From Synechococcus sp. CC9605 (GTDB lineage Bacteria > Cyanobacteriota > Cyanobacteriia > PCC-6307 > Cyanobiaceae), in the NCBI RefSeq assembly GCF_000012625.1, contig NC_007516.1, forward strand, positions 2,232,001 to 2,296,000: DNA of 64,000 bases. The letters run 5' to 3'. How positions within the stretch are numbered: the first letter of the stretch is position 1; the number at the start of each line of letters is the position of its first letter. The translations under genes were made by a program, and so were the position numbers. Of the stretch, positions 1 to 64,000 are shown piece by piece. Under the pieces are notes generated by a model. The model was not told the DNA's origin and did not search any database. It saw only the letters and a program-made list of their open reading frames with translations.

Positions 1-269
1 TGACGGTTTAAAACGGAGCCTTGGATCTGCCGAGTGGAGGCCGCAAACAAGGCAATGGCCGCCGCCGCCATCCAAAGCAGATAGCCCACGCTGGAAAGGA
101 AACCTTCCCCGAGAGGCGCCTTGCAGGATTGAGCCAAGTCCTTCAGCACCAGCTTGGCGCTGATGCCTTCAGCGCCACTCCAGACCAGGGCGACCGCATA
201 GAGGATGGCCGCCGGCACCACCGCCCAAAGCAGCGTGGATCGCAGGGTGGAACGAACAGGAACACTCAT
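1..269 (-). CDS. Hypothetical membrane protein (3' end outside window)
   Basis: The 5' 89 codons of a gene that runs off the left edge. The ATG at 269 overlaps the purE stop in an ATGA arrangement, so the two are probably co-translated. The visible part has two hydrophobic segments, about residues 10-30 and 61-79, separated by a short polar loop with one Cys, which suggests an integral membrane protein. I do not recognise the family. Coding on this strand is favoured over the plus-strand frame because the minus frame is open to the edge, starts exactly at the purE stop and encodes plausible transmembrane helices. Confidence 0.6.
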   Translation of the reverse strand, partial: MSVPVRSTLRSTLLWAVVPAAILYAVALVWSGAEGISAKLVLKDLAQSCKAPLGEGFLSSVGYLLWMAAAAIALFAASTRQIQGSVLNR

Positions 270-820
270 CAAGTCATCTGGGAGAGGTAGTCCGTGCTGC
301 CCAGATCAACCAGGCGCGCATCCTTGGCCACCACAGCATCGTGGAGGCTGCTGCGGTAGGCCTCAAGTTTCTGGGCCAAGCCAGCATCGGCCACTGACAG
401 GATCTGGGCTGCCAGCAAGCCGGCATTGAGGCCTCCACCGATGGCGACGGTGGCCACCGGAATCCCCCCCGGCATCTGCACGATCGAGTGGAGGGAATCG
501 ACCCCGGACAGCGCCCGGCTCTTCACCGGCACGCCGATCACGGGCAGCGTGGTGAGGGCGGCCACCATGCCGGGGAGATGGGCCGCCCCACCGGCGCCGG
601 CGACGATCACCCCAAACCCCTGATCCCGGGCGGCTTGAGCGAAGTTCACCATCTCCAAAGGGGTTCGGTGAGCCGAGAGCACCCGAACCTCCACCTCCAA
701 TCCCAGCTCGCGCAGGATGGCGGCGGCGGGTTCCATGATGGGCAGGTCAGAGTCACTGCCCATCACAACGGCAACACGGGGGAGCACTGGCGGCACAACG
801 CAGAGGGGCAAGACTGCCAT
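269..820 (-). CDS. purE: N5-carboxyaminoimidazole ribonucleotide mutase PurE
   Basis: PurE converts N5-CAIR to CAIR in de novo purine synthesis, in the cytoplasm. Family motifs are all visible in the 183-residue product: GSDSDLP near residues 21-27, the SAHRTP motif near 49-54 with the catalytic His, [11 protein letters not shown] near 75-85 and a [14 protein letters not shown] segment near 128-141. The ATG at 820 is preferred to an upstream in-frame TTG at 832, because 832 lies on the start codon of the divergent nagA. The length fits a class I PurE with a short N-terminal tail. Confidence 0.95.
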
Positions 821-831
821 CGTCTCCTCCA

Positions 832-2019
832 ATGGCTGCCGCGGCCAGTGTTGCGTTGATGCACCGGATCACCAACGTTCGTTTGCCTGGCCCCCTGCCC
901 GGGGCGGGAGACCAGCGCTATGCCGTCGACCTCGACGACCAAGGGCTGATCTGCCGCATCGACGCGATGGGCATCGAGGCGCAACAAGAGGCTCAAGAAA
1001 CCGATGCGGACTGGAAGGGCGACTGGCTCAGCCCTCGGGGTGTTGACCTGCAGATCAACGGCGGGTTGGGACTGGCCTTCCCGGAACTAAGCGAGAGAGA
1101 TCTGCCCCGGCTGGAGCAACTCCTTGAGCTGTTGTGGCGCGATGGGGTCGAAGCGATCGCCCCGACCCTGGTGACCTGCGGCATCGCTCCGCTGCGCCAG
1201 GCCATGGCCGTGCTGCGGCAGGCGCGGCAGCAACACCGACTCGGCCGTTGCCGGCTGCTGGGGGCCCATCTGGAGGGTCCCTTTCTGGCCGAAGCCCGCC
1301 GCGGTGCCCATCCCCGTGAACACCTGGCCAGCCCCAGCCTGGAGGCTCTCGAGGAACGAATCGGCGGCTTCGAAACGGAGATTGCCCTGGTGACCCTGGC
1401 CCCCGAACTGAAGGGAGCCGCTGCGGTGATCGGGAGGCTGCGGGAGCTGGGCATCAGCGTGGCCCTGGGCCACAGCGCCGCCACGGCCGAACAGGCCAGC
1501 ACCGGTTTCGATCAGGGGGTGGCCATGCTGACCCACGCCTTCAACGCCATGCCGGGGTTACACCACCGAGCACCGGGGCCACTAGGGGAAGCTTGCAGGC
1601 GCGGAGGGGTGGCCTTGGGACTGATCGCCGATGGCGTGCACGTGCACCCCACGATGGCGGTGCTGCTGCAACGGCTGGCACCGGAGCAGACGGTGCTGGT
1701 GAGCGATGCACTGGCCCCCTACGGCCTGGCCGACGGAGAGCACCGCTGGGATGAGCGGGTGTTGCTGGTGGAGAACGGCACCTGTCGCCTCGAGGACGGC
1801 ACCCTGGCGGGGGTGACCCTGCCGCAACTGGAGGGAGTCAAACGGCTGGCCCACTGGAGTGACGCCCCCAGTTCGGCGATCTGGAGCGCCACGGTGGTAC
1901 CGAGGCGGGTGATTGGCGATGCAACGGGATGCGTGGACGCCCTGGTGGGACGGCCGCTGACGCAGCTGCTGCGCTGGCACCAGAAAGAGGGTGAGCTGCA
2001 CTGGGCCTGCGCTGCTTAG
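832..2019 (+). CDS. nagA: N-acetylglucosamine-6-phosphate deacetylase
   Basis: Amidohydrolase that removes the acetyl group from GlcNAc-6-P, feeding amino sugar recycling. Residues run in the family order: a QINGG strand near 74-78, HLEGPF at 146-151 with the metal-binding Glu148, LGHSAATA with His214, THAFNAM with His235, IADGVHVH near 265-272 and SDALAP with the catalytic Asp292. The frame opens with ATG at 832; a second ATG at 859 gives a start closer to the conserved region and may be the true one. It is divergent from purE with almost no intergenic space. Confidence 0.92.
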   Translation: MAAAASVALMHRITNVRLPGPLPGAGDQRYAVDLDDQGLICRIDAMGIEAQQEAQETDADWKGDWLSPRGVDLQINGGLGLAFPELSERDLPRLEQLLELLWRDGVEAIAPTLVTCGIAPLRQAMAVLRQARQQHRLGRCRLLGAHLEGPFLAEARRGAHPREHLASPSLEALEERIGGFETEIALVTLAPELKGAAAVIGRLRELGISVALGHSAATAEQASTGFDQGVAMLTHAFNAMPGLHHRAPGPLGEACRRGGVALGLIADGVHVHPTMAVLLQRLAPEQTVLVSDALAPYGLADGEHRWDERVLLVENGTCRLEDGTLAGVTLPQLEGVKRLAHWSDAPSSAIWSATVVPRRVIGDATGCVDALVGRPLTQLLRWHQKEGELHWACAA

Positions 2020-2046
2020 GATCCCGCCGACGCAAACCCTTCCGCC

Positions 2047-2760
2047 ATGGCCATCGATCAGCTGCTGGAGCAGAAACAGGCCGAGAAGAAGGAGGTGAAG
2101 GGCTACTTCGAAACCACGGGTTTCGACCGCTGGAACCGCATCTACAGCGACAGCGATGACGTGAACAAGGTGCAGCGCAACATCCGCATCGGTCACCAGA
2201 AGACCGTGGATGAAGTGCTGGCCTGGATCAAGGAGAGCGATGAACTCAGCGGCGTGAGTTTCTGTGATGCGGGCTGCGGGGTGGGCAGCCTGAGCCTGCC
2301 GCTGGCGGCGATGGGGGCCGGCTCGATCAGCGCCAGCGACATTTCCGAAGCCATGGCCCAGGAAGCGGAGCGCCGTGCACGCGAAGCCGGCCTCGACATG
2401 GCCAAGCTGAACTTCTTCGCCAGCGACCTGGAAAGCCTGAGCGGCTCCTTCCACACGGTGTGCTGCCTGGATGTGTTCATCCACTACCCCCAGCAACCGG
2501 CCGAGGAGATGGTGAAGCACCTCTGCAGCCTCACCGAAGGGCGCCTGATCGTGAGCTTTGCGCCTTACACGCCGCTGCTGGCGCTGCTGAAGGGCATCGG
2601 CCAGTTGTTTCCCGGCCCCAGCAAAACAACCCGGGCCTACACCCTCAAGGAAGACGGGATCGTGAAAGCTGCCGAAGCCTGCGGCTTCAAGCTGGTGCGC
2701 CGCAGCCTGAACAAGGCCCCCTTCTATTTCTCCCGCTTGATCGAGTTCCGCAAAGCCTGA
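2047..2760 (+). CDS. chlM: Magnesium protoporphyrin IX O-methyltransferase
   Basis: SAM-dependent methyltransferase that esterifies Mg-protoporphyrin IX after the chelatase step of chlorophyll synthesis, probably at the membrane surface. The 237-residue protein has SAM motif I as DAGCGVGSLSL at about 74-84, a DLESL acidic region, CLDVFIHYP as motif II near 140, and the typical C-terminus with PSKTTRAYTLKEDGI and a FYFSRLIEF end. The start ATG at 2047 follows nagA by 27 nt. The 3' end converges with and overlaps the pseudouridine synthase-like gene by 37 nt. Confidence 0.96.
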   Translation: MAIDQLLEQKQAEKKEVKGYFETTGFDRWNRIYSDSDDVNKVQRNIRIGHQKTVDEVLAWIKESDELSGVSFCDAGCGVGSLSLPLAAMGAGSISASDISEAMAQEAERRAREAGLDMAKLNFFASDLESLSGSFHTVCCLDVFIHYPQQPAEEMVKHLCSLTEGRLIVSFAPYTPLLALLKGIGQLFPGPSKTTRAYTLKEDGIVKAAEACGFKLVRRSLNKAPFYFSRLIEFRKA

Positions 2761-3671
2761 TCTCCCTCACTTGGGGGATTCACCTGGAACGTTTTATCCC
2801 CCAAGTGAGGGAGACCCGAAAGCCGCCAGGCATGCAGCCGATAGCCGCCATCACCGGGGGTTGCGCTTGCTGAAATCTCGCGATCCGGGAGATACAGCGG
2901 ATCCCCCAGCAAGGGACTGCCCAGCTGCGCCAGATGAATACGGATCTGATGGGGCCGGCCTGTGGTGATCGTCACCTGCAAGCGATCGCCCTCAGCCGTG
3001 CGCTCCAACAGCTCAAATTCGGAGTGAGCTGAGAGGCGTTTGCGGATCGGCGCATCGTTCAGCGGTTCGGGCCCCCAGATCCAGCCCAAGAGTGGGTGCA
3101 GCCGTTCCACCACATCACTGCTCACCGTCAGGCACTGCCCCAACTCCAAGCCGGGCACCCGCTGGCTCCAGGCCTGATACACCTTGCGGCAACCGCCGTC
3201 GGGCCGGAACTGCTTCGACCAGAGGGCACGGGTTTGCGGGGTGCAGGCACACACCTGCAAACCGGAGGTGAAGCGTCCCAGGCGGTGCACCGGCCGAGCA
3301 CCGGTGGGTTCGAGCAGGGCCATGAGCGTGTGGCGGAGAAAACCACCGCCGGGCATCACCGGCAAGCCAGAGGGCTTGTTGATCACCAACAGGTCGCCGT
3401 CGTCGTGGATCGTATCCCATTGATCCGGGATCGCCTCCTCCAGCCAGGGCGGACGCCGCCAACAGAGAGCCTCACCGCCCTGCAAGGCTCGATCGCTGCA
3501 GAGCAGTGCGCCGTTCCAATCCAACTCACCCGCCGCAATCCGTTGCTGCCACACCGCCGCATCGGAGTGGCGATAGCGATCCGCCAACCAATCGCTCACC
3601 AAGTTGCCGGCAGCGGCCCGCGGCACATGATCGTGATAGGTCCAGCCGTCGTTGAGCGCTGCCGGCTTCAA
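2724..3671 (-). CDS. RluA-family pseudouridine synthase-like protein with HRLGR instead of HRLDR
   Basis: A 315-residue RluA-type protein. Visible landmarks are INKPSGLPVMPGGG (about 97-110), VHRLGRFTSGLQV (about 128-140), a KVYQAW strand and GRPHQIRIHLAQLG leading to LGDPLY near the C-terminus. In typical active RluA enzymes the motif is HRLDxxTSG and the Asp is the catalytic nucleophile; here it reads Gly132 (codon GGA). The start is a TTG that overlaps the response regulator stop by 2 nt. The last ~34 codons read through a long inverted repeat and antisense to the end of chlM. It may be an enzyme with altered chemistry or an RNA-binding paralogue; substrate unknown. Confidence 0.85.
   Translation of the reverse strand: MKPAALNDGWTYHDHVPRAAAGNLVSDWLADRYRHSDAAVWQQRIAAGELDWNGALLCSDRALQGGEALCWRRPPWLEEAIPDQWDTIHDDGDLLVINKPSGLPVMPGGGFLRHTLMALLEPTGARPVHRLGRFTSGLQVCACTPQTRALWSKQFRPDGGCRKVYQAWSQRVPGLELGQCLTVSSDVVERLHPLLGWIWGPEPLNDAPIRKRLSAHSEFELLERTAEGDRLQVTITTGRPHQIRIHLAQLGSPLLGDPLYLPDREISASATPGDGGYRLHAWRLSGLPHLGDKTFQVNPPSEGDQALRNSIKREK
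2761..2814. terminator. Long perfect inverted repeat between chlM and the convergent gene
   Basis: Arms at 2761-2778 and 2797-2814 are perfectly complementary over 18 bp (19 with the next inner pair), around an 18-nt loop. The left arm begins directly after the chlM stop codon. There is no strong T-run, so an intrinsic terminator is plausible but not certain. The repeat lies entirely inside the 3' coding end of the opposing gene. Confidence 0.6.
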
Positions 3672-4405
3672 GTCACGAGACGGTGCTCCAGGGCATAGCG
3701 CACCAGTTCCGTGCGGCTGGAGGTGCCCGTCTTGTTGAACAACCGGCTCACGTACTTCTCGACGTTGCGAATCGAGGTCTCCAACTGGCGGGCAATCTCC
3801 TTGTTCATCAGGCCTTCCGCCACCAGCTGGAGCACACTCGCCTCCCGCGGCGTGAAGCTGTGCACCACCGGCTCGGTGGAAGGCAGCGCTTCGGCCTGGG
3901 CCAGCAGCGAGCGGATCTCAGTGATCTGCTTGGCCATCTGGCCCATATCCGTATCGGCAAAGCGCGCCGCTTCCTGCAGCAGCCGTTGCTGGCGCTGGGC
4001 CACGTTGCGCACCCGCGCCACCAGCTCATCGGGATCGAAGGGCTTGGGGATGTAGTCGTCCACGCCGGCCAGATAGCCCTGGGTGCGGTCCGCCGTCATC
4101 CCCTTGGCAGTGAGGAAGATCACCGGAGTGCCTCCGAGCCGTTCATCGGCGCGCAGCTTCTGCAGCAGGCCGTAGCCATCCAGCCGCGGCATCATCACGT
4201 CGCTGATCACCACATCCGGCAACATCTGCTGCGCCTTGGCGAAGCCTTCTTCCCCATCCACCGCGGTGGTCACCTCAAAGCCTTCGTCTTCCAGGTAGGC
4301 CTGCACCGCCGCGCGCAGGCCCGGCTCGTCGTCCACCAGCAACAGGCGCGGAGCGGGCGCCACGGCCTCGGCGGATTCAGCGGTGGGGGTGGGCGCGTCG
4401 CTCAT
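3668..4405 (-). CDS. NarL/LuxR-type response regulator (Ycf29-like)
   Basis: Two-component response regulator, cytoplasmic DNA-binding. The receiver domain spans about 20-135: DD acidic pair at 25-26, phospho-acceptor Asp69 in VVISDVMMPRLDGYG, Thr near 99 and Lys121 in the IPKPF motif. A linker rich in Gln and Ala follows, then a LuxR-type HTH from about 183 to 242 with FTPREASVLQLVAEGLMN and VEKYVSRLFNKTGTSSR. The first ~18 residues are a low-complexity tail. Domain order and the HTH resemble the Ycf29 regulators of cyanobacteria and plastids; the exact orthology is an inference. It is followed at once by the RluA-like gene. Confidence 0.85.
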   Translation of the reverse strand: MSDAPTPTAESAEAVAPAPRLLLVDDEPGLRAAVQAYLEDEGFEVTTAVDGEEGFAKAQQMLPDVVISDVMMPRLDGYGLLQKLRADERLGGTPVIFLTAKGMTADRTQGYLAGVDDYIPKPFDPDELVARVRNVAQRQQRLLQEAARFADTDMGQMAKQITEIRSLLAQAEALPSTEPVVHSFTPREASVLQLVAEGLMNKEIARQLETSIRNVEKYVSRLFNKTGTSSRTELVRYALEHRLVT

Positions 4406-4444
4406 GGCTGGAATCGCTCTGGTCGCAATGTATGGAGCGCGCGC

Positions 4445-4957
4445 TCAGCGGGCCAGTGCGGGTAACTGCTCCTGCTGTTCGGGTATCAGGGTGGAAAAGC
4501 CCAGATCCAGTGCTTTCTGACGCAACGTGGCAGGGTCGGTTCCCGTCACCTCAGGCACACAGGCCGCCCACCACACCAGGTGATCCTCCCGGTTCACGTC
4601 AGTGATCGGCCCGCCGGGATTGAGGGTGCGCACGTAGACCGCCGATGGCGTGCGTTTCACCCGCAAGGGCTTCTCGGTGGAGCAGTTGACGCTCTCCACA
4701 TAGACGTTCAGATCCGACGCCGACTCCTCCCACAGCTGATAACTGCGGGTGTCGGGATTCGACGGCGCTGGCTTGACTCCATAGATGCCGAGCGACAGGG
4801 TGCCGACGGGAGCTGGGCGTTCGATCAGCACCTTGAGATCGGATGGCCGCGATTGCCGCATCTGCTCCAGCACCTGCTCACGATCGAAACCACTCACGGG
4901 CTGCGCCCAAATCAGCCCCCCCAAACCCAGGAGAGCCATCGGCATCCGCAGACCCAT
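4445..4957 (-). CDS. Hypothetical secreted protein
   Basis: About 170 residues. The chosen ATG at 4957 gives a clean signal peptide (MGLRMPMALLGLGGLIWAQ followed by PVSG) and ends the overlap with the cysteine desulfurase; an ATG at 4996 is possible. The mature part has two Cys residues (in NCSTEK and WWAACVPE) that could form a disulfide, and a DREDHLVWWAACVPEVTGTDP-like conserved-looking stretch. No family recognised. Probably periplasmic or lumenal, and a cyanobacterial protein of unknown function. Confidence 0.65.
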   Translation of the reverse strand: MGLRMPMALLGLGGLIWAQPVSGFDREQVLEQMRQSRPSDLKVLIERPAPVGTLSLGIYGVKPAPSNPDTRSYQLWEESASDLNVYVESVNCSTEKPLRVKRTPSAVYVRTLNPGGPITDVNREDHLVWWAACVPEVTGTDPATLRQKALDLGFSTLIPEQQEQLPALAR

Positions 4958-5067
4958 ACCAGCACTGTTCGCAATGCAGCACCATGATCGCAACATCTGC
5001 CTGAATCGTCCTGAACGGCTCCGCTCTCGCCTTTGATTTCCAGGCCACCACCCCCTGTGCGGCTGAG

Positions 5068-6144
5068 GTGGTGGAGGCGATGGCACCCTTCTGGAGTGCG
5101 GACTGGGGCAATCCCTCCAGCCGGCAGCATCGGCTCGGCCTCAGCGCCTCTGCAGCGGTGAAGCTGGCGCGGCGCCAGTTGGCGGAGACGTTGGGGGTGA
5201 ACCCGGAACGGCTGGTGTTCACCAGTGGCGCCACCGAAGCCAACAACCTGGCGCTGCTGGGCCATGCCCGCGCCCTGGGCAAGGCGCATCTGATCAGCGT
5301 GGCCACCGAACACCACGCCGTGCTCGATCCGCTCCAGCAGCTGCAACGGGAAGGGTTCAGCGTCACCCTGCTGACCCCAGGCCCCTATGGACTGATCAGC
5401 CCCGAGCAGCTGGAGGCGGCGATCACCCCCGAGACGCGGCTGGTGAGCGTGATGGCAGCCAACAACGAAATCGGCGTGCTTCAGCCGCTCGAGCAGCTGG
5501 GAGCTGTTTGCCGCAGCCATGGCATCACCCTGCACAGCGATGGGGCCCAGGCCTTCGGGACGTGGCCACTCAACCCCGATGCCGTGGGGGTTGATCTGCT
5601 CAGCCTGAGTGCCCACAAGATCTACGGACCCAAGGGCATCGGCGCCCTGGTGCTGCGGGAAGGCATCGCGATCGAACCGCTGCAGTGGGGGGGCGGCCAG
5701 GAGGCGGGACTCCGGGCCGGCACCCTGCCCACCGCCTTGATCGTGGGCTTTGCCGCCGCCGCCCGCCTGGCTCTGCAGGAGCAGGATCAGCGCAACAGCC
5801 GGCTTCAGAAGCTGCGCGATCAGCTCTGGGAAGGCCTGCAGCGGCGCCTCCCGGGGGTGCTGCTCAATGGAGCCCTGCAGCCGCGTCTTCCCCACAACCT
5901 CAACATCAGCCTGCCCGGGGTGAACGGCAGCCGCCTGCACCGGGCCCTGCGCCCCCACCTGGCCTGCAGCAGTGGCTCCGCCTGCAGCAACGGCGCCCCA
6001 TCCCACGTGCTGCAAGCGATCGGCCGCTCGCGCGCTGAAGCCGAAGCCTCTTTGCGGTTGAGCCTGGGGCGCGACACCACAGCCACCGACGTGGATCAGG
6101 CCATCGCCGCAATCACCGACGCCGTTGCTGCCACCAAAGCTTGA
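5068..6144 (+). CDS. Cysteine desulfurase, IscS/NifS type (start unresolved)
   Basis: PLP enzyme that takes sulfur from cysteine for Fe-S clusters and other thio-cofactors. From the first canonical start (GTG 5068) the product is 358 residues: FTSGATEANNLAL near 51-63, ATEHHAVLD near 79-87, the PLP Lys184 in SAHKIYGPKGIGAL, and the nucleophile Cys306 in CSSGSACSNGAPSHVL. The family-conserved N-terminal strand, here FDFQATTPCAAEVVEAM, is encoded upstream of 5068 in the same frame, which stays open back to a TGA at 5002. No ATG, GTG or TTG lies in between; CTG at 5011 is the closest candidate. The true start is therefore upstream and non-canonical, or the sequence carries an error. Confidence 0.88.
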   Translation: MVEAMAPFWSADWGNPSSRQHRLGLSASAAVKLARRQLAETLGVNPERLVFTSGATEANNLALLGHARALGKAHLISVATEHHAVLDPLQQLQREGFSVTLLTPGPYGLISPEQLEAAITPETRLVSVMAANNEIGVLQPLEQLGAVCRSHGITLHSDGAQAFGTWPLNPDAVGVDLLSLSAHKIYGPKGIGALVLREGIAIEPLQWGGGQEAGLRAGTLPTALIVGFAAAARLALQEQDQRNSRLQKLRDQLWEGLQRRLPGVLLNGALQPRLPHNLNISLPGVNGSRLHRALRPHLACSSGSACSNGAPSHVLQAIGRSRAEAEASLRLSLGRDTTATDVDQAIAAITDAVAATKA

Positions 6145-6177
6145 GCTCCCTAACGTCCGCGCAGCTGCCTGGACGCC

Positions 6178-6987
6178 ATGGCCAGCACCCCCTCCCAGAC
6201 AGGACTTTCCTTAGGGCAAGCCCTGCAGGACGGTTGGCAGGTGTTCCAGCGCAGCCCTTGGCCATTTGTGGGCTTTGTGCTGCTCAGCTTCGGCTGCAAC
6301 CTGGCGCTCGACTGGCTGCCCGCCCCCGCCAACAGACTGACCAGCGGTTTGATCAATCTCTGGGTCTCGATCGGATTGATGCGCGGGGTCTGGCTCGGCT
6401 TGCAGGGCAAACAACCGACCTTTGGCGATCTGATCAAACTTAATCCAGGAGCGACATGGCGCCTGTTCAGCCGTCAGTTTGTTCTGGGGCTGTTGCTGAC
6501 ACTGATCAGCGGCGCAGCGTTCGCCTTGGCGGTGAATGCAGCGCAGGCGAGCCCCTTGGTGGAGGACCTGGTGAGCCTGAGCGTGAGAGCTGATGGGTCA
6601 GACCCCAGCCAACTGCCGGTGTTGCTGGCTGCGCTCCAGGCTTTGGGATTGCAGCTGCTGAGCAGCCCCGTCGCGATGCTGCTCCTATTGCTCGGCAGTG
6701 TCTTGAGCCTGTACATCCAGGTGAAACAGGCTTTTCTGGGCTACCTGGCCGTGATGAAGGGCCTCGGCCCCATCCAGGCCCTGCAAGCGGGCTTCACCAC
6801 GGTTCAGCAGCACTGGTGGACGGTGTTTGGCCTGCTGGTGCTGCAGCTGGGGGTTTTGGCGCTGGGCTTTGTGGCCTGCGGATTCGGCCTGCTGGCGGCC
6901 GTTCCTGTGGTGTCTGGCCTCACTGCTTCCGCCTATCGCCAGTTGTTAGGCGATGACGATGCCGCCGGGTTCATGAGCGACCGCTAA
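6178..6987 (+). CDS. Hypothetical multi-pass membrane protein
   Basis: A 269-residue very hydrophobic protein with roughly five to six membrane segments (about residues 28-45, 55-72, 100-120, 158-178, 195-215 and 225-250). [23 protein letters not shown] beginning and repeats of WxxxGLxxxQ style resemble the loosely defined YciC-like and glycerophosphoryl-diester-phosphodiesterase-type membrane domains, but I cannot assign a family. It starts 33 nt after the cysteine desulfurase and overlaps rsmH by 4 nt at convergent 3' ends. A similar kind of protein is encoded at 9499-10176. Confidence 0.75.
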
Positions 6988-7868
6988 GCAGCGGCCAGAC
7001 GCTGGGCCACGCGCCACTTGGCACTGCGGGTGCGGGGATTGGCCTCCTCCTCCTGCTCGGTGGCCACCACCGGCTTGCGGGTGATCCGTTGCAAGCGCTC
7101 ATCGCGCAGAAAGGCGGTTTTGACGCGGCGGTCTTCCAAGGAATGGAAGCTAATGATTCCCAGAAGACCATCGGGCTCGAGCCAGTCAGGGGCTTGCTGG
7201 AGTAGACGATCGAGCACCCCCAACTCATCGTTCACGGCAATCCGCAGGGCCTGAAAAGTGCGGGTGGCGGGATGAATCCGCCCCCGCCGCGACTTGGGGG
7301 GATAGCAACCGGCCACGGCGTAGGCCAAGGCCGCGGTGCCGTCATAGGAACCCCTGTCTTTGAGATCGGCTTTGATCCGCCGAGCGATGCGGCGGGACAG
7401 CCGCTCCTCCCCGTAGCCATAGATCAGATCCGCGAGCTCGTTCTCCTCCAGGCGATCAATCAGCTCAGCCGCAGTCTCCCCTTCACCTCCAGCATTCATC
7501 CGCATGTCCAAGGGACCATCCAGGCGAAAACTGAAGCCGCGCTCCGCCACATCCAGCTGCGGGCTGCTCACCCCCAGATCCGCCAGCACCATCACAGCGG
7601 GCTCTGGCGGCACGTAATCGGCAAAGTTGGTGGCCACGATCGAGACGCGATCGCCGAAGGAGGCCAGACGCTCCGCCGCCGCGGCCCGGGCCGTGGCGTC
7701 CTGGTCCAAACCGATCAATCGCAAGCCGGGATGCTGTTCCAGCAACAGGGCGCTGTGGCCACCGCCACCGAGAGTGGCATCGATCAACAGGCCATCCGGA
7801 CGGGGAATCCGCCGGGCTGCATCCAGCACCGCATCGGCCAGCACGGGCACATGGCTGAAGGGGGGCAC
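6984..7868 (-). CDS. rsmH: 16S rRNA (cytosine1402-N4)-methyltransferase RsmH
   Basis: Methylates C1402 of 16S rRNA in the decoding centre. The 294-residue protein has the RsmH signatures: [12 protein letters not shown] at the N-terminus, the SAM motif [11 protein letters not shown] (about 29-39), LGLDQD-type acidic loop, [27 protein letters not shown] near 105-120, [20 protein letters not shown] and [14 protein letters not shown]. The start is GTG at 7868. It faces ndhH divergently with a 54-nt gap. Confidence 0.95.
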
Positions 7869-7922
7869 AAGCCACAGGCGAAGACTCCTTAAGATCTACA
7901 CATCAATCGGACCACCGCTCCC

Positions 7923-9107
7923 ATGACGCAGCTGGAAACGCGCACGGAGCCCATGGTGGTGAACTTCGGGCCCCACCACCCCTCCATGCACGGGGTGCTG
8001 CGGCTCGTGGTCACCCTCGATGGTGAGGACGTGGTCGACTGCGAACCGGTGATCGGTTACCTCCATCGCGGCATGGAGAAGATCGCCGAGAACCGCACGA
8101 ACGTGATGTTCGTGCCCTACGTGAGCCGCATGGACTACGCGGCGGGGATGTTCTACGAGGCGATCGTGGTGAACGCCCCGGAAAAACTGGCGAACATCCC
8201 AGTGCCCAAGCGGGCGAGCTACATCCGGGTGCTGATGCTGGAACTCAACCGCATCGCCAATCACCTGCTCTGGCTTGGACCCTTCCTCGCTGACGTGGGC
8301 GCCCAGACACCGTTCTTCTACATCTTCCGCGAGCGGGAGATGATCTACGACCTCTGGGAAGCCGCCACCGGCCAGCGGCTGATCAACAACAACTATTTCC
8401 GCATCGGCGGCGTCGCCGCGGACCTGCCATGGGGCTGGCTGGAAAAGTGCCGCGATTTCTGCGACTGGTTCGGCCCCAAGATTGATGAATACGAAAAGCT
8501 GATCACCAACAACCCGATTTTCCGGCGCCGGATTGAAGGACTGGGAAGGATCGAGAAGGAAGACGCCATCAACTGGAGCCTCTCCGGCCCGATGCTGCGC
8601 GCCTCCGGTGTGCCCTGGGATCTGCGCAAGGTGGATCACTACGAGTGCTACGACGACTTCGACTGGCAGGTGGCCTGGGAGAAGGAAGGCGACTGCTACG
8701 CCCGCTATCGCGTGCGCATCGAAGAAATGCGCCAGTCGCTCAAGATCCTGCGCCAGGCCTGCGACATGATCCCCGGCGGCCCGACCGAAAACCTCGAGGC
8801 CAAGCGTCTCAACGAAGGCAAGGGCAGCGACGCCGCCGGTTTCGACTTCCAGTACGTGGCCAAGAAGGTGGCGCCCACCTTCAAGATCCCCAACGGCGAG
8901 CTGTACACCCGGCTGGAGTCGGGCAAGGGCGAGATCGGCGTGTTCATCCAGGGCAACAACGACGTCACCCCCTGGCGCTTCAAGATCCGCGCTGCCGACA
9001 GCAACAACCTGCAGATCCTTCCCCACATCCTCAAGGGACACAAGGTGGCCGACATCATGGCCATCCTCGGTTCCATCGACGTGATCATGGGATCGGTGGA
9101 TCGCTGA
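7923..9107 (+). CDS. ndhH: NAD(P)H-quinone oxidoreductase subunit H
   Basis: The 49-kDa-type hydrophilic subunit of NDH-1, which with the peripheral arm takes part in cyclic electron flow, respiration and CO2 uptake on the thylakoid. The 394-residue product has the typical [21 protein letters not shown] start, [40 protein letters not shown]-like core, and the C-terminal DVIMGSVDR. Length and both ends match the cyanobacterial family. The ATG at 7923 is preceded by a short leader shared with the divergent rsmH. Confidence 0.97.
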
Positions 9108-9131
9108 TCTCTGAATCGTTTTCTGCGGCGG

Positions 9132-9494
9132 TTGCAACGCGCGGGCTACCTGATCCCCGCGACCCTGACTGGCGCGTTATGGCTCAAGGGCTTGCATCCA
9201 GGCCTTCCAGGCCTGGGCTGTCCGCTGAGGGCCCTCACTGGCGTGCCCTGCCCCACCTGCTTTCTCACCCGTGCAACTGCGGCAGCTCTTACCGGTGATC
9301 TGAGCGGATCACTGCAATGGCATCTCTTCGGCCCAGTGGTTGCCGTTGTGCTGGTGCTCTGGAGTGTGGTGGCCCTCCGGCAACGACGCCTCATCCCCAG
9401 GGGCATGCCCCTTTGGCCCCTTCCGCTTGTTGGTGGAGGGTTGATCAGCTACTGGCTGCTGCGCCTGAGCACCAACGGTTGGCCCAGCGGCTGA
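9132..9494 (+). CDS. DUF2752 family membrane protein
   Basis: A 120-residue protein with a TTG start 24 nt after ndhH. It carries the DUF2752 hallmark CPLRALTGVPCPTCFLTRA at about 31-49, with three Cys residues, followed by two transmembrane segments (about 66-84 and 95-112). The function of DUF2752 is unknown; the conserved Cys and TR motif suggest a small membrane protein that binds a metal or forms disulfides, which is an inference. The same-strand spacing to ndhH allows co-transcription. Confidence 0.75.
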   Translation: MQRAGYLIPATLTGALWLKGLHPGLPGLGCPLRALTGVPCPTCFLTRATAAALTGDLSGSLQWHLFGPVVAVVLVLWSVVALRQRRLIPRGMPLWPLPLVGGGLISYWLLRLSTNGWPSG

Positions 9495-9498
9495 GCGC

Positions 9499-10176
9499 TC
9501 AGCGCAACAGGCCGCGCTCATAGGCGACGTTTTGAAGGAAGAAGCTGGCCATGGGAATCACCACAAAGCCGCCCAGACCACAGGTCAGCAGAGCCAGCAG
9601 CCCCACAACGATGCCCACCAAAACCTCTAGGCCCACAAAGCTCAAGCCGTTCTGCGAGCGGTAGACCACCTGGAACGAGTTAGCAAAGGCTTCACCGATG
9701 CTCATCTCGGTGACGAAGATGCGATTGACGAACACCGGCGTGACCAAAGCCATCGCAAGCCCGGGAAGGATGCAGAGCAGAAAGCCAATGGTGGTGACCA
9801 GCGAAAAGAACAGCCCCGCCAGGACGTAACGCCACCAACGGCCGCTGAGCAGCTGAGCAGCCACTGAAATCGTCACGACCTCCCCGCGTTCGTAGTAGAG
9901 GGCAGGGACAGCCACCAACAACACCGACAGCAGGCTGGCGAGGATCGAGAGAGGCAGCTGAACAAGTTGGGCGAGCACCGCCCCGAGCCCTACTGCCGCA
10001 TCGCTGCTGCCGAGGATCGCGGACATCACAACGAGGGTGAGGCCGTAGACCAGAACAGCCAACAGCGACAGCACGATGGAGCCCACCCAGCTCACCAGCA
10101 CCACGGGAATGTGCTGCAGGAAGGCCTGCCAGGCCTTCTGAATGGAAGGGGGCTCATGAGCAATCGGCGCGGCCAT
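9499..10176 (-). CDS. Hypothetical multi-pass membrane protein
   Basis: A 225-residue protein with about five hydrophobic segments (roughly 24-55, 62-95, 115-140, 150-160 as an amphipathic linker, and 178-210). The N-terminal PPSIQKAWQAFLQHIPVVLVSW and the SIGEAFANSFQVVYRSQNGLSF segment recall the same loose family of cyanobacterial membrane proteins as the product at 6178-6987. No catalytic motif is seen. The start ATG at 10176 is close to the divergent menI gene, and the 3' end nearly abuts the DUF2752 gene. Confidence 0.75.
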   Translation of the reverse strand: MAAPIAHEPPSIQKAWQAFLQHIPVVLVSWVGSIVLSLLAVLVYGLTLVVMSAILGSSDAAVGLGAVLAQLVQLPLSILASLLSVLLVAVPALYYERGEVVTISVAAQLLSGRWWRYVLAGLFFSLVTTIGFLLCILPGLAMALVTPVFVNRIFVTEMSIGEAFANSFQVVYRSQNGLSFVGLEVLVGIVVGLLALLTCGLGGFVVIPMASFFLQNVAYERGLLR

Positions 10177-10235
10177 GCTTCAGGCGGGATTTCTGTCAGG
10201 GTGACAGTCGGCACCGGCTCGAACAACACATCGCC

Positions 10236-10685
10236 ATGACCTCTGCCCCCTGGCTGGAGCTGAGCCGAACCGTGCGCTTCAGCGACACCGACGCCGCCGG
10301 CGTAATGCACTTTCAGCAGCTGCTGGGCTGGTGCCACCAGGCCTGGGAGGAAAGCCTGGAACGCTATGGCTTAACGGCGGGATCGGTTTTTCCCGGCGGC
10401 CGCAGAGAGCAACCGAGCGTGGCGTTGCCGATCGTGCACTGCCATGCCGATTACCGCGCCCCGGTGCAGGTGGGCGACAAGCTGCTGATCCGCCTGAAAC
10501 CGGAACGGCTCGATCCCAGCAGTTTTGTGGTGAACAGCCAGGTGCTGCTGAACGAGCAGCTGGTCGCCTCAGGCTGCCTGCGCCATGTGGCCATCGACGC
10601 CAACAGCCGGCGCCGTTGTGCCCTGCCCGATGGGGTGGACCGTTGGCTGGAAGCATCAAGCCTCGGCCGTATCCAACCGCTCTAA
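10236..10685 (+). CDS. menI: 1,4-dihydroxy-2-naphthoyl-CoA hydrolase (hotdog thioesterase)
   Basis: A 149-residue 4HBT-type hotdog protein with the RFSDTDAAGVMHFQQLL motif at about 14-30, containing the catalytic Asp, and the LPIVHCHADYRAPVQVGD strand. In cyanobacteria this enzyme releases DHNA from DHNA-CoA in phylloquinone synthesis. Its place next to menE, menC, menA and menF supports that assignment over other hotdog thioesterases. The 3' end overlaps the convergent menE by 30 nt. Confidence 0.85.
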   Translation: MTSAPWLELSRTVRFSDTDAAGVMHFQQLLGWCHQAWEESLERYGLTAGSVFPGGRREQPSVALPIVHCHADYRAPVQVGDKLLIRLKPERLDPSSFVVNSQVLLNEQLVASGCLRHVAIDANSRRRCALPDGVDRWLEASSLGRIQPL

Positions 10686-11822
10686 CCACTCCCGCCAGCA
10701 CTGGCGCTGCCATTTCCCAAGCGCATTGGGGGCCAGGTCGGGACACAACAACCAGCGCCGCGGCGTTTCCGCCGCTGGCCAGGGCCGCGTCAGCAGCTCA
10801 AGGCGCTGCAGCACCGCAGCGTCAGAGCTGCCCACCAGGGCCACCAGCCGCTGCCCCCACTCCGGATCGTCCACACCAAGGAGTAGCACGGCGTTCACCG
10901 GGAGCGATGCCGCCTGCAGCGCCGCCATCAAGCGCTGCTCCAGCTGCTCGGGGAACACGGTTTCGCCACCGGAGTGAATGGCGCCATCGATGCGCCCCGC
11001 AATCTGGAGACCAGGGGTCAACGCGGCCAGATCCCCCGAGCGCCACCAGCCATCGGCATCCCTGAGCGATTCCCACCGATCCGGCTGATCCGCCCACCAA
11101 CGACCCAGGGCCAAGCGATCGGTGCGCACTTGCAGCGCCCCATCCGTGGCGAGCCGCAGTTCCACATCCATCAGCGGGTCCCCACACCCAGGCTCGCCAG
11201 CCAAAAAACGCTCCGGAGGCAGCGCCGCCACCATCGCCGCCGTCTCCGTTGAGCCATAACAGGGCGCCAGCGGCAACTGCAACGCACGTGCCTGCTCCGC
11301 CAACGGAGCCGGGAGAGCAGCGCCACCGATCCAGATCAACTGCAGCTGCTGCAGAAAGGCCACCCCATCGGGATGGGCCAGCAGACGCGCCAGCTGCGTG
11401 GGCACCAAGGACAGCACTGCAGGGTTCTTGCCCCAAGCGGACAGGCCCTGGCAAAACGCAAGCAATTCGGTGGGGGTTTTCATCAACCCTGACGGCAGCT
11501 GCTGATGCCCCACGCCCCAGCAGCGGGAGCGCCACCAAGGCATCAGACCACTCACATGGGCCAGCGGCAGTGGATTGAGCAGCAGGGTGGAGGCAGGGTC
11601 AACGCCAATCTCCGTCAACCAATGGGCGGTGGCGGCGGCCGAACGGTCCAGATGCAGCGACGGCTGGGCACAGCAACGGCTACCGCCACTGCTGCCACCA
11701 CTGCGCACCACCACCCCTGGCCCCGGCGGCAATTGAGCGATGGGGGCCGCTTCCGCCTCGGGCGAAAGGGACACCCACTGCCCTGCCGCCAGCCCCTGCT
11801 CCAGCCGCTCGAGCTCGCTCAT
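10656..11822 (-). CDS. menE: 2-succinylbenzoate-CoA ligase
   Basis: AMP-forming ligase that activates o-succinylbenzoate in phylloquinone synthesis. The 388-residue product, counted from ATG 11822, has the phosphate loop SGGSSGG at 41-47, the adenine-binding CYGSTETAAM near 188-197, a WWRSGDLAALTPG hinge-proximal stretch and a C-terminal LGKW with the adenylation Lys. It is shorter than many acyl-CoA synthetases, as is usual for cyanobacterial MenE. ATG 11822 overlaps the menC stop (ATGA), so menC and menE are coupled; an upstream in-frame start at 11882 lies inside menC and is rejected. Confidence 0.92.
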   Translation of the reverse strand: MSELERLEQGLAAGQWVSLSPEAEAAPIAQLPPGPGVVVRSGGSSGGSRCCAQPSLHLDRSAAATAHWLTEIGVDPASTLLLNPLPLAHVSGLMPWWRSRCWGVGHQQLPSGLMKTPTELLAFCQGLSAWGKNPAVLSLVPTQLARLLAHPDGVAFLQQLQLIWIGGAALPAPLAEQARALQLPLAPCYGSTETAAMVAALPPERFLAGEPGCGDPLMDVELRLATDGALQVRTDRLALGRWWADQPDRWESLRDADGWWRSGDLAALTPGLQIAGRIDGAIHSGGETVFPEQLEQRLMAALQAASLPVNAVLLLGVDDPEWGQRLVALVGSSDAAVLQRLELLTRPWPAAETPRRWLLCPDLAPNALGKWQRQCWREWLERLDTAEA

Positions 11823-12787
11823 GCCGCCGCGGCCCAGACCTGCTCTGGATCGTTGGAGAACATCGGCCCCGCTGGCGTCCAACCGGGGGCCAGGCCCGGT
11901 GCCGCCGGCGTCGGCCCCTGGGCCTGAAGCCCGGCCAGATGCTCCAGCCAGCGCCGACCGATGCCGGTTTCAAACGCCGTGCTCAGCATGCGTTGGGGCA
12001 GCCCCACCTGCAGCTCCCGCAACAGCAGGCGTGGATCACCCTCCAACGCGGGCCGCCGCACCTGCCAGCCGCTCCAGCTGCGGCGCAGCTCTGGGTGCTG
12101 GTCGAGCGATTCATCGAGGGCCACCGGCCCCAGCGCCGCCAATTGCTCCAGGCCGGCTTGATCCTCCACCGGCAGCGGTTGCTCCAACCAATCCAGGTGC
12201 GGGTCATCGCGCAACCGCTGCATCCAGGCCTCAGCCGTGCTGCGGTCCCAGCCGCCATTGGCATCCAGACGCAACCGGGCCGTAGGCGGCAACCGCTGGA
12301 GCAGCTGCTCGAGCAGCTGACGCTCCAGAACATCCGGCGCTGTAGCCACCTTCCACTTGAAGGTGCAGCGCTCCAGGCCACCCATCGATGCCGCAGCAGC
12401 CTCCAGGGCCAAAAGCATCGCCTCGCCAGCCGGCAGCAACAGCGCCGGGGCAGGGGCCTTCAGCCAGTCCTGGGGCGAAGCAACGCCCACCACACCCTGC
12501 AGCTCCGCCAAAGCCGCCCCAAGGCCAAAACCCACCGGCCCTGGGGCCTCCCGCAACACAGCCTCCAGCTGAGCCTGAAGAACCTCGTCCGGCAGCGCGG
12601 CGAGAGCCTGCTCGCAGGCCGTGAACTGCTGCTGCTGAAGCGGAGCCACTTCGCCCCAGCCCACGGCCCCCTGATCGTTCTCCAGCCGCAGCAACCAGCC
12701 ACAGCGCTCCCGCAGCTCGCCGGATGCCGTGCGCAGCGGCTGCAGCAGGGCAAAGCGAAAGCGGCGACGCTGCAGCCGGAAGGTCAT
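11819..12787 (-). CDS. menC: o-Succinylbenzoate synthase
   Basis: Enolase-superfamily dehydratase that forms o-succinylbenzoate from SHCHC. The 322-residue protein keeps the catalytic frame: KWK with Lys144 and Lys146, metal ligands Asp175 in LDANGGW, Glu202 in LEQPLP and Asp225 in ALDES. It lies between menA and menE with 4-nt overlaps on both sides, a clear operon. The C-terminus is slightly divergent but the ETGIGRRWLEHLAGLQ stretch is typical. Confidence 0.93.
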   Translation of the reverse strand: MTFRLQRRRFRFALLQPLRTASGELRERCGWLLRLENDQGAVGWGEVAPLQQQQFTACEQALAALPDEVLQAQLEAVLREAPGPVGFGLGAALAELQGVVGVASPQDWLKAPAPALLLPAGEAMLLALEAAAASMGGLERCTFKWKVATAPDVLERQLLEQLLQRLPPTARLRLDANGGWDRSTAEAWMQRLRDDPHLDWLEQPLPVEDQAGLEQLAALGPVALDESLDQHPELRRSWSGWQVRRPALEGDPRLLLRELQVGLPQRMLSTAFETGIGRRWLEHLAGLQAQGPTPAAPGLAPGWTPAGPMFSNDPEQVWAAAA

Positions 12788-13728
12788 CCGCCGGTCCAGA
12801 CACGAGCCAGCGCCAGGCCCGCACTCAGCCCCAGACCATTCCAGCCCTGGAAACGCAAGGCCAGAAATTTGCTGCCGCTGATCAACTCCGGCCGGTCGTG
12901 GTGGCGCTGGAGCAGACGCATCAATTGCACACCGGCAGGAAGGCCGAGAGCGCTCAACAACACCGTCGGAGGCCAGTCCCTACACAGCACGGGCACCCAC
13001 TCCAGCGCCAGCGTCAAGGCCACAAACCAGGGCACCAAGACCGCTGCCCGGGCCGTGCCCAGACGCACCACCGGCGACCGTTTGCCGTGGGCGGCGTCCT
13101 CCTCCACCTGGTGGAAGTGGGAGCAGAACAACACCAGGGTGGTCGCCAGGGCGGGACCTGCCCCCAAGATCAAGGCGGTGCCCCAAGGAATTGACGCCGT
13201 GCCTCTTGGTTGCAACACCACCAGGGCCGCTGCGGTGGCGAAGGGCCCAAAGGCCAACCAGCACAGGGGCTCACCCAGGCCGCGGTAGCCCAGACGGAAT
13301 GGAGGGCCCTGGTACACGTAACCCAGACCGCAGCACACCAGCACCAGGGCCAGCACCGAACCGCTGCTGTTCCAGGCCAACCCGGCCATCACCAGCAACC
13401 CCAGCCCCAGCGCGGCAGTCGACCCCTGGGCGACACGGTCCCGGCGGCCGGTGAGGTTGACCACGGAATGGGGCTTGCCGGTGGCATCCACACCCGTGGC
13501 TGCATCAAAAACATCGTTACTGAGGTTTTCCCAGAGCAGCAGCAGGATGGCCGCCAGCACAAAGCCCCCCAGCTGCAGCCATCTCAGCGAGCCCGCCACC
13601 CCAAGCTGCCATCCAGCGGCCAGCAGTACGGGCATCACCGCGACGGAATACATCGGCCACTTGATCGCTGCCTTCCACAAACGGCGCCGATCGGCGTAAC
13701 GGGATGCGACAGCCTGTGGGTCAGACAT
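12784..13728 (-). CDS. menA: DHNA phytyltransferase (MenA)
   Basis: UbiA-type membrane prenyltransferase that attaches the phytyl chain to DHNA for photosystem I phylloquinone. The 314-residue protein has the first Asp-rich site ENLSNDVFDAATGVD at about 67-81, the YVYQGPPFRLGYRGLGE loop and a second acidic site HFHQVEEDAAHGKRS, plus about eight hydrophobic helices. Start ATG 13728 is chosen because upstream residues in the same frame do not match the family. It heads the menA-menC-menE run and is divergent from menF with a 70-nt gap. Confidence 0.93.
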   Translation of the reverse strand: MSDPQAVASRYADRRRLWKAAIKWPMYSVAVMPVLLAAGWQLGVAGSLRWLQLGGFVLAAILLLLWENLSNDVFDAATGVDATGKPHSVVNLTGRRDRVAQGSTAALGLGLLVMAGLAWNSSGSVLALVLVCCGLGYVYQGPPFRLGYRGLGEPLCWLAFGPFATAAALVVLQPRGTASIPWGTALILGAGPALATTLVLFCSHFHQVEEDAAHGKRSPVVRLGTARAAVLVPWFVALTLALEWVPVLCRDWPPTVLLSALGLPAGVQLMRLLQRHHDRPELISGSKFLALRFQGWNGLGLSAGLALARVWTGG

Positions 13729-13798
13729 GAACAGAACCCGTTCCCGCAGGGCGAAGACCCATACATTTGAGCAGTAACCCTGGCCGGAAACGCCGCGG

Positions 13799-15205
13799 AT
13801 GTCGGCTGATTGTTGTTTCAGCACCCTCCTCTCCGCAGCCCAGCGGGGATGGATGGCCTGTGACGGCGATGAAGCGCTGCTCAGCCTGGCCCTGCCAATT
13901 GAAGGGATCGACCCGCTGCTGGCCTTGCCACAGCTGGCGGATCAGGAAAGCCTGCGGGTGCTGTGGGACAGCGCCCCGGGTTTGTGCCTGGCCGCTGCAG
14001 GGCCCTGCCAGGAACTGGAGCTAGCGGGCAGCCGTCGCTTTGAGCAGGCCCAGCGCTTCGCCGACCTCTGCCTCAGCCGCCTGCACGACACAGCACCGGA
14101 CAGCCCAGCCCATGCACGGCCTCGGGTGCTGCTGCGCTTCCGCTTCTTTGATCAGGTGAGTGAGCGACGCCGCAGTGAAGCGGTGGTGCCATCGGTGCAG
14201 GCGGTGCTGCCCCGTTGGCAGCTCAGCCGTCAGGGACGCCGGGGCTGGCTGCGGCTGAATGGGGTCGTGAGCAGTGCAGCGGACTGCCGCGAGCTGGCGG
14301 AACAGCTCTGGCTCAAGCACGAACAACTGCTCAAGACGCCGGCCACGCCAACCCGGCTCACGCCCCAGGCGCTGGTGGCGGCGTCAGAACCGGAAACCTG
14401 GCGGCAGCGCTATGCCACAGCCCTCACCCGCGGGATTGATCTGGTCAACAGCGGCGACCTGCACAAACTGGTGCTGGCGGTACGGCACCGCATCGTTCTG
14501 GCCGACACCTTCGACCCCTTACCACTGTTGAAACGGCTGCGGCGGCAGCAAGCCGGCAGCTGCCGCTTCCTCTGGCAGCGCCATGCCGGAGATGCCTTCT
14601 TCGGTGCGTCGCCGGAACGGCTGCTCAGCCTGCGCGCCGGATGGCTGCGCAGTGATGCCCTGGCCGGCACGGCGGGTCAGGGGGATTCCGGGGCGCAACT
14701 GCTGCGCTCCGACAAGGACCGCCGCGAACACGAACTGGTGGTGGAAACCATCACCGACCAACTGCGCTGCAACGGGTTGACCCCCCGCCGCCGCCGCCAA
14801 CCCCAACTGGCCCGCCACGGCAACCTCACCCACCTGCACACCCCGATCACAGCGGAAACCCATGGTCAGCCCGTGCTGGCACTGGCCGAACAGCTGCATC
14901 CCACCCCCGCCGTTGCCGGGTTGCCGCGCCGCGACGCAATGGCCTGGCTGCGAACCCTCGAACCGTTTGAACGGGGCAGTTATGCGGCGCCGATCGGCTG
15001 GATCGACAGCGCCGGCGATGCGGAACTACGGGTGGCGATCCGCTGCGGTCATGCCCGCGGCTGCGAGCTGGACCTCACCGCCGGCGCCGGCCTGGTGCGG
15101 GGGTCCGTTGCCGAGCGGGAGCTGCAGGAAGTGGGGCTGAAGCTGGCGGTGCTGGCGGACCAGCTGGAACTTCAGACCAGCGCGCGCAACCGCTCGATCG
15201 TCTGA
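13799..15205 (+). CDS. menF: Isochorismate synthase
   Basis: Chorismate-utilising enzyme that makes isochorismate for phylloquinone. The 468-residue protein has the C-terminal chorismate-binding fold: [80 protein letters not shown] and the end motif [14 protein letters not shown]. The Mg-binding and general-base positions typical of MenF/EntC are in these blocks. The start may be ATG 13799 or ATG 13850s. The 3' end overlaps the convergent gshB by 34 nt. Confidence 0.93.
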
Positions 15206-16095
15206 TCCGCCAGCGGCTGGTTCATCAACCGCTCCACTTCGCGCACCCCCGTGGGGCTGGTGACGTTGATTTCGCTGAGCATGCCCCCGATCACGTCGAT
15301 GCCGACGAAGAACAGCCCCTCCGCCCGCAGCGCCGGGGCAAGGGCAGCGCAGATCTGACGTTCCCGCTCGGTGAGTTCTGTGGCTTCCGCCTGGCCACCC
15401 ACCGCCAGATTGCTGCGGAATTCTCCGGCTGAAGGACGCCGGTTGATCGCCCCGAGGGGGTCACCATCCACCAGCAGGATGCGCTTGTCACCTTCGCTCA
15501 CGGACGGCAGAAAGGCCTGGGCCATCACCGGCAGGCGTTCCTGCTCGGTCACCAGTTCCAGCAGGGCCTTCAAGCCCGGCGACTGTCCGTTAACCCGAAT
15601 CACCCCCAGGCCTGCACGACCCCCCAGGGGTTTGAGCACGATCTCCTGCTGCTCCTGGGCAAACAACAGCAGCTCAGACACCCGCCCTGCCACAAGCGTG
15701 GGAGCCATCCAACGGCTGAAGCGCAAGGCCCCCAGCTTTTCGTTCCAGCTGCGCAGCGCACTGGGGCGATTGAGCACCCGGACTCCAGCGCGCTCGGCAA
15801 CCTCCAACAGATGGGTGGCGTAGAGATACGCCTCATCCACAGGCGGGTCCTTCCGCATCCAGATCACGTCAAATCCAGCCAGGGCCTGACGCTCCGCCAC
15901 CCCAACCGTGATCCATGGCTCCGGGGTCACCGGCAAGGCAATCGCAAGGGGTTCATCGCCCCGCGCAATCAGATCGGAGGGCGTGCAGGCCCACACCTCA
16001 TCGCCAGCGCGATGGGCGGCCTGCATTAGTGCAGCGGAGGAATCCTTGGCTGGATTGATCTGCCCCAGCGGATCCAGAACGAACAGCTGGCGCAT
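15172..16095 (-). CDS. gshB: Glutathione synthetase
   Basis: ATP-grasp ligase that adds glycine to gamma-glutamylcysteine. The 307-residue product has the GshB N-domain ([16 protein letters not shown], the known DP..I...KDS motif), [50 protein letters not shown] as the ATP-binding segment, [21 protein letters not shown] and the C-terminal [11 protein letters not shown]. It is followed 3 nt before by grxC upstream, so grxC-gshB form a thiol redox pair. Confidence 0.96.
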
Positions 16096-16098
16096 TGA

Positions 16099-16356
16099 TC
16101 AGGCCTTCAGCAGCGCATCAAGCTCACCGCCACGATCCAGGGCGTGGAGGTCATCGCAACCGCCAATGTGGCGATCGTCGATGTACACCTGCGGAACGCT
16201 GCGGCGACCATCACCCCGGGCCGCCATGGCATCCCGAGCGGGCTCATCCCCATCCACGCTGTGTTCGGTGTAGCTCACTCCCTTGCGATCCAAGAGCCCC
16301 TTGGCGCGGACGCAGAACGGGCAGGTGCGCCAGGTGTAGATCTCAACCTTGGCCAT
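16099..16356 (-). CDS. grxC: Glutaredoxin 3
   Basis: An 85-residue dithiol glutaredoxin with the CPFC active site at 12-15 in YTWRTCPFC, RSVPQVYIDDRHIGGCDDL as the cis-Pro and GSH-binding region, and the LDRGGELDALL helix at the end. It reduces protein disulfides and glutathione mixed disulfides. Three nt separate its stop from the gshB start, so both genes of glutathione metabolism are probably one transcript. Confidence 0.95.
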   Translation of the reverse strand: MAKVEIYTWRTCPFCVRAKGLLDRKGVSYTEHSVDGDEPARDAMAARGDGRRSVPQVYIDDRHIGGCDDLHALDRGGELDALLKA

Positions 16357-16433
16357 TGCGTTGGTGATGCCAGTGGTCGGATCCTATGCAGCAACTGCGC
16401 TGATAGCGTCAGAGGCTGATCAGGACCGAGTCC

Positions 16434-17562
16434 TTGCTGGATCTCACCGACTTCAAACGCGACCTCTCCGAGCTCACTGACCGCCTGGGCAATGCCCAGG
16501 ACTGTCTTTGACGTTCCTGCACTGAACGCCAGGCAACAAGATCTCGAACAACTCGCGGCCCAGCCCGATTTCTGGGATGACCAGCAGAACGCCCAGAAGC
16601 AGATGCGGCGTCTGGATGAGGTGAAGGCCCAGCTGTCTCAGCTGGGCGGATGGCGCGGTGCTGTCGACGACGCCCAGGCCACCCTTGAGCTTTACGAGCT
16701 AGAGCCGGATGAGGACCTACTGCAGGAGGCTCAGAACGGGTTGAATCAGCTGCGTCAGGGGCTGGACCGTTGGGAGCTGGAGCGCCTGCTCAGCGGCGAA
16801 TACGACAAAGAGGGTGCCGTGCTCAGCATCAATGCAGGGGCCGGCGGAACGGATGCCCAGGACTGGGCCCAGATGCTGCTGCGCATGTACACCCGCTGGG
16901 CAGAAGACCACGGCATGAAGGTGACCGTGGACGAACTCTCCGAAGGGGAGGAAGCCGGGATCAAGAGCTGCACGATCGAGATCGAAGGTCGCTACGCCTA
17001 CGGCTACCTGCGCAACGAAAAGGGCACCCACCGCTTGGTGCGCATCTCACCGTTCAACGCCAATGACAAGCGCCAGACCAGCTTTGCCGGTGTGGAGGTG
17101 ATGCCCAAGATCGAGGAGGAGGTCAAGCTCGATATTCCTGAAAAGGACCTGGAGATCACCACCAGCCGCTCGGGCGGCGCGGGTGGCCAGAACGTGAACA
17201 AGGTGGAAACGGCTGTGCGCATCCTGCACATCCCAACCGGGCTGTTTGTGCGCTGCACCCAGGAGCGCTCCCAGCTCCAGAACAAGGAGAAAGCGATGGC
17301 GTTGCTGATGGCCAAGCTGCTGGTGATCGCCCAGGAGCAACGGGCGGCCGAAATCGCCGACATCCGCGGCGACATCGTTGAAGCGGCCTGGGGCAACCAG
17401 ATCCGCAACTACGTTTTTCAGCCATACCAAATGGTGAAAGACCTGCGCACCAATGAAGAAACCAACGATGTGCAAGCGGTGATGGATGGGGCCCTCGACC
17501 CGTTCATCGACGCCTCTTTGCGCCAGGGTGTAGAGAGTCCGGGCGCCGATGCCGATTCCTGA
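16434..17562 (+). CDS. prfB: Peptide chain release factor 2, made by +1 frameshift
   Basis: RF2 terminates translation at UGA and UAA. The zero frame begins at TTG 16434 and encodes [18 protein letters not shown] before an in-frame TGA at 16509-16511. A +1 shift at CTT TGA C joins it to the long frame starting with GAC at 16510, giving about 375 residues. GGQ, the peptidyl-hydrolysis motif, is at 17182-17190 in [16 protein letters not shown] 356-codon frame that starts at ATG 16492 would miss the conserved N-terminus. This is the well-known RF2 autoregulation: low RF2 favours frameshifting. Confidence 0.94.
16506..16512 (+). promoter_or_regulatory. prfB programmed +1 frameshift site
   Basis: The heptamer CTTTGAC matches the universal RF2 recoding site: CUU in the P site, UGA stop in the A site, then C, which makes UGA a weak terminator. 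A short purine-rich CCCAGGA at 16495-16501 may act as the stimulatory Shine-Dalgarno-like element, although it is weaker than the AGGGGG of enterobacteria. Confidence 0.9.
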
Positions 17563-17566
17563 TCCC

Positions 17567-17731
17567 ATGGCCAGCGAGAGCACTCCACAGCCGAGCTTCG
17601 TCAAACAGGCCATGCGCAACATGGTGCGCAAGGGCAGCAAGAGCCTGTTTCACTTCGGCCTCACCGCCATGGGATTCCTTGGCTTCATCACCCTCGTGGC
17701 TTGGCTGGGGCGTCCAACCCTGCCGGGCTAG
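17567..17731 (+). CDS. Small conserved cyanobacterial membrane protein (DUF3285-like)
   Basis: A 54-residue protein that begins 4 nt after prfB. It has a basic first half (FVKQAMRNMVRKGSKSL) and one transmembrane helix (about 30-46, LTAMGFLGFITLVAWLG). Size, the KxGxKSLxHFGLT pattern and position between prfB and ybeY fit the small DUF3285 family of cyanobacteria; the function is unknown. ATG 17567 is preferred to an in-frame ATG at 17549 inside prfB. Confidence 0.7.
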   Translation: MASESTPQPSFVKQAMRNMVRKGSKSLFHFGLTAMGFLGFITLVAWLGRPTLPG

Positions 17732-17733
17732 GC

Positions 17734-18234
17734 ATGGAGCTCGACCTCGCACTGGATCGGGAGGAAGGGGCTCTGCAAGCCTCGGAAATCGGCGATTTGC
17801 TCGATGAAACGGTCTGGCTTCAGCAGTTGGAGCATTGGCTGCAGATCGTTTGCGGGGATGAGAGCCTCGACTGCCCAACGCTGGTGCGTTCGGCGGAGGA
17901 GTTGAGCCTGGGGCTGCGCTTCATCGATGACGCCACCATCGCGGATTTGAACAGCACCTGGCGCCAGAAGACAGGTCCCACGGATGTGTTGTCGTTTGCC
18001 GCCCTCGACGACGCCGGCGACTGGATGGAGGGCCCCAGCATCGAACTGGGAGACATCGTCGTTTCTCTGGAGACGGCCCGGCGTCAGGCCCAGGAGCAGG
18101 GGCACAGCCTGCAACAGGAATTGCGCTGGCTGGTGAGCCATGGCCTGCTGCACCTGCTGGGCTGGGACCATCCCGATGAGAAAAGCCTTGCCACGATGCT
18201 TGCCCTGCAGGAGAGGCTTCTTGGGGATGGGTGA
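17734..18234 (+). CDS. ybeY: Endoribonuclease YbeY
   Basis: Metal-dependent RNase involved in 16S rRNA maturation and ribosome quality control. The 166-residue product shows the zinc-binding motif HGLLHLLGWDH (consensus HxxxHxxGxDH) in the C-terminal third, preceded by LNSTWRQKTGPTDVLSF and LGDIVVSLETA. Start ATG 17734 sits 2 nt after the small membrane protein gene. An acidic N-terminal extension of ~50 residues precedes the usual fold. Confidence 0.94.
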   Translation: MELDLALDREEGALQASEIGDLLDETVWLQQLEHWLQIVCGDESLDCPTLVRSAEELSLGLRFIDDATIADLNSTWRQKTGPTDVLSFAALDDAGDWMEGPSIELGDIVVSLETARRQAQEQGHSLQQELRWLVSHGLLHLLGWDHPDEKSLATMLALQERLLGDG

Positions 18235-18299
18235 CCTGAACAGTCCGGGTAATCTTCGAGCAGCGGTCATGTGCCCTGCGGAGTTGGAGTTGCGTTCCG

Positions 18300-18764
18300 A
18301 TGACCACTAAATCAACCCGGACAGCCTCCGCAGACGCAGCTTCAGAGGAGGTGGCCATGGTGCCCAACGCCATGCGGCGACGGGGCAGCTGGCGCATCGC
18401 CGGCGATCTGCCGGCAAGTTTTCGCTACGCCGCCCAGGGCCTTGGCTACGCCTTCCTCACCCAGCGCAACTTCCGCATCCATGTGGTGACGGGGCTGGTG
18501 GTGTTTGGCCTGGCCACCTGGCTGCAACTGGATCTGATCCGCCTGGCCGTGCTGGTGCTTACGGTGGCTGCCGTTCTGGTGTTGGAGCTGCTGAACACAG
18601 CGGTAGAAGCGGTGGTGGATCTGGCCATTGGCCGGCGCTATCACCCCTTGGCCCGCATCGCCAAAGACTGTGCTGCTGCCGCCGTGCTGACGGCCGCCAT
18701 CAGCTCCTTGCTGATCGCTCTGTTTCTCCTGCTTCCGCCGCTCTTGCTCCGCCTGGGGCTCTGA
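18300..18764 (+). CDS. dgkA: Diacylglycerol/undecaprenol kinase (DgkA family)
   Basis: Small integral membrane kinase, 154 residues. After a ~40-residue polar N-terminus comes the DgkA core with three helices and the motif [18 protein letters not shown] followed by [13 protein letters not shown], which carries the conserved Glu, Asn and Asp residues for Mg-ATP. The substrate could be diacylglycerol or undecaprenol; the sequence alone does not decide. It precedes trpG by 14 nt. Confidence 0.9.
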
Positions 18765-18778
18765 CTCCCGATTCTCAG

Positions 18779-19372
18779 ATGCTGCTGGTCATCGACAACT
18801 ACGACAGCTTCACCTTCAACCTGGTGCAGTACTTCGGTGAGCTCGCCGCCCAGCATCCTTTGGCAGCGGATCTGCAGGTGCATCGCAACGACGCCATCAG
18901 CCTGGAGCAGATCCGCGCCCTGAAGCCCGACGCGATCCTGCTCTCTCCAGGCCCTGGGGACCCGGATCAATCGGGCGTCTGCCTCGACATCCTCAAAGAA
19001 CTTTCCGCAACGGTGCCCACCCTGGGGGTGTGCCTGGGCCATCAGGCCATCGCCCAGGTGTACGGCGGCCGGGTGGTGCGCGCCCAGCAGCAGATGCACG
19101 GCAAGACCTCACCCGTTCTGCACAAAGGTGACGGCGTGTTCGCGGGACTGCCCCAACCGCTGACGGCCACCCGCTACCACTCTCTGATCGCCGAACGCGA
19201 CACCCTGCCGGACTGCCTCGAGGTGACCGCCTGGCTCGAAGACGGCACGATTATGGGCCTGAGGCACCGGGAGCATCCGCACCTGCAGGGGGTGCAGTTC
19301 CACCCTGAAAGCGTGCTCACCGATCAAGGCCACCAACTGCTGGCCAACTTTCTGCTGGAAGCGGAAGGCTGA
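18779..19372 (+). CDS. trpG: Anthranilate/aminodeoxychorismate synthase glutamine amidotransferase subunit
   Basis: Class I glutamine amidotransferase of 197 residues that supplies ammonia to TrpE or PabB. Start [17 protein letters not shown], oxyanion region LSPGPGDP, nucleophile Cys85 in [11 protein letters not shown], and [11 protein letters not shown] with the catalytic His and Glu near the C-terminus. Single TrpG/PabA proteins often serve both pathways in cyanobacteria. The symbol pabA is equally possible. Confidence 0.93.
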
Positions 19373-19386
19373 TCCAGCCGAGCATC

Positions 19387-20457
19387 ATGAGGCTCATCTT
19401 GCACATCGGGATGCACAAAACGGCATCCACAACGATTCAGAGACGGTTGAAAGCCAACAATCCAAAACTCCAGGATTTCGGCTTTCGCTACGCCTCCAAG
19501 GAACGGAAGACGCTGCTCAAGGCCGTTCGAAAGAAGAACTTCAAACCCTGGCGAAAGCTGATTCGTCAGGCCCAAACGCAAGGATTCACCCCGATCGTGT
19601 CCCATGAGGCGTTCTCACACATCCTTTGTCGGCCCCGGTCTGCCAAGGACAACCGCTGCCTCGGTGATTGGCTGCTGAAGAAATTGAACCAAGCCGGCGT
19701 CGATGTGACCGTGATTGGCTTTGTGCGGGATCAACCCAGCTACCTCAACTCTCACTACACCCAGCACGTCAAGCGCTTCGCCACGGCGCAGTCGCTGGAG
19801 GCCTACGCCGCCAAAGCGATGAAGCCATCGATTGGCAAACGCACCTGCGATCCGGAACAGCTGTTCGGCTGGCTCGACAAGCAACCATCCGTCCATGCGG
19901 TGTTCTTTCCCTATGGCCGCTCCATCACCCCACCGCCATCTCTTGGAGATGGCCCCAAGGAACCCTTCGCTCAGGTGATCCACTGCCTGGGAATTCCGGA
20001 CAACGTGCGGTTCAAGTTGGTGGCCAACCAGAACTCCCAGCCGGGTGATCTGGCCATCCGCACCGCGTTGCAGCTCAGCCAGGAGCTCCAACGCGAGGGC
20101 GTTCGTCTGGGCAAAAGGGCCAAGCGGGCGCGCACCCTGCTCTGCCAGGAAGCCGAGCGGCGCAACTGGATGGAAACGCCCTATATGGGCGTTGATCCAG
20201 AGCTCAACCAGCGCATCCGGGCCCACTTCGCAACAGCGAACAACCGCTTTTCCCATCGGATCTGGGGATGCCCATGGGATCAGATCTTCAGACCCTCAGC
20301 TGCGGCGGAGAGCCCTGCCCCTAACGCGGCCGAACAAAAAGCGATTGATCAGGCCACCCAGCGAATCCGTCGGCGGTTGATTCCACGTTTACAGCGCATC
20401 AGGGCCTGGCTGCAGCGACTGGGCAGTGCCATCGGCAGCAAGAAAGAACGCTGTTAG
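19387..20457 (+). CDS. Sulfotransferase-like protein
   Basis: A 356-residue protein that opens with LILHIGMHKTASTTIQRRL (about 3-21), which resembles the PAPS 5'-phosphosulfate loop of sulfotransferases (HIGxHKTGTTxxQ). A VTVIGFVRDQPSYLNSHYTQ stretch near 108-127 fits the 3'-phosphate binding strand (consensus RxPxxxxxSxY). The C-terminal ~50 residues are basic and may be a coiled or membrane-surface tail. Substrate unknown; cell-surface glycan sulfation is a plausible role. It sits among core genes, starts 14 nt after trpG, and is slightly less GC-rich than its neighbours, which may mean it was inserted. Confidence 0.7.
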   Translation: MRLILHIGMHKTASTTIQRRLKANNPKLQDFGFRYASKERKTLLKAVRKKNFKPWRKLIRQAQTQGFTPIVSHEAFSHILCRPRSAKDNRCLGDWLLKKLNQAGVDVTVIGFVRDQPSYLNSHYTQHVKRFATAQSLEAYAAKAMKPSIGKRTCDPEQLFGWLDKQPSVHAVFFPYGRSITPPPSLGDGPKEPFAQVIHCLGIPDNVRFKLVANQNSQPGDLAIRTALQLSQELQREGVRLGKRAKRARTLLCQEAERRNWMETPYMGVDPELNQRIRAHFATANNRFSHRIWGCPWDQIFRPSAAAESPAPNAAEQKAIDQATQRIRRRLIPRLQRIRAWLQRLGSAIGSKKERC

Positions 20458-20483
20458 CGTCCAAAGCACGATCTTCCTATCCC

Positions 20484-21206
20484 ATGTCCGTCCTGCGTTC
20501 CGCTGTGACCGCCGCTGCAGGCCTGGCACTCAGCCTCACGTCGCCGGCCATTGCGGGCGGTGGGGTATCGATCAGCAGCTACGGGCAACGGGCATTGCTG
20601 ATCCAGGGGGGCGGCCAGTCAGTGCTGCTCAACCCTTACAAAGCAGTGGGTTGTGCAGCAGGGCTGCCTGAGCCCCGGCTGACGGCCGGCGTTGTTCTGG
20701 CCAACTCCGAACTGGCGGATGAAGGAGCCCGCGACGTGGCCGGCGGCCGCTTTCTGGCCCAACCCGGGTCGTACCGGATTGGTGGCCTGAGCCTGGAGGG
20801 CTTTGCCAATCCCCACGACCGCGTGGGCGGACGCCGCTTTGGCAACGCCACCCTCTGGCGCTGGCAGCAGGGGGGCCTCAACTTTGCCCACCTCGGTGCC
20901 ACCGCTGGTGAGCTCGCACCTGCCGACAGGGTGCTGCTGGGCAACCCCGATGTGCTGATCATCGGCGTGGGCGGCGGCAGCAAGATCTACACCGCCGAAG
21001 AAGCCGCGGCAGTGGTGAATCAATTGAATCCCAAGCGCGTGATTCCGGTGCAGTACGTCAACGGCGACGCGCCGGAAGGCTGCGACCAAGAGGGTGTTCA
21101 ACCTTTCCTCGATGCCATGGGTGGCACCGCCGTGCGCCGGTTGGGCCGGAGCCAAACCCTGCCTGGCCGCCTCGACGACACCACAGTGATCACGGTGATG
21201 CAGTGA
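20484..21206 (+). CDS. Secreted metallo-beta-lactamase-fold-like protein
   Basis: A 240-residue protein with a signal peptide (about 1-24, ending SPAIAGG). The mature part has the layout of UlaG-like MBL-fold proteins: YGQRALLIQGGGQSVLLNPY, GVVLANSELADEG, LEGFANPHDRVGGRRFGN, FAHLGATAGELAPAD and VLIIGVGGG..YTAEEAAAVV. Typical HxHxDH and late His ligands appear replaced (ANSELAD and VIPVQY), so it may not bind two metals. The 3' end overlaps convergent ansA by 17 nt. Function unknown. Confidence 0.6.
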   Translation: MSVLRSAVTAAAGLALSLTSPAIAGGGVSISSYGQRALLIQGGGQSVLLNPYKAVGCAAGLPEPRLTAGVVLANSELADEGARDVAGGRFLAQPGSYRIGGLSLEGFANPHDRVGGRRFGNATLWRWQQGGLNFAHLGATAGELAPADRVLLGNPDVLIIGVGGGSKIYTAEEAAAVVNQLNPKRVIPVQYVNGDAPEGCDQEGVQPFLDAMGGTAVRRLGRSQTLPGRLDDTTVITVMQ

Positions 21207-22173
21207 TCAGCGCATCCAGCTGATCTCGGTCCCAACCCGCCAGCAAAGCCATCAAAAGCACCACCCTGGCTTTCTGGGGATTGAGGCTGCCTGCTGACAG
21301 CAGACCAAGCCGTTGATCCTCGGAATCGCAATGCACGGACCCCGACCCACAGCGGTTGGCCCGCAGCATCAACGGTCGCTTCCCTGGCCAAGCCTGAAGC
21401 GCCGAACGCTCAGCCACCGACAACTGGCCGGCACCCGTGCCGGTGAACACCAGGCCCGCAACACCGGCCTTGAGACAAGCACTTAGCAGAAGCGGCTCAG
21501 GCTCCACACAGCCGTAGACGATCGGCACCTGGGGCCATTGCTCCGGTAAAGCGAGATCAGCGAAGGGCACCTGCCGAAGTCCGCGCGCTGTTGACAGATG
21601 AACGCCAACGTCGTCCACCCAGCCCAAGGGCCCGCTAAGGGGGCTAGCAAAGGCCCCCACCCCCTGGGTGGCCAGCTTGGTAACCCGCTCGGCGGCATGG
21701 ATCTGTCCATCCATCACCACCAACGCGCCCTGGCCGCGCGCTTCGGGGCTCAACGCCACCTGCACGCCTTGAAAAAGGTTGAGCGGCCCATCGGCACTGA
21801 GGGCCGTGGCCGGCCGCATCGCCCCCACCAGCACCACCGGCCGGGGATCGTCGATCAACAACTGCAGCAACCAGGCGGTTTCCTCCAGGGTGTTGGTGCC
21901 ATGGGTGATCACCACCCCGGCCAGCTCTGGATCTGCCGCAAAGGCATCGCGAATGCGCCCCACCAGCGCTCGCCAATGGACAAACAATAGGTCGGCGCTG
22001 TCGACATTGGCGATCTGCTCAACGCTGATCGTGGCCAGGTCCTGCAGCTGCGGCACCGCCGCCAGCAGGGCGTCGCCCCCCAGCACGCCCGCGGTGTAAT
22101 CGTTCAGCATTGCGCTGTTCTCCGCACAGCCAGCAATGGTGCCGCCGGTGGCCAGCAGCAGCAGGCGCTTCAT
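21190..22173 (-). CDS. ansA: L-asparaginase (type I/II family)
   Basis: Hydrolyses asparagine to aspartate and ammonia. The 327-residue product has the first catalytic site LLLATGGTIAG with Thr12, the second site VVITHGTNTLEETAWLL with the Thr-Asp/Lys-type network, and LVGAMRPATALSADGPLNL. There is no clear signal peptide, so it is probably cytoplasmic. ATG 22173 overlaps the upstream hisC-like gene's stop by 4 nt; an in-frame start at 22245 lies inside that gene and is rejected. Confidence 0.88.
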   Translation of the reverse strand: MKRLLLLATGGTIAGCAENSAMLNDYTAGVLGGDALLAAVPQLQDLATISVEQIANVDSADLLFVHWRALVGRIRDAFAADPELAGVVITHGTNTLEETAWLLQLLIDDPRPVVLVGAMRPATALSADGPLNLFQGVQVALSPEARGQGALVVMDGQIHAAERVTKLATQGVGAFASPLSGPLGWVDDVGVHLSTARGLRQVPFADLALPEQWPQVPIVYGCVEPEPLLLSACLKAGVAGLVFTGTGAGQLSVAERSALQAWPGKRPLMLRANRCGSGSVHCDSEDQRLGLLSAGSLNPQKARVVLLMALLAGWDRDQLDALITASP

Positions 22174-23288
22174 TGCTCCAGGGGGAGGAACGCCTCCATG
22201 AAGCGCTGCATCTGGCTGGTGGTGCCGATGCTCACCCTGAAGCACCCATCAATCAGGGGCTTGCCCACCATCGAACGCACCAGGATTCCCACCTCGCGCA
22301 ACGTTGCATCCACCTCCGCCACCGGGCGCTGGGGCCAAATCAGCAGATAGTTGCCGCCATCGCAGTGATGCCGAACCCCCGCGTCCCGCAACGCCTGCAG
22401 GGTCCAGTCGCGAGCCCGCAGCACCTCGGCCACATAGGCATCCACGTACGACTGATCTGCTAAGGCAGCAAACGCCGCGGCCACGGCCACGCTGTTGACG
22501 TCGTAGGGCCCCGTGACGCGGCTCACCCGATCGACCACATCGGCATGACCGATCGCAAAGCCGATGCGCAGCCCCGCCAAACCGGCCGTTTTGGCCAGGG
22601 AGCGGAACACCAGCAGATTCGGTGTGGCCGTGAAATCTGCACTCAGCAGCACGCTGTCTCCGGTGAAGGCCTCATAGAGCTCATCCACCACCACCAAGGT
22701 GCCCGGGGCTGAGGCCGCCAAAGCAATCACCTGATCTGCCGCCAAGCGCGTGCCGGTGGGGTTATTGGGGTTGCAGATCAGCAGCAACCGCGGCGGTCGG
22801 GCCGCCAATGCCTTTTGAATGGCCGCCAATGGGAAGTCGAACAACTCCCCTTCGTAGGGGATCGCCTCGATCGTCATGCCCTGCATGCCGGCGCAGGGGC
22901 TGTAGTAGCCAAAGGTGGGCGCTGTGGTGAGCAACGTCTCACCGGCATCGCCATAGGCCTGAAACACCGCATGAATGGCGGCATCCACTCCGTTGAACAA
23001 GCCCACCTGATCGTGCTTCAACCCTGGCCGGCAGCCGGTTTCCAGCAGGTTCTGAAGCAACGCGACCCGCAGGCCGTCGTACTCGGGATAAACGGCAATC
23101 TCTTCGGTGCTGAAGTTGCGCAGGGCCTGGGCCACGAGGGGGCTCGGGCCAATCGTGTTCTCGTTGAAATCCAGCCGCAGCATCTGGCGGCGGCCCTCTA
23201 GCGGCGCGCTGTAGGCCTTGAGCCGCTCCACGGCAGCGCGAGCCGCGGGAGCACCACCGGGTGTGAACGGTTGAGTGTTGTCGCTCAC
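22170..23288 (-). CDS. hisC: Histidinol-phosphate aminotransferase-like enzyme
   Basis: Class I/II PLP aminotransferase of 372 residues. Family blocks: [60 protein letters not shown] with the PLP-binding Asp and Tyr, and [20 protein letters not shown] with the Schiff-base Lys. HisC activity is likely but other amino-acid aminotransferase specificities share these motifs, and a second HisC/CobD-like gene is at 38233-39306. Overlaps of 4 nt link it to argS upstream and ansA downstream. Confidence 0.85.
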
Positions 23289-25057
23289 ATGCGGTCCAGG
23301 GTGGCGATGCCCAGCAGTCCGAGCCCCAGTCTGAGGGTGTCGGCCGTTAAACGGCAGAGGGCGAGGCGGGATGCCAGCGCTTCAGGATCGGCCTTGAGCA
23401 CCGGCACCTGGTCGTAGAAGCGGTTGAACACCTGGCTGAGCTCAAACAGATAGCTGCACAACCGGTTGGGCAGCAGCTCCTCCTCCACCTCAGCGATCAC
23501 GGCATCGAACTTGAGCAGCTCCCGCACCAGGGCCCACTCCTGGGGCTCGCTGAACTGCAGTTGGGCATTGGTGGCCGCAAGGTCGCCCCCCTTGCGGGCG
23601 ATGCCAGCAATGCGCACCACGGCATAGAGCAGATAGGGCGCCGTGTTGCCCTGCAACGCCAGCATCCGATCGAAGGAGAACTGGTAATTGGTGATCCGGT
23701 TCTGGCTGAGGTCGGCGTATTTCACCGCTGCCAAACCCACGGTGCCCGCCACATGCTGGATGAACTCTTCCGACTCGCTGCGTTCCTCCTCCTTCAGGCG
23801 TGAGCGCAGATCGGTTTCGGCGCGCTCGACGGCTTCATCGAGCAGATCCCGCAGACGCACGGTGTCGCCGGCGCGGGTCTTGAGCTTCTTGCCGTCCTCC
23901 CCCTGCACCAGGCCAAAGGGCACGTGCTCGAGGCGCGCACCGTCTGGGATCCAACCGGCCCGTTCGGCCACCTGGAACACCCCAGCGAAATGGTTCGCCT
24001 GGCCGGCATCGGTGACGTACACCACGCGGCGGGCCCCATCCCCCTCCGGGGCCGCACCAAAGCGGTAGCGAATCGCCGCTAGATCAGTGGTGGCGTAGTT
24101 GAAGCCACCGTCGCTCTTCTGCACGATCACCGGCAGAGGCTTACCGTCCTTGCCCTGCACACCCTCAAGGAACACGCACTGGGCACCGTCATCGGTGACC
24201 AGCAGCTCGGCGGCCTTCAAGCCATCAATCACCGCCGGCAGAAAGGGGTTGTAAAACGACTCGCCGCGTTCGCTTAAGAGAATGTCGAGCCGGTCGTAGA
24301 TCTTCTGGAACTCACGCCGAGACTGATCGCAGAGCAAGCCCCAGGCCTTGAGCGACACCGGATCGCCCCCCTGCAGCTTCACCACCTCATCGCGGGAGGT
24401 GGACTGGAAGGCTTCATCGTCATCGAAGCGCTTCTTGGCCTCGCGATAGAAGGCCACGAGGTCTCCCAGATCCACCGCATCGGCGGTGTCCAGGGCTTCT
24501 GGCGCCACCTGCTTGAGATGGGTAATGAGCATGCCGAACTGGGTGCCCCAGTCGCCCACGTGATTGAGGCGCAGCACCGGATGGCCGCGGAACTCCAGCA
24601 CCCGCGCCAGCGAGTCGCCAATGATCGTGGAGCGCAGATGCCCCACATGCATCTCCTTGGCGATGTTGGGGCTGGAAAAATCCACCACCACCGGCGCCGC
24701 GTTGCTGACCGCCGGCACGCCGAGCCGCTCGTCCCCCAGCCGTGCCGACACCTCTGCTGCCAGCCGCTCCGGGCGAATCGTGAGGTTGATGAAACCAGGC
24801 CCCGCGATCTGGGGCTCCAGGCAGAGGTCTGTGAATGCAGGGTCGGCCTGCAGCTGCTCAACAATCGCCGTGGCGATCTGCCGAGGGGCCTGCTTCAAGG
24901 GCTTGGCCAGGGGCAGCGCACCATTGGCCTGAAAGTCGCCAAATTCCTGCTTGCTGGCGGAAGCCAGTTGGGGGTCCAGCCCCGCATCGGCCTCCGGGAA
25001 GGCCCGTTGCATCGCCGCCCGCAGCTGGGCATCCAGGGACTGGGACAGGCTGAGCAT
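23285..25057 (-). CDS. argS: Arginyl-tRNA synthetase
   Basis: Class I synthetase of 590 residues. [25 protein letters not shown] contains the HIGH-type motif HVGH; the KMSKS equivalent is the [15 protein letters not shown] segment, as is usual for ArgRS. The N-terminal ~110 residues form the ArgRS tRNA-binding additional domain and the C-terminal ~150 the anticodon-binding domain ending [11 protein letters not shown]. It is the first gene of the argS-hisC-ansA run. Confidence 0.97.
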
Positions 25058-25100
25058 GGGCAGTGCGTGGCCGGGGGAATCCGGCTCTGATCATCCCTCT

Positions 25101-25940
25101 TCAGGTGAAACGCATGCTCAGGTCCAACCAGCGGCTGCGGGTGACCGGCGCGCTGGTGGAGATCAGATCGATGCCGGTGGAGGCGTAGGCCTGCAACTGC
25201 TCGGGCTGAATGCCGGAGGCCTCCAGCACCACCCCGCGACTGCTGCAGTCCCGCAGGCGCGGCACGAGCTGCGTGAGCTGTTCAGGGCTGAATTCATCCA
25301 GCAGCACTCCATTGGCGCCCGCCTGCACCGCCTCCAGCGCCTGAGCCTCACTCTCCGCTTCCACAATCACGGCCGTGGGCCAGGGGGCCTGCTCACGCAC
25401 AGCCGCGATGGCCGCCGTGATGCCCCCCGCCCAGGCGATGTGGTTCTCTTTGAGCATGGCCGCGTCATCCAGCCCCATGCGGTGGTTGATGCCGCCGCCG
25501 CAGCGCACCGCGTATTTCTCCAGCAGACGAAGCCCAGGGGTGGTCTTGCGGGTGTCGGCCAGCCGCACACCGCTGCCCTCAAGCTGGGCCACCAATGCGG
25601 CGGTGGCGGTTGCAATGCCCGAGAGCCGCATGGCCAGGTTCAAGGCGGTGCGTTCCCCGGCCACCAAAGCCGTGGCCGGCCCCTGCAGCTCCAGCAGGCA
25701 GTCACCGGCCTCAACGGCGTCACCATCCTGCCGCAGCAACCGAAGGCTCACCGCGGGATCCAGCCGCTGAAACAAGCGCTGCACCAATGGCCCACCACAA
25801 AACCGACCCGGCTGTTTGGCGACCCAATGGGCCTGACCTTGCTGGCCCTGCAAGGCAGCCGCCGTAAGATCGCCGCGGCCGATGTCTTCCGCCAGCCAGG
25901 CCTCCAAGGCAGCGGTGAGTGCCGGGGATTGCCAGTCCAA
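25101..25940 (-). CDS. nadC: Nicotinate-nucleotide pyrophosphorylase (carboxylating)
   Basis: Quinolinate phosphoribosyltransferase in NAD synthesis, about 279 residues. LAEDIGRGDLT near the N-terminus, ERTALNLAMRLSGIATAT, LADTRKTTPGLRLLEKYAVRCGGG, HRMGLDDAAMLKENHI and GVLLDEFSPEQL are all diagnostic. No ATG precedes the conserved region; TTG 25940 (LDWQSPALTAALEAWL) is the best start and leaves a 23-nt gap after mnmE. Longer in-frame extensions run into mnmE and are rejected. Confidence 0.93.
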   Translation of the reverse strand: MDWQSPALTAALEAWLAEDIGRGDLTAAALQGQQGQAHWVAKQPGRFCGGPLVQRLFQRLDPAVSLRLLRQDGDAVEAGDCLLELQGPATALVAGERTALNLAMRLSGIATATAALVAQLEGSGVRLADTRKTTPGLRLLEKYAVRCGGGINHRMGLDDAAMLKENHIAWAGGITAAIAAVREQAPWPTAVIVEAESEAQALEAVQAGANGVLLDEFSPEQLTQLVPRLRDCSSRGVVLEASGIQPEQLQAYASTGIDLISTSAPVTRSRWLDLSMRFT

Positions 25941-25963
25941 ACCGTTCCAGACGTCCGCTGAAC

Positions 25964-27316
25964 CTATTTTCCGATGCAGAAGCGCGAAAACACCCGATCG
26001 AGCACCGCTTCGGTGAGTTCTTCCCCGGTGATCTCCCCCAGCGCGCGGATCGCCTCCCGCAGGTCGATGGTCCAGAAGTCCCAGGGCAGCTGCTGGGCCG
26101 CCACCTCCTGGCTGCGGGCCAGGGCCTCGGCCGCCCTGGCCGCCAGATCGCGTTGGCGTTGGTTCAGCGCCACCAACATGCCGTCGGTGCCTGCAGCGCC
26201 GCAACGCTCCAGCAGGGCCTGCACCAGGTCGGCCTCCCCCATGCCCTCCAACGCCGACAGCTGAACATCCACCGGCTGAGGGAACGCCCCTGCAGGGAGA
26301 TCGGCCTTGTTGGCCACCAGGATCCTGGGGATCTGCGCGGGGATGCGCGCCAGCAAGGCGGCGTCTTCGGCGGTCCAGCCCGCATGGCCATCGAGCACCA
26401 ACAGCACCACATCCGCGGTGGCCAGCGCTTGCTCGCTGCGGGCAATCCCCAGCTGCTCCACCGCATCATCAGTGCTGCGGATGCCGGCGGTGTCGAGCAG
26501 GGTGATCGGCACCCCCTCCAGCACGATCTCGCTCTCCAGCAGATCCCGCGTGGTGCCCGGCAGATCGGTCACGATCGCCCGCTCACGGCGGCTGAGCCGA
26601 TTGAGCAGGGAACTTTTTCCCACGTTGGGGCGACCCACCAGGGCCACCCGCAGGCCCTGGCGCAGGGCATCGCCCCGCTCGCCATCGCGCACCAACTGCT
26701 GAAGCTCCAGACGCACGGCTTGCAGCTGCTGCAGCAGGGCCTCGCCATCGAGGGGCGGCAGGTCCTCCTCGAAATCCACCCGAGCCTCCAGTTCGGTGAG
26801 CTGATCGAGCAGCCGTTCCCGCAGCACCGTGATCTCGGCCTGAATGCCGCCATCGAGGCCCGCCATGGCCAACTCGGCCGCCCGGCGGCTGCGGGCCGCC
26901 ACCAGCTCACTCACCGCCTCGGCGCGGGTGAGATCGAGCCGGCCGTTGAGCACGGCCCGCTGGCTGAACTCGCCCGGCTGGGCCCGGCGCACCCCCGGCT
27001 GCCGCAGCACCTTTTCGAGCACCCGCTGCACGGCGATCACCCCGCCGTGGCAGTGGATCTCCACCACGTCCTCACCGGTGAAGCTGCGGGGCCCGCGCAT
27101 CAGCAGCAGCAGCACCTCATCGAGACGGCGGCCCTCGCTATCGATCACATGGCCGTACACCACCCGGTGCGATCCCCACTCCTGTCGGCCCGGGCAATGC
27201 ACCACGCTGCGCCCCGTCGCTTCCGCAGCCGGCCCGGAGAGACGAATCACCGCGATCCCGCCCTGGCCTGGGGCCACGGCGGTGGCCACTGCCGCAATCG
27301 TGTCGGTGCTGGGCAC
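25964..27316 (-). CDS. mnmE: tRNA uridine-5-carboxymethylaminomethyl modification GTPase MnmE
   Basis: GTPase that, with MnmG, modifies U34 of certain tRNAs. From GTG 27316 the product is about 450 residues: TIAAVATAVAPGQGGIAVIRLSG start, FTGEDVVEIHCHGG, Walker A GRPNVGKSSLL, TDLPGTTRD, DTAGIR, NKADLP and the strictly conserved C-terminal FCIGK with the catalytic Cys. The frame stays open upstream but without family similarity, so GTG 27316 is chosen. Confidence 0.96.
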   Translation of the reverse strand: MPSTDTIAAVATAVAPGQGGIAVIRLSGPAAEATGRSVVHCPGRQEWGSHRVVYGHVIDSEGRRLDEVLLLLMRGPRSFTGEDVVEIHCHGGVIAVQRVLEKVLRQPGVRRAQPGEFSQRAVLNGRLDLTRAEAVSELVAARSRRAAELAMAGLDGGIQAEITVLRERLLDQLTELEARVDFEEDLPPLDGEALLQQLQAVRLELQQLVRDGERGDALRQGLRVALVGRPNVGKSSLLNRLSRRERAIVTDLPGTTRDLLESEIVLEGVPITLLDTAGIRSTDDAVEQLGIARSEQALATADVVLLVLDGHAGWTAEDAALLARIPAQIPRILVANKADLPAGAFPQPVDVQLSALEGMGEADLVQALLERCGAAGTDGMLVALNQRQRDLAARAAEALARSQEVAAQQLPWDFWTIDLREAIRALGEITGEELTEAVLDRVFSRFCIGK

Positions 27317-27370
27317 AGCAGTCGCCGCTGGTGATCCATACCTAGGATCCGGCCGACTTCTGCTGGGTTC

Positions 27371-27844
27371 ATGCGCCGGTTGCTCCGCCTCAGTCGCATC
27401 CGGATGCGCCGCGGGGTCCTCTGGTTGTGGAGACAGGACGGAACTCCAGGCCAGCGGGCCCGCGGCCTGGCCGCTGGCGTGTTCTGCGGCTGCTACCCCT
27501 TCTTCGGGCTGCAGATCTTTCTCAGCGTGGGTGTGGCCAGCGTGGTGCGTGGCAACCACCTGCTCGCCGCCGCAGGCACCTTGGTGAGCAACCCCCTCAC
27601 CTATCTGCCCCTCTACTGGTTCAACTACCTGGTGGGCTGTCGGCTGCTGGGCCCCGGCCAAGGCGGGATCAACCTGTCGGAGCTCAATCGCAGCAGCCTT
27701 TGGGCCCAGGGCTGGGAGTTCAGTCAGCGCATCCTGCTCGGCTCCACCGTTGTGGGGATGGTGCTAGCTATGGCCAGCGGCTGGATGGCCTACCGCCTGT
27801 TTCTGCGGCGTGAAGCCCGTGCCGTGATGAGCAGAGGCAACTAG
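27371..27844 (+). CDS. DUF2062 family membrane protein
   Basis: A 157-residue protein with the DUF2062 pattern: LAAGVFCGCYPFFGLQIFLSV at about 34-54, RGNHLLAAAGTLVSNPLTYLPLYW near 60-83, and a last hydrophobic helix near 123-142. The N-terminus is strongly basic. It is membrane-bound with unknown role. It converges on the RelA/SpoT gene with a 4-nt overlap. Confidence 0.8.
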   Translation: MRRLLRLSRIRMRRGVLWLWRQDGTPGQRARGLAAGVFCGCYPFFGLQIFLSVGVASVVRGNHLLAAAGTLVSNPLTYLPLYWFNYLVGCRLLGPGQGGINLSELNRSSLWAQGWEFSQRILLGSTVVGMVLAMASGWMAYRLFLRREARAVMSRGN

Positions 27845-30183
27845 CTCGTGCCCACCCGGGCAATCCCGATCACATCCGCCATCGAGCGGATCTGATCCAT
27901 GGTGCGGCTGAGCTGATCGGCACCCTCCAACTCAACCCGGAGATCAATGCGGGCCGGCTTGCCAGCGGCGGTGGTCACCCGAGCATCACTGACGTTGATG
28001 GCCCCATCGGAGAGACGCAGCAGAATGTCTTTGAGGATGCCAACGCGATCGATCACCTCGATTCGCAGCTGCACCGGGAAACGCTGTTTCTCCTGTTCGG
28101 CGTGGGCGGTGTTCCAGCGCACGGGAAGCCGCCGTTCCCGCGGAATCGTCTCTACGTTGGAGCAGTCCTGCCGGTGAATGGTGATGCCATGGTTACCGAG
28201 GGCAACAGTGCCCACGATCAACTCACCCGGCAACGGACTGCAGCAGCCACCAAGGCGGTAGTCCAAGCCCTCCAGCCCTAGAATCGCCCCTGCGCCAACG
28301 GAACGGTCCGCCGCCGGATCCCGCGATGGCACCAACGCCGCGGCCACGTCTTCGTTGCTGGGAGGGGCCTGCTGCTGCTCCGCCAGCAGACGCATCTCCT
28401 CGCGCAAACGGTTGAGCGCCTGCTGCAGCGTGACGTCTCCAAATCCCAATGACGCCAGAAGGTCTTCGGTGGTTGGCACATTGCAGCGCTGCGCCACCCG
28501 CTGCATCGCCTCACTATTCAGCAAGGCATCGAAACCATCACGGCCCAGCTCCCGCTCCAGCAGATCCTTACCCCGTTCAATCGTTTCGTCTCGATGGCTG
28601 CGCTTGTACCACTGGCGAATGCGATTGCGGGCCGTCGGCGTGGCGACGAAGTTCAGCCAATCGAGGCTGGGGTGGGCCGTCTTGCTGGTGAGCACCCGAA
28701 CGAAATCACCGTTCTGCAGCGGCGTCGGCAGCGGACACAGCCGATCGTTGATGCGAACGCCATGGCAGTGGTTGCCCACCTCGGAGTGGATGCGATAAGC
28801 GAAGTCGACGGCGGTTGCCCCCTTGCGCAAACCGAGCACATCACCTTTTGGGGTGAACACAAACACCTCTTCGTCGAAGAGGTCTTCCTTGATCGAGGAG
28901 AGGTAGTCGTTGTGATCGTCGTTTCCGCCTTCCTGTTGCCAATCCACCAGCTGCCGCAGCCAGTTGAACCGCTCCGCATCACTGCTGCTGCTGGCCGGTG
29001 AGCCGCCTTCCTTGTATTTCCAGTGGGCCGCAATCCCGAATTCGGCCACATGATGCATCTCAAGCGTGCGGATCTGCACCTCGATCGGGCGATGCCGACC
29101 GATCACCGCCGTGTGCAGGGATTGATAGCCGTTGGGTTTCGGCAACCCGATGTAGTCCTTGAAGCGACCGGGAATCGGGCGGAAGGTGTCGTGAACCACC
29201 GCGAGGGCGCGGTAGCAGCTCTCGACATTGGGGGTAAGGATCCGCAACGCCGCCACGTCGTAGATCTCGTGGAACTCCTTCTGCTGGCGCTGCATCTTGC
29301 TCCAGATGCCAAACAGATGTTTGGGGCGACCACTCACCTCACAGTGGTCTAGGCCAGCCCGTTCCAGCCGCTCGTTCAGCAGCCCCACCGTGACGCCAAG
29401 GCGTTGCTCACGCTCGCTGCGCTTGGTGGCCACCTCCTCCTGAATCTCGCGGAAGGCCTCCGGTTCCAGCAATTTGAAGGCCAGATCCTCAAGCTCCCAC
29501 TTGAAGCGGCCGATGCCGAGGCGGTTGGCGAGGGGGGCATAGATCTCGCGGGTTTCGCGGGCGATCCGCTGACGCTTCTCTTCCTTCAACGCACCCAGGG
29601 TGCGCATGTTGTGCAAGCGGTCGGCCAGCTTCACCAACACCACACGGATGTCGCTGGCCATCGCCAGGAACATTCGCCGCAGATTCTCCGCCTGAGCTTC
29701 CGTGCGGTCGTTGAAGTGGATACCGCCGAGCTTGGTGACCCCCTCCACCAGTTCACGCACCTCGGAACCGAAGTGCAGCTCGATCTGATCGGGGGTGACG
29801 TCGGTGTCTTCGACCACGTCATGGAGGAACCCCGCAGCGATGACCGGAGCACTGGCACCGATGTCACGCAACAGATCAGCCACCGCCACCGGATGGACGA
29901 TGTAGGGGTCTCCACTGGCCCTGAACTGTCCCTCGTGGAGCTGAAAGCCGAAATCAAAGGCCGACACCAGCAACGCCTCGGCATCGGTGGGGCAGCTCTG
30001 GCCAATGCCGGGGGGCACATTGGCGATGCACTCCCTCAACCACTCAGGCAGAGCGATGCCGTAGTCGTCTGGATGACGGATCGGATGACGCCTGACTTCG
30101 GGCAACGCGCAGCCCACCGTGGCCGAACCCGTGCTGGTTCGGGGTTCTTTGGGTGTGGAGGCAGCGTTGAGCATCCGACCCAT
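27841..30183 (-). CDS. spoT: Bifunctional (p)ppGpp synthetase/hydrolase (RelA/SpoT)
   Basis: Long RSH protein of 780 residues for the stringent response. The HD hydrolase domain is seen in AAGFLHDVVEDTDVTPDQI and LVKLADRLHNMRTL, then ETREIYAPLANRLGIGRFKWELEDL, the synthetase domain with YQSLHTAVIG and EVQIRTLEMHHVAEFGIAAHWKYKEG, a TGS domain (VFVFTPKGDVLGLRKGATAVDFAYRIH) and a C-terminal ACT domain. Both activities should be present, because HD and the synthetase motifs are intact. ATG 30183 or ATG 30174 may be the start; a short gap separates it from the divergent ABC gene. Confidence 0.94.
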   Translation of the reverse strand: MGRMLNAASTPKEPRTSTGSATVGCALPEVRRHPIRHPDDYGIALPEWLRECIANVPPGIGQSCPTDAEALLVSAFDFGFQLHEGQFRASGDPYIVHPVAVADLLRDIGASAPVIAAGFLHDVVEDTDVTPDQIELHFGSEVRELVEGVTKLGGIHFNDRTEAQAENLRRMFLAMASDIRVVLVKLADRLHNMRTLGALKEEKRQRIARETREIYAPLANRLGIGRFKWELEDLAFKLLEPEAFREIQEEVATKRSEREQRLGVTVGLLNERLERAGLDHCEVSGRPKHLFGIWSKMQRQQKEFHEIYDVAALRILTPNVESCYRALAVVHDTFRPIPGRFKDYIGLPKPNGYQSLHTAVIGRHRPIEVQIRTLEMHHVAEFGIAAHWKYKEGGSPASSSSDAERFNWLRQLVDWQQEGGNDDHNDYLSSIKEDLFDEEVFVFTPKGDVLGLRKGATAVDFAYRIHSEVGNHCHGVRINDRLCPLPTPLQNGDFVRVLTSKTAHPSLDWLNFVATPTARNRIRQWYKRSHRDETIERGKDLLERELGRDGFDALLNSEAMQRVAQRCNVPTTEDLLASLGFGDVTLQQALNRLREEMRLLAEQQQAPPSNEDVAAALVPSRDPAADRSVGAGAILGLEGLDYRLGGCCSPLPGELIVGTVALGNHGITIHRQDCSNVETIPRERRLPVRWNTAHAEQEKQRFPVQLRIEVIDRVGILKDILLRLSDGAINVSDARVTTAAGKPARIDLRVELEGADQLSRTMDQIRSMADVIGIARVGTS

Positions 30184-30239
30184 CGGGTCAATCCATGGTA
30201 TTCAGTGCAGGACCCCCTGTCGCTCCTGTTGCACTGTTC

Positions 30240-31835
30240 ATGGGCCGGCCTGTTCTGGAACTCGAACAGCTGCGCTTGCGCTACCCCGGCAGCGAGTCGT
30301 GGACGCTGGATGGACTGAATCTGAGCCTTGAACCGGGGGAGACCCTCGCCTTGGTGGGATCTTCGGGCTGCGGCAAAAGCACGGTGGCGCGGGCCGTGAT
30401 GCAGCTGCTGCCCCAGGGAACGCTCTGTGAAGGACGGCTGGCTTTGACCGGCCAGGATCCACGCCAACTCAGGCGACCGCAGTTGCGGCAGCTGCGGAGC
30501 AAGACCGTGGGTCTGGTGTTTCAGGACCCGATGACGCGGATGAATCCGCTGATGAGCGTGGGCGGCCATCTGATCGACACCCTCAAAGCCCACCGGCCTC
30601 AAACCAGCACCGCGGGGCACCGGGAACGGGCCCGGGAGCTGCTGGAGCGGGTGGGCATCGGGGCCAACCGCTTCCGCGCTTACCCCCATGAGCTCAGCGG
30701 TGGGATGCGACAGCGCCTGGCCATTGCCTTGGCGATTGCCCTGGAACCACCGCTGCTGATCGCCGACGAACCCACCACCAGCCTGGATGTGGCGGTGGCC
30801 GGGCAGGTGATGGCGGAGCTCAGCGGCCTCTGCCAGGAACTGGGCAGTGCCCTGCTGCTGATCAGCCACGACCTTGCCATGGCCGCTCGCTGGTGCGACC
30901 GCATGGCCATGCTCGACGGTGGACGCAAGGTGGAAGACGGCCCCAGCCACCAGCTGCTCACCCGGCCGCAGTCATCCGTCGGGCAACGGCTGGTGGCCTC
31001 CGCCCAGGCCCGGGAAGGGGGACGCTCTCCGGAACGTCCCGACAACAGCAACGTGCTGCGGGTGGAGGAGATGCGCTGCTGGCATGCCGTGGGTGGCGCA
31101 CCTTGGGCGCCCCTCTGGCTGAAGGCGGTGGACGGGGTGAGTTTCGAGCTCAGGGCCGGGGAAAGCCTGGGGGTGGTGGGGGCCTCCGGCTGTGGGAAAA
31201 GCACTCTCTGCAGGGCCCTGATGGGGCTCAACACCATCCGCGGCGGACGGGTCGACCTGCTGGGCCAAGACCTGCTGAACCTGCGCGGAGAAGCACTGCG
31301 AACGGCCCGGCGAGCCCTCCAGATGGTGTTTCAGGACCCACTGGCCTGCCTGAATCCGGCCCTGCAGGTGGCGGATGCCATCGCCGATCCGTTGCTGATC
31401 CATAGCCTCTGCTCCAAGGCCGCAGCCCGAGAGGAGGCCCGGCGCCTGCTGGAGCGGGTTGGCCTCAGCCCGGCCGAGCAGTTTCAAGATCGCCTGCCGA
31501 AGCAGCTTTCCGGCGGCCAGCAGCAGCGGGTGGCCATCGCCCGCGCCCTGGCGTTGAAACCCAAGGTGCTGATCTGCGATGAGAGCGTCAGCATGCTCGA
31601 TGCAGAAGTGCAGGCGGATGTGCTGGCGCTACTGCGGGAGCTGCAGAAGGAGTTGGGGCTCGCAATCGTGTTCATCACCCACGACCTCTCGGTGGCCAGT
31701 GGCTTCTGTCACCGGGTGATGGTGCTGGACAAAGGAAAAGTGGTTGAAGAGGGCCCTGGAGACCGAATCTTCAGCGCACCTCAGGCGCCGATCAGCCGAA
31801 CTCTCGTGGAGGCCTGTCCAAGGCTGCCGCGGTAA
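30240..31835 (+). CDS. Fused peptide/nickel-type ABC transporter ATP-binding protein
   Basis: A 531-residue protein with two ABC ATPase domains in one chain, like DppD and DppF fused. Domain 1: Walker A LVGSSGCGKST, signature ELSGGMRQRLA, Walker B LLIADEPTTSLD. Domain 2: VVGASGCGKST, QLSGGQQQRVA and VLICDESVSMLD. It would energise an oligopeptide or glutathione-type importer in the inner membrane; permease and binding protein are not nearby. ATG 30240 (GRPVLELEQLRLRYPG) is preferred to an upstream in-frame start at 30195. Confidence 0.9.
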   Translation: MGRPVLELEQLRLRYPGSESWTLDGLNLSLEPGETLALVGSSGCGKSTVARAVMQLLPQGTLCEGRLALTGQDPRQLRRPQLRQLRSKTVGLVFQDPMTRMNPLMSVGGHLIDTLKAHRPQTSTAGHRERARELLERVGIGANRFRAYPHELSGGMRQRLAIALAIALEPPLLIADEPTTSLDVAVAGQVMAELSGLCQELGSALLLISHDLAMAARWCDRMAMLDGGRKVEDGPSHQLLTRPQSSVGQRLVASAQAREGGRSPERPDNSNVLRVEEMRCWHAVGGAPWAPLWLKAVDGVSFELRAGESLGVVGASGCGKSTLCRALMGLNTIRGGRVDLLGQDLLNLRGEALRTARRALQMVFQDPLACLNPALQVADAIADPLLIHSLCSKAAAREEARRLLERVGLSPAEQFQDRLPKQLSGGQQQRVAIARALALKPKVLICDESVSMLDAEVQADVLALLRELQKELGLAIVFITHDLSVASGFCHRVMVLDKGKVVEEGPGDRIFSAPQAPISRTLVEACPRLPR

Positions 31836-31839
31836 GCCG

Positions 31840-32841
31840 TCAGCCCGACGCGGCGCGACGTCTCAACACTCCCAGCAACTTCTCCATCACCGGCGGCAGG
31901 GGGGCTTCAAACATCATCCGCTCTCGGGTGATCGGATGGTCGAGCCCCAACTGCACGGCATGCAGGGCCTGACCAGGCAGCTCGATCGGCAATTTGCGAC
32001 AGCGGCTGTAGGTGGGGTCCCCAACCACGGGGTGATTCATGTGGGCGCAGTGAACCCGGATCTGATGGGTCCGTCCGGTGTCGAGCTTGAAGCGCAACAG
32101 GGAGTAGTCGCCAAGACGCTCCACCAGGGTCCAGTGGGTGCATGCATACCGACCGTTTTCGCTGCTCACCACCGCGTACTTCTTGCGATCCGCCGGATGA
32201 CGGCCAATGGCGCCGACGATCGTGCCGGAATCACCGCCGGGCACGCCATGAACGACCGCGAAATACTCGCGGGAGGCGATTCGTTTCTGGATCTGAACCT
32301 GCAGCCGCACCAGGGCCTCCTGGCTCTTGGCAATCACGATGCAGCCGGTGGTGTCTTTATCAAGGCGGTGCACGATCCCAGGCCGCAGCTTGCCGCTGAT
32401 GCCGGGCAGGTCGGGGCAGTGATGCAGCAGGCCATTCACCAGTGTGCCGTCCTTGTTGCCTGGCGCCGGATGCACCGTCAGTCCGGCTGGCTTGTTGAGC
32501 ACGATCAGATGGTCGTCCTCAAACAACACATCCAGATCCATCGGCTCCGGCTTGAGGTACGGCAGCGGTTCCGGTGGCGGCATCCAGAGCTGCACCTCAT
32601 CGCCCTGGCGCAGGGGTGTTTTGGCCTTGCCGGTCTTGCCGTTGACGCGCACATAGCCCGCGTCGATGAACTTCTGAATCCGGGCGCGGCTCTGCTCGGT
32701 GCGCTGGCTTACCAGCCAGCGGTCCAGCCGCATCGGCAACGGCTTGGGATAGGCCAGCGTCAACAGCTCGCCCTCCCCTTCGCCAAAGCGATCCGTGAAG
32801 GTCTCCTCCGGCAGCGGAGGACGTTTCCAATGCGGGCTCAT
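31840..32841 (-). CDS. rluD: 23S rRNA pseudouridine synthase RluD family, with S4 domain
   Basis: A 333-residue enzyme with an S4 RNA-binding domain (RLDRWLVSQRTEQSRARIQ... about 40-95) and the RluA catalytic core: VLNKPAGLTVHPAPGN, IVHRLDKDTTGCIV with the intact catalytic Asp, and TGRTHQIRVHCAHMNHPVVGDPTY. This contrasts with the altered HRLGR copy at 2724-3671. It overlaps rbgA by 4 nt upstream. Confidence 0.92.
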   Translation of the reverse strand: MSPHWKRPPLPEETFTDRFGEGEGELLTLAYPKPLPMRLDRWLVSQRTEQSRARIQKFIDAGYVRVNGKTGKAKTPLRQGDEVQLWMPPPEPLPYLKPEPMDLDVLFEDDHLIVLNKPAGLTVHPAPGNKDGTLVNGLLHHCPDLPGISGKLRPGIVHRLDKDTTGCIVIAKSQEALVRLQVQIQKRIASREYFAVVHGVPGGDSGTIVGAIGRHPADRKKYAVVSSENGRYACTHWTLVERLGDYSLLRFKLDTGRTHQIRVHCAHMNHPVVGDPTYSRCRKLPIELPGQALHAVQLGLDHPITRERMMFEAPLPPVMEKLLGVLRRRAASG

Positions 32842-33704
32842 GCCGGCAGCTCCAGGGCGATGCTGCCGAGGGCGGATTTACGGAAATCATCCAGCAACCG
32901 CTGGGCCATGCGCGCTGTCTCACCGGAGGTGTGGCGGGCTGCTGCGGCATCCAGCCAAAAGGCGGGGTCGGCCGTTTCACCGCTAAGGGGAATGCCGTAG
33001 CGCTCCTGCAGCAGCGGAATCGTCACGCCAGCTGCAGCCTGGGATTCCACATCCAGCAGCAACTGCAGGAAGGCCTGGGCCACCAGCTCACCGTCGTAGG
33101 CGGCCTGGCCGATGTCGTCGCAAAGGGCCAGCCGCAGGGCCGCCTGCTGGTCATCGAGCCGAGGCGGCAGCACGCCAGGGGCATCCAGGAGATCGAGGTC
33201 TTGTCCCAGACGCACCCAGCGCAGGGTGCGCGTCACCCCTGCCCGCCGGGCACTGGCCACCACCTTCTGCCGCACAAGACGGTTGATCAGGGCCGACTTA
33301 CCCACGTTGGGGAATCCCAGAGTGAGGGCTCGCACCGGCCTGGGCCGCATGCCCCGGTTGCGGCGGCGTTCGTTGAGCTGGTCGCCGGCACGAATCGCGG
33401 CCTGCTGCACCTGCTTCACGCCGGTTCCGGCCTTGGCATCACACCAAACCGTCTTCTGACCCTGAGCCTTGAACCAGGCCTCCCAGGCCTCCTTGGCCGC
33501 CGCGGTGACCATGTCGCGCCGGTTGATGACCAACAGATGCTGTTTGCCCTTCAACCAACGATTGAGATGGGGATGCCCCGTGGCGAGAGGGATGCGGGCA
33601 TCACGCACCTCAATCACCAGATCAACCTTGTCGAGATGGCGTTTGAGCTGCTGCTCCGCCTTGGCGATGTGGCCGGGGTACCACTGGATCGTTGGGGTGC
33701 TCAC
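32838..33704 (-). CDS. rbgA: Ribosome biogenesis GTPase YlqF/RbgA
   Basis: Circularly permuted GTPase that acts in 50S subunit assembly. From GTG 33704 the 288-residue product begins TPTIQWYPGHIAKAEQQL, with G4 as NRRD and G5 region CDAKAG before G1 GFPNVGKSALINRL and G3 LDAPGVLPP. The C-terminal ~90 residues form the helical domain. ORF extension upstream to 33992 overlaps pgk on the other strand and lacks family similarity, so it is rejected. Confidence 0.93.
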   Translation of the reverse strand: MSTPTIQWYPGHIAKAEQQLKRHLDKVDLVIEVRDARIPLATGHPHLNRWLKGKQHLLVINRRDMVTAAAKEAWEAWFKAQGQKTVWCDAKAGTGVKQVQQAAIRAGDQLNERRRNRGMRPRPVRALTLGFPNVGKSALINRLVRQKVVASARRAGVTRTLRWVRLGQDLDLLDAPGVLPPRLDDQQAALRLALCDDIGQAAYDGELVAQAFLQLLLDVESQAAAGVTIPLLQERYGIPLSGETADPAFWLDAAAARHTSGETARMAQRLLDDFRKSALGSIALELPA

Positions 33705-33822
33705 GAACGCAAACGCACAGAACAGACGGCCAGCCGGAACAGATTCACTTTGAACGCGCTGGCGCCATTGCCATTCACACGGGTTAATCTCACCCCGTTT
33801 TCTTACCGCACGACACAACCCT

Positions 33823-35028
33823 ATGGCGAAGCGTTCCCTGGCCAGCCTCAACGCCGGCGACCTGAGCGGCAAACGCGTTCTCGTGCGGGTTGACTTCAAC
33901 GTGCCCCTGAACGACACCGGTGCGATCACCGACGACACCCGCATCCGTGCCGCCCTGCCCACGATCAACGACCTAATCGGCAAAGGCGCCAAGGTGATCC
34001 TGTCCGCTCACTTCGGCCGTCCCAAGGGCCAGGTGAATGACGCCATGCGTCTCACCCCCGTGGCCGCTCGCCTGAGCGAACTGCTGGGCAAGCCCGTGGC
34101 CAAGACCGACAGCTGCATTGGCCCCGACGCCGAAGCCAAGGTGGGCGCCATGGCCAACGGCGATGTGGTGCTGCTGGAGAACGTGCGTTTCTTCGCTGAA
34201 GAGGAGAAGAACGAAGCCGGTTTCGCTGAGAAACTCGCAGGCCTGGCTGAGGTGTACGTGAACGACGCCTTCGGCGCCGCCCACCGTGCCCACGCCTCCA
34301 CCGAGGGCGTGACCAAGTTCCTCAAGCCCTCCGTCGCCGGCTTCCTGATGGAGAAGGAACTTCAGTACCTGCAGGGTGCCGTGGATGAGCCCAAGCGTCC
34401 CCTGGCTGCCATCGTCGGCGGCTCCAAGGTGAGCTCCAAGATTGGCGTGCTCGACACCCTGATCGACAAGTGCGACAAGGTGCTGATCGGCGGCGGCATG
34501 ATCTTCACCTTCTACAAGGCCCGCGGCCTCTCGGTGGGCAAGAGCCTGGTGGAAGAGGACAAGCTGGAACTGGCCAAGGAGCTGGAAGCCAAGGCCAAGG
34601 CCAACGGCGTGCAACTGCTGCTGCCCACCGACGTGGTGCTGGCCGACAACTTCGCCCCCGATGCCAACAGCCAGACCGCTGACATCAACGCCATCCCCGA
34701 TGGCTGGATGGGCCTCGACATCGGCCCCGACTCGATCAAGGTGTTCCAGGAGGCCCTGGCCGACTGTCAGACCGTGATCTGGAACGGCCCCATGGGCGTG
34801 TTCGAGTTCGACAAGTTCGCTACTGGCACTAACTCCATCGCCACCACCCTGGCCGACCTGAGCGGCAAGGGCTGCTGCACGATCATCGGTGGCGGTGACT
34901 CCGTGGCAGCCGTCGAGAAGGCAGGACTGGCCGAGAAGATGTCCCACATCTCCACCGGCGGCGGCGCCAGCCTCGAACTGCTGGAAGGCAAAGTGCTGCC
35001 CGGCGTGGCTGCCCTTGACGCCGCCTGA
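33823..35028 (+). CDS. pgk: Phosphoglycerate kinase
   Basis: Glycolysis and Calvin-cycle enzyme of 401 residues. [66 protein letters not shown], the [17 protein letters not shown] loop and [11 protein letters not shown] followed by [15 protein letters not shown] are all present. Codon use is strongly biased to C-ending codons, as expected for a highly expressed gene. A 118-bp gap to the divergent rbgA should hold its promoter. Confidence 0.98.
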
Positions 35029-35036
35029 TCAGCGGC

Positions 35037-35405
35037 TCAGGCCTCGAGCCTGCGGCCGTTGGCAGCGGGTTTTCCGGCGCGCGCCGGAAGCCCCAGCTGA
35101 TTCCGCACTTTGTTCATGTATGCCCGGTAGTCCTGCTTGAGGGACTTCCGGGCTTTTTTCTTGTCCTTGCGGCACATCTTGAACTCATCCAGTGATGAGG
35201 CCGCATCAACGCAGATCTGATGGCTCTGCAGCAGATCAAGTCGACGCTGGTAGTTGTCCTTGAACCAGGTCTTGCGGGCCTGGAACAGCACTTCGGCCTG
35301 CGCGGGAGACTCGTCACGACCGGCCGCATCCGATGGAGCGATCGTGATCACCGGGGCCGCCAACAGGGCAGCGAAAGCGAGGGAAGCCGTGGAGATGCGC
35401 ATCAT
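35037..35405 (-). CDS. Hypothetical small secreted protein
   Basis: A 122-residue protein with a signal peptide (about 1-26, ending PSDAAG) and a mature part rich in Lys and Arg with two Cys residues (QICVDAASS and KMCRKDKKKARKSLK) that could form a disulfide. The basic helix around KKKARKSLKQDYRAYMNKV is notable. No family recognised. It converges on pgk with an 8-nt gap. Confidence 0.65.
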   Translation of the reverse strand: MMRISTASLAFAALLAAPVITIAPSDAAGRDESPAQAEVLFQARKTWFKDNYQRRLDLLQSHQICVDAASSLDEFKMCRKDKKKARKSLKQDYRAYMNKVRNQLGLPARAGKPAANGRRLEA

Positions 35406-35474
35406 TCAGACCATCGGGATAGATCCATTCTGGAGTGATCCGTCAATCAGGATCTGATTGCTTCGCCGTGAGTC

Positions 35475-36362
35475 ATGACCAGATGTGACCTGAGCCTGGG
35501 CTTCGTGGGGTTGGGGGCTCTTGGCTTGCCCATGGCGATCAACCTGCACCGCGCAGGGTTTCCACTACGCGTGCACACCCGCAGCCGTAACGCCGAAACC
35601 AGCGCGGGGCTCGAGGGTGCGATTCGGTGTTCCAGCCCAGCCGACGCCAGTACTGGCGTGGATGTGCTGCTGCTCTGCGTCAGCGACGATGCAGCCGTTG
35701 AAGAGGTGTTGTTCGGCCCCAACGGTGCCGCATCACAGCTGAGCGATGGCAGTGTGGTGCTGGATTGCTCCACCATTGCTCCCGCCACAGCCCAACGCTG
35801 TGGGGAACGCCTGGCAGGCCAGAACGTCCATTACCTGGATGCCCCCGTCACCGGTGGCACGGAAGGCGCCAAACGCGGCAGCCTCACGGTCCTGGTGGGA
35901 GGAGCCAGCGAGCTTCTGGAACGAGTTCAGCCCATCCTCGAGGTAATTGGAGGCTCCATTCATCACTTCGGCGGCGTGGGGCGGGGGCAGCAAGTGAAGG
36001 CCGTGAACCAGGTGCTGGTGGCCGGCAGCTATGCCGCCGTCGCCGAGGCGGTGGCCCTGGGCCAGCAGCTCGATCTACCGATGCCACAGGTGATCGATGC
36101 CCTCAAAACCGGCGCCGCCGGCTCCTGGGCCCTCGAACATCGAAGCACCGCCATGCTGAACGGCAGCTACCCCCTAGGCTTCCGACTCAGCCTGCATCGC
36201 AAGGATCTCGGGATTGCCCTTGATGCAGCCAAGGCCGTCCAACTGGATCTGCCCGTCACCACGCTGGTGGAACAGCTGGAACTCGATCTGATCACCAATG
36301 GCCATGGTGATGAGGACGTGTCCGCCCTGCACCGCTGGAACCAAACGAGGCAGGAGAGCTAG
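35475..36362 (+). CDS. NAD(P)-binding beta-hydroxyacid dehydrogenase family protein
   Basis: A 295-residue 3-hydroxyisobutyrate/6-phosphogluconate dehydrogenase-like protein. The nucleotide fold starts GFVGLGALGLPMAINLHRAG, with VVLDCSTIAPATAQ, YLDAPVTGGTEGAKRGSLTVLVGG as the substrate strand, and the catalytic Lys in GQQVKAVNQVLVAGS. The substrate could be 3-hydroxyisobutyrate, tartronate semialdehyde or glyoxylate/succinic semialdehyde; sequence motifs do not discriminate. The 3' end overlaps the next gene by 4 nt. Confidence 0.85.
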   Translation: MTRCDLSLGFVGLGALGLPMAINLHRAGFPLRVHTRSRNAETSAGLEGAIRCSSPADASTGVDVLLLCVSDDAAVEEVLFGPNGAASQLSDGSVVLDCSTIAPATAQRCGERLAGQNVHYLDAPVTGGTEGAKRGSLTVLVGGASELLERVQPILEVIGGSIHHFGGVGRGQQVKAVNQVLVAGSYAAVAEAVALGQQLDLPMPQVIDALKTGAAGSWALEHRSTAMLNGSYPLGFRLSLHRKDLGIALDAAKAVQLDLPVTTLVEQLELDLITNGHGDEDVSALHRWNQTRQES

Positions 36363-37096
36363 TTGCTGCTGACCACCCTCACCCTCTTGGTGGCCGTCAC
36401 CACCCCATCGGGATGCACCAACATCAGGGCCCAGGACTGCGAACCTGGTTGCTGCGGTGCCTGAACGCTCTTGAACAACCCACCACCACCCTGGGGCGCC
36501 AGCGTCAGATTGGGGCGCATCTGAGCCAACAGCTGCTCATCAGTGAGGTTGATCAAGCCACCCGCCACCAAGGCCTGGCCCAGCGGCTCTTCAACAATCA
36601 AGTCGACGTCGTAGCGACTGCCAGTGAGCACTACATCGGGGATGGCGACCTTGACGGCCAAGGGGCGTTCACCGCTGCGCAGCAACGACTCCTGGGCCAA
36701 CAGTTCCTGTTCCACCAGCTGACCATTGTCCAGACGAATCGCTATCTCTTCGCTGGCCTCCAGGGCATAAGTCAGCCCCTCGGATTCAGCGACACCCCGC
36801 ACCCGCAGGCTCAGGGTCGGGCGGCCATCCGGCGTGGGCGCTGCGGGTTTCACTTGCCAGGTGACCTCGGGGAAATCCTGCTGGAATCGTGCAAAGCGCT
36901 CGGTCAGCACCGGCTGCAGATCAACGCTGGTCAGCGTGTCGAGCGCTGACGCACTGCCACTGTTCAAGGCTGTTTGCAGGCGATCACTGAAACGTTCCAA
37001 GGCACTTCCTTCGCGAGCGGACTGCGCGACGGAATGGGTTGGCGACAACAGCATCGCCATGGCCGAGACGAGCGTGACTCCCAGGAAACGACGCAC
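36359..37096 (-). CDS. Hypothetical secreted protein
   Basis: A 245-residue protein with a signal peptide (about 1-24, ending SVAQSA). The mature part alternates hydrophobic and polar residues in a beta-rich pattern (LSLRVRGVAE, LAVKVAIPDVVLTGSRYDVDLIVEEPLG, MLVHPDGVVTATKRVRVV). It is probably periplasmic. No family recognised. It is divergent from murG with a short gap. Confidence 0.65.
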   Translation of the reverse strand: MRRFLGVTLVSAMAMLLSPTHSVAQSAREGSALERFSDRLQTALNSGSASALDTLTSVDLQPVLTERFARFQQDFPEVTWQVKPAAPTPDGRPTLSLRVRGVAESEGLTYALEASEEIAIRLDNGQLVEQELLAQESLLRSGERPLAVKVAIPDVVLTGSRYDVDLIVEEPLGQALVAGGLINLTDEQLLAQMRPNLTLAPQGGGGLFKSVQAPQQPGSQSWALMLVHPDGVVTATKRVRVVSSN

Positions 37097-37154
37097 GGGC
37101 CGGAACGCGACAACCCAATTAAGTTAGGCCTGGTGAGCGGTGACGGCCGACGCA

Positions 37155-38231
37155 ATGACCCGGCTTCTGATCGCCGCCAGCGGCACCGGCGGCCATCTCT
37201 TCCCCGCTCTAGCAGTTGCTGAAGCCGTTGAAGACCTGTGGCTTGTGAGCTGGGTTGGCGTGCCCGATCGCCTCGAAACACAACTGGTGCCAGAACGCTT
37301 TGGTTTGGTGTGTGTGAACGCCGGTGGGCTGCAGGGTCGCGGGCTCAAAAAGCTGCTGCAGCTGCTGCGGCTGCTGCTCGCCAGCGTCAGCGTGCGGCGA
37401 GCGATCCGGCGAAACGCGATCGACGCGGTTTTCACAACAGGCGGTTACATCGCCGCCCCAGCGATCCTGGCGGCGCGTTGGTGCTGCATTCCCGTGGTGC
37501 TGCATGAATCCAATGCCATCCCGGGGCGGGTCACCCGATTGCTGGGTCGCTTCTGCAGCGCCGTGGCCATCGGCCTCCCCGCAGCCGCCAAGCGCATCCC
37601 AGGCAGCCAGCCAGTGCTGACGGGAACACCGGTGCGTTCCAGCTTTCTGACCCCACAACCCCTGCCGAGCTGGGTCCCCCATGGCGCCGGGCCGCTCCTG
37701 GTGGTGATGGGCGGCAGTCAAGGCGCCGTTGGCCTCAACCGGATGGTGCGTGCGGCGGTGCCGACCCTGTTGCAGCAGGGCTGCCGCGTGGTGCACCTCA
37801 CCGGCGACAACGACCCCGACATCGAGCAGCTGCAACACCCACAATTGGTGGAACGCCGCTTCAGCGATGAGATTCCCGGGCTGCTGCAACATGCTGACCT
37901 GGCCATCAGCCGCGCCGGGGCCGGCAGCATCAGTGAACTGGCGGTCTGCTGCACCCCAGCCGTGCTGGTGCCATTCCCGCAGGCGGCAGACCAGCACCAG
38001 GAGGCCAATGCCGCCTGTGCGGCATCCCTCGGTGCGGCCGTGATCGTGCATCAACACGAGCCGGAGCAACCCGTGTTGCTGTCCACCGTGCAAAGGCTCC
38101 TGGCCGTGAAGCTGGAGCAGCCCGATTCAGCATCCGACCCGCTCGCTCAGATGCGTGAAGGCATGCAGGCCCTGGCGGAAAGGGATGCCGAACGGCAGCT
38201 GGCGGCCTTGCTTCAGACGCTGGTGAAGTGA
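37155..38231 (+). CDS. murG: Undecaprenyldiphospho-muramoylpentapeptide beta-N-acetylglucosaminyltransferase
   Basis: Adds GlcNAc to lipid I to form lipid II at the inner face of the membrane. The 358-residue product has [19 protein letters not shown], the [15 protein letters not shown] loop, [27 protein letters not shown] and [34 protein letters not shown], all MurG motifs. ATG 37155 is the family-consistent start; ATG 37140 is five codons upstream. Confidence 0.96.
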
Positions 38232-38232
38232 A

Positions 38233-39306
38233 TCAAGCCAGAGGGCTGCGCTTCAACTCCTCACGCAACGCCCTCACGATGCGGCGGTTGTTGCGGCGCG
38301 ATTGCAATCCGATCCGGAGCCAGTTCTCGCCGAGCCCCTGAAAACTGCGGCAATCCCTCAAAAGAATGTGATGGTTTCGTTCCAGAGCTTTCTGCAAAGG
38401 GACCAGCGAACCCGCACCGAAGATCAAGAGGAAATTGGCGCTGGAGGGCATAGGGCATAACCCCGGCAAACCCGCCAAGCGCCTTTGCATCCAAGCCCCC
38501 TCGGTGGCGGTCCAGTGCTGCACTCGGCGGCACCAACGCTCATACCGCCTCGGAGAAACCAGCAACCTCTCAGTCAGCGCTGCAGCAATGCCATTGACTG
38601 GCCAAGGGTCCCGCCAGTCCCGCCAACGCTTGAGGCGATCCGGGTGCGCAATGGCATACCCAACGCGTAAACCCGCCACCCCAAACAACTTGGTGAGGCT
38701 GCGAATCACCACAAGATTGGGGTGGTGCTCGACCAGCGGAATCATCGATTGCTCCTCCCCATCAGGCACCAAAGGCAGGAAGGCCTCATCGCAGATCACC
38801 AACCCATGAGTCGCGAGCAGAGGCTCCAACGACGCACGACTCCAGAGCTGCCCCGTGGGGTTGTGGGGATTACAGATCCAGGCCACTGATGCCTGCAGGG
38901 GGGGATGGACCAGCGGGCCAGCGTGATGCCAGGTCAACGCCAAGGGCTCGTCAATCCACGGAGCGTTCCAGCACTGCAAAGCCCGCCGGTAGTCGGCAAA
39001 CCCAGGAGAGATAAGCCCACTAACCCCTATGGCGGCCGCGTCGCGCGCCGCCCAGGTGAACAACTCAGCCGCACCGTTGCCGGGCAACACAGAATCAGGA
39101 TCCAAACCGTGCAAGCCCGCCATCGCCTGACGCAGGGACGCTTGGCCGCGATCGGGATAATCGCGGATAGCAACTAGGGAGATACGGGAGCAGTTCGGGC
39201 TCCAGGGAGCCAGGGAGGCACTGGCATCCAGCAACTGCGATGGCCTGCAGTTCAATCTGGCGGCGGTTGCGTCGCGGTTACCGCCATGGCGCAGGTCGAC
39301 GCCCAT
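38233..39306 (-). CDS. PLP aminotransferase of the HisC/CobD type
   Basis: A 357-residue class I/II aminotransferase-fold protein with HGGNRDATAARLNCRPSQLLDASASLAPW, which resembles the start of CobD/CobC threonine-phosphate decarboxylases (HGGN..A.A......DFSANINP). The Schiff-base Lys is in VIRSLTKLFGVAGLRVGYAI and the ICNPHNPTGQLW and ICDEAFLPL blocks are present. A role in the aminopropanol linker of cobalamin is likely, since marine Synechococcus make a cobamide, but histidinol-phosphate aminotransferase activity cannot be ruled out. Confidence 0.8.
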   Translation of the reverse strand: MGVDLRHGGNRDATAARLNCRPSQLLDASASLAPWSPNCSRISLVAIRDYPDRGQASLRQAMAGLHGLDPDSVLPGNGAAELFTWAARDAAAIGVSGLISPGFADYRRALQCWNAPWIDEPLALTWHHAGPLVHPPLQASVAWICNPHNPTGQLWSRASLEPLLATHGLVICDEAFLPLVPDGEEQSMIPLVEHHPNLVVIRSLTKLFGVAGLRVGYAIAHPDRLKRWRDWRDPWPVNGIAAALTERLLVSPRRYERWCRRVQHWTATEGAWMQRRLAGLPGLCPMPSSANFLLIFGAGSLVPLQKALERNHHILLRDCRSFQGLGENWLRIGLQSRRNNRRIVRALREELKRSPLA

Positions 39307-39381
39307 CCCGACTCCCGATAAAACGCAGGGACATTTAAGGGCGCAACATCGAGCAGATGAGGTTCCTTTGAAGCAACACGT

Positions 39382-40563
39382 TCAGTCCTGCCAGGGCAAG
39401 CCACTTCCTGACGCCTCCGCAATCGTGCGCAGGCCATAGCGATCCAACTGCAGCAGCAAGCCTTCCAGAATCCGCGGCACCAGATCCGGCCCCTGAAAAA
39501 TCCAGCCCGTATAAAGCTGCACCAGGGAGGCACCTGCGGTGATGCGCTCCCAGGCAACTTGAGGAGAATCAATCCCACCCACACCGATTAACGGCAGCGC
39601 CGGACCAGCACTGGCCCGCAAGCGACGGATCACCTCCTGGGCCCGATGGCGCAGGGGGGCACCGCTGAGACCACCAGCCTCCTCCGCCAGGGTGCGCCCG
39701 GTCTGCGGCAGATGCCGTTGCTCAAGGCCCAACCGATTGAGACTGGTGTTGACCGCAATCACACCGGCCAGGCCCTCTTCAAAGGCCAAACGGGCCACGG
39801 CATCAATCGACTCATCATCAAGATCCGGTGCGATTTTCACGAGTAACGGCGGGCAAGCCGGCAGCCTTCGCAGCCGCTCAACCAGACGCCGCAACTGGGC
39901 TGTGTCCTGCAGATCCCGCAGACCGGGGGTGTTGGGGGAACTGACGTTGATCACCGCATAGTCCGCCAAGGAGGACAACAACTCCAGAGAAGCCGCGTAG
40001 TCGTCCGGTGCCTGCTCCAGAGCCGTAATCTTGGATTTGCCAACGTTGATCCCAAGCACCGCTGGCCGCCGGCCGGGCGGGTCCAGGCGTTGACGCTCCA
40101 GCGTTTTCAATAGTGCCTTGGCGCCATCGTTGTTGAATCCCATCCGGTTCAACGCGGCCTGCTCCTCAGCCAAACGGAACAGGCGTGGTTTGGGGTTGCC
40201 CGGCTGGCCATGCCAGGTGACGGTGCCCACTTCGGCGAAGCCAAAGCCGAAGCGATCCCAGATGCCAGCCGCCACACCGTTCTTGTCGAATCCCGCCGCC
40301 AAACCCACCGGGTTGGGGAAGCGGCAGCCAAACAACACCTGTTCCAAGCGCAGATCACGCCGTTGCAGATCCGCCGCCACACCATCCAGCACCGTGGACA
40401 CCCCGGGCCAGCGCCGCCGCAGGCTGGCCTGACCTAGAGCCGTAAGCGCAGTGCGCGACAGCTGTTCCGCATCCAGACCGTCGTCCCGCGCCAGGACCGG
40501 GCCAAGCCAACGCTGATAGAAGGCACCGCTGCTGAGCGGTCCGGCCGAAGAGGACGGCGACAT
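39382..40563 (-). CDS. pyrD: Dihydroorotate dehydrogenase (quinone), class 2
   Basis: Membrane-associated FMN enzyme in pyrimidine synthesis, 393 residues from ATG 40563. An N-terminal helical part is followed by [64 protein letters not shown] with the class 2 catalytic Ser, [12 protein letters not shown] and [11 protein letters not shown] with the FMN phosphate site, and [15 protein letters not shown]. It follows rnhA by 8 nt on the same strand. Confidence 0.95.
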
Positions 40564-40571
40564 GCGCTGGC

Positions 40572-41330
40572 TCAGGACTGTTCTGATCCTGCCTCGCGAC
40601 GCTGCAGGGTCCAGCGCCCCTCCGCCTGGGGCTCGATGGTCCAATCCCTCCAGATCCAGCTCTCAGCCTTGGTTTCCAGCTGTTTGAGCGGCTTTTCCAC
40701 CAATTGCGCCAGCTCCAGCAGCGACAGGCTGTAACCACCCTGTGCCAAGCGATCGGCAAGCTCCAAGCGCGACAACAGCTGCAGCAGTGGCTTGGGGGCG
40801 ACCTCAGATGATGCGCCTGGTGCGGCCTTGGAGGAGGGCAGCTCCGACGATCCCTGCTTCAGAGCCAAGGGCGGCTGAGCGTTATGGGAGTACGCCACGG
40901 CGATGCGATCCACCCGTTCGTTGTCGGGATCACCGCTGTGGCCTTTGACGTAGCTCAGGGGGACGTCATCCAGACGGGCAGCATCCAGGGCCTTCCAGAG
41001 GTCCTGGTTGAGCACGGGCTTGCCAGCAGCCGTTTTCCAACCTTTGCGCTTCCAGCCTTTGATCCAGGAGCCCAGGCCATCGATCAGATATTTGCTGTCA
41101 GTGCGCAGGGTGAGATCCGGATGACGGGGCAGCTGCTCCAGCCGTTGCAGCACCTCCAATGCCGCCTGCAGTTCCATGCGGTTGTTGGTAGTGTCGGGCG
41201 CATGGCCACCGAATTCCTCAACGCTGCCATCTTCGAAACGCAACAACGCGCCCCAACCCCCCGGACCTGGATTGCCGCTGCAGGCACCATCCGTTGCTGC
41301 AGCCACGACCCGTCCCCGTCCTTCCGCCAT
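40572..41330 (-). CDS. rnhA: Ribonuclease HI with C-terminal extension
   Basis: Degrades RNA in RNA-DNA hybrids. Residues 8-150 form RNase HI: the Asp14 motif [15 protein letters not shown], Glu at [10 protein letters not shown], Asp in [11 protein letters not shown] and the last Asp in [11 protein letters not shown]. About 100 further residues follow, with an Ala/Ser/Pro-rich linker and a globular-looking tail ([21 protein letters not shown]). Such a tail is not part of the enterobacterial enzyme and may be specific to picocyanobacteria. It is co-oriented with pyrD. Confidence 0.9.
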
Positions 41331-41381
41331 TGATCGGTCCCAACACTGTTCGGTACAACACGGTTTCTGGCGTCACCGTGG

Positions 41382-42110
41382 ATGAGCCGAACCTACCTGC
41401 GGGCTGCCGGCCTGACTGCCGTAGGGCTTCTGGCCGCAGGCTTGTCGCAGGAGGCCGCAGCACGGGCCTTGTTTGACAGTGCTGCAATGCCAGAGAAGCA
41501 CTTTGCTGTGCTGGCCCAACCGATAGGCAGGGCCCAGTGGAAACTGCTGGTGCTGGAACAGATCAAGGTCCAACCGCGCTGCTGGAGGGCACGGCAGGAC
41601 GGACTGGTGGAGCCCAGCCTGAATCGCTTCAACTTCAGCGGCATCTGCAAGCGCTACCTGGACAGCAATGGCTACTCGCTGCGCAGCGGGGGCCAAGACC
41701 TTGGAACCCGCTTCCGCTTCCGGCTCAAGCGATCCGGCACATCGCTGAAGCTTGAGGCGCTGGACCCCCAGCAACGGGCACCACTGCTGGTGGGTCAGGC
41801 TGCCGCACCAGCTCGCCGCGATCCCAACGGGTTCGTGGCCTTGAGGCTGGAACCGGGCTGGGCTTTGGAACGTCGGGTTTACCAGGGACGCCCGTTGAAC
41901 CACCTGTATTTCGCCCACCAGGAACCGGTGAACCGGCTGCTAGCCATCGCAAGCAGCCGCGGCCATCGCTCACGCTTAAGCCGACTGGGAGCCCCGATGG
42001 CGCCGATCACTCCACCGCTGTTGCCCGCTGCACCAGCATCACGCCGACGAACCACACGCCTCGCCAGCACTGCTCCGATCCGGCTGCAGGTGATTCCTTA
42101 CCGCCGCTGA
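41382..42110 (+). CDS. DUF3747-like secreted protein
   Basis: A 242-residue protein with a signal peptide (about 1-28, LTAVGLLAAGLSQEAAA) and a domain of about 150 residues resembling cyanobacterial DUF3747 (ALFDSAAMPEKHFAVLAQPIG, WKLLVLEQIK, NRFNFSGICKRYLDSNGYSLR). Two Cys residues, in RCW and ICKRY, may pair. The C-terminal ~50 residues are basic, Arg- and Pro-rich. Probably exported; function unknown. Confidence 0.7.
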   Translation: MSRTYLRAAGLTAVGLLAAGLSQEAAARALFDSAAMPEKHFAVLAQPIGRAQWKLLVLEQIKVQPRCWRARQDGLVEPSLNRFNFSGICKRYLDSNGYSLRSGGQDLGTRFRFRLKRSGTSLKLEALDPQQRAPLLVGQAAAPARRDPNGFVALRLEPGWALERRVYQGRPLNHLYFAHQEPVNRLLAIASSRGHRSRLSRLGAPMAPITPPLLPAAPASRRRTTRLASTAPIRLQVIPYRR

Positions 42111-42169
42111 GGACAAACCGTCACAGTGCCAGTTGGGAGAGCGCACAGACAGGGGCTGATAATGGAATC

Positions 42170-42290
42170 TCCGCCCTTAATTTGATCTTGTGTGAGGAGT
42201 GCTGAACGCTACTTCAGGGTCGAAACAAGGACAGACTCCTGAACGTGTTCCTCTCGACAAAAGCTCCGCCTTTGGCGGGGCTTTTTTGTT
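42170..42290 (+). ncRNA. Yfr2-family-like small RNA
   Basis: No protein frame fits this gap. A stem TTCAGG-GTC / GAC-T-CCTGAA closes the loop GAAACAAGGACA, as I remember for the Yfr2 (Cyano-2) ncRNA family of picocyanobacteria. Upstream in the same transcript, 42190-42200 reads GTGTGAGGAGT, the exact complement of the ultraconserved ACTCCTCACAC core of Yfr1. A GATAAT box near 42158 could be the -10 element, giving a start near 42170, and a strong terminator closes the 3' end. The 5' end and the family name are inferences. Confidence 0.65.
42262..42288 (+). terminator. Intrinsic terminator of the small RNA
   Basis: AGCTCCGCC (42262-42270) pairs with GGCGGGGCT (42274-42282) around a TTT loop and is followed by TTTTTT. 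A textbook rho-independent terminator in the plus direction. Confidence 0.9.
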
Positions 42291-42299
42291 GCTCAGACA

Positions 42300-42376
42300 A
42301 AAACACAAAAAAAAACCAGCTCTCAACAGAACCGGCATCTGAAAGAGAACAGGGGGAGAGGGACAAGCCCTCTCCC
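42300..42376 (-). terminator. Terminator region of the rplJ-rplL transcript
   Basis: Just after the rplL stop on the minus strand, GGGAGAGGG (42354-42362) pairs with CCCTCTCCC (42368-42376) around ACAAG. The T-run in the minus direction lies further on at about 42300-42316, so termination may need the second, weaker stem or act as mRNA 3' end protection. Confidence 0.6.
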
Positions 42377-42383
42377 AAGGCGA

Positions 42384-42773
42384 TCACTTGAGGGTGACCT
42401 TGCCGCCTGCTTCTTCGATGGCCTTCTTGGCAGCCTCGGCGTCTTCCTTGGAGACACCTTCCTTGAAGGCCTTGGGAGCAGCCTCGACCAGAGCCTTGGC
42501 GTCGCCCAGACCCAGGCCAGTGGCCTCGCGGACAGCTTTGAGGACTTTGATCTTGGCGGAGGCCTCGAAGCCTTCGAGGATCACATCGAATTCGGTCTTC
42601 TCTTCAGCGGCCTCGCCACCGCCACCAGCAGCGCCAGGGGCAGCCATCACAACACCAGCAGATGCTGCGGCGGACACACCGAAGGCCTCTTCGATCTGCT
42701 TAACCAGCTCGGAAGCTTCAAGCAGGGAGAGGGATTTCAGCGATTCGAGAATTTCGTCGGTTTTTGCAGACAT
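42384..42773 (-). CDS. rplL: 50S ribosomal protein L7/L12
   Basis: 129-residue stalk protein that recruits translation factors. It has the N-terminal dimer helix region ([29 protein letters not shown]), an Ala-rich hinge and the C-terminal [42 protein letters not shown]-like domain ending GGKVTLK. Codon use is highly biased. It follows rplJ by 54 nt. Confidence 0.98.
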
Positions 42774-42827
42774 GGTTTTGAAAGGGGAAGCAACAGATCA
42801 ATGAACAGTGGTCTCGGCAGGGCCGAA

Positions 42828-43355
42828 TCAGCCTTCGCCGCCTTCGGCGTGCTGCTTGAGCGCCCTGGCCATACCAGAGGGAACCTCGTTGATGCCCACA
42901 GCGACCTTCGTGGCCACGGCGTTGATGGCACCGGCGATCTGAGCCATGAGCTGCTCCTTGGAGGGGAGATCGGCAATGGCTTTGATCTCGTCCTGAGACA
43001 GGAGCTTGCCTTCGAAAAGGCCACCCTTGGTCTCGGACTTCTTGAGTTCCTTCTGGAAGGTCTGAACGGCCTTCACACCGGCACCAACATCGCCCTTCAC
43101 CAGGACGAAGGCGTTGGTTCCGGTAAGCAGGGAGTCGAGGCTGGCCCAGTTGCTGTCACCATCAATGGCACGGCGCATCAAGGTGTTTTTGGTCACCTTG
43201 CAAACGCTGTCGCTGGCCCGCAGACGATCCCGCAGGTCAGACATTTCCTTGATGGACAGGCCCTTGAAATCAAGGACAAGTGCCAGTTCGGCGTCGGCGA
43301 GGAGCTCTTTGAGCTCTCCGACGATCTGCTGCTTGTTCTCCAGCGTGCGGCCCAT
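42828..43355 (-). CDS. rplJ: 50S ribosomal protein L10
   Basis: 175-residue base of the L7/L12 stalk. [19 protein letters not shown] start, [26 protein letters not shown] and [14 protein letters not shown] are typical of L10. Its ATG at 43355 lies directly next to a large inverted repeat in the leader, so translation initiation can be controlled by RNA folding. Confidence 0.98.
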
Positions 43356-43592
43356 AGGGATTGGATCGGATCAAAGGAACAAGCTGGGCACACGGCCGAT
43401 CGAGTCTTCGAAAGGAAGACGAGGCCGCGTGCCGATCCAATCCCGAATGGGAAAAACCGTGTCGCGTCTGCCTCGGCAGGGATTACATCAACGGGAATGA
43501 CTGACGTCACTCCCAGGGACATCCTGCTGTCTCTGGCCGGGCGCGTGCCCGATTTGGCTTTCGCCAATAGTTAATTGTAGAGGAGAGCCGGA
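43356..43592 (-). promoter_or_regulatory. L10-type ribosomal leader with hairpin at the rplJ start
   Basis: The 237-nt gap between rplA and rplJ has no gene. Near its rplA side, on the minus strand, 43522-43532 reads AGACAGCAGGA, which resembles the 23S-like L10-binding consensus of L10 leaders. At the other end, 43357-43369 and 43432-43444 form a perfect 13-bp inverted repeat with nested pairs CACACGGCC/GGCCGCGTG and GTCTTC/GAAGAC; the arm nearest rplJ ends 1 nt before its ATG. Binding of L10 or L10-L12 could switch access to the rplJ start site; this mechanism is known for L10 leaders and inferred here. Confidence 0.7.
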
Positions 43593-44300
43593 TCAGCTCC
43601 CCTGCTCGATGTCCTGCAGAGCAGAGAAATCGACTTCAACGGAAGGACCCATGGTGGAGGTCACATACAGGGACTTCCAGTAGCGGCCTTTGGCACCGCT
43701 GGGCTTGTTGCGGTCGATGGTTTCCTGCAGGGTCTTGAGGTTCTGCAGCAGGGCATCGGCACTAAAGCTGGCCTTGCCGAAGCGGACGTGGACGATGCCG
43801 GTGCGGTCGGCACGGAATTCAAGTTTGCCGGCCTTGAATTCCTTGATCGCGGCCTCGAGGTCCGTGGTGACGGTGCCTGCCTTGGGGTTGGGCATCAAGC
43901 CACGGGGGCCGAGAACCCGACCCAACTTGGCCACCTTGGGCATCATGTCGGGGGTGGCAATCAACAGGTCGAAATCCATTTCGCCCTTGCTGATGCTTTC
44001 CACCAGGTCTTCTTCACCGGCGAGTTCAGCACCAGCGGCTTTGGCTTCAGCCACCTTCTCACCGCGGGTCACCACAGCGATGCGCACGGACTGACCGGTG
44101 CCGTTAGGCAGAGCCACGGTGGTGCGCAGCTGCTGGTCGGTGTACTTCGGATCGATGCCGAGGCGCACATGTGCCTCCATCGTCTCGTCGAATTTCGCGT
44201 TGGCGTTGTCCTTCACCAGGGCAATCGCCTCGAGGGGTGCGTAAGCACGGTCCTCGATCTTGCCGGCCAGGCTGGCCAGACGCTTGGAGATTTTGGGCAT
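43593..44300 (-). CDS. rplA: 50S ribosomal protein L1
   Basis: 235-residue protein of the L1 stalk. [60 protein letters not shown] and [13 protein letters not shown] are conserved L1 blocks. The start ATG 44300 follows rplK by 71 nt in the ribosomal operon. Confidence 0.98.
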
Positions 44301-44371
44301 GTTCAGAGTTGGGGTTCAGACGACATCAGGGATGCCTCCCCCGTATGGGTTGGAGAAGCGATGCAGCGACG

Positions 44372-44797
44372 TCAGTCGCTGATGGAAACGCCCATGTTGC
44401 GGGCGGTGCCTTCGATGATCCGCATGGCGGACTCAATGCTGGTGCAGTTGAGGTCGGGGAGCTTGGTCTTGGCGATCTCCTCGAGCTGAGCCCGACTGAT
44501 CGATCCAACACTGCCCTTGGCGGACTCACCGGATCCCTTTTGGATCTTTGCGGCCTTGGTGATCAACACCGACGCCGGAGGCGTCTTGGTGATGAAGGTG
44601 AAGCTGCGGTCTTCGAAGACCGAGATCTCCACCGGAATCACATAACCGGCTTTGTCCTGCGTCCGAGCGTTGTACTCCTTGCAGAACATCATGATGTTCA
44701 CACCGTGCTGACCGAGGGCAGGGCCCACCGGCGGCGCGGGGTTGGCTTTGCCGGCATCTAGGGCCAGCTTGATCACAGCTACGACTTTCTTGGCCAT
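44372..44797 (-). CDS. rplK: 50S ribosomal protein L11
   Basis: 141-residue protein of the GTPase-associated centre. [37 protein letters not shown] and [25 protein letters not shown] are typical, and the C-terminus is [11 protein letters not shown]. Located downstream of nusG in the usual order. Confidence 0.98.
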
Positions 44798-44906
44798 CGG
44801 CTGGGGGGTTTGGACAGCTGCGGATCACCAGACCCTCGAGTCGGGTGCGGCGGAATGGTTGCCCACTCCCAAGGCCGCCCTCCGCAGGGAGACGGCCGCC
44901 GCCAGG

Positions 44907-45575
44907 TCAGTTCTGTTTGCTGATCTGAGAGAACTCCAGTTCCACCGGGGTCTCGCGACCGAAGATGGAGAGCAGGGCCTTGAGCTTGTTGCGCTCGCCG
45001 GACACCTCGATCACCTCGCCCTGGAAGTCCTTGAACGGACCAGCAGTCACCAGGATCTGATCGCCTTCGGTGAGATCCACCTTGACGACGGTCTTCTTCT
45101 CGGCAGCGCGTTTGAAGATGCGATCCACCTCAGAGCGGCTGAGGGGACGAGGCTTGATGTGGCCGCGGGCCTTACCGGTGGCGCGCCGGTCTTCAGCACC
45201 GACGAAATTGATCACGTTCGGGGTGCTCCGCACCGCCATCATCGTGTCCTCATCGAGCACCATCCGAACCAGCACATAACCGGGGAAGACCTTCTCCTCG
45301 GTGGACTGACGGGTGCCGTCCTTCTTTAGCTTGACGGCAGGGGTCTGGGGAATCTCAATTTCAAGAATCCGGTTGCTCACCCCGAGGGTGACGGCCCGCT
45401 GCTCCAGGGTGGCCTTGACCTTCTTCTCGCAGCTGGAGGCCACCTGAACGGCGTACCAACGGGCGATGGCCGTGTTGGCGACAGCCGCCGCAGGCAAAGT
45501 GCTGTCTTCCCCCTCGTTCGGGGCCGGCAGATCAAGCACCTCAGGGGCATCCGGTGTGGTCAGGTCGTCGGGCAC
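44907..45575 (-). CDS. nusG: Transcription termination/antitermination protein NusG
   Basis: 222 residues with an extra N-terminal tail of about 38, then the NGN domain (ARWYAVQVASSCEKKVKATLEQR, VFPGYVLVRMVLDEDTM, TPNVINFVG) and the KOW domain (EGDQILVTAGPFKDFQGEVIEV). It couples RNA polymerase to the ribosome and Rho. It follows secE by 21 nt, the standard pair. Confidence 0.96.
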   Translation of the reverse strand: MPDDLTTPDAPEVLDLPAPNEGEDSTLPAAAVANTAIARWYAVQVASSCEKKVKATLEQRAVTLGVSNRILEIEIPQTPAVKLKKDGTRQSTEEKVFPGYVLVRMVLDEDTMMAVRSTPNVINFVGAEDRRATGKARGHIKPRPLSRSEVDRIFKRAAEKKTVVKVDLTEGDQILVTAGPFKDFQGEVIEVSGERNKLKALLSIFGRETPVELEFSQISKQN

Positions 45576-45596
45576 GGCGAGAAATGTGATATCGAG

Positions 45597-45839
45597 TCAG
45601 CGGAACACCTGGGACGAAGCCCACCCAAATAAGCGACTGACAGCCGCGATGGTGGCGGCCGAAAGGCTGACCATCAGGATCACAGCGATGGATTCGCTGA
45701 ACAATTGCTGGCGGCTAGGCCAGACCACGAGTTTCAGCTCATCAACCGTGTCCGCAAGAAAACCACCGGATTTGGTGGAATCGGCAGCGGCCTTGGAGCC
45801 GTCAGTTGTGGTGGTGTCCTCAGAGATGGGGCTGGTCAC
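45597..45839 (-). CDS. secE: Protein translocase subunit SecE
   Basis: SecYEG subunit. About 80 residues from GTG 45839; a longer in-frame TTG start at 45887 is possible. The core is FLADTVDELKLVVWPSRQQLFSESIAVILMVSLSAATIAAVSRLFGW: an amphipathic helix with the WPSRQQ motif followed by one transmembrane helix. The N-terminal ~40 residues are Ser/Thr/Asp-rich and disordered. First gene of the secE-nusG-rpl block. Confidence 0.88.
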   Translation of the reverse strand: MTSPISEDTTTTDGSKAAADSTKSGGFLADTVDELKLVVWPSRQQLFSESIAVILMVSLSAATIAAVSRLFGWASSQVFR

Positions 45840-45909
45840 GGGGATGGGACCGGAAGTTGACAACGGTGCCGGTAGGCACTTCGCCAAACAGACACCTTAC
45901 CGGATGCCC

Positions 45910-48684
<2,775 letters not shown>

Positions 48685-48692
48685 CCGGTTCT

Positions 48693-49091
48693 TCAGGCGT
48701 GGGCTTTGGAGGACATCTCGATCAATTCCACCTTGTAGCCATCCGGATCTTCAACAAAGGCGATGACCGTGGTGCCGTGCTTCATCGGACCAGGCTCCCG
48801 CACCACACGACCACCCTTGTCGGCAATGCCAGCGCAGGTGCTGTGAATGTCCTCCACCCCCAGCGCGATGTGGCCGTAGGCATCACCCAGGGTGTAGCTG
48901 TCGGTGTCCCAGTTGTGGGTGAGTTCCAGGACCGTGTGGTCTTTCTCCGAGCCATAGCCAACAAAGGCCAAGGTGAAGCGGCCGCTGGGGTAATCCTTTC
49001 GACGCAGAAGCTGCATGCCCAGGACCTCGGTGTAGAAGCCCAGAGACCGCTCCAGATCAGCGACCCGGAGCATGGTGTGAAGCATCCGCAT
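48693..49091 (-). CDS. gloA: Lactoylglutathione lyase (glyoxalase I)
   Basis: 132-residue VOC-fold metalloenzyme that isomerises the methylglyoxal-glutathione adduct. [24 protein letters not shown] and [43 protein letters not shown], and [16 protein letters not shown] carry the metal ligands (His, Glu, His, Glu). 8 nt separate it from clpB. Confidence 0.95.
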
Positions 49092-49140
49092 GGTTGAGCG
49101 TCGTGCAGCGTGAACCTGCCGTCATTCTGGCCAGGTATGA

Positions 49141-50496
<1,356 letters not shown>

Positions 50497-50513
50497 TCGC
50501 CCCCGACAAACGT

Positions 50514-50550
50514 TCAACGGTTGGAACCGGGCAACTGCTCCAACCGTTGA
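50514..50550. terminator. Inverted repeat between eno and the convergent kinase gene
   Basis: Arms at 50514-50525 and 50539-50550 match perfectly over 12 bp with a 13-nt loop. The left arm includes the stop codon of the UbiB-family gene on the minus strand. No T-run is evident, so it may serve as a bidirectional 3' end for both genes rather than a classic terminator. Confidence 0.55.
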
Positions 50551-52166
50551 TCACGACGGATCTTGACCTGCATTCGGAACCAGCCCAAGCCCACCGGCAA
50601 GGCAGCAGCAGCCGGGAGAAGCGACCAGAGCGGGCGGGCACTGGCACCCACAATGGCGGTGGCCAAAGCCAGGCATCCGAGCAACACCGATTGGCCAATC
50701 GATTGCTGAGCCAGGGCCATCCGGCGGAACTGACGATCCGATTCACCCAGCCGCACCTGGAGCTGAAGATCTCCCTGCTCCAGACGTTCCAGGCTTTCGT
50801 CCAAGCGCCGCGGGAAGGCCGCAGCACGGCTGCTGAGGGCCCCGACCTGACGGCCGAGTTCGTTGAACAGATCGTTGCTGCCGGAGCCGCTGGAGGTCAT
50901 GAGTGGAAGGAGATAAGGCTTGGCGATCGCCACCAAGCTAAAAGCGGGATCGAGGCTGCGGCCAACACCCTCGAAGGTGGACAACGCCCGCATCACAAAG
51001 ATCAGCTCAACCGGCAGACGAAAGGGCTGGCCATAGACCAGGTCGTAGAGATCGCCGGAGAGTTTGTCGATCGCATTGGCCGTGAAGGGTGGGGTGAGGG
51101 CCTCCTGCAGCATCAGCCGCACGAGACGGCGCACTGGACCCACATCAATGCCACCGGAGATCACCCCAGCCGCCTGCATTTCCTCCACCAACGCCGCTGA
51201 ATCCCTTGCAGCAGCGGCGCGGACCATGGCTCCCAGACGACGACGCAAGCTGTCTGACAACAGCCCCATCATCCCGAAGTCGTAGTAGATGAGCGCTCCA
51301 TCACTCGCCACGGCGAGGTTGCCGGGATGGGGGTCGGCATGGAAGAAACCAAACCGCACCAACTGCTTGAGATAACTGGCTGCACCCACCTCAGCCACCG
51401 CGGCCGGATCAACGCCGGCTTCGATCAACGCCTCACGGTCGTTGACCTTGATGCCGGGCAGGTAGTCGAGGCACAGCACACGGCGGGTGCTCAACTCCCA
51501 GATCACACCAGGGATCCTGATGCGTTCATCATCCAGAAATTGCTGACGAAAACGAGCGGCGTATTGCGCCTCAACGCGGAAATCGAGCTCACGCAGCAGC
51601 ACACGGCGACATTCTCGTGCCATCGCCGGCCAATCACGACCACGCCCCCAACTGGGATTGCGTTGCAGCACAGCTGCCACCTGTTGCATCACCTCCAGAT
51701 CAAGGCGAAACAGGCGATCGAGCCCAGGGCGCTGCACCTTGAGCACTACCTGCCGGCCACTGCGCAGGCTGGCGCGATGCACCTGGGCCAGCGAGGCAGC
51801 ACCCAGGGGCTCGGGGTCGAGGTCGATCACCTCGGCACAGCGCGGACCCAGCTCTTGTTCAAGCACGGTCTGCACCTGATCAAAACTGAAGGCCGGAACG
51901 CTGTCCTGCAGTGCCGCCAGTTCGGCCACCCAACCCGCGGGAAGGATGTCTGGGCGTGCGGAGAGCAGTTGCCCCAGCTTGATGAAGGCGGAGCCCAGAG
52001 ACAGCAGCTCAGCCGTCAACCAACGGGCTCGATGTTGCTGACGGCGGGCACGACGCTCGGCGGTGACACCACCGCGGTAGGTCCAGGACTGGCCATCCCA
52101 CCAAAGCAGCAGCAGCAGCGTCAGGACAGCGCGCCAGATGCGGAGCGCTCGCAGCAGTCCGAGCAT
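50514..52166 (-). CDS. UbiB/ABC1-family protein kinase-like membrane protein
   Basis: 550 residues. The ADCK/UbiB signature begins FIKLGQLLSARPDILP, with the Ala-rich loop ASLAQVHRA, the KVQRPGL Lys, CLDYLPGIKVND, and FFHADPHPGNLAVASDGALIYYDFG, which holds the catalytic and metal-binding residues. Two C-terminal transmembrane helices (about 505-540) are seen. In cyanobacteria these proteins are linked to plastoquinone or tocopherol metabolism and stress; the exact role is unknown. 1-nt overlap with the next upstream small gene. Confidence 0.9.
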   Translation of the reverse strand: MLGLLRALRIWRAVLTLLLLLWWDGQSWTYRGGVTAERRARRQQHRARWLTAELLSLGSAFIKLGQLLSARPDILPAGWVAELAALQDSVPAFSFDQVQTVLEQELGPRCAEVIDLDPEPLGAASLAQVHRASLRSGRQVVLKVQRPGLDRLFRLDLEVMQQVAAVLQRNPSWGRGRDWPAMARECRRVLLRELDFRVEAQYAARFRQQFLDDERIRIPGVIWELSTRRVLCLDYLPGIKVNDREALIEAGVDPAAVAEVGAASYLKQLVRFGFFHADPHPGNLAVASDGALIYYDFGMMGLLSDSLRRRLGAMVRAAAARDSAALVEEMQAAGVISGGIDVGPVRRLVRLMLQEALTPPFTANAIDKLSGDLYDLVYGQPFRLPVELIFVMRALSTFEGVGRSLDPAFSLVAIAKPYLLPLMTSSGSGSNDLFNELGRQVGALSSRAAAFPRRLDESLERLEQGDLQLQVRLGESDRQFRRMALAQQSIGQSVLLGCLALATAIVGASARPLWSLLPAAAALPVGLGWFRMQVKIRRDQRLEQLPGSNR

Positions 52167-52477
52167 CAGGGGCGTGCCTCGATCGCTTGGCTCAGATCAG
52201 CCACCTTTGCCCGAAGACGATCGATCACCGCCTGTGGGTTGTCCGATGGTTCCGACGACGACGCCACATCGGTATTAACCGTGGCCTGATCACCCCGTTC
52301 AATCCGTTCCGCTTCGGCACGCACCTCGTCCTGAAACAGATCCCATTCCTGGCGCAGCCGTTGCGGGGCGTCTTTCGCCAAGACCGCCAACTCCGCTGCC
52401 GCGTCCGCAACGCCGTGACCAAGGCGCGCACTGATGCGGTTCACCGTGGCGCGAATCAAGGCCTCCGACGAGCCCAT
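52166..52477 (-). CDS. Hypothetical protein, UbiB partner
   Basis: 103-residue predicted soluble, helical, charged protein (ARLGHGVADAAAELAVLAKDAPQRLRQEWDLFQDEVRAEAERIERG) with a second coiled region near the C-terminus. It overlaps the UbiB-type gene's start by 1 nt, so it is probably translated together. This pairing of a small helical protein with an ABC1-type kinase looks typical of picocyanobacteria, but I cannot name a family. Confidence 0.65.
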   Translation of the reverse strand: MGSSEALIRATVNRISARLGHGVADAAAELAVLAKDAPQRLRQEWDLFQDEVRAEAERIERGDQATVNTDVASSSEPSDNPQAVIDRLRAKVADLSQAIEARP

Positions 52478-52522
52478 GGACCGAATGCAGACAGCTTCAA
52501 CTGTGGCAGATCCAAGAGGAGA

Positions 52523-53149
52523 TCAAGGCTGGGGCGGGGTCACGGGCTCAACGACTTCGAAAAAGGCTTCCGCGCCAGGAGGAAGCACAAAAGGTTCCGG
52601 CTCAGCCACCAAGACCGGTGACTCACCGTCTGGAACAACCACAGCAGGCATCACCTCGATGGACTCCTCAGGGAGCACCAGGGAATCGGCATTGCCTTCA
52701 TCAAGCTCAAGTGCGGGCTCCTGGGCGGATGAGGGAGCGGCCCCGTCGTCTCCCTCAAGGTCGGGGGCAATGGTTTGGGGGTCAGACCAGGCTGGGGCCG
52801 TCCACACCGGGGGTTGGGGCGTCTGCAGAGCCATATCGGGCTTGGGCGTCTCCTTGACCGCTGGCTGGGCCGGGCGGCTCGCAGCCTCGGCGGCCTCTAG
52901 GGCTGTGACATCCACTTGCAGGGATGAATCGTTGTCATTTAACCGGTCCCGAATCTCCTGCAGAGAATCCCCTGGAAACGCGAGCGGGGTGAAGGCCTCG
53001 GGGACAGGGTCCTGAGCATTGGCCTGAAGTGTCAGCACCCGCTCGGTGATGCCGTAACCGAGGGCGAAACAACAACCAGCCACAAGGGGGGCCACCCAGA
53101 AACGGGACTGGGTTTCTTCAGGAGCGTCAGGGGAGCTGGTCTGGTCCAC
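52523..53149 (-). CDS. Hypothetical single-pass membrane protein with Pro/Glu-rich tail
   Basis: 208 residues: short cytoplasmic N-terminus, one transmembrane helix at about 18-40 (WVAPLVAGCCFALGYGITERVL), then a periplasmic-type region with a possible coiled part (SLQEIRDRLNDNDSSLQ) and a long acidic, Pro/Glu/Ala-rich tail. No family recognised. It is the last gene of the GC-rich core before the composition change. Confidence 0.6.
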   Translation of the reverse strand: MDQTSSPDAPEETQSRFWVAPLVAGCCFALGYGITERVLTLQANAQDPVPEAFTPLAFPGDSLQEIRDRLNDNDSSLQVDVTALEAAEAASRPAQPAVKETPKPDMALQTPQPPVWTAPAWSDPQTIAPDLEGDDGAAPSSAQEPALELDEGNADSLVLPEESIEVMPAVVVPDGESPVLVAEPEPFVLPPGAEAFFEVVEPVTPPQP

Positions 53150-53544
53150 GAATGGGTCTGACGGAGACTTGGATTGTGACAGAGATCTAAGGACAAGGAA
53201 ATCTATGCAATCGCAACCGTTTTACAGACCCTGACCCTATTCGCATGGCCATGCATCAACAACCCAACCGCCGTCGCAATAGGGCAGCCTTAACCCAACA
53301 CAACCTCTCACAAACTAAATTCGTCAAAGGGAAGAGGTGACAAAAAAATTTACGGCGTTGACTCGGTTGCACGAGCCACAAAGACGCGCCGAATGCGACA
53401 TTAAAAAAATATCAACAGCAAAAATTAACCGCAATCAAACCGAATTTTTAGCCGCAAACAACAGAGAGCCATAGCACTCAAAATAAGTACGATTATCATG
53501 GAAGTTCTTACTAAGAATACACCTACACTTTGACATATAGAAAT
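53150..53544. other. Gene-poor transition into AT-rich island
   Basis: No convincing gene. Composition falls from GC-rich to AT-rich along this stretch. One 31-codon plus-strand frame starts with ATG near 53244 and encodes a basic peptide, but it has no strong start signal. No tRNA or integrase remnant is visible. Confidence 0.5.
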
Positions 53545-54342
53545 TCAGGAAACGTAAAGATCAATAATTTTCGCAATCATTTTACGCCAGTACTCAGATC
53601 CCGCGTGCCACACAGTTCCCTCAGAATAGATCGATCGTGTAGTTAATTTTAGGCCGCACAAAAGCTCGTCAGATGGCAAAACCACATCACATGCATTCCG
53701 TGAATCTGCTTGATAGCGATTACATAGAAGACGAATAGATTCGACATTCTGAAAATGAACGTCTTTTAAAACACTGTCACTCTTTAAAACCTCTCGCAAG
53801 GGTTCAAAATATTCTGGCTCTAAATGCTCTAACGGCAATGGAGCGCCAATAAAAACTACTTTATCGGGACAACTCCGAATGAGTTGTCTAACAACAGGAG
53901 ATACTCGAAATTGCCAAGGATTAATAGACTCGAATTGTCTATCAATCTGCCATGAATCGAAACACGACTCAACAACAGAGGGAGAGAGCAAAAAAGGAGT
54001 GCTATTCTTCGGGTAATAAAATGGCGCAAAATATTTACACGGAGAAGCCACGATAAAAATTTTCTGGTAATCATGAATGCAAGGCACTTTCCCCTTGTAC
54101 TTATTACCACAAGAATCTGCTATACACCATACATCTTGGAGATTATATTTATATCGATTGTTAACATTTGGCACAAGATCGGGAGCACGGATCAAACCGT
54201 CTAACTCTAAATTCAAGTATCCAAAACCTGTTTCCCACAAAGCTGCAAAGTCAAAGGTTTCAGCCAACTTCTTGTCGAAGAGACGAAATCCCTTTAGAAA
54301 ACCAGCTAATTGCGAGGATCCTATAGCGAGAAAATTGCTCAC
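53545..54342 (-). CDS. Hypothetical SGNH-like partner of GSCFA protein
   Basis: 265 residues with a GTG start that overlaps the GSCFA stop by 4 nt. The N-terminal FLAIGSSQLAGFLKGF resembles block I of SGNH/GDSL hydrolases (a small residue, Ser, then a small or acidic residue after a strand), and later strands end in VVFIGAPLPLEH. The C-terminal region includes DVVLPSDELLCG and SEGTVWHAGSEYWRKMI, where a WHAGSEYW-type His could be the base of block V. I treat this as a divergent SGNH-like enzyme. It may act on a surface glycan or small molecule together with GSCFA. Confidence 0.6.
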   Translation of the reverse strand: MSNFLAIGSSQLAGFLKGFRLFDKKLAETFDFAALWETGFGYLNLELDGLIRAPDLVPNVNNRYKYNLQDVWCIADSCGNKYKGKVPCIHDYQKIFIVASPCKYFAPFYYPKNSTPFLLSPSVVESCFDSWQIDRQFESINPWQFRVSPVVRQLIRSCPDKVVFIGAPLPLEHLEPEYFEPLREVLKSDSVLKDVHFQNVESIRLLCNRYQADSRNACDVVLPSDELLCGLKLTTRSIYSEGTVWHAGSEYWRKMIAKIIDLYVS

Positions 54343-55403
54343 GGCCCAAATACCTCCAACAACTCCTCCTCACACTCAACACCATCATCCTGGGCTTTAT
54401 CAAGATTCATTGTTTCAAAAAATGAATTTTTTGAGGATTTAATAATTGAATGACTAGCAAAGAAATGCCTCATAACCACATCAACAGTTTCACTCCTCAC
54501 TGATCTCAAATTATCGGAGAATCCAGTTGAGTGGTTTCTCGGATTTGTCACTATCTCATAAGAAGGGAAGTAGTCAACAAAATCTTTTTCAGCCCAATAC
54601 CCCGCTATCGCCCTTAAAACCGATTTCGAATAGACAGTAGATGAGAGTACATGATTACCACTCGCAGTAGCAGTCAACGGCACGGGAGAAACTGTCAAAA
54701 TCATCTTAAAATCTTTGTTTTTTCGAATACGCTTCATGACTTTCACAAACTCACGCATATCACGATTGATCGATCGAAAATTGGGATTTTGAAACTCAAA
54801 ACTATCTTCATCGAATTGACCAGCAATAACCCCAGGAGCTGTTGGGTATACAGTCCCATACTTTTTATCCACCCACATCTCAGTGAGGCCAAGAGTAAAG
54901 ATCAACACATCCAACTTTTTAAAAAGCTCTTTGACTCTTGAGACATGGAAGTGACGATGGCACTGAACGTCTACTAAGGAGCTAAGACCCTGAGGCTCGA
55001 CAGCGGGGCGCAGTGCATCAAAAAATCTGCCATCCTTTTCCCAAATATAATTCTGTGGAGACCATTCGCCAGCAACCTCTTGCGCAAGCTGCATTAATTG
55101 GCGGACTGTGTAAATATTACCGTACCTCGCAGAATACATTGAGTATCCAAACTTTTGACGCAAATCCTTAGGAAGACTTGGCGGGGGAGGCTCAACATCT
55201 AGAACGTTATATCCATTTTTCTTTAGGTGACGCGAAATATGCTGAGCAAAACAGGAACCCGCAGTTGCGATCTGCGCCTTGGAAGATATGTCAAACTTTT
55301 TTTTGTAAATACCTTCTATAGCATTAGGATTTTCCTGAGCAACCCCAGTTTTCCAAAATGCACTTTGAGGCAAATCATTATAGGGATTTTTAACCACGAA
55401 CAA
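54339..55403 (-). CDS. GSCFA family protein
   Basis: 354 residues. AQIATAGSCFAQHISRHLKKNGYNVLD at about 44-70 contains the GSCFA signature that names the family, and LIFTLGLTEMWVD, ILTVSPVPLTATASG and VDYFPSYEIV are further GSCFA-domain blocks. GSCFA proteins share the SGNH-hydrolase fold and often occur in polysaccharide or sugar modification loci. TTG start at 55403, GTG two codons later. Coupled to the next gene by a 4-nt overlap. AT-rich codon use marks it as island DNA. Confidence 0.85.
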   Translation of the reverse strand: MFVVKNPYNDLPQSAFWKTGVAQENPNAIEGIYKKKFDISSKAQIATAGSCFAQHISRHLKKNGYNVLDVEPPPPSLPKDLRQKFGYSMYSARYGNIYTVRQLMQLAQEVAGEWSPQNYIWEKDGRFFDALRPAVEPQGLSSLVDVQCHRHFHVSRVKELFKKLDVLIFTLGLTEMWVDKKYGTVYPTAPGVIAGQFDEDSFEFQNPNFRSINRDMREFVKVMKRIRKNKDFKMILTVSPVPLTATASGNHVLSSTVYSKSVLRAIAGYWAEKDFVDYFPSYEIVTNPRNHSTGFSDNLRSVRSETVDVVMRHFFASHSIIKSSKNSFFETMNLDKAQDDGVECEEELLEVFGP

Positions 55404-55465
55404 TTAAATAATCAATATTCTTCAATATTAACACATTTCTTTTTAAACTCTATGGAAGAGTACTA

Positions 55466-55725
55466 ATGCTTGTTGCGCATCTTGGAGATAGTTGCTGTAA
55501 CTTGAGTGAGTTTTTTCAACAGCACCTGCCTCTGAAGGCTTTGCAAGATGCTCTCATCGACCAATCAAGCAACGCATTTACTACAAACGAATTCCAGGAA
55601 GAGAGTTATGCGATGAGTACACCACTTCCTGGAATGACCGAGAGAGAACGAAAGAACTAAACCTCAAACGAAAAGAGATGTATCTAGATCCACTTGATCT
55701 ACTCATACAGTCAGTTCGCAACTAA
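55466..55725 (+). pseudogene. Decayed open frame with two joined reading phases
   Basis: The first frame, ATG 55466, gives VAHLGDSCCNLSEFFQQHLP and stops at 55660. From about 55550 a second phase stays open to TAA 55723-55725 and looks more protein-like: IYYKRIPGRELCDEYTTSW and then KELNLKRKEMYLDPLDLL. Neither phase alone has both a start and a good protein. I read it as a small gene broken by an indel; the family is unknown. Confidence 0.45.
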
Positions 55726-55882
55726 TATGTGCAAAATCATTTGGTTAACGACAGTATTTCGCCTTAAGGCCTTTCACTACCAAAAATGTGATTCTTTCAG
55801 AACAAAACTGAGCAATATCAAACAGCATTGAGAAGTTTACATTGGCATCGGTATGAATCTTTCTCATTGACCACTACTCACC

Positions 55883-56095
55883 ATGCCACACCAAAAGCAG
55901 AGTAAAGTGATTCAGCAGGCAATCGAGAAAGTGCTTAGGGCGGTTACGAAAACCTTAATAGTTGCGACATTACTGTCATTTGCCGAAAGTTCAGAATCTC
56001 TTGCCGAATACCAGTATTCAGACATCTACTCACCATCGGCACCGAATACATTATCCAAAGAAGAGTTTAGATATCTTGAGGGTATTCGCTTTTAG
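55883..56095 (+). CDS. Small hypothetical protein with signal-like segment
   Basis: 70 residues: basic N-terminus, a hydrophobic segment (about 23-37, TKTLIVATLLSFAES), then SLAEYQYSDIYSPSAPNT and a FRYLEGIRF end. It could be exported. The frame past the TAG stop remains open for about 17 codons (KYEREGIDQK...), so the gene may be truncated by a recent stop. No homologue known to me. Confidence 0.4.
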   Translation: MPHQKQSKVIQQAIEKVLRAVTKTLIVATLLSFAESSESLAEYQYSDIYSPSAPNTLSKEEFRYLEGIRF

Positions 56096-56169
56096 AAGTA
56101 CGAAAGAGAAGGTATAGACCAAAAAATACAAAAGACTGCTTTAATTTAACTCGACACGCGCAATATATA

Positions 56170-56435
56170 ATGAAAATAGGGAGATTTTTAGAACGAAGTG
56201 AATTGGTAAACTATTTTTGGGTCAAGGGAAATACAATTGAAAAAATCACCAATATTTATCCATATGCCTGTGATATTACAAATGCATTATTGAAAAAAAG
56301 TACAATATTGGTGCATTTGGCAACGAAATCGACTTTTACTATACAGACAATAAAGGCGACTTACTTCTATACAAAAAACGCAAGCTAGATACCTCTTGGG
56401 GAATACCAGAACTTAAGGGAAGAAAACGCTGGTAA
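56170..56435 (+). pseudogene. Small gene interrupted at an A7 run (or read by -1 slippage)
   Basis: ATG 56170 opens a frame that ends early, but the -1 frame from 56298 continues as YNIGAFGNEIDFYYTDNKGD, then LLYKKRKLDTSWGIPELKG and ends at 56435. The two join in G-AAAAAAA-G (56293-56299): codons TTG AAA AAA AGT in frame 0, and K-K-K-Y after one slip. One lost A, or -1 slippage, restores an ~88-residue protein. Sequencing error cannot be excluded. Family unknown. Confidence 0.5.
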
Positions 56436-56535
56436 GTTGGCATCAAATGAAGCTTTTTGTTAAATTAGAATGGAATCCAGGAAAGATTGAACGATTCGCT
56501 ATAGCAAATTAGGGTAAAATATAAGAAGAGAATTG

Positions 56536-56655
56536 ATGAAATTTACTCTTGTCTTACTTGCATTATTTATGCTCTACTCTTTCATACCCTTTTGGTGGGC
56601 AGTCATCATCACGATGGAGATCACCTTTTTATTATTATTGGTACGCGCTTCTTGA
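56536..56655 (+). CDS. 39-residue hydrophobic membrane peptide
   Basis: ATG 56536 preceded by a good AAGAG-type ribosome-binding site (ATAAGAAGAGAATTG). The product is almost wholly hydrophobic (FTLVLLALFMLYSFIPFWW then VIITMEITFLLLLV) and would span the membrane once or twice. Too short for family assignment. Coding potential is supported by the RBS and composition only. Confidence 0.45.
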   Translation: MKFTLVLLALFMLYSFIPFWWAVIITMEITFLLLLVRAS

Positions 56656-56670
56656 ATAAACAAAAAAATG

Positions 56671-57101
56671 TCAATATCGCTCATGAATATAGCCCTTCAT
56701 CCAGTGATCAATGGACCGTGTCATAAACTTGCAAAAATCATTAGCAGCTTTTTGATTGGAATCAATGTCTGGATTTGCCGCGAAAAATATACCCGTTCCC
56801 TCTGCAATACCTTTTGTCCATTCGTGTTCATCAAGCCCAAAATAATCAAACTCATTACTCGCTCTTTCTTTATAGAGAGAATGTAATCGAGTTGGGTCCG
56901 AGATAATTTACACATATCCTTAGCCTTCTCATAATAAGCAAAATTCAGCAACTGCCATTCAGGCGGGTTGCAGTCGACACAAAGATATTCCCATGAGTAT
57001 TGGGCGTTCAATGGAGCAGTATTTAATGTCATCAATACCATCGGCAACGCGCTATGCGTGAGCCAACTGCTGGTGTCTAATATCAGAATGAACCAATCCA
57101 A
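56671..57101 (-). pseudogene. Frame-broken small secreted-type protein gene
   Basis: The first frame (possible starts 57101 or 57041) encodes a hydrophobic lead ending NTAPLNA, then YSWEYLCVDCNPPEWQLL and AKDMCKLSRTQLDYIL. At the CT repeat 56875-56880 it should shift phase: the other frame continues LYKERASNEFDYFGLDEHEW and FFAANPDIDSNQKAANDF, ending at TGA 56671. Removing two bases of the (CT)3 run joins them into a ~125-140-residue protein with a CVDC motif. Both halves look like real coding sequence, so an indel or sequencing error is likely. Confidence 0.5.
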
Positions 57102-57107
57102 GCACCA

Positions 57108-57896
57108 TTGCAGAAGGTAGAGAAAAGTTCTTCCTTCAATGACTTAGGTAGAGAAGATGCAAGACGTATCGCTGAGCAGAACAATCCCAATACACGCTAT
57201 ATCGAAAAACCAACAGCAACTATAAGCAAACGTCAGTTGTCTGATGCAATGTCACGACAGCAAGCAGTTATTCGAAATGCTCAACATCAAGTGTTGGGAA
57301 GCAAAGCAGTTCCTACTCTGAATCCATCAGGAAAGTTTTCTGCTCCTTCCTTTCGTTCACAATCACCAATTGTCATCAAAGGTGGCAGTGTTCATTACCA
57401 ACCACAAATAAGAGGAAACCTGTTAACTGCTGTTGCTGGTGCTGCTTCACAGATGCTGGTTGAACCACTGTCTGATGTCATTAGCGACAACATCATCTTT
57501 CCATTGATGGAGAAAGCACTCGGGAGAGATCTTCCAAGTAGTGCTGAGTTGCGTCAGAGGATGGACCAAGAACGGCAAAATCCAAAGCAAGTCCGTAACG
57601 TCAAAGACGCAGATAAAGATGTATTGCCTCAGACTTCGCCAGAAGCGTCTGTAATGCCTTTAAATCCTATTGATGATGTCGATGATGTACCAATCAAAGA
57701 TTCGGCGCCATTAGAAGAGATTGTGGAGGAGGTAAAAGAATCACATTCACCATCTCCACAACACGATGAGCGCAATCGAGAATATCTAATTCGTCGTGCT
57801 GCTCTAGGAGACAATCCAACTCAAGCAGAGATGGATGCAGTTGTTGCTTATGGGTTAGAGCAACGTCGAATTAACTTTCCACACCTATATAAATAA
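57108..57896 (+). CDS. Hypothetical protein with central hydrophobic segment
   Basis: 262 residues if TTG 57108 is the start; no ATG lies near and the frame opens at 57081, so a downstream start is also possible. Residues 1-95 are polar with Gln and Asn (DARRIAEQNNPNTRYIEK; SRQQAVIRNAQHQVLGSKAV). A helix at about 100-140 (GNLLTAVAGAASQMLVEPL) may insert in or lie on a membrane. A charged tail of Asp/Glu/Pro follows, ending YGLEQRRINFPHLYK. Not recognised; a phage or island structural protein is one possibility. Confidence 0.55.
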   Translation: MQKVEKSSSFNDLGREDARRIAEQNNPNTRYIEKPTATISKRQLSDAMSRQQAVIRNAQHQVLGSKAVPTLNPSGKFSAPSFRSQSPIVIKGGSVHYQPQIRGNLLTAVAGAASQMLVEPLSDVISDNIIFPLMEKALGRDLPSSAELRQRMDQERQNPKQVRNVKDADKDVLPQTSPEASVMPLNPIDDVDDVPIKDSAPLEEIVEEVKESHSPSPQHDERNREYLIRRAALGDNPTQAEMDAVVAYGLEQRRINFPHLYK

Positions 57897-57897
57897 T

Positions 57898-58077
57898 TCA
57901 GTACTCGCCGGCTATGCCAAATTCAGCTCTGCACTTGTTTACGTCGTCTTTGTATTCAAACCACTTTGTATTGTTGTCCGACGCATTCTTAATGCATTCC
58001 TTATAAGTCTTTGGTTTTCCCTCAGCGAATGCTGGCAGTGAGACTGCAAGAAGAAGTGGCGCAAGCAGTATTCTCAT
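57898..58077 (-). CDS. 59-residue secreted peptide
   Basis: Signal peptide MRILLAPLLLAVSLPAFAEG, cleaved after an AFA motif, then a 40-residue acidic/basic part with two Cys (YKECIKNAS and VNKCRAEFG). Likely exported and disulfide-bonded. ATG 58077 to TGA 57898. Converges with the 57108 gene with no gap. Family unknown. Confidence 0.6.
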   Translation of the reverse strand: MRILLAPLLLAVSLPAFAEGKPKTYKECIKNASDNNTKWFEYKDDVNKCRAEFGIAGEY

Positions 58078-58331
58078 CTTCCGATTGTCTAATCTTGACT
58101 TACTAAATCTAATACCGAGAAATTATCAAGTATGGTGCCAGGTATTGAAGGCTGATTTATGGGTTAGTCAGAATGTTGAAGTAATAAAAATCCCCTGTCA
58201 ATGCACGGGCTGACAACCATTTAAAAAATAAAGTTTTAGCAAGAAATAAGACTCAGAATGATTAAAATATTGTAAAGAAACTTACTACTTCGTACTACTT
58301 TCCCTAACTTGACAAGAGAACCGAAACGAAA

Positions 58332-58904
58332 ATGCCAACTTCGTTTGAAAATTGTCCAAAAAAAATTTGTGAAGAAAATTTTGAAGAATTTACTCCAAAC
58401 CGTAGCCTTCTGGCCAGCGATAGCGATATTGGCACATTTCTAGAACGCGAACTTAACGAGGTTGATGTCTCTGAATCTCGCAGTCTTTTAAAACTTCACT
58501 CAGAATTTTCAGTTACAGTTGTTGTTAACGATATTTACAACACAATTAACTGGTATTTAGAAGCATTTGGCTTCGAAATTGATCGCTTAAATGTATTCCC
58601 TGACTATGGCACCACCGTTATCACTGTAAAAGGCGGAACAAATTCAGGCATCAGAATTGAATTTCTCAAAGACAAAAAGTTTGAAGCCTTTGTCCGACCA
58701 AATCCACCTGGTCACAGCCCAAGACAAGGTGCATCTCAATTGCAATTTTTTGTAGATGATCTTGAATCCTTTGTTGCAAAGGTAAAGCAACGAGGAGACA
58801 TTGATATCGCGTGGGACATGGTTGACATTAAACCATTGAAACAGAAGCATTTCTTTATTCGTGACCCCGAGGACAATCTTCTTCAATTCTCACAGCCTTA
58901 CTAA
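58332..58904 (+). CDS. VOC-fold (glyoxalase/bleomycin-resistance-like) protein
   Basis: 190 residues. About 50 polar residues (SLLASDSDIGTFLERELNEVDVSES) precede a single VOC module starting FSVTVVVNDIYNTINWYLEAFGFEI, with IRIEFLKDKKF, a PPGHSP turn, SQLQFFVDDLESFVAKV and the final HFFIRDPEDNLLQFSQ. VOC proteins sequester or modify small molecules, often with a metal. Typical metal ligands cannot be fixed from sequence alone. A second VOC gene, broken, lies at 62446-62918. Confidence 0.8.
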   Translation: MPTSFENCPKKICEENFEEFTPNRSLLASDSDIGTFLERELNEVDVSESRSLLKLHSEFSVTVVVNDIYNTINWYLEAFGFEIDRLNVFPDYGTTVITVKGGTNSGIRIEFLKDKKFEAFVRPNPPGHSPRQGASQLQFFVDDLESFVAKVKQRGDIDIAWDMVDIKPLKQKHFFIRDPEDNLLQFSQPY

Positions 58905-59131
58905 CAGGATTTAGTCAATTTTTTGCAAATTGAAAAAATCTGCTCGTAGATATTCATCTTAAATAACAGGATATCTTTAATAATAATTTGATTAATGAAT
59001 CCTGGTTCATCAAGTTTTCTGCTTTGATGGTTTTGCGTAGCTACATTTCGAACAAGCCAGTCGTCCAGCCAACTCGAATAGGCTTTGAGCTCGAACTCGA
59101 GAGCACAGCCCACAACAATAGCAATGTCCAA
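58901..59131 (-). CDS. Possible small hypothetical protein
   Basis: 76 codons, ATG 59131: DIAIVVGCALEFELKAYSSW, DEPGFINQIIIKDILLF, EQIFSICKKLTKSC. It converges with the VOC gene and overlaps it by 4 nt. Composition is compatible with coding, but there is no clear RBS or family. Confidence 0.3.
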   Translation of the reverse strand: MDIAIVVGCALEFELKAYSSWLDDWLVRNVATQNHQSRKLDEPGFINQIIIKDILLFKMNIYEQIFSICKKLTKSC

Positions 59132-59294
59132 TTAGTTTTTCTCTAGCGACTGTCCAAAACCCCTGCGATAATAGATTTTTTATTTCACTAATCAGTGCTT
59201 AATAATGCCGAAATGACATCCGGCGGATAATACTCATATCATTTCAACAGTTTTTCGACTGGCAATCCACCCTTCCCATTCGAGCACAGCACGT

Positions 59295-60701
59295 CTAATC
59301 AATCAACATCTGGTACATTACTCTTGAAAGCAATCTAATTCCATCATCATCTTTCAAATTTTTAAAATCAGGCATATTTTTATGAAAGGTTGATAAATCT
59401 TCTAGCAACTCAGGGTGAAATTGAAAGGTAAACGATTTTCTAATTTTTTGAGTTTGATAATCCAAATAGTTTATACAAGTAGCCGCTACTTCCGTGCAGA
59501 CTTCTCCATTTACACGAGTTGAACAAACAATTTCAACAGATGTTGGTAGATTTAGAATCCAAGATATCTCTGACATCAATATCTTCTTTTTTATAGGATA
59601 AACTGATTTATGCAATTCTCCAAATGCCCAATTAGCAAAAAGAATTGCTTCCTGATTAACCACATCGCTGTGAAACATTTCTATATGGAGATTTTTTTCA
59701 TAAGTAATAAATTTTTCGACAATACCAAGTTCATGTTCATGAGAAAGCTCGTGACTCATAAGCAAATTAGAAAATTCATCACTAGGATGTAATCCAGAAT
59801 GTGAATATCTCTCTAGGTCCACTTTCCCAACTTCAGGCTTAAGGTTAAGTGCAACTGCAAAACATTTATGATTCCAACCATTTGCAACTATTTTTTCGTC
59901 TTTATAAATACATAAATTTTCTCCAACCAAAATTATTTCTTCGCACTTCTTCCTGAGATTTTTGAGATAGAAATTATTTCCCTCAAAATTAATCAAAAAA
60001 CTTAAAATTTGATCTGTCGCCCTTTTAATTAATTCTATATGAGCCTGAGCGGCAAGTTGATGACCTAAGCAGATAAATATAGTCGGGGATGAGCTTGAGT
60101 CTCTTGAGAGGATAATTTCTTCCGCAACGTCTTGCAAATCTTCTAGATTAATATTCTCATCATCAAAGCTTTTATAATCTTTTAAAGTTGGATATCCACC
60201 CTCTATGAAGCACATAGTACAACTTTTTATCAATTCTATTAAAAGTTCTTTATTTAAGGGACCAGTTTCCCAAAGTGGTATCAATATTGAATCGCAGTCT
60301 GCTATGTATTGAGATAAGTAAGCAATATTTATAGAGGCTTTAACCTCGTTCCCTTTTGGATTAGTGCCGACATGCTTAGCCGGCTCTATTATGCAAATGG
60401 AATTCTTATAAATCTTAGGATTTTTTAGAATTTCTTTTAAATCATTGTTCGATCTAACAACTTTTTCTAAAGGTCCTTTATCTCCCCATTGGCAATTAGC
60501 AAGTGTATCCAATTTTTTTTCATAAAAGGGTTCAAGCAAGCTTTTAGAATCTCTATCATTTATGAAATCAGCCAAAAGGAATTCAATACTTGTGCGATTA
60601 GATTTTCCAGGTCTAAAAAAGCCAGACATGCCTTGGAAATTTAAATATTTTTTGATATTAGCTTTTTGGCAAGCTTTAATTATGTATCTTATACAACCCA
60701 C
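59295..60701 (-). CDS. Class I glutamine amidotransferase-like protein (divergent, large)
   Basis: 468 residues from GTG 60701; an in-frame ATG lies 24 codons in. The class I GATase catalytic frame is visible: nucleophile Cys211 in FICLGHQLAAQ, His429 and Glu431 in FTFQFHPEL, an upstream FIEGGYPTLKDY at about 165-176, and EMFHSDVVN, comparable to the SHSDxV element of GMP synthase GATases. About 100 residues without clear similarity precede the domain, and the linker around 230-340 is long. The acceptor domain typical of such enzymes is not seen. Glutamine-dependent amide or ammonia chemistry is inferred; the partner is unknown. Confidence 0.65.
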   Translation of the reverse strand: MGCIRYIIKACQKANIKKYLNFQGMSGFFRPGKSNRTSIEFLLADFINDRDSKSLLEPFYEKKLDTLANCQWGDKGPLEKVVRSNNDLKEILKNPKIYKNSICIIEPAKHVGTNPKGNEVKASINIAYLSQYIADCDSILIPLWETGPLNKELLIELIKSCTMCFIEGGYPTLKDYKSFDDENINLEDLQDVAEEIILSRDSSSSPTIFICLGHQLAAQAHIELIKRATDQILSFLINFEGNNFYLKNLRKKCEEIILVGENLCIYKDEKIVANGWNHKCFAVALNLKPEVGKVDLERYSHSGLHPSDEFSNLLMSHELSHEHELGIVEKFITYEKNLHIEMFHSDVVNQEAILFANWAFGELHKSVYPIKKKILMSEISWILNLPTSVEIVCSTRVNGEVCTEVAATCINYLDYQTQKIRKSFTFQFHPELLEDLSTFHKNMPDFKNLKDDDGIRLLSRVMYQMLID

Positions 60702-60721
60702 TGTATCATTAACCGCTAGAT

Positions 60722-60889
60722 TTATTGCCGAATAAGGCTTTGCTTGCAGTCGCTGGGTTCATCAAGGATGAGTTGAGGAGACATTCCACTATTGACAAAG
60801 GCGGCTAATTCATCGGTAACACTCACCGCCATCAGTGATGTTTTTTGCTTACAAGAAGTGGTCTTATTGACGAATGTGGTCAGAATCAT
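60722..60889 (-). CDS. Possible small hypothetical protein
   Basis: 55 codons from ATG 60889: ILTTFVNKTTSCKQKTSLMA and VTDELAAFVNSGMSPQLILD. It is short, between the GATase-like gene and the lipoprotein peptide. Coding is plausible but unproven. Confidence 0.3.
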   Translation of the reverse strand: MILTTFVNKTTSCKQKTSLMAVSVTDELAAFVNSGMSPQLILDEPSDCKQSLIRQ

Positions 60890-60915
60890 TGAAAACTCCT
60901 CTAAGGGCTGACCAC

Positions 60916-61008
60916 ATGAAGCGCGCGATTGCACTTGGAATAATCTCTTTGCTCGTGTCTGCTTGCAGTCCGAACAAATCGATTGAGCCTAGAGTTACTT
61001 CGACTTAA
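60916..61008 (+). CDS. 30-residue predicted lipoprotein peptide
   Basis: ATG 60916 encodes MKRAIALGIISLLVSAC, a short signal with a lipobox LVSA|C, followed by SPNKSIEPRVTST. It would be a very small lipoprotein anchored to a membrane. Support comes from the lipobox and start context only. Confidence 0.4.
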   Translation: MKRAIALGIISLLVSACSPNKSIEPRVTST

Positions 61009-61325
61009 GTCTAGGACTGCGTTTTGTACTTTCAAGACAACACAACGTGCCATGAAAGGAGCCATCCCTTTCTGCCCTAGCCAAAGATTTAGACGCTGAA
61101 AAACACTGGCTCAGCCGCCTCAAGCAACACGCTCTGGATCGAGCAGATACTCCGCATATCGGATCGTCAATCCCAGCTCACCATCCCAGGCGCCAGAATA
61201 TGCTGGTGAATCATGACATCAAGACTGAGTTGAACGGATTGACTTATCCATTACTAGTCTTAGCAATAAAAAATCAATTTGGCAGTAACGAGACCCTGAG
61301 GTCTTAGAGTCTTGACAAAAGCAAA
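61009..61325. other. Gene-poor stretch with possible coding remnant
   Basis: No gene with a start can be supported. On the plus strand an open phase between about 61070 and 61305 reads LSALAKDLDAEKHWLSRLKQ, GC-richer than the island, and may be a fragment of a lost core-type gene. Confidence 0.35.
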
Positions 61326-61757
61326 TCATTCAGGTTCAGAACTGTCACGCAACTGCTCAATGAAAGATTTCTCATCAAAGCAAGTTACTGCCTTTGAGAT
61401 AAGATTCCGGTCATCAAAATAAAACAAGGACATACCTGTATAGACAATAGCTTTATTGGTAGGAGCATAACCCAATAATTCGTTCTTGTGAGTTCCTTCA
61501 ACACGCCAGTATATCAGCACAGTCTGTCTATCAACTAAAGTTTCGAGAATAATATGCCTAAACTGAAGGGCTCTTTGAAACATAGAGACATAACTAAAAA
61601 AATTATCAAAATCTACAGGGGCATCACTACCTGAAGCGTAGAACTTTACAGTTGGGCTAATTATTTTATTTGCAGTATTTCTATCAGACTGATCAGCAAC
61701 TTTAGCATAGAAACTATCAACCAATATCGCCACAAGGGGGTTGGCAGAAGAATTCAT
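61326..61757 (-). CDS. SnoaL-like (NTF2-fold) protein
   Basis: 143 residues. The NTF2/SnoaL cone fold is suggested by the helical N-terminus (FYAKVADQSDRNTANKII), a VYFRH-type strand region, and IYWRVEGTHKNELLGYAPTNKAIVYTG followed by FYFDDRNLISKAV, which match the SnoaL-like pattern (GxHxxxxxGxxPTxK...). SnoaL-like proteins include polyketide cyclases and many uncharacterised small-molecule enzymes. It lies in a minus-strand run with another NTF2-like gene and a VOC gene. Confidence 0.7.
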   Translation of the reverse strand: MNSSANPLVAILVDSFYAKVADQSDRNTANKIISPTVKFYASGSDAPVDFDNFFSYVSMFQRALQFRHIILETLVDRQTVLIYWRVEGTHKNELLGYAPTNKAIVYTGMSLFYFDDRNLISKAVTCFDEKSFIEQLRDSSEPE

Positions 61758-61934
61758 AGCAATAGAAAGACTAGCGAATCATACGCCATGTCCCGAAATC
61801 GTATGTATCGAGCACTTCAGAACTTGCGATGCTCTGGTTGATGAATGAATTAAAGTTTGATAATCATTGAAGCAATAAAAATCCCTATCCTTTGATTGCT
61901 ATCACTTTTAACTCATCTTTCGACTTTCACCTCA

Positions 61935-62393
61935 TCAGTGGGGAGTTTGCTGCGATGTACCGGGTGCAAAATCAAGTCTGTCAATTTCGTACGCGAGAAC
62001 CTTTAAGCCACCGACACCTCCTTCGGACACTTTCCCTACAGTCCAAGTTGTATAGGTCAAAATATTGACTGATTGGCTCTTCGACGAGGGTGCTTTCCAG
62101 ACACTTGCCGACCAGATCAAAACAATTTTGGCGACCGCCGTTTCTTCTGAGCTTGACTCAAGATCTACAGAATAAATCATATGAGAACCATTAAAATAGC
62201 CGCCGATCATTCTGTGATACCATGAATCAGTTGAAGCTCTGTCATTCAATTCAACGCCAGGAAGAATAATTTTGTAGCCTGAATTATCAACATCTAGGAC
62301 ATCTATGAAGTTCTCAATTGCCTCGTGATTATCAATGATTTCATAGAATCGTGTTCCGAGTTCACGAACTTGATCAGCGGTGATTGGAGCCAT
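61935..62393 (-). CDS. NTF2-like protein
   Basis: 152 residues. TADQVRELGTRFYEIIDNHEAIENFIDVLD at the start resembles the helical part of SnoaL/NTF2-like proteins, followed by WYHRMIGGYFNGSHMIYSVDL and strands such as AVAKIVLIWSASVWK and ILTYTTWTVG. The fold assignment is moderate; function unknown. A 177-nt gap separates it from the next SnoaL-like gene. Confidence 0.6.
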   Translation of the reverse strand: MAPITADQVRELGTRFYEIIDNHEAIENFIDVLDVDNSGYKIILPGVELNDRASTDSWYHRMIGGYFNGSHMIYSVDLESSSEETAVAKIVLIWSASVWKAPSSKSQSVNILTYTTWTVGKVSEGGVGGLKVLAYEIDRLDFAPGTSQQTPH

Positions 62394-62445
62394 CGTTTTA
62401 AACCAAGAAAGAATGAGTAACTAAAAAAAGAAAACTTCTTAAACG

Positions 62446-62918
62446 TTATTGATAAGAGAATTTAAAGCCCGATTTTTGTACTAGGCCTTTCATTTGTTCT
62501 ACCACATCAGTACGTAGTTGAACAAATTGCAAGAGGCGGCTATCACAATCTAGGAAAAATTGAAAATTTACGCCAAATGCCGGATTCTCCCTTTTTCCCA
62601 TGCTTTTTCAACACCCTTTGCCTCAAGATCTGCAATCAATTGGTCAAGATTTTCAACCATAAAGCCAATCTGTGTCAGACCCTGCACATTTGTATGACCT
62701 GGTGGAGTTCCCTGGGGGATTGGACAGGGAACTGAGTCCTCTTGTTGGATCAGTTCTATACCAAAGTCGTGTTTACCCAGATGAATAACACTCGTGCCAA
62801 ATTCGGGAAAATCAAATCGGAAAAGTTGTTCGAATTCAAGTTTCTCTCTATACCATGCTGCCGCTCTATCGATGTTAGGAGTTGATAATGTTGCGTAAAA
62901 TAGCTTGAAGGGGATCAT
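62446..62918 (-). pseudogene. VOC-fold protein gene broken near its 3' end
   Basis: From ATG 62918 the first frame is a good VOC protein (FKLFYATLSTPNIDRAAAWY, FGTSVIHLGKHDFGIELI, PPGHTNVQGLTQIGFMV, LIADLEAKGV) but it stops prematurely after KGRIRHLA at 62568. The next phase continues VNFQFFLDCDSRLLQFVQL and then KGLVQKSGFKF to TAA at 62446, matching the expected VOC ending FF..D...LLQF. One missing T in CATTTGG joins the two. Either a recent frameshift or a sequence error. Confidence 0.6.
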
Positions 62919-62995
62919 TGTTCATTAGTACAAGTTGCGTCTTCTTTGTCTTCATTCTTTCTGCAGGGATAGGCTTTGAGTTGCTCTTCTGACAT
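62915..62995 (-). CDS. 26-residue peptide with Nif11-leader-like start
   Basis: ATG 62995 opens MSEEQLKAY, the hallmark beginning of Nif11-type leader peptides in marine picocyanobacteria, but then turns into a charged sequence with two Cys and no GG leader site. The TGA stop overlaps the VOC ATG (ATGA), so the two may be translationally coupled. Only eight residues match, so chance or decay must be considered. Confidence 0.35.
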   Translation of the reverse strand: MSEEQLKAYPCRKNEDKEDATCTNEQ

Positions 62996-63111
62996 CGGAG
63001 ATGGAAGGTGTATGTGCTGTCGATAGCAGTATCAGTAGTCAGGCGATGTTCGTTTAGGCACATTCCATAAAATCCCAAAAAAATAATATAAATCTCCGCT
63101 CTTGTGTGTTC

Positions 63112-63276
63112 TCACCTCTTCTTTCTGCAATCCCATAGCCAGATGAGAATAGTTGCAATCAAAAACGGGATAATTCTGTCTGCTTCAAACCAGTCTGGTA
63201 TCCAGATTCTCCAAGTAACGATAACTAAGATATCGGCGAGCAAATACCAGCCAAGGGACTTAAAATTCCACTTCAT
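63112..63276 (-). CDS. 54-residue membrane protein
   Basis: ATG 63276 encodes KWNFKSLGWYLLADILVIVT, then WFEADRIIPFLIATILIWLW and a basic DCRKKR end, so two short transmembrane helices joined by an acidic loop. Trp-rich. It is preferred to the plus-strand frame over the same bases because of this membrane-protein pattern. Confidence 0.5.
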   Translation of the reverse strand: MKWNFKSLGWYLLADILVIVTWRIWIPDWFEADRIIPFLIATILIWLWDCRKKR

Positions 63277-63428
63277 GACGAGAGTTCAACCTTTTTCATA
63301 CACTAAGATGTAACGGGGCATATGCATTGTAAGCCGCAAAAATATCACATAAATTTAAGAGGGTGTATTGCGTATATATCTACAATATTATTGCCCCCAT
63401 AGGGGTAAACCTAAAAGCCTAATTGGGC

Positions 63429-63602
63429 ATGATTATGTTAATTAAAAATGGAAAATACCTAGCAAGTATTACTTTGTCGGACTTATTCCTAGCGACGAAG
63501 CACATCTGGGGAACTATTGCAACCAATGAACAATTCCCAGAAATCATTGGCTCTATATCTGTACATGTTGCCCCGATATTAACTGCAGTTTTTTTGCTTT
63601 AG
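63429..63602 (+). CDS. 57-residue hypothetical protein
   Basis: ATG 63429 encodes MIMLIKNGKYLASITLSDLF, a mildly hydrophobic middle and a last segment SVHVAPILTAVFLL that may be membrane-inserted. There is no strong RBS and no family; it may be a remnant. Confidence 0.4.
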   Translation: MIMLIKNGKYLASITLSDLFLATKHIWGTIATNEQFPEIIGSISVHVAPILTAVFLL

Positions 63603-63704
63603 GTAGACTGGAGTAGGCAACAGTTACGTTGTTGAAGGGTGTTACGATGGTGTTAAATAGAAAATTTAACCCCTCAGAACGGCTGCGATCACAGGATTCT
63701 TGGC

Positions 63705-64000
63705 TTACGTAGTATAATCGGCGTTGATTCGCACATACTGATCCGACAGATCACATCCCCAGGCCTGACCACAGCCGGTTCCATCCCCCAGGCCGAGGCG
63801 AATCGGAACGTGCTCTTGCCTCAGAACGTTGCTGGCTGCAGGGCGATCAAAGGCCACGGGTTGGCCAGCCACCATTAGTTGATGCGGACCAATCCAAAGA
63901 GCAACCGCATCCGGATCGAAAGACACACCGGAGCGGCCCGCAGCCGCCACGATTCGCCCCCAGTTCGGATCCCGGCCATGGACTGCGGTCTTCACCAGGG
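63705..64000 (-). CDS. argJ: ArgJ glutamate N-acetyltransferase, C-terminal part (5' end outside window)
   Basis: The last ~97 codons of ArgJ: KTAVHGRDPNWGRIVAAAGRSG and GWGCDLSDQYVRINADYTT at the end. ArgJ moves acetyl groups in arginine synthesis and is made as a precursor that self-cleaves at a Thr upstream, outside this window. GC content returns to core level here, so it marks the right border of the island. Confidence 0.93.
   Translation of the reverse strand, partial: LVKTAVHGRDPNWGRIVAAAGRSGVSFDPDAVALWIGPHQLMVAGQPVAFDRPAASNVLRQEHVPIRLGLGDGTGCGQAWGCDLSDQYVRINADYTT

Follow-up and report, generated by a model that had tools for sequence, protein, structure and literature searches.

An rplL-linked Yfr2 small RNA gene in Synechococcus sp. 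CC9605 carries a conserved, exact complement of the Yfr1 core

The 64-kb stretch of Synechococcus sp. CC9605 DNA analysed here (the window) contains, tail to tail with the ribosomal protein gene rplL, a gene of the Yfr2 small RNA family that bears a perfect 12-nt complement of Yfr1, an RNA encoded in the same genome. The reading that we favour, with a probability of about 0.8, is that the 12-nt 5′ stretch of this Yfr2 pairs with Yfr1 and would keep Yfr1 and a Yfr10-like RNA off their mRNA targets, Yfr1 in turn shielding Yfr2 from RNase E.

Results

The rplL-linked locus encodes a Yfr2 RNA

An initial annotation proposed a Yfr2-like RNA at 42150-42290 from a stem-loop and a terminator, and suggested a covariance search. 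The Rfam covariance model RF01701 (Cyano-1, which is Yfr2) matches 42186-42254 of the plus strand with 55.6 bits (E = 5.6e-07), the gathering score being 41, so that the family is accepted above its cut-off, and this is the sole gathering-level Rfam match within the window. Matches to GcvB, asX2 and b55 were weak, far under the respective cut-offs, and these identities were rejected. The locus has the 12-nt central loop containing GAAACAAGG on a bulged stem, by which the family is recognized, and also its conserved 5′ motif, GUGUGAGGAG; the loop and the terminator read by the initial annotation were both recovered, the latter as a strong site (Table 1). In the consensus of 29 sequences some pairs of the outer stem of the hairpin change on both sides, and the inner stem is nearly invariant.

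The extent of the RNA was judged from its flanking signals. In an alignment of 29 relatives a TAnTTT box is conserved, ending 6 nt 5′ of the motif (commonest base in its six columns 89, 96, 37, 62, 89 and 100 percent), and its position at this locus implies an RNA start near 42189-42190, most likely at the motif itself; a scan with the sigma-70 consensus returned no promoter-like site. Members of the Yfr2 family are expected to give abundant transcripts of about 90-100 nt. The RNA probably occupies about 42190-42287, with the pairing motif as its 5′ end, and the originally proposed span is to be divided accordingly, its first part (42150-42189) being promoter. The motif is unpaired in the consensus fold of the 29 relatives, and partly paired when folded with four extra upstream bases (unpaired probability 0.09-0.58 over 42190-42199). 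The convergent flank of the gene is rplL-rplJ, whose strand also scores a 5-pair site (42266-42278) in the Yfr2 terminator hairpin.

Table 1. Features of the yfr2 locus (positions in the window)
Feature	Position	Strand	Basis
DUF3747 protein gene, upstream of yfr2	41382-42110	+	PF12565
Operator-like palindrome AACCGTCACAGTGCCAGTT, 19 nt, centre 65 nt upstream of predicted start	42116-42134		pattern search
-10 box TAATTT, 6 nt upstream of motif	42178-42183	+	column conservation, 29 relatives
Predicted Yfr2 (Cyano-1) small RNA, ~98 nt	42190-42287	+	RF01701 match, -10 box (5′ end), terminator (3′ end)
Anti-Yfr1 motif GTGTGAGGAGT(G), 12-nt complement of own-genome Yfr1	42190-42201	+	sequence match; genus conservation
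Central hairpin, 12-nt loop GAAACAAGGACA at 42222-42233	42204-42250	+	fold; consensus of 29 sequences
Intrinsic terminator of Yfr2, last bases six T	42259-42287	+	terminator scan
Terminator-like hairpin on rplL strand, distinct from Yfr2 terminator	42315-42336	-	terminator scan
Second hairpin on rplL strand	42354-42376	-	terminator scan
rplL (ribosomal protein L7/L12), convergent neighbour of yfr2	42384-42773	-	PF00542, PF16320

The partner RNAs are encoded in the same genome

The 11-nt complement of Yfr1 claimed for 42190-42200 is present exactly there, as GTGTGAGGAGT, and occurs nowhere else in the window; its mean count in 100 shuffles was 0.00. A genome search for Yfr1, which the initial annotation had also called for, returned one Yfr1 in the 2.51-Mb, single-contig genome, at C1:1765916 (RF01116, 67.5 bits), carrying ACUCCUCACAC and thus an exact partner core. 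The core, ACTCCTCACAC, together with the preceding C matches 12 nt of the rplL-linked Yfr2; the claimed exactness therefore stands, and the length rises from 11 to 12 nt (GTGTGAGGAGTG with CACTCCTCACAC).

Genome-wide, the 11-mer has three sites: Yfr1, a Yfr10-like RNA that is followed by a terminator of its own and, as the reverse complement, the rplL-linked Yfr2. A backward control pattern has one site. Across 34 genomes of the genus, however, the counts were 85 and 58, so the bare 11-mer hardly exceeds chance genome-wide and its count by itself proves little. What does go beyond chance, judging from the comparisons below, is that the 11-mer lies where a Yfr2 gene has its predicted 5′ end and that it is conserved at this place. 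A further 24 sites in the genus belong neither to a called Yfr1 nor to an rplL-linked Yfr2, and 12 of the 21 that were read are Yfr10-like. The Yfr10-like RNA is itself conserved, with GTCGACTCCTCACACC followed by a terminator and a similar upstream region at G000:C1:1023262 and in 11 homologous stretches. Two genomes have a second, sub-cut-off match to the Yfr1 model on the opposite strand adjoining Yfr1, each with its own ACTCCTCACAC (G020:C1:671575-671644 and G024:C1:688547-688592).

CC9605 has four Yfr2 matches at E <= 0.001, three of them over the cut-off. The three paralogues of the rplL-linked copy, at 55.1, 46.1 and 38.2 bits (the last under the cut-off), retain complements of 8, 7 and 9 nt, respectively. 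Co-folding with Yfr1 gave -15.3 kcal/mol for the rplL-linked copy versus -13.2, -11.8 and -9.8 kcal/mol for the paralogues, a modest gain; with the stretch around the Yfr10-like motif it reached -9.8 kcal/mol, and two paralogues did better (-13.3 and -12.3 kcal/mol). With its perfect complement, the rplL-linked copy is the strongest candidate for the Yfr1 antagonist, and we infer that this copy, and not the three paralogues, would be the main one.

Within the genus the full complement belongs to rplL-linked copies

RF01701 matches numbered 88 and occurred in all 34 genus genomes; 87 were placed relative to their neighbours, the match on G017:C25 being left out. Yfr1 was found in 33 of the 34, the exception (G015) being 79 percent complete, and its core was exact in 30 of the 30 loci read. 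Twenty-nine of the 87 placed Yfr2 copies lie tail to tail with rplL, 78-156 nt from it. The whole 11-nt complement is present in 28 of these 29 and in none of the 58 other copies (Fisher p = 5.8e-22, a value to be read in the light of the fact that relatives are not independent samples); the exceptional rplL-linked copy retains 10 nt and adjoins N's. Each of the 19 genomes that are at least 90 percent complete has one rplL-linked copy, and all five genomes that have none are incomplete (57-89 percent).

Across the alignment of 29 relatives one of the 11 motif columns varies, in a single row, and the other 10 are invariant, whereas at the six positions that separate the motif from the -10 box the commonest base reaches 34-62 percent. 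It should be emphasized, however, that the loop and inner stem are conserved about as well as the 5′ motif, so that within the Yfr2 RNA the motif does not stand out by its conservation. The duplex predicted between the 5′ end and the Yfr1 core has a mean energy of -23.6 kcal/mol (-29.6 to -20.6) for rplL-linked copies versus -14.1 kcal/mol (-25.8 to -6.0) for the others, with overlapping ranges. The shorter GUGAGGA is retained in 52 of the 58 copies that lack the full complement.

The rplL linkage and the pairing extend to other genera

For a wider search of the family the loop GTCGAAACAAGGNNAGAC was used as the pattern and the 5′ motif was excluded, a design that misses rplL-linked copies with other loops. 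Of the 300 family genomes sampled, 96 had a match to the pattern, and 64 of the 86 matches read outside the genus face rplL, across 24 genera. The location beside a ribosomal protein gene, flagged as notable in the initial annotation, is thus a real feature of the locus, the same placement being found in 25 genera. Pairing with Yfr1 is possible at 11 positions in 51 of these 64 copies, at ten in 10 and at nine in 3, and the motif is identical in 28. All 11 nt are present in 1 of the 22 matches outside the genus that have no rplL link. The commonest departure, A9G, replaces an A-U pair with Yfr1 by G.U; it occurs in 26 rplL-linked rows, and is the sole change in 23 copies from 16 genera.

Yfr1 itself was sought outside the genus in 30 chosen family genomes by covariance search and found in 24. 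The core is unchanged in 23 of these, 19 of which carry an A9G Yfr2; the remaining genome (G081) has one weak Yfr1 match without the core. Yfr1 was read for 17 of the 23 copies in which A9G is the only change, and there too the core is unchanged. No compensatory change in Yfr1 was found for the A9G copies in the 19 such genomes read, so the case for preserved pairing depends on a change to G.U on one side of the duplex. In six of the 30 genomes Yfr1 was not found; one of them (G045) is ~90 percent complete and has an rplL-linked copy that would pair at 11 positions.

A scan of named genomes with the full motif and loop yielded 45 stretches. Those of Synechococcus RCC307 and WH7803 have the rplL linkage, and in those of Synechocystis, Leptolyngbya and Spirulina rplL is absent from the stretch examined; a goat-rumen Bacteroidales record looks like a chance match. 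Virus-borne Yfr2 decoys were not detected at the sensitivity of two patterns applied to viral contigs: a loose one gave at least 120 stretches, with 8 of the 80 read passing a looser loop filter and none Yfr2-like by eye, and a tighter one gave 11 matches, none with GTGAGG upstream. For MIT 9313, PMC1242208 tabulates one yfr2; a genome whose Yfr1 coordinates equal those tabulated for that strain (G102) also carries a copy linked to rplL, at 2204978, whose 5′ stretch is CGTGAGGGGT.

An operator-like palindrome is concentrated at yfr2 promoters

The palindrome upstream of the predicted promoter (Table 1) is the single site in the CC9605 genome at two or fewer mismatches, and the other three Yfr2 copies lack it; when three mismatches are allowed it no longer stands out in this genome, giving 4 rows where the control gives 11. 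It is present at two or fewer mismatches in 25 of the 29 rplL-linked genus copies, at a constant distance of 76-77 nt before the GTGAGG core. A consensus derived from the rplL-linked yfr2 promoters, AACTGKCACWGTGMCAGTT, was then searched genome-wide in the 34 genomes at the same stringency and found 56 sites in 29 of them, against 5 for the backward control. No fewer than 51 of the 56 begin 31-71 nt before an RF01701 match (19 at 31-35, 2 at 45 and 30 at 69-71), and the existence of two main spacings relative to the start of the model (31-35 and 69-71 nt upstream of it) suggests two modes of control. The remainder comprise one site beside a Yfr2-like hairpin not called by the model and four elsewhere. 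The former, on G019:C29, has a hairpin and a terminator behind the palindrome on the reverse strand, is uncalled by RF01701 at E 0.001 and is probably a diverged Yfr2. At G012:C1:1228217 a mismatch-free palindrome has no evident Yfr2 adjoining it, and may mark either another regulated gene or a lost Yfr2 copy. The classes could not be told apart by counting half-site operators (13 of 29 rplL-linked versus 29 of 58 other copies).

Discussion

The Yfr2 family and its type of partner were already known; what this study adds is the rplL-linked class, the preserved pairing and a palindrome common to many yfr2 promoters. The CC9605 gene shares with Yfr2-5 of Prochlorococcus MED4 and Yfr2a-c of Synechocystis PCC 6803 the covariance match, the GAAACAAGG loop, the 5′ motif, a terminator and the presence of several copies (PMC2662882). 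The Yfr1-Yfr2 interaction that the initial annotation mentioned as a proposal for Prochlorococcus goes further in print. In PMC6778093, Yfr2 of MED4 used as bait recovered Yfr1 and Yfr10, and vice versa; in an E. coli reporter, Yfr2 relieved the repression exerted by Yfr1; and Yfr2 was shielded from RNase E by Yfr1 or Yfr10. PMC6974561 reports binding of Yfr1 to Yfr2 in Nostoc (PCC 7120) by EMSA. These experiments, with the proposal of 2008 (PMC2518516), make it most likely that the CC9605 Yfr2 sequesters Yfr1 and the Yfr10-like RNA. The 12 nt at the 5′ end of Yfr2 would pair with the single-stranded core of Yfr1, and the same end would pair with 11 nt of the Yfr10-like RNA; both partners would then be kept away from their mRNA targets, and Yfr1 binding may in turn shield Yfr2 from RNase E. 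We infer both the transcription of the rplL-linked gene and its antagonist action by analogy with these systems, with which CC9605 shares the motif pair in one genome and the presence of Yfr1 and a Yfr10-like RNA; the antagonism is experimental in MED4 and would be analogous in CC9605, whose other three copies keep 7-9 nt. The pairing proposed for MED4 in PMC2518516 needs a bulge and a mismatch, in contrast with the perfect 12 nt of the rplL-linked copy. The MED4 Yfr2 and its three homologues were, according to PMC6778093, largely recovered with Yfr1 or Yfr10 despite imperfect pairing, which indicates that a perfect match is not needed.

It could be argued that the RNA is indeed a Yfr2, but that its 5′ motif owes its retention chiefly to other functions, for example pairing with mRNAs or with antisense RNAs or service as an RNase E site, Yfr1 being one target among many. 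The 404 enriched Yfr2 peaks and the cleavage of Yfr2 by RNase E reported in PMC6778093 would fit such uses, as would the retention of GUGAGGA in most copies without the full complement. Other uses, however, do not readily explain why the extra 4 nt of complement are retained in nearly every rplL-linked genus copy, or why the commonest cross-genus change, A9G, preserves the pair with Yfr1, and we regard this explanation as rather unlikely.

That the complement persists at the rplL-linked locus through orthology alone, without selection on pairing, seems more improbable still. The rplL-linked genus copies do share much of their hairpin sequence, with a loop about as conserved as the motif; against this, the adjacent spacer varies in the very genomes in which the motif is almost invariant, and the majority of copies in the 24 further genera still pair at 11 positions. 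The suggestion that the stretch is no RNA gene at all, but the 3′ region or terminator of its neighbours, draws on its intergenic position and on the weak score of the terminator hairpin on the rplL strand; it is hard to credit in view of the family score, the conserved -10 box and the terminator that the gene has of its own, and of the further hairpins on the rplL strand. The balance thus favours a Yfr2 RNA that pairs with Yfr1.

According to PMC1242208 and PMC6778093, yfr2 loci are unfixed or unconserved; the placement of the CC9605 copy beside rplL, in contrast, recurs across genera. No paper treating Yfr2 together with rplL was found in the literature searched, outside which lies the paper on the family by Gierga and colleagues (2009). 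PMC6778093 describes a motif of MED4, CGRE1, which occurs only at yfr2 promoters and is bound by the GntR regulator PMM1637 (PlmA), and review literature links PlmA to Yfr2. The palindrome, which lies mostly at yfr2 promoters, is possibly the counterpart of CGRE1. We tentatively suggest, as a division of labour that is conceivable though short of likely, that the copy beside rplL is ancient, has been passed on vertically and acts as a dedicated Yfr1/Yfr10 antagonist under a yfr2-specific operator, and that the other paralogues in picocyanobacteria, freed from strong pairing with Yfr1 (mostly 7-9 nt), serve other targets.

The rplL linkage provides one Yfr2 locus, recognizable by synteny, at which the Yfr1-Yfr2 circuit can be tested across picocyanobacteria, and the comparison predicts that Yfr2 paralogues differ in their affinity for Yfr1. 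The candidate operator, nearly private to yfr2 genes, would tie this circuit to one regulator.
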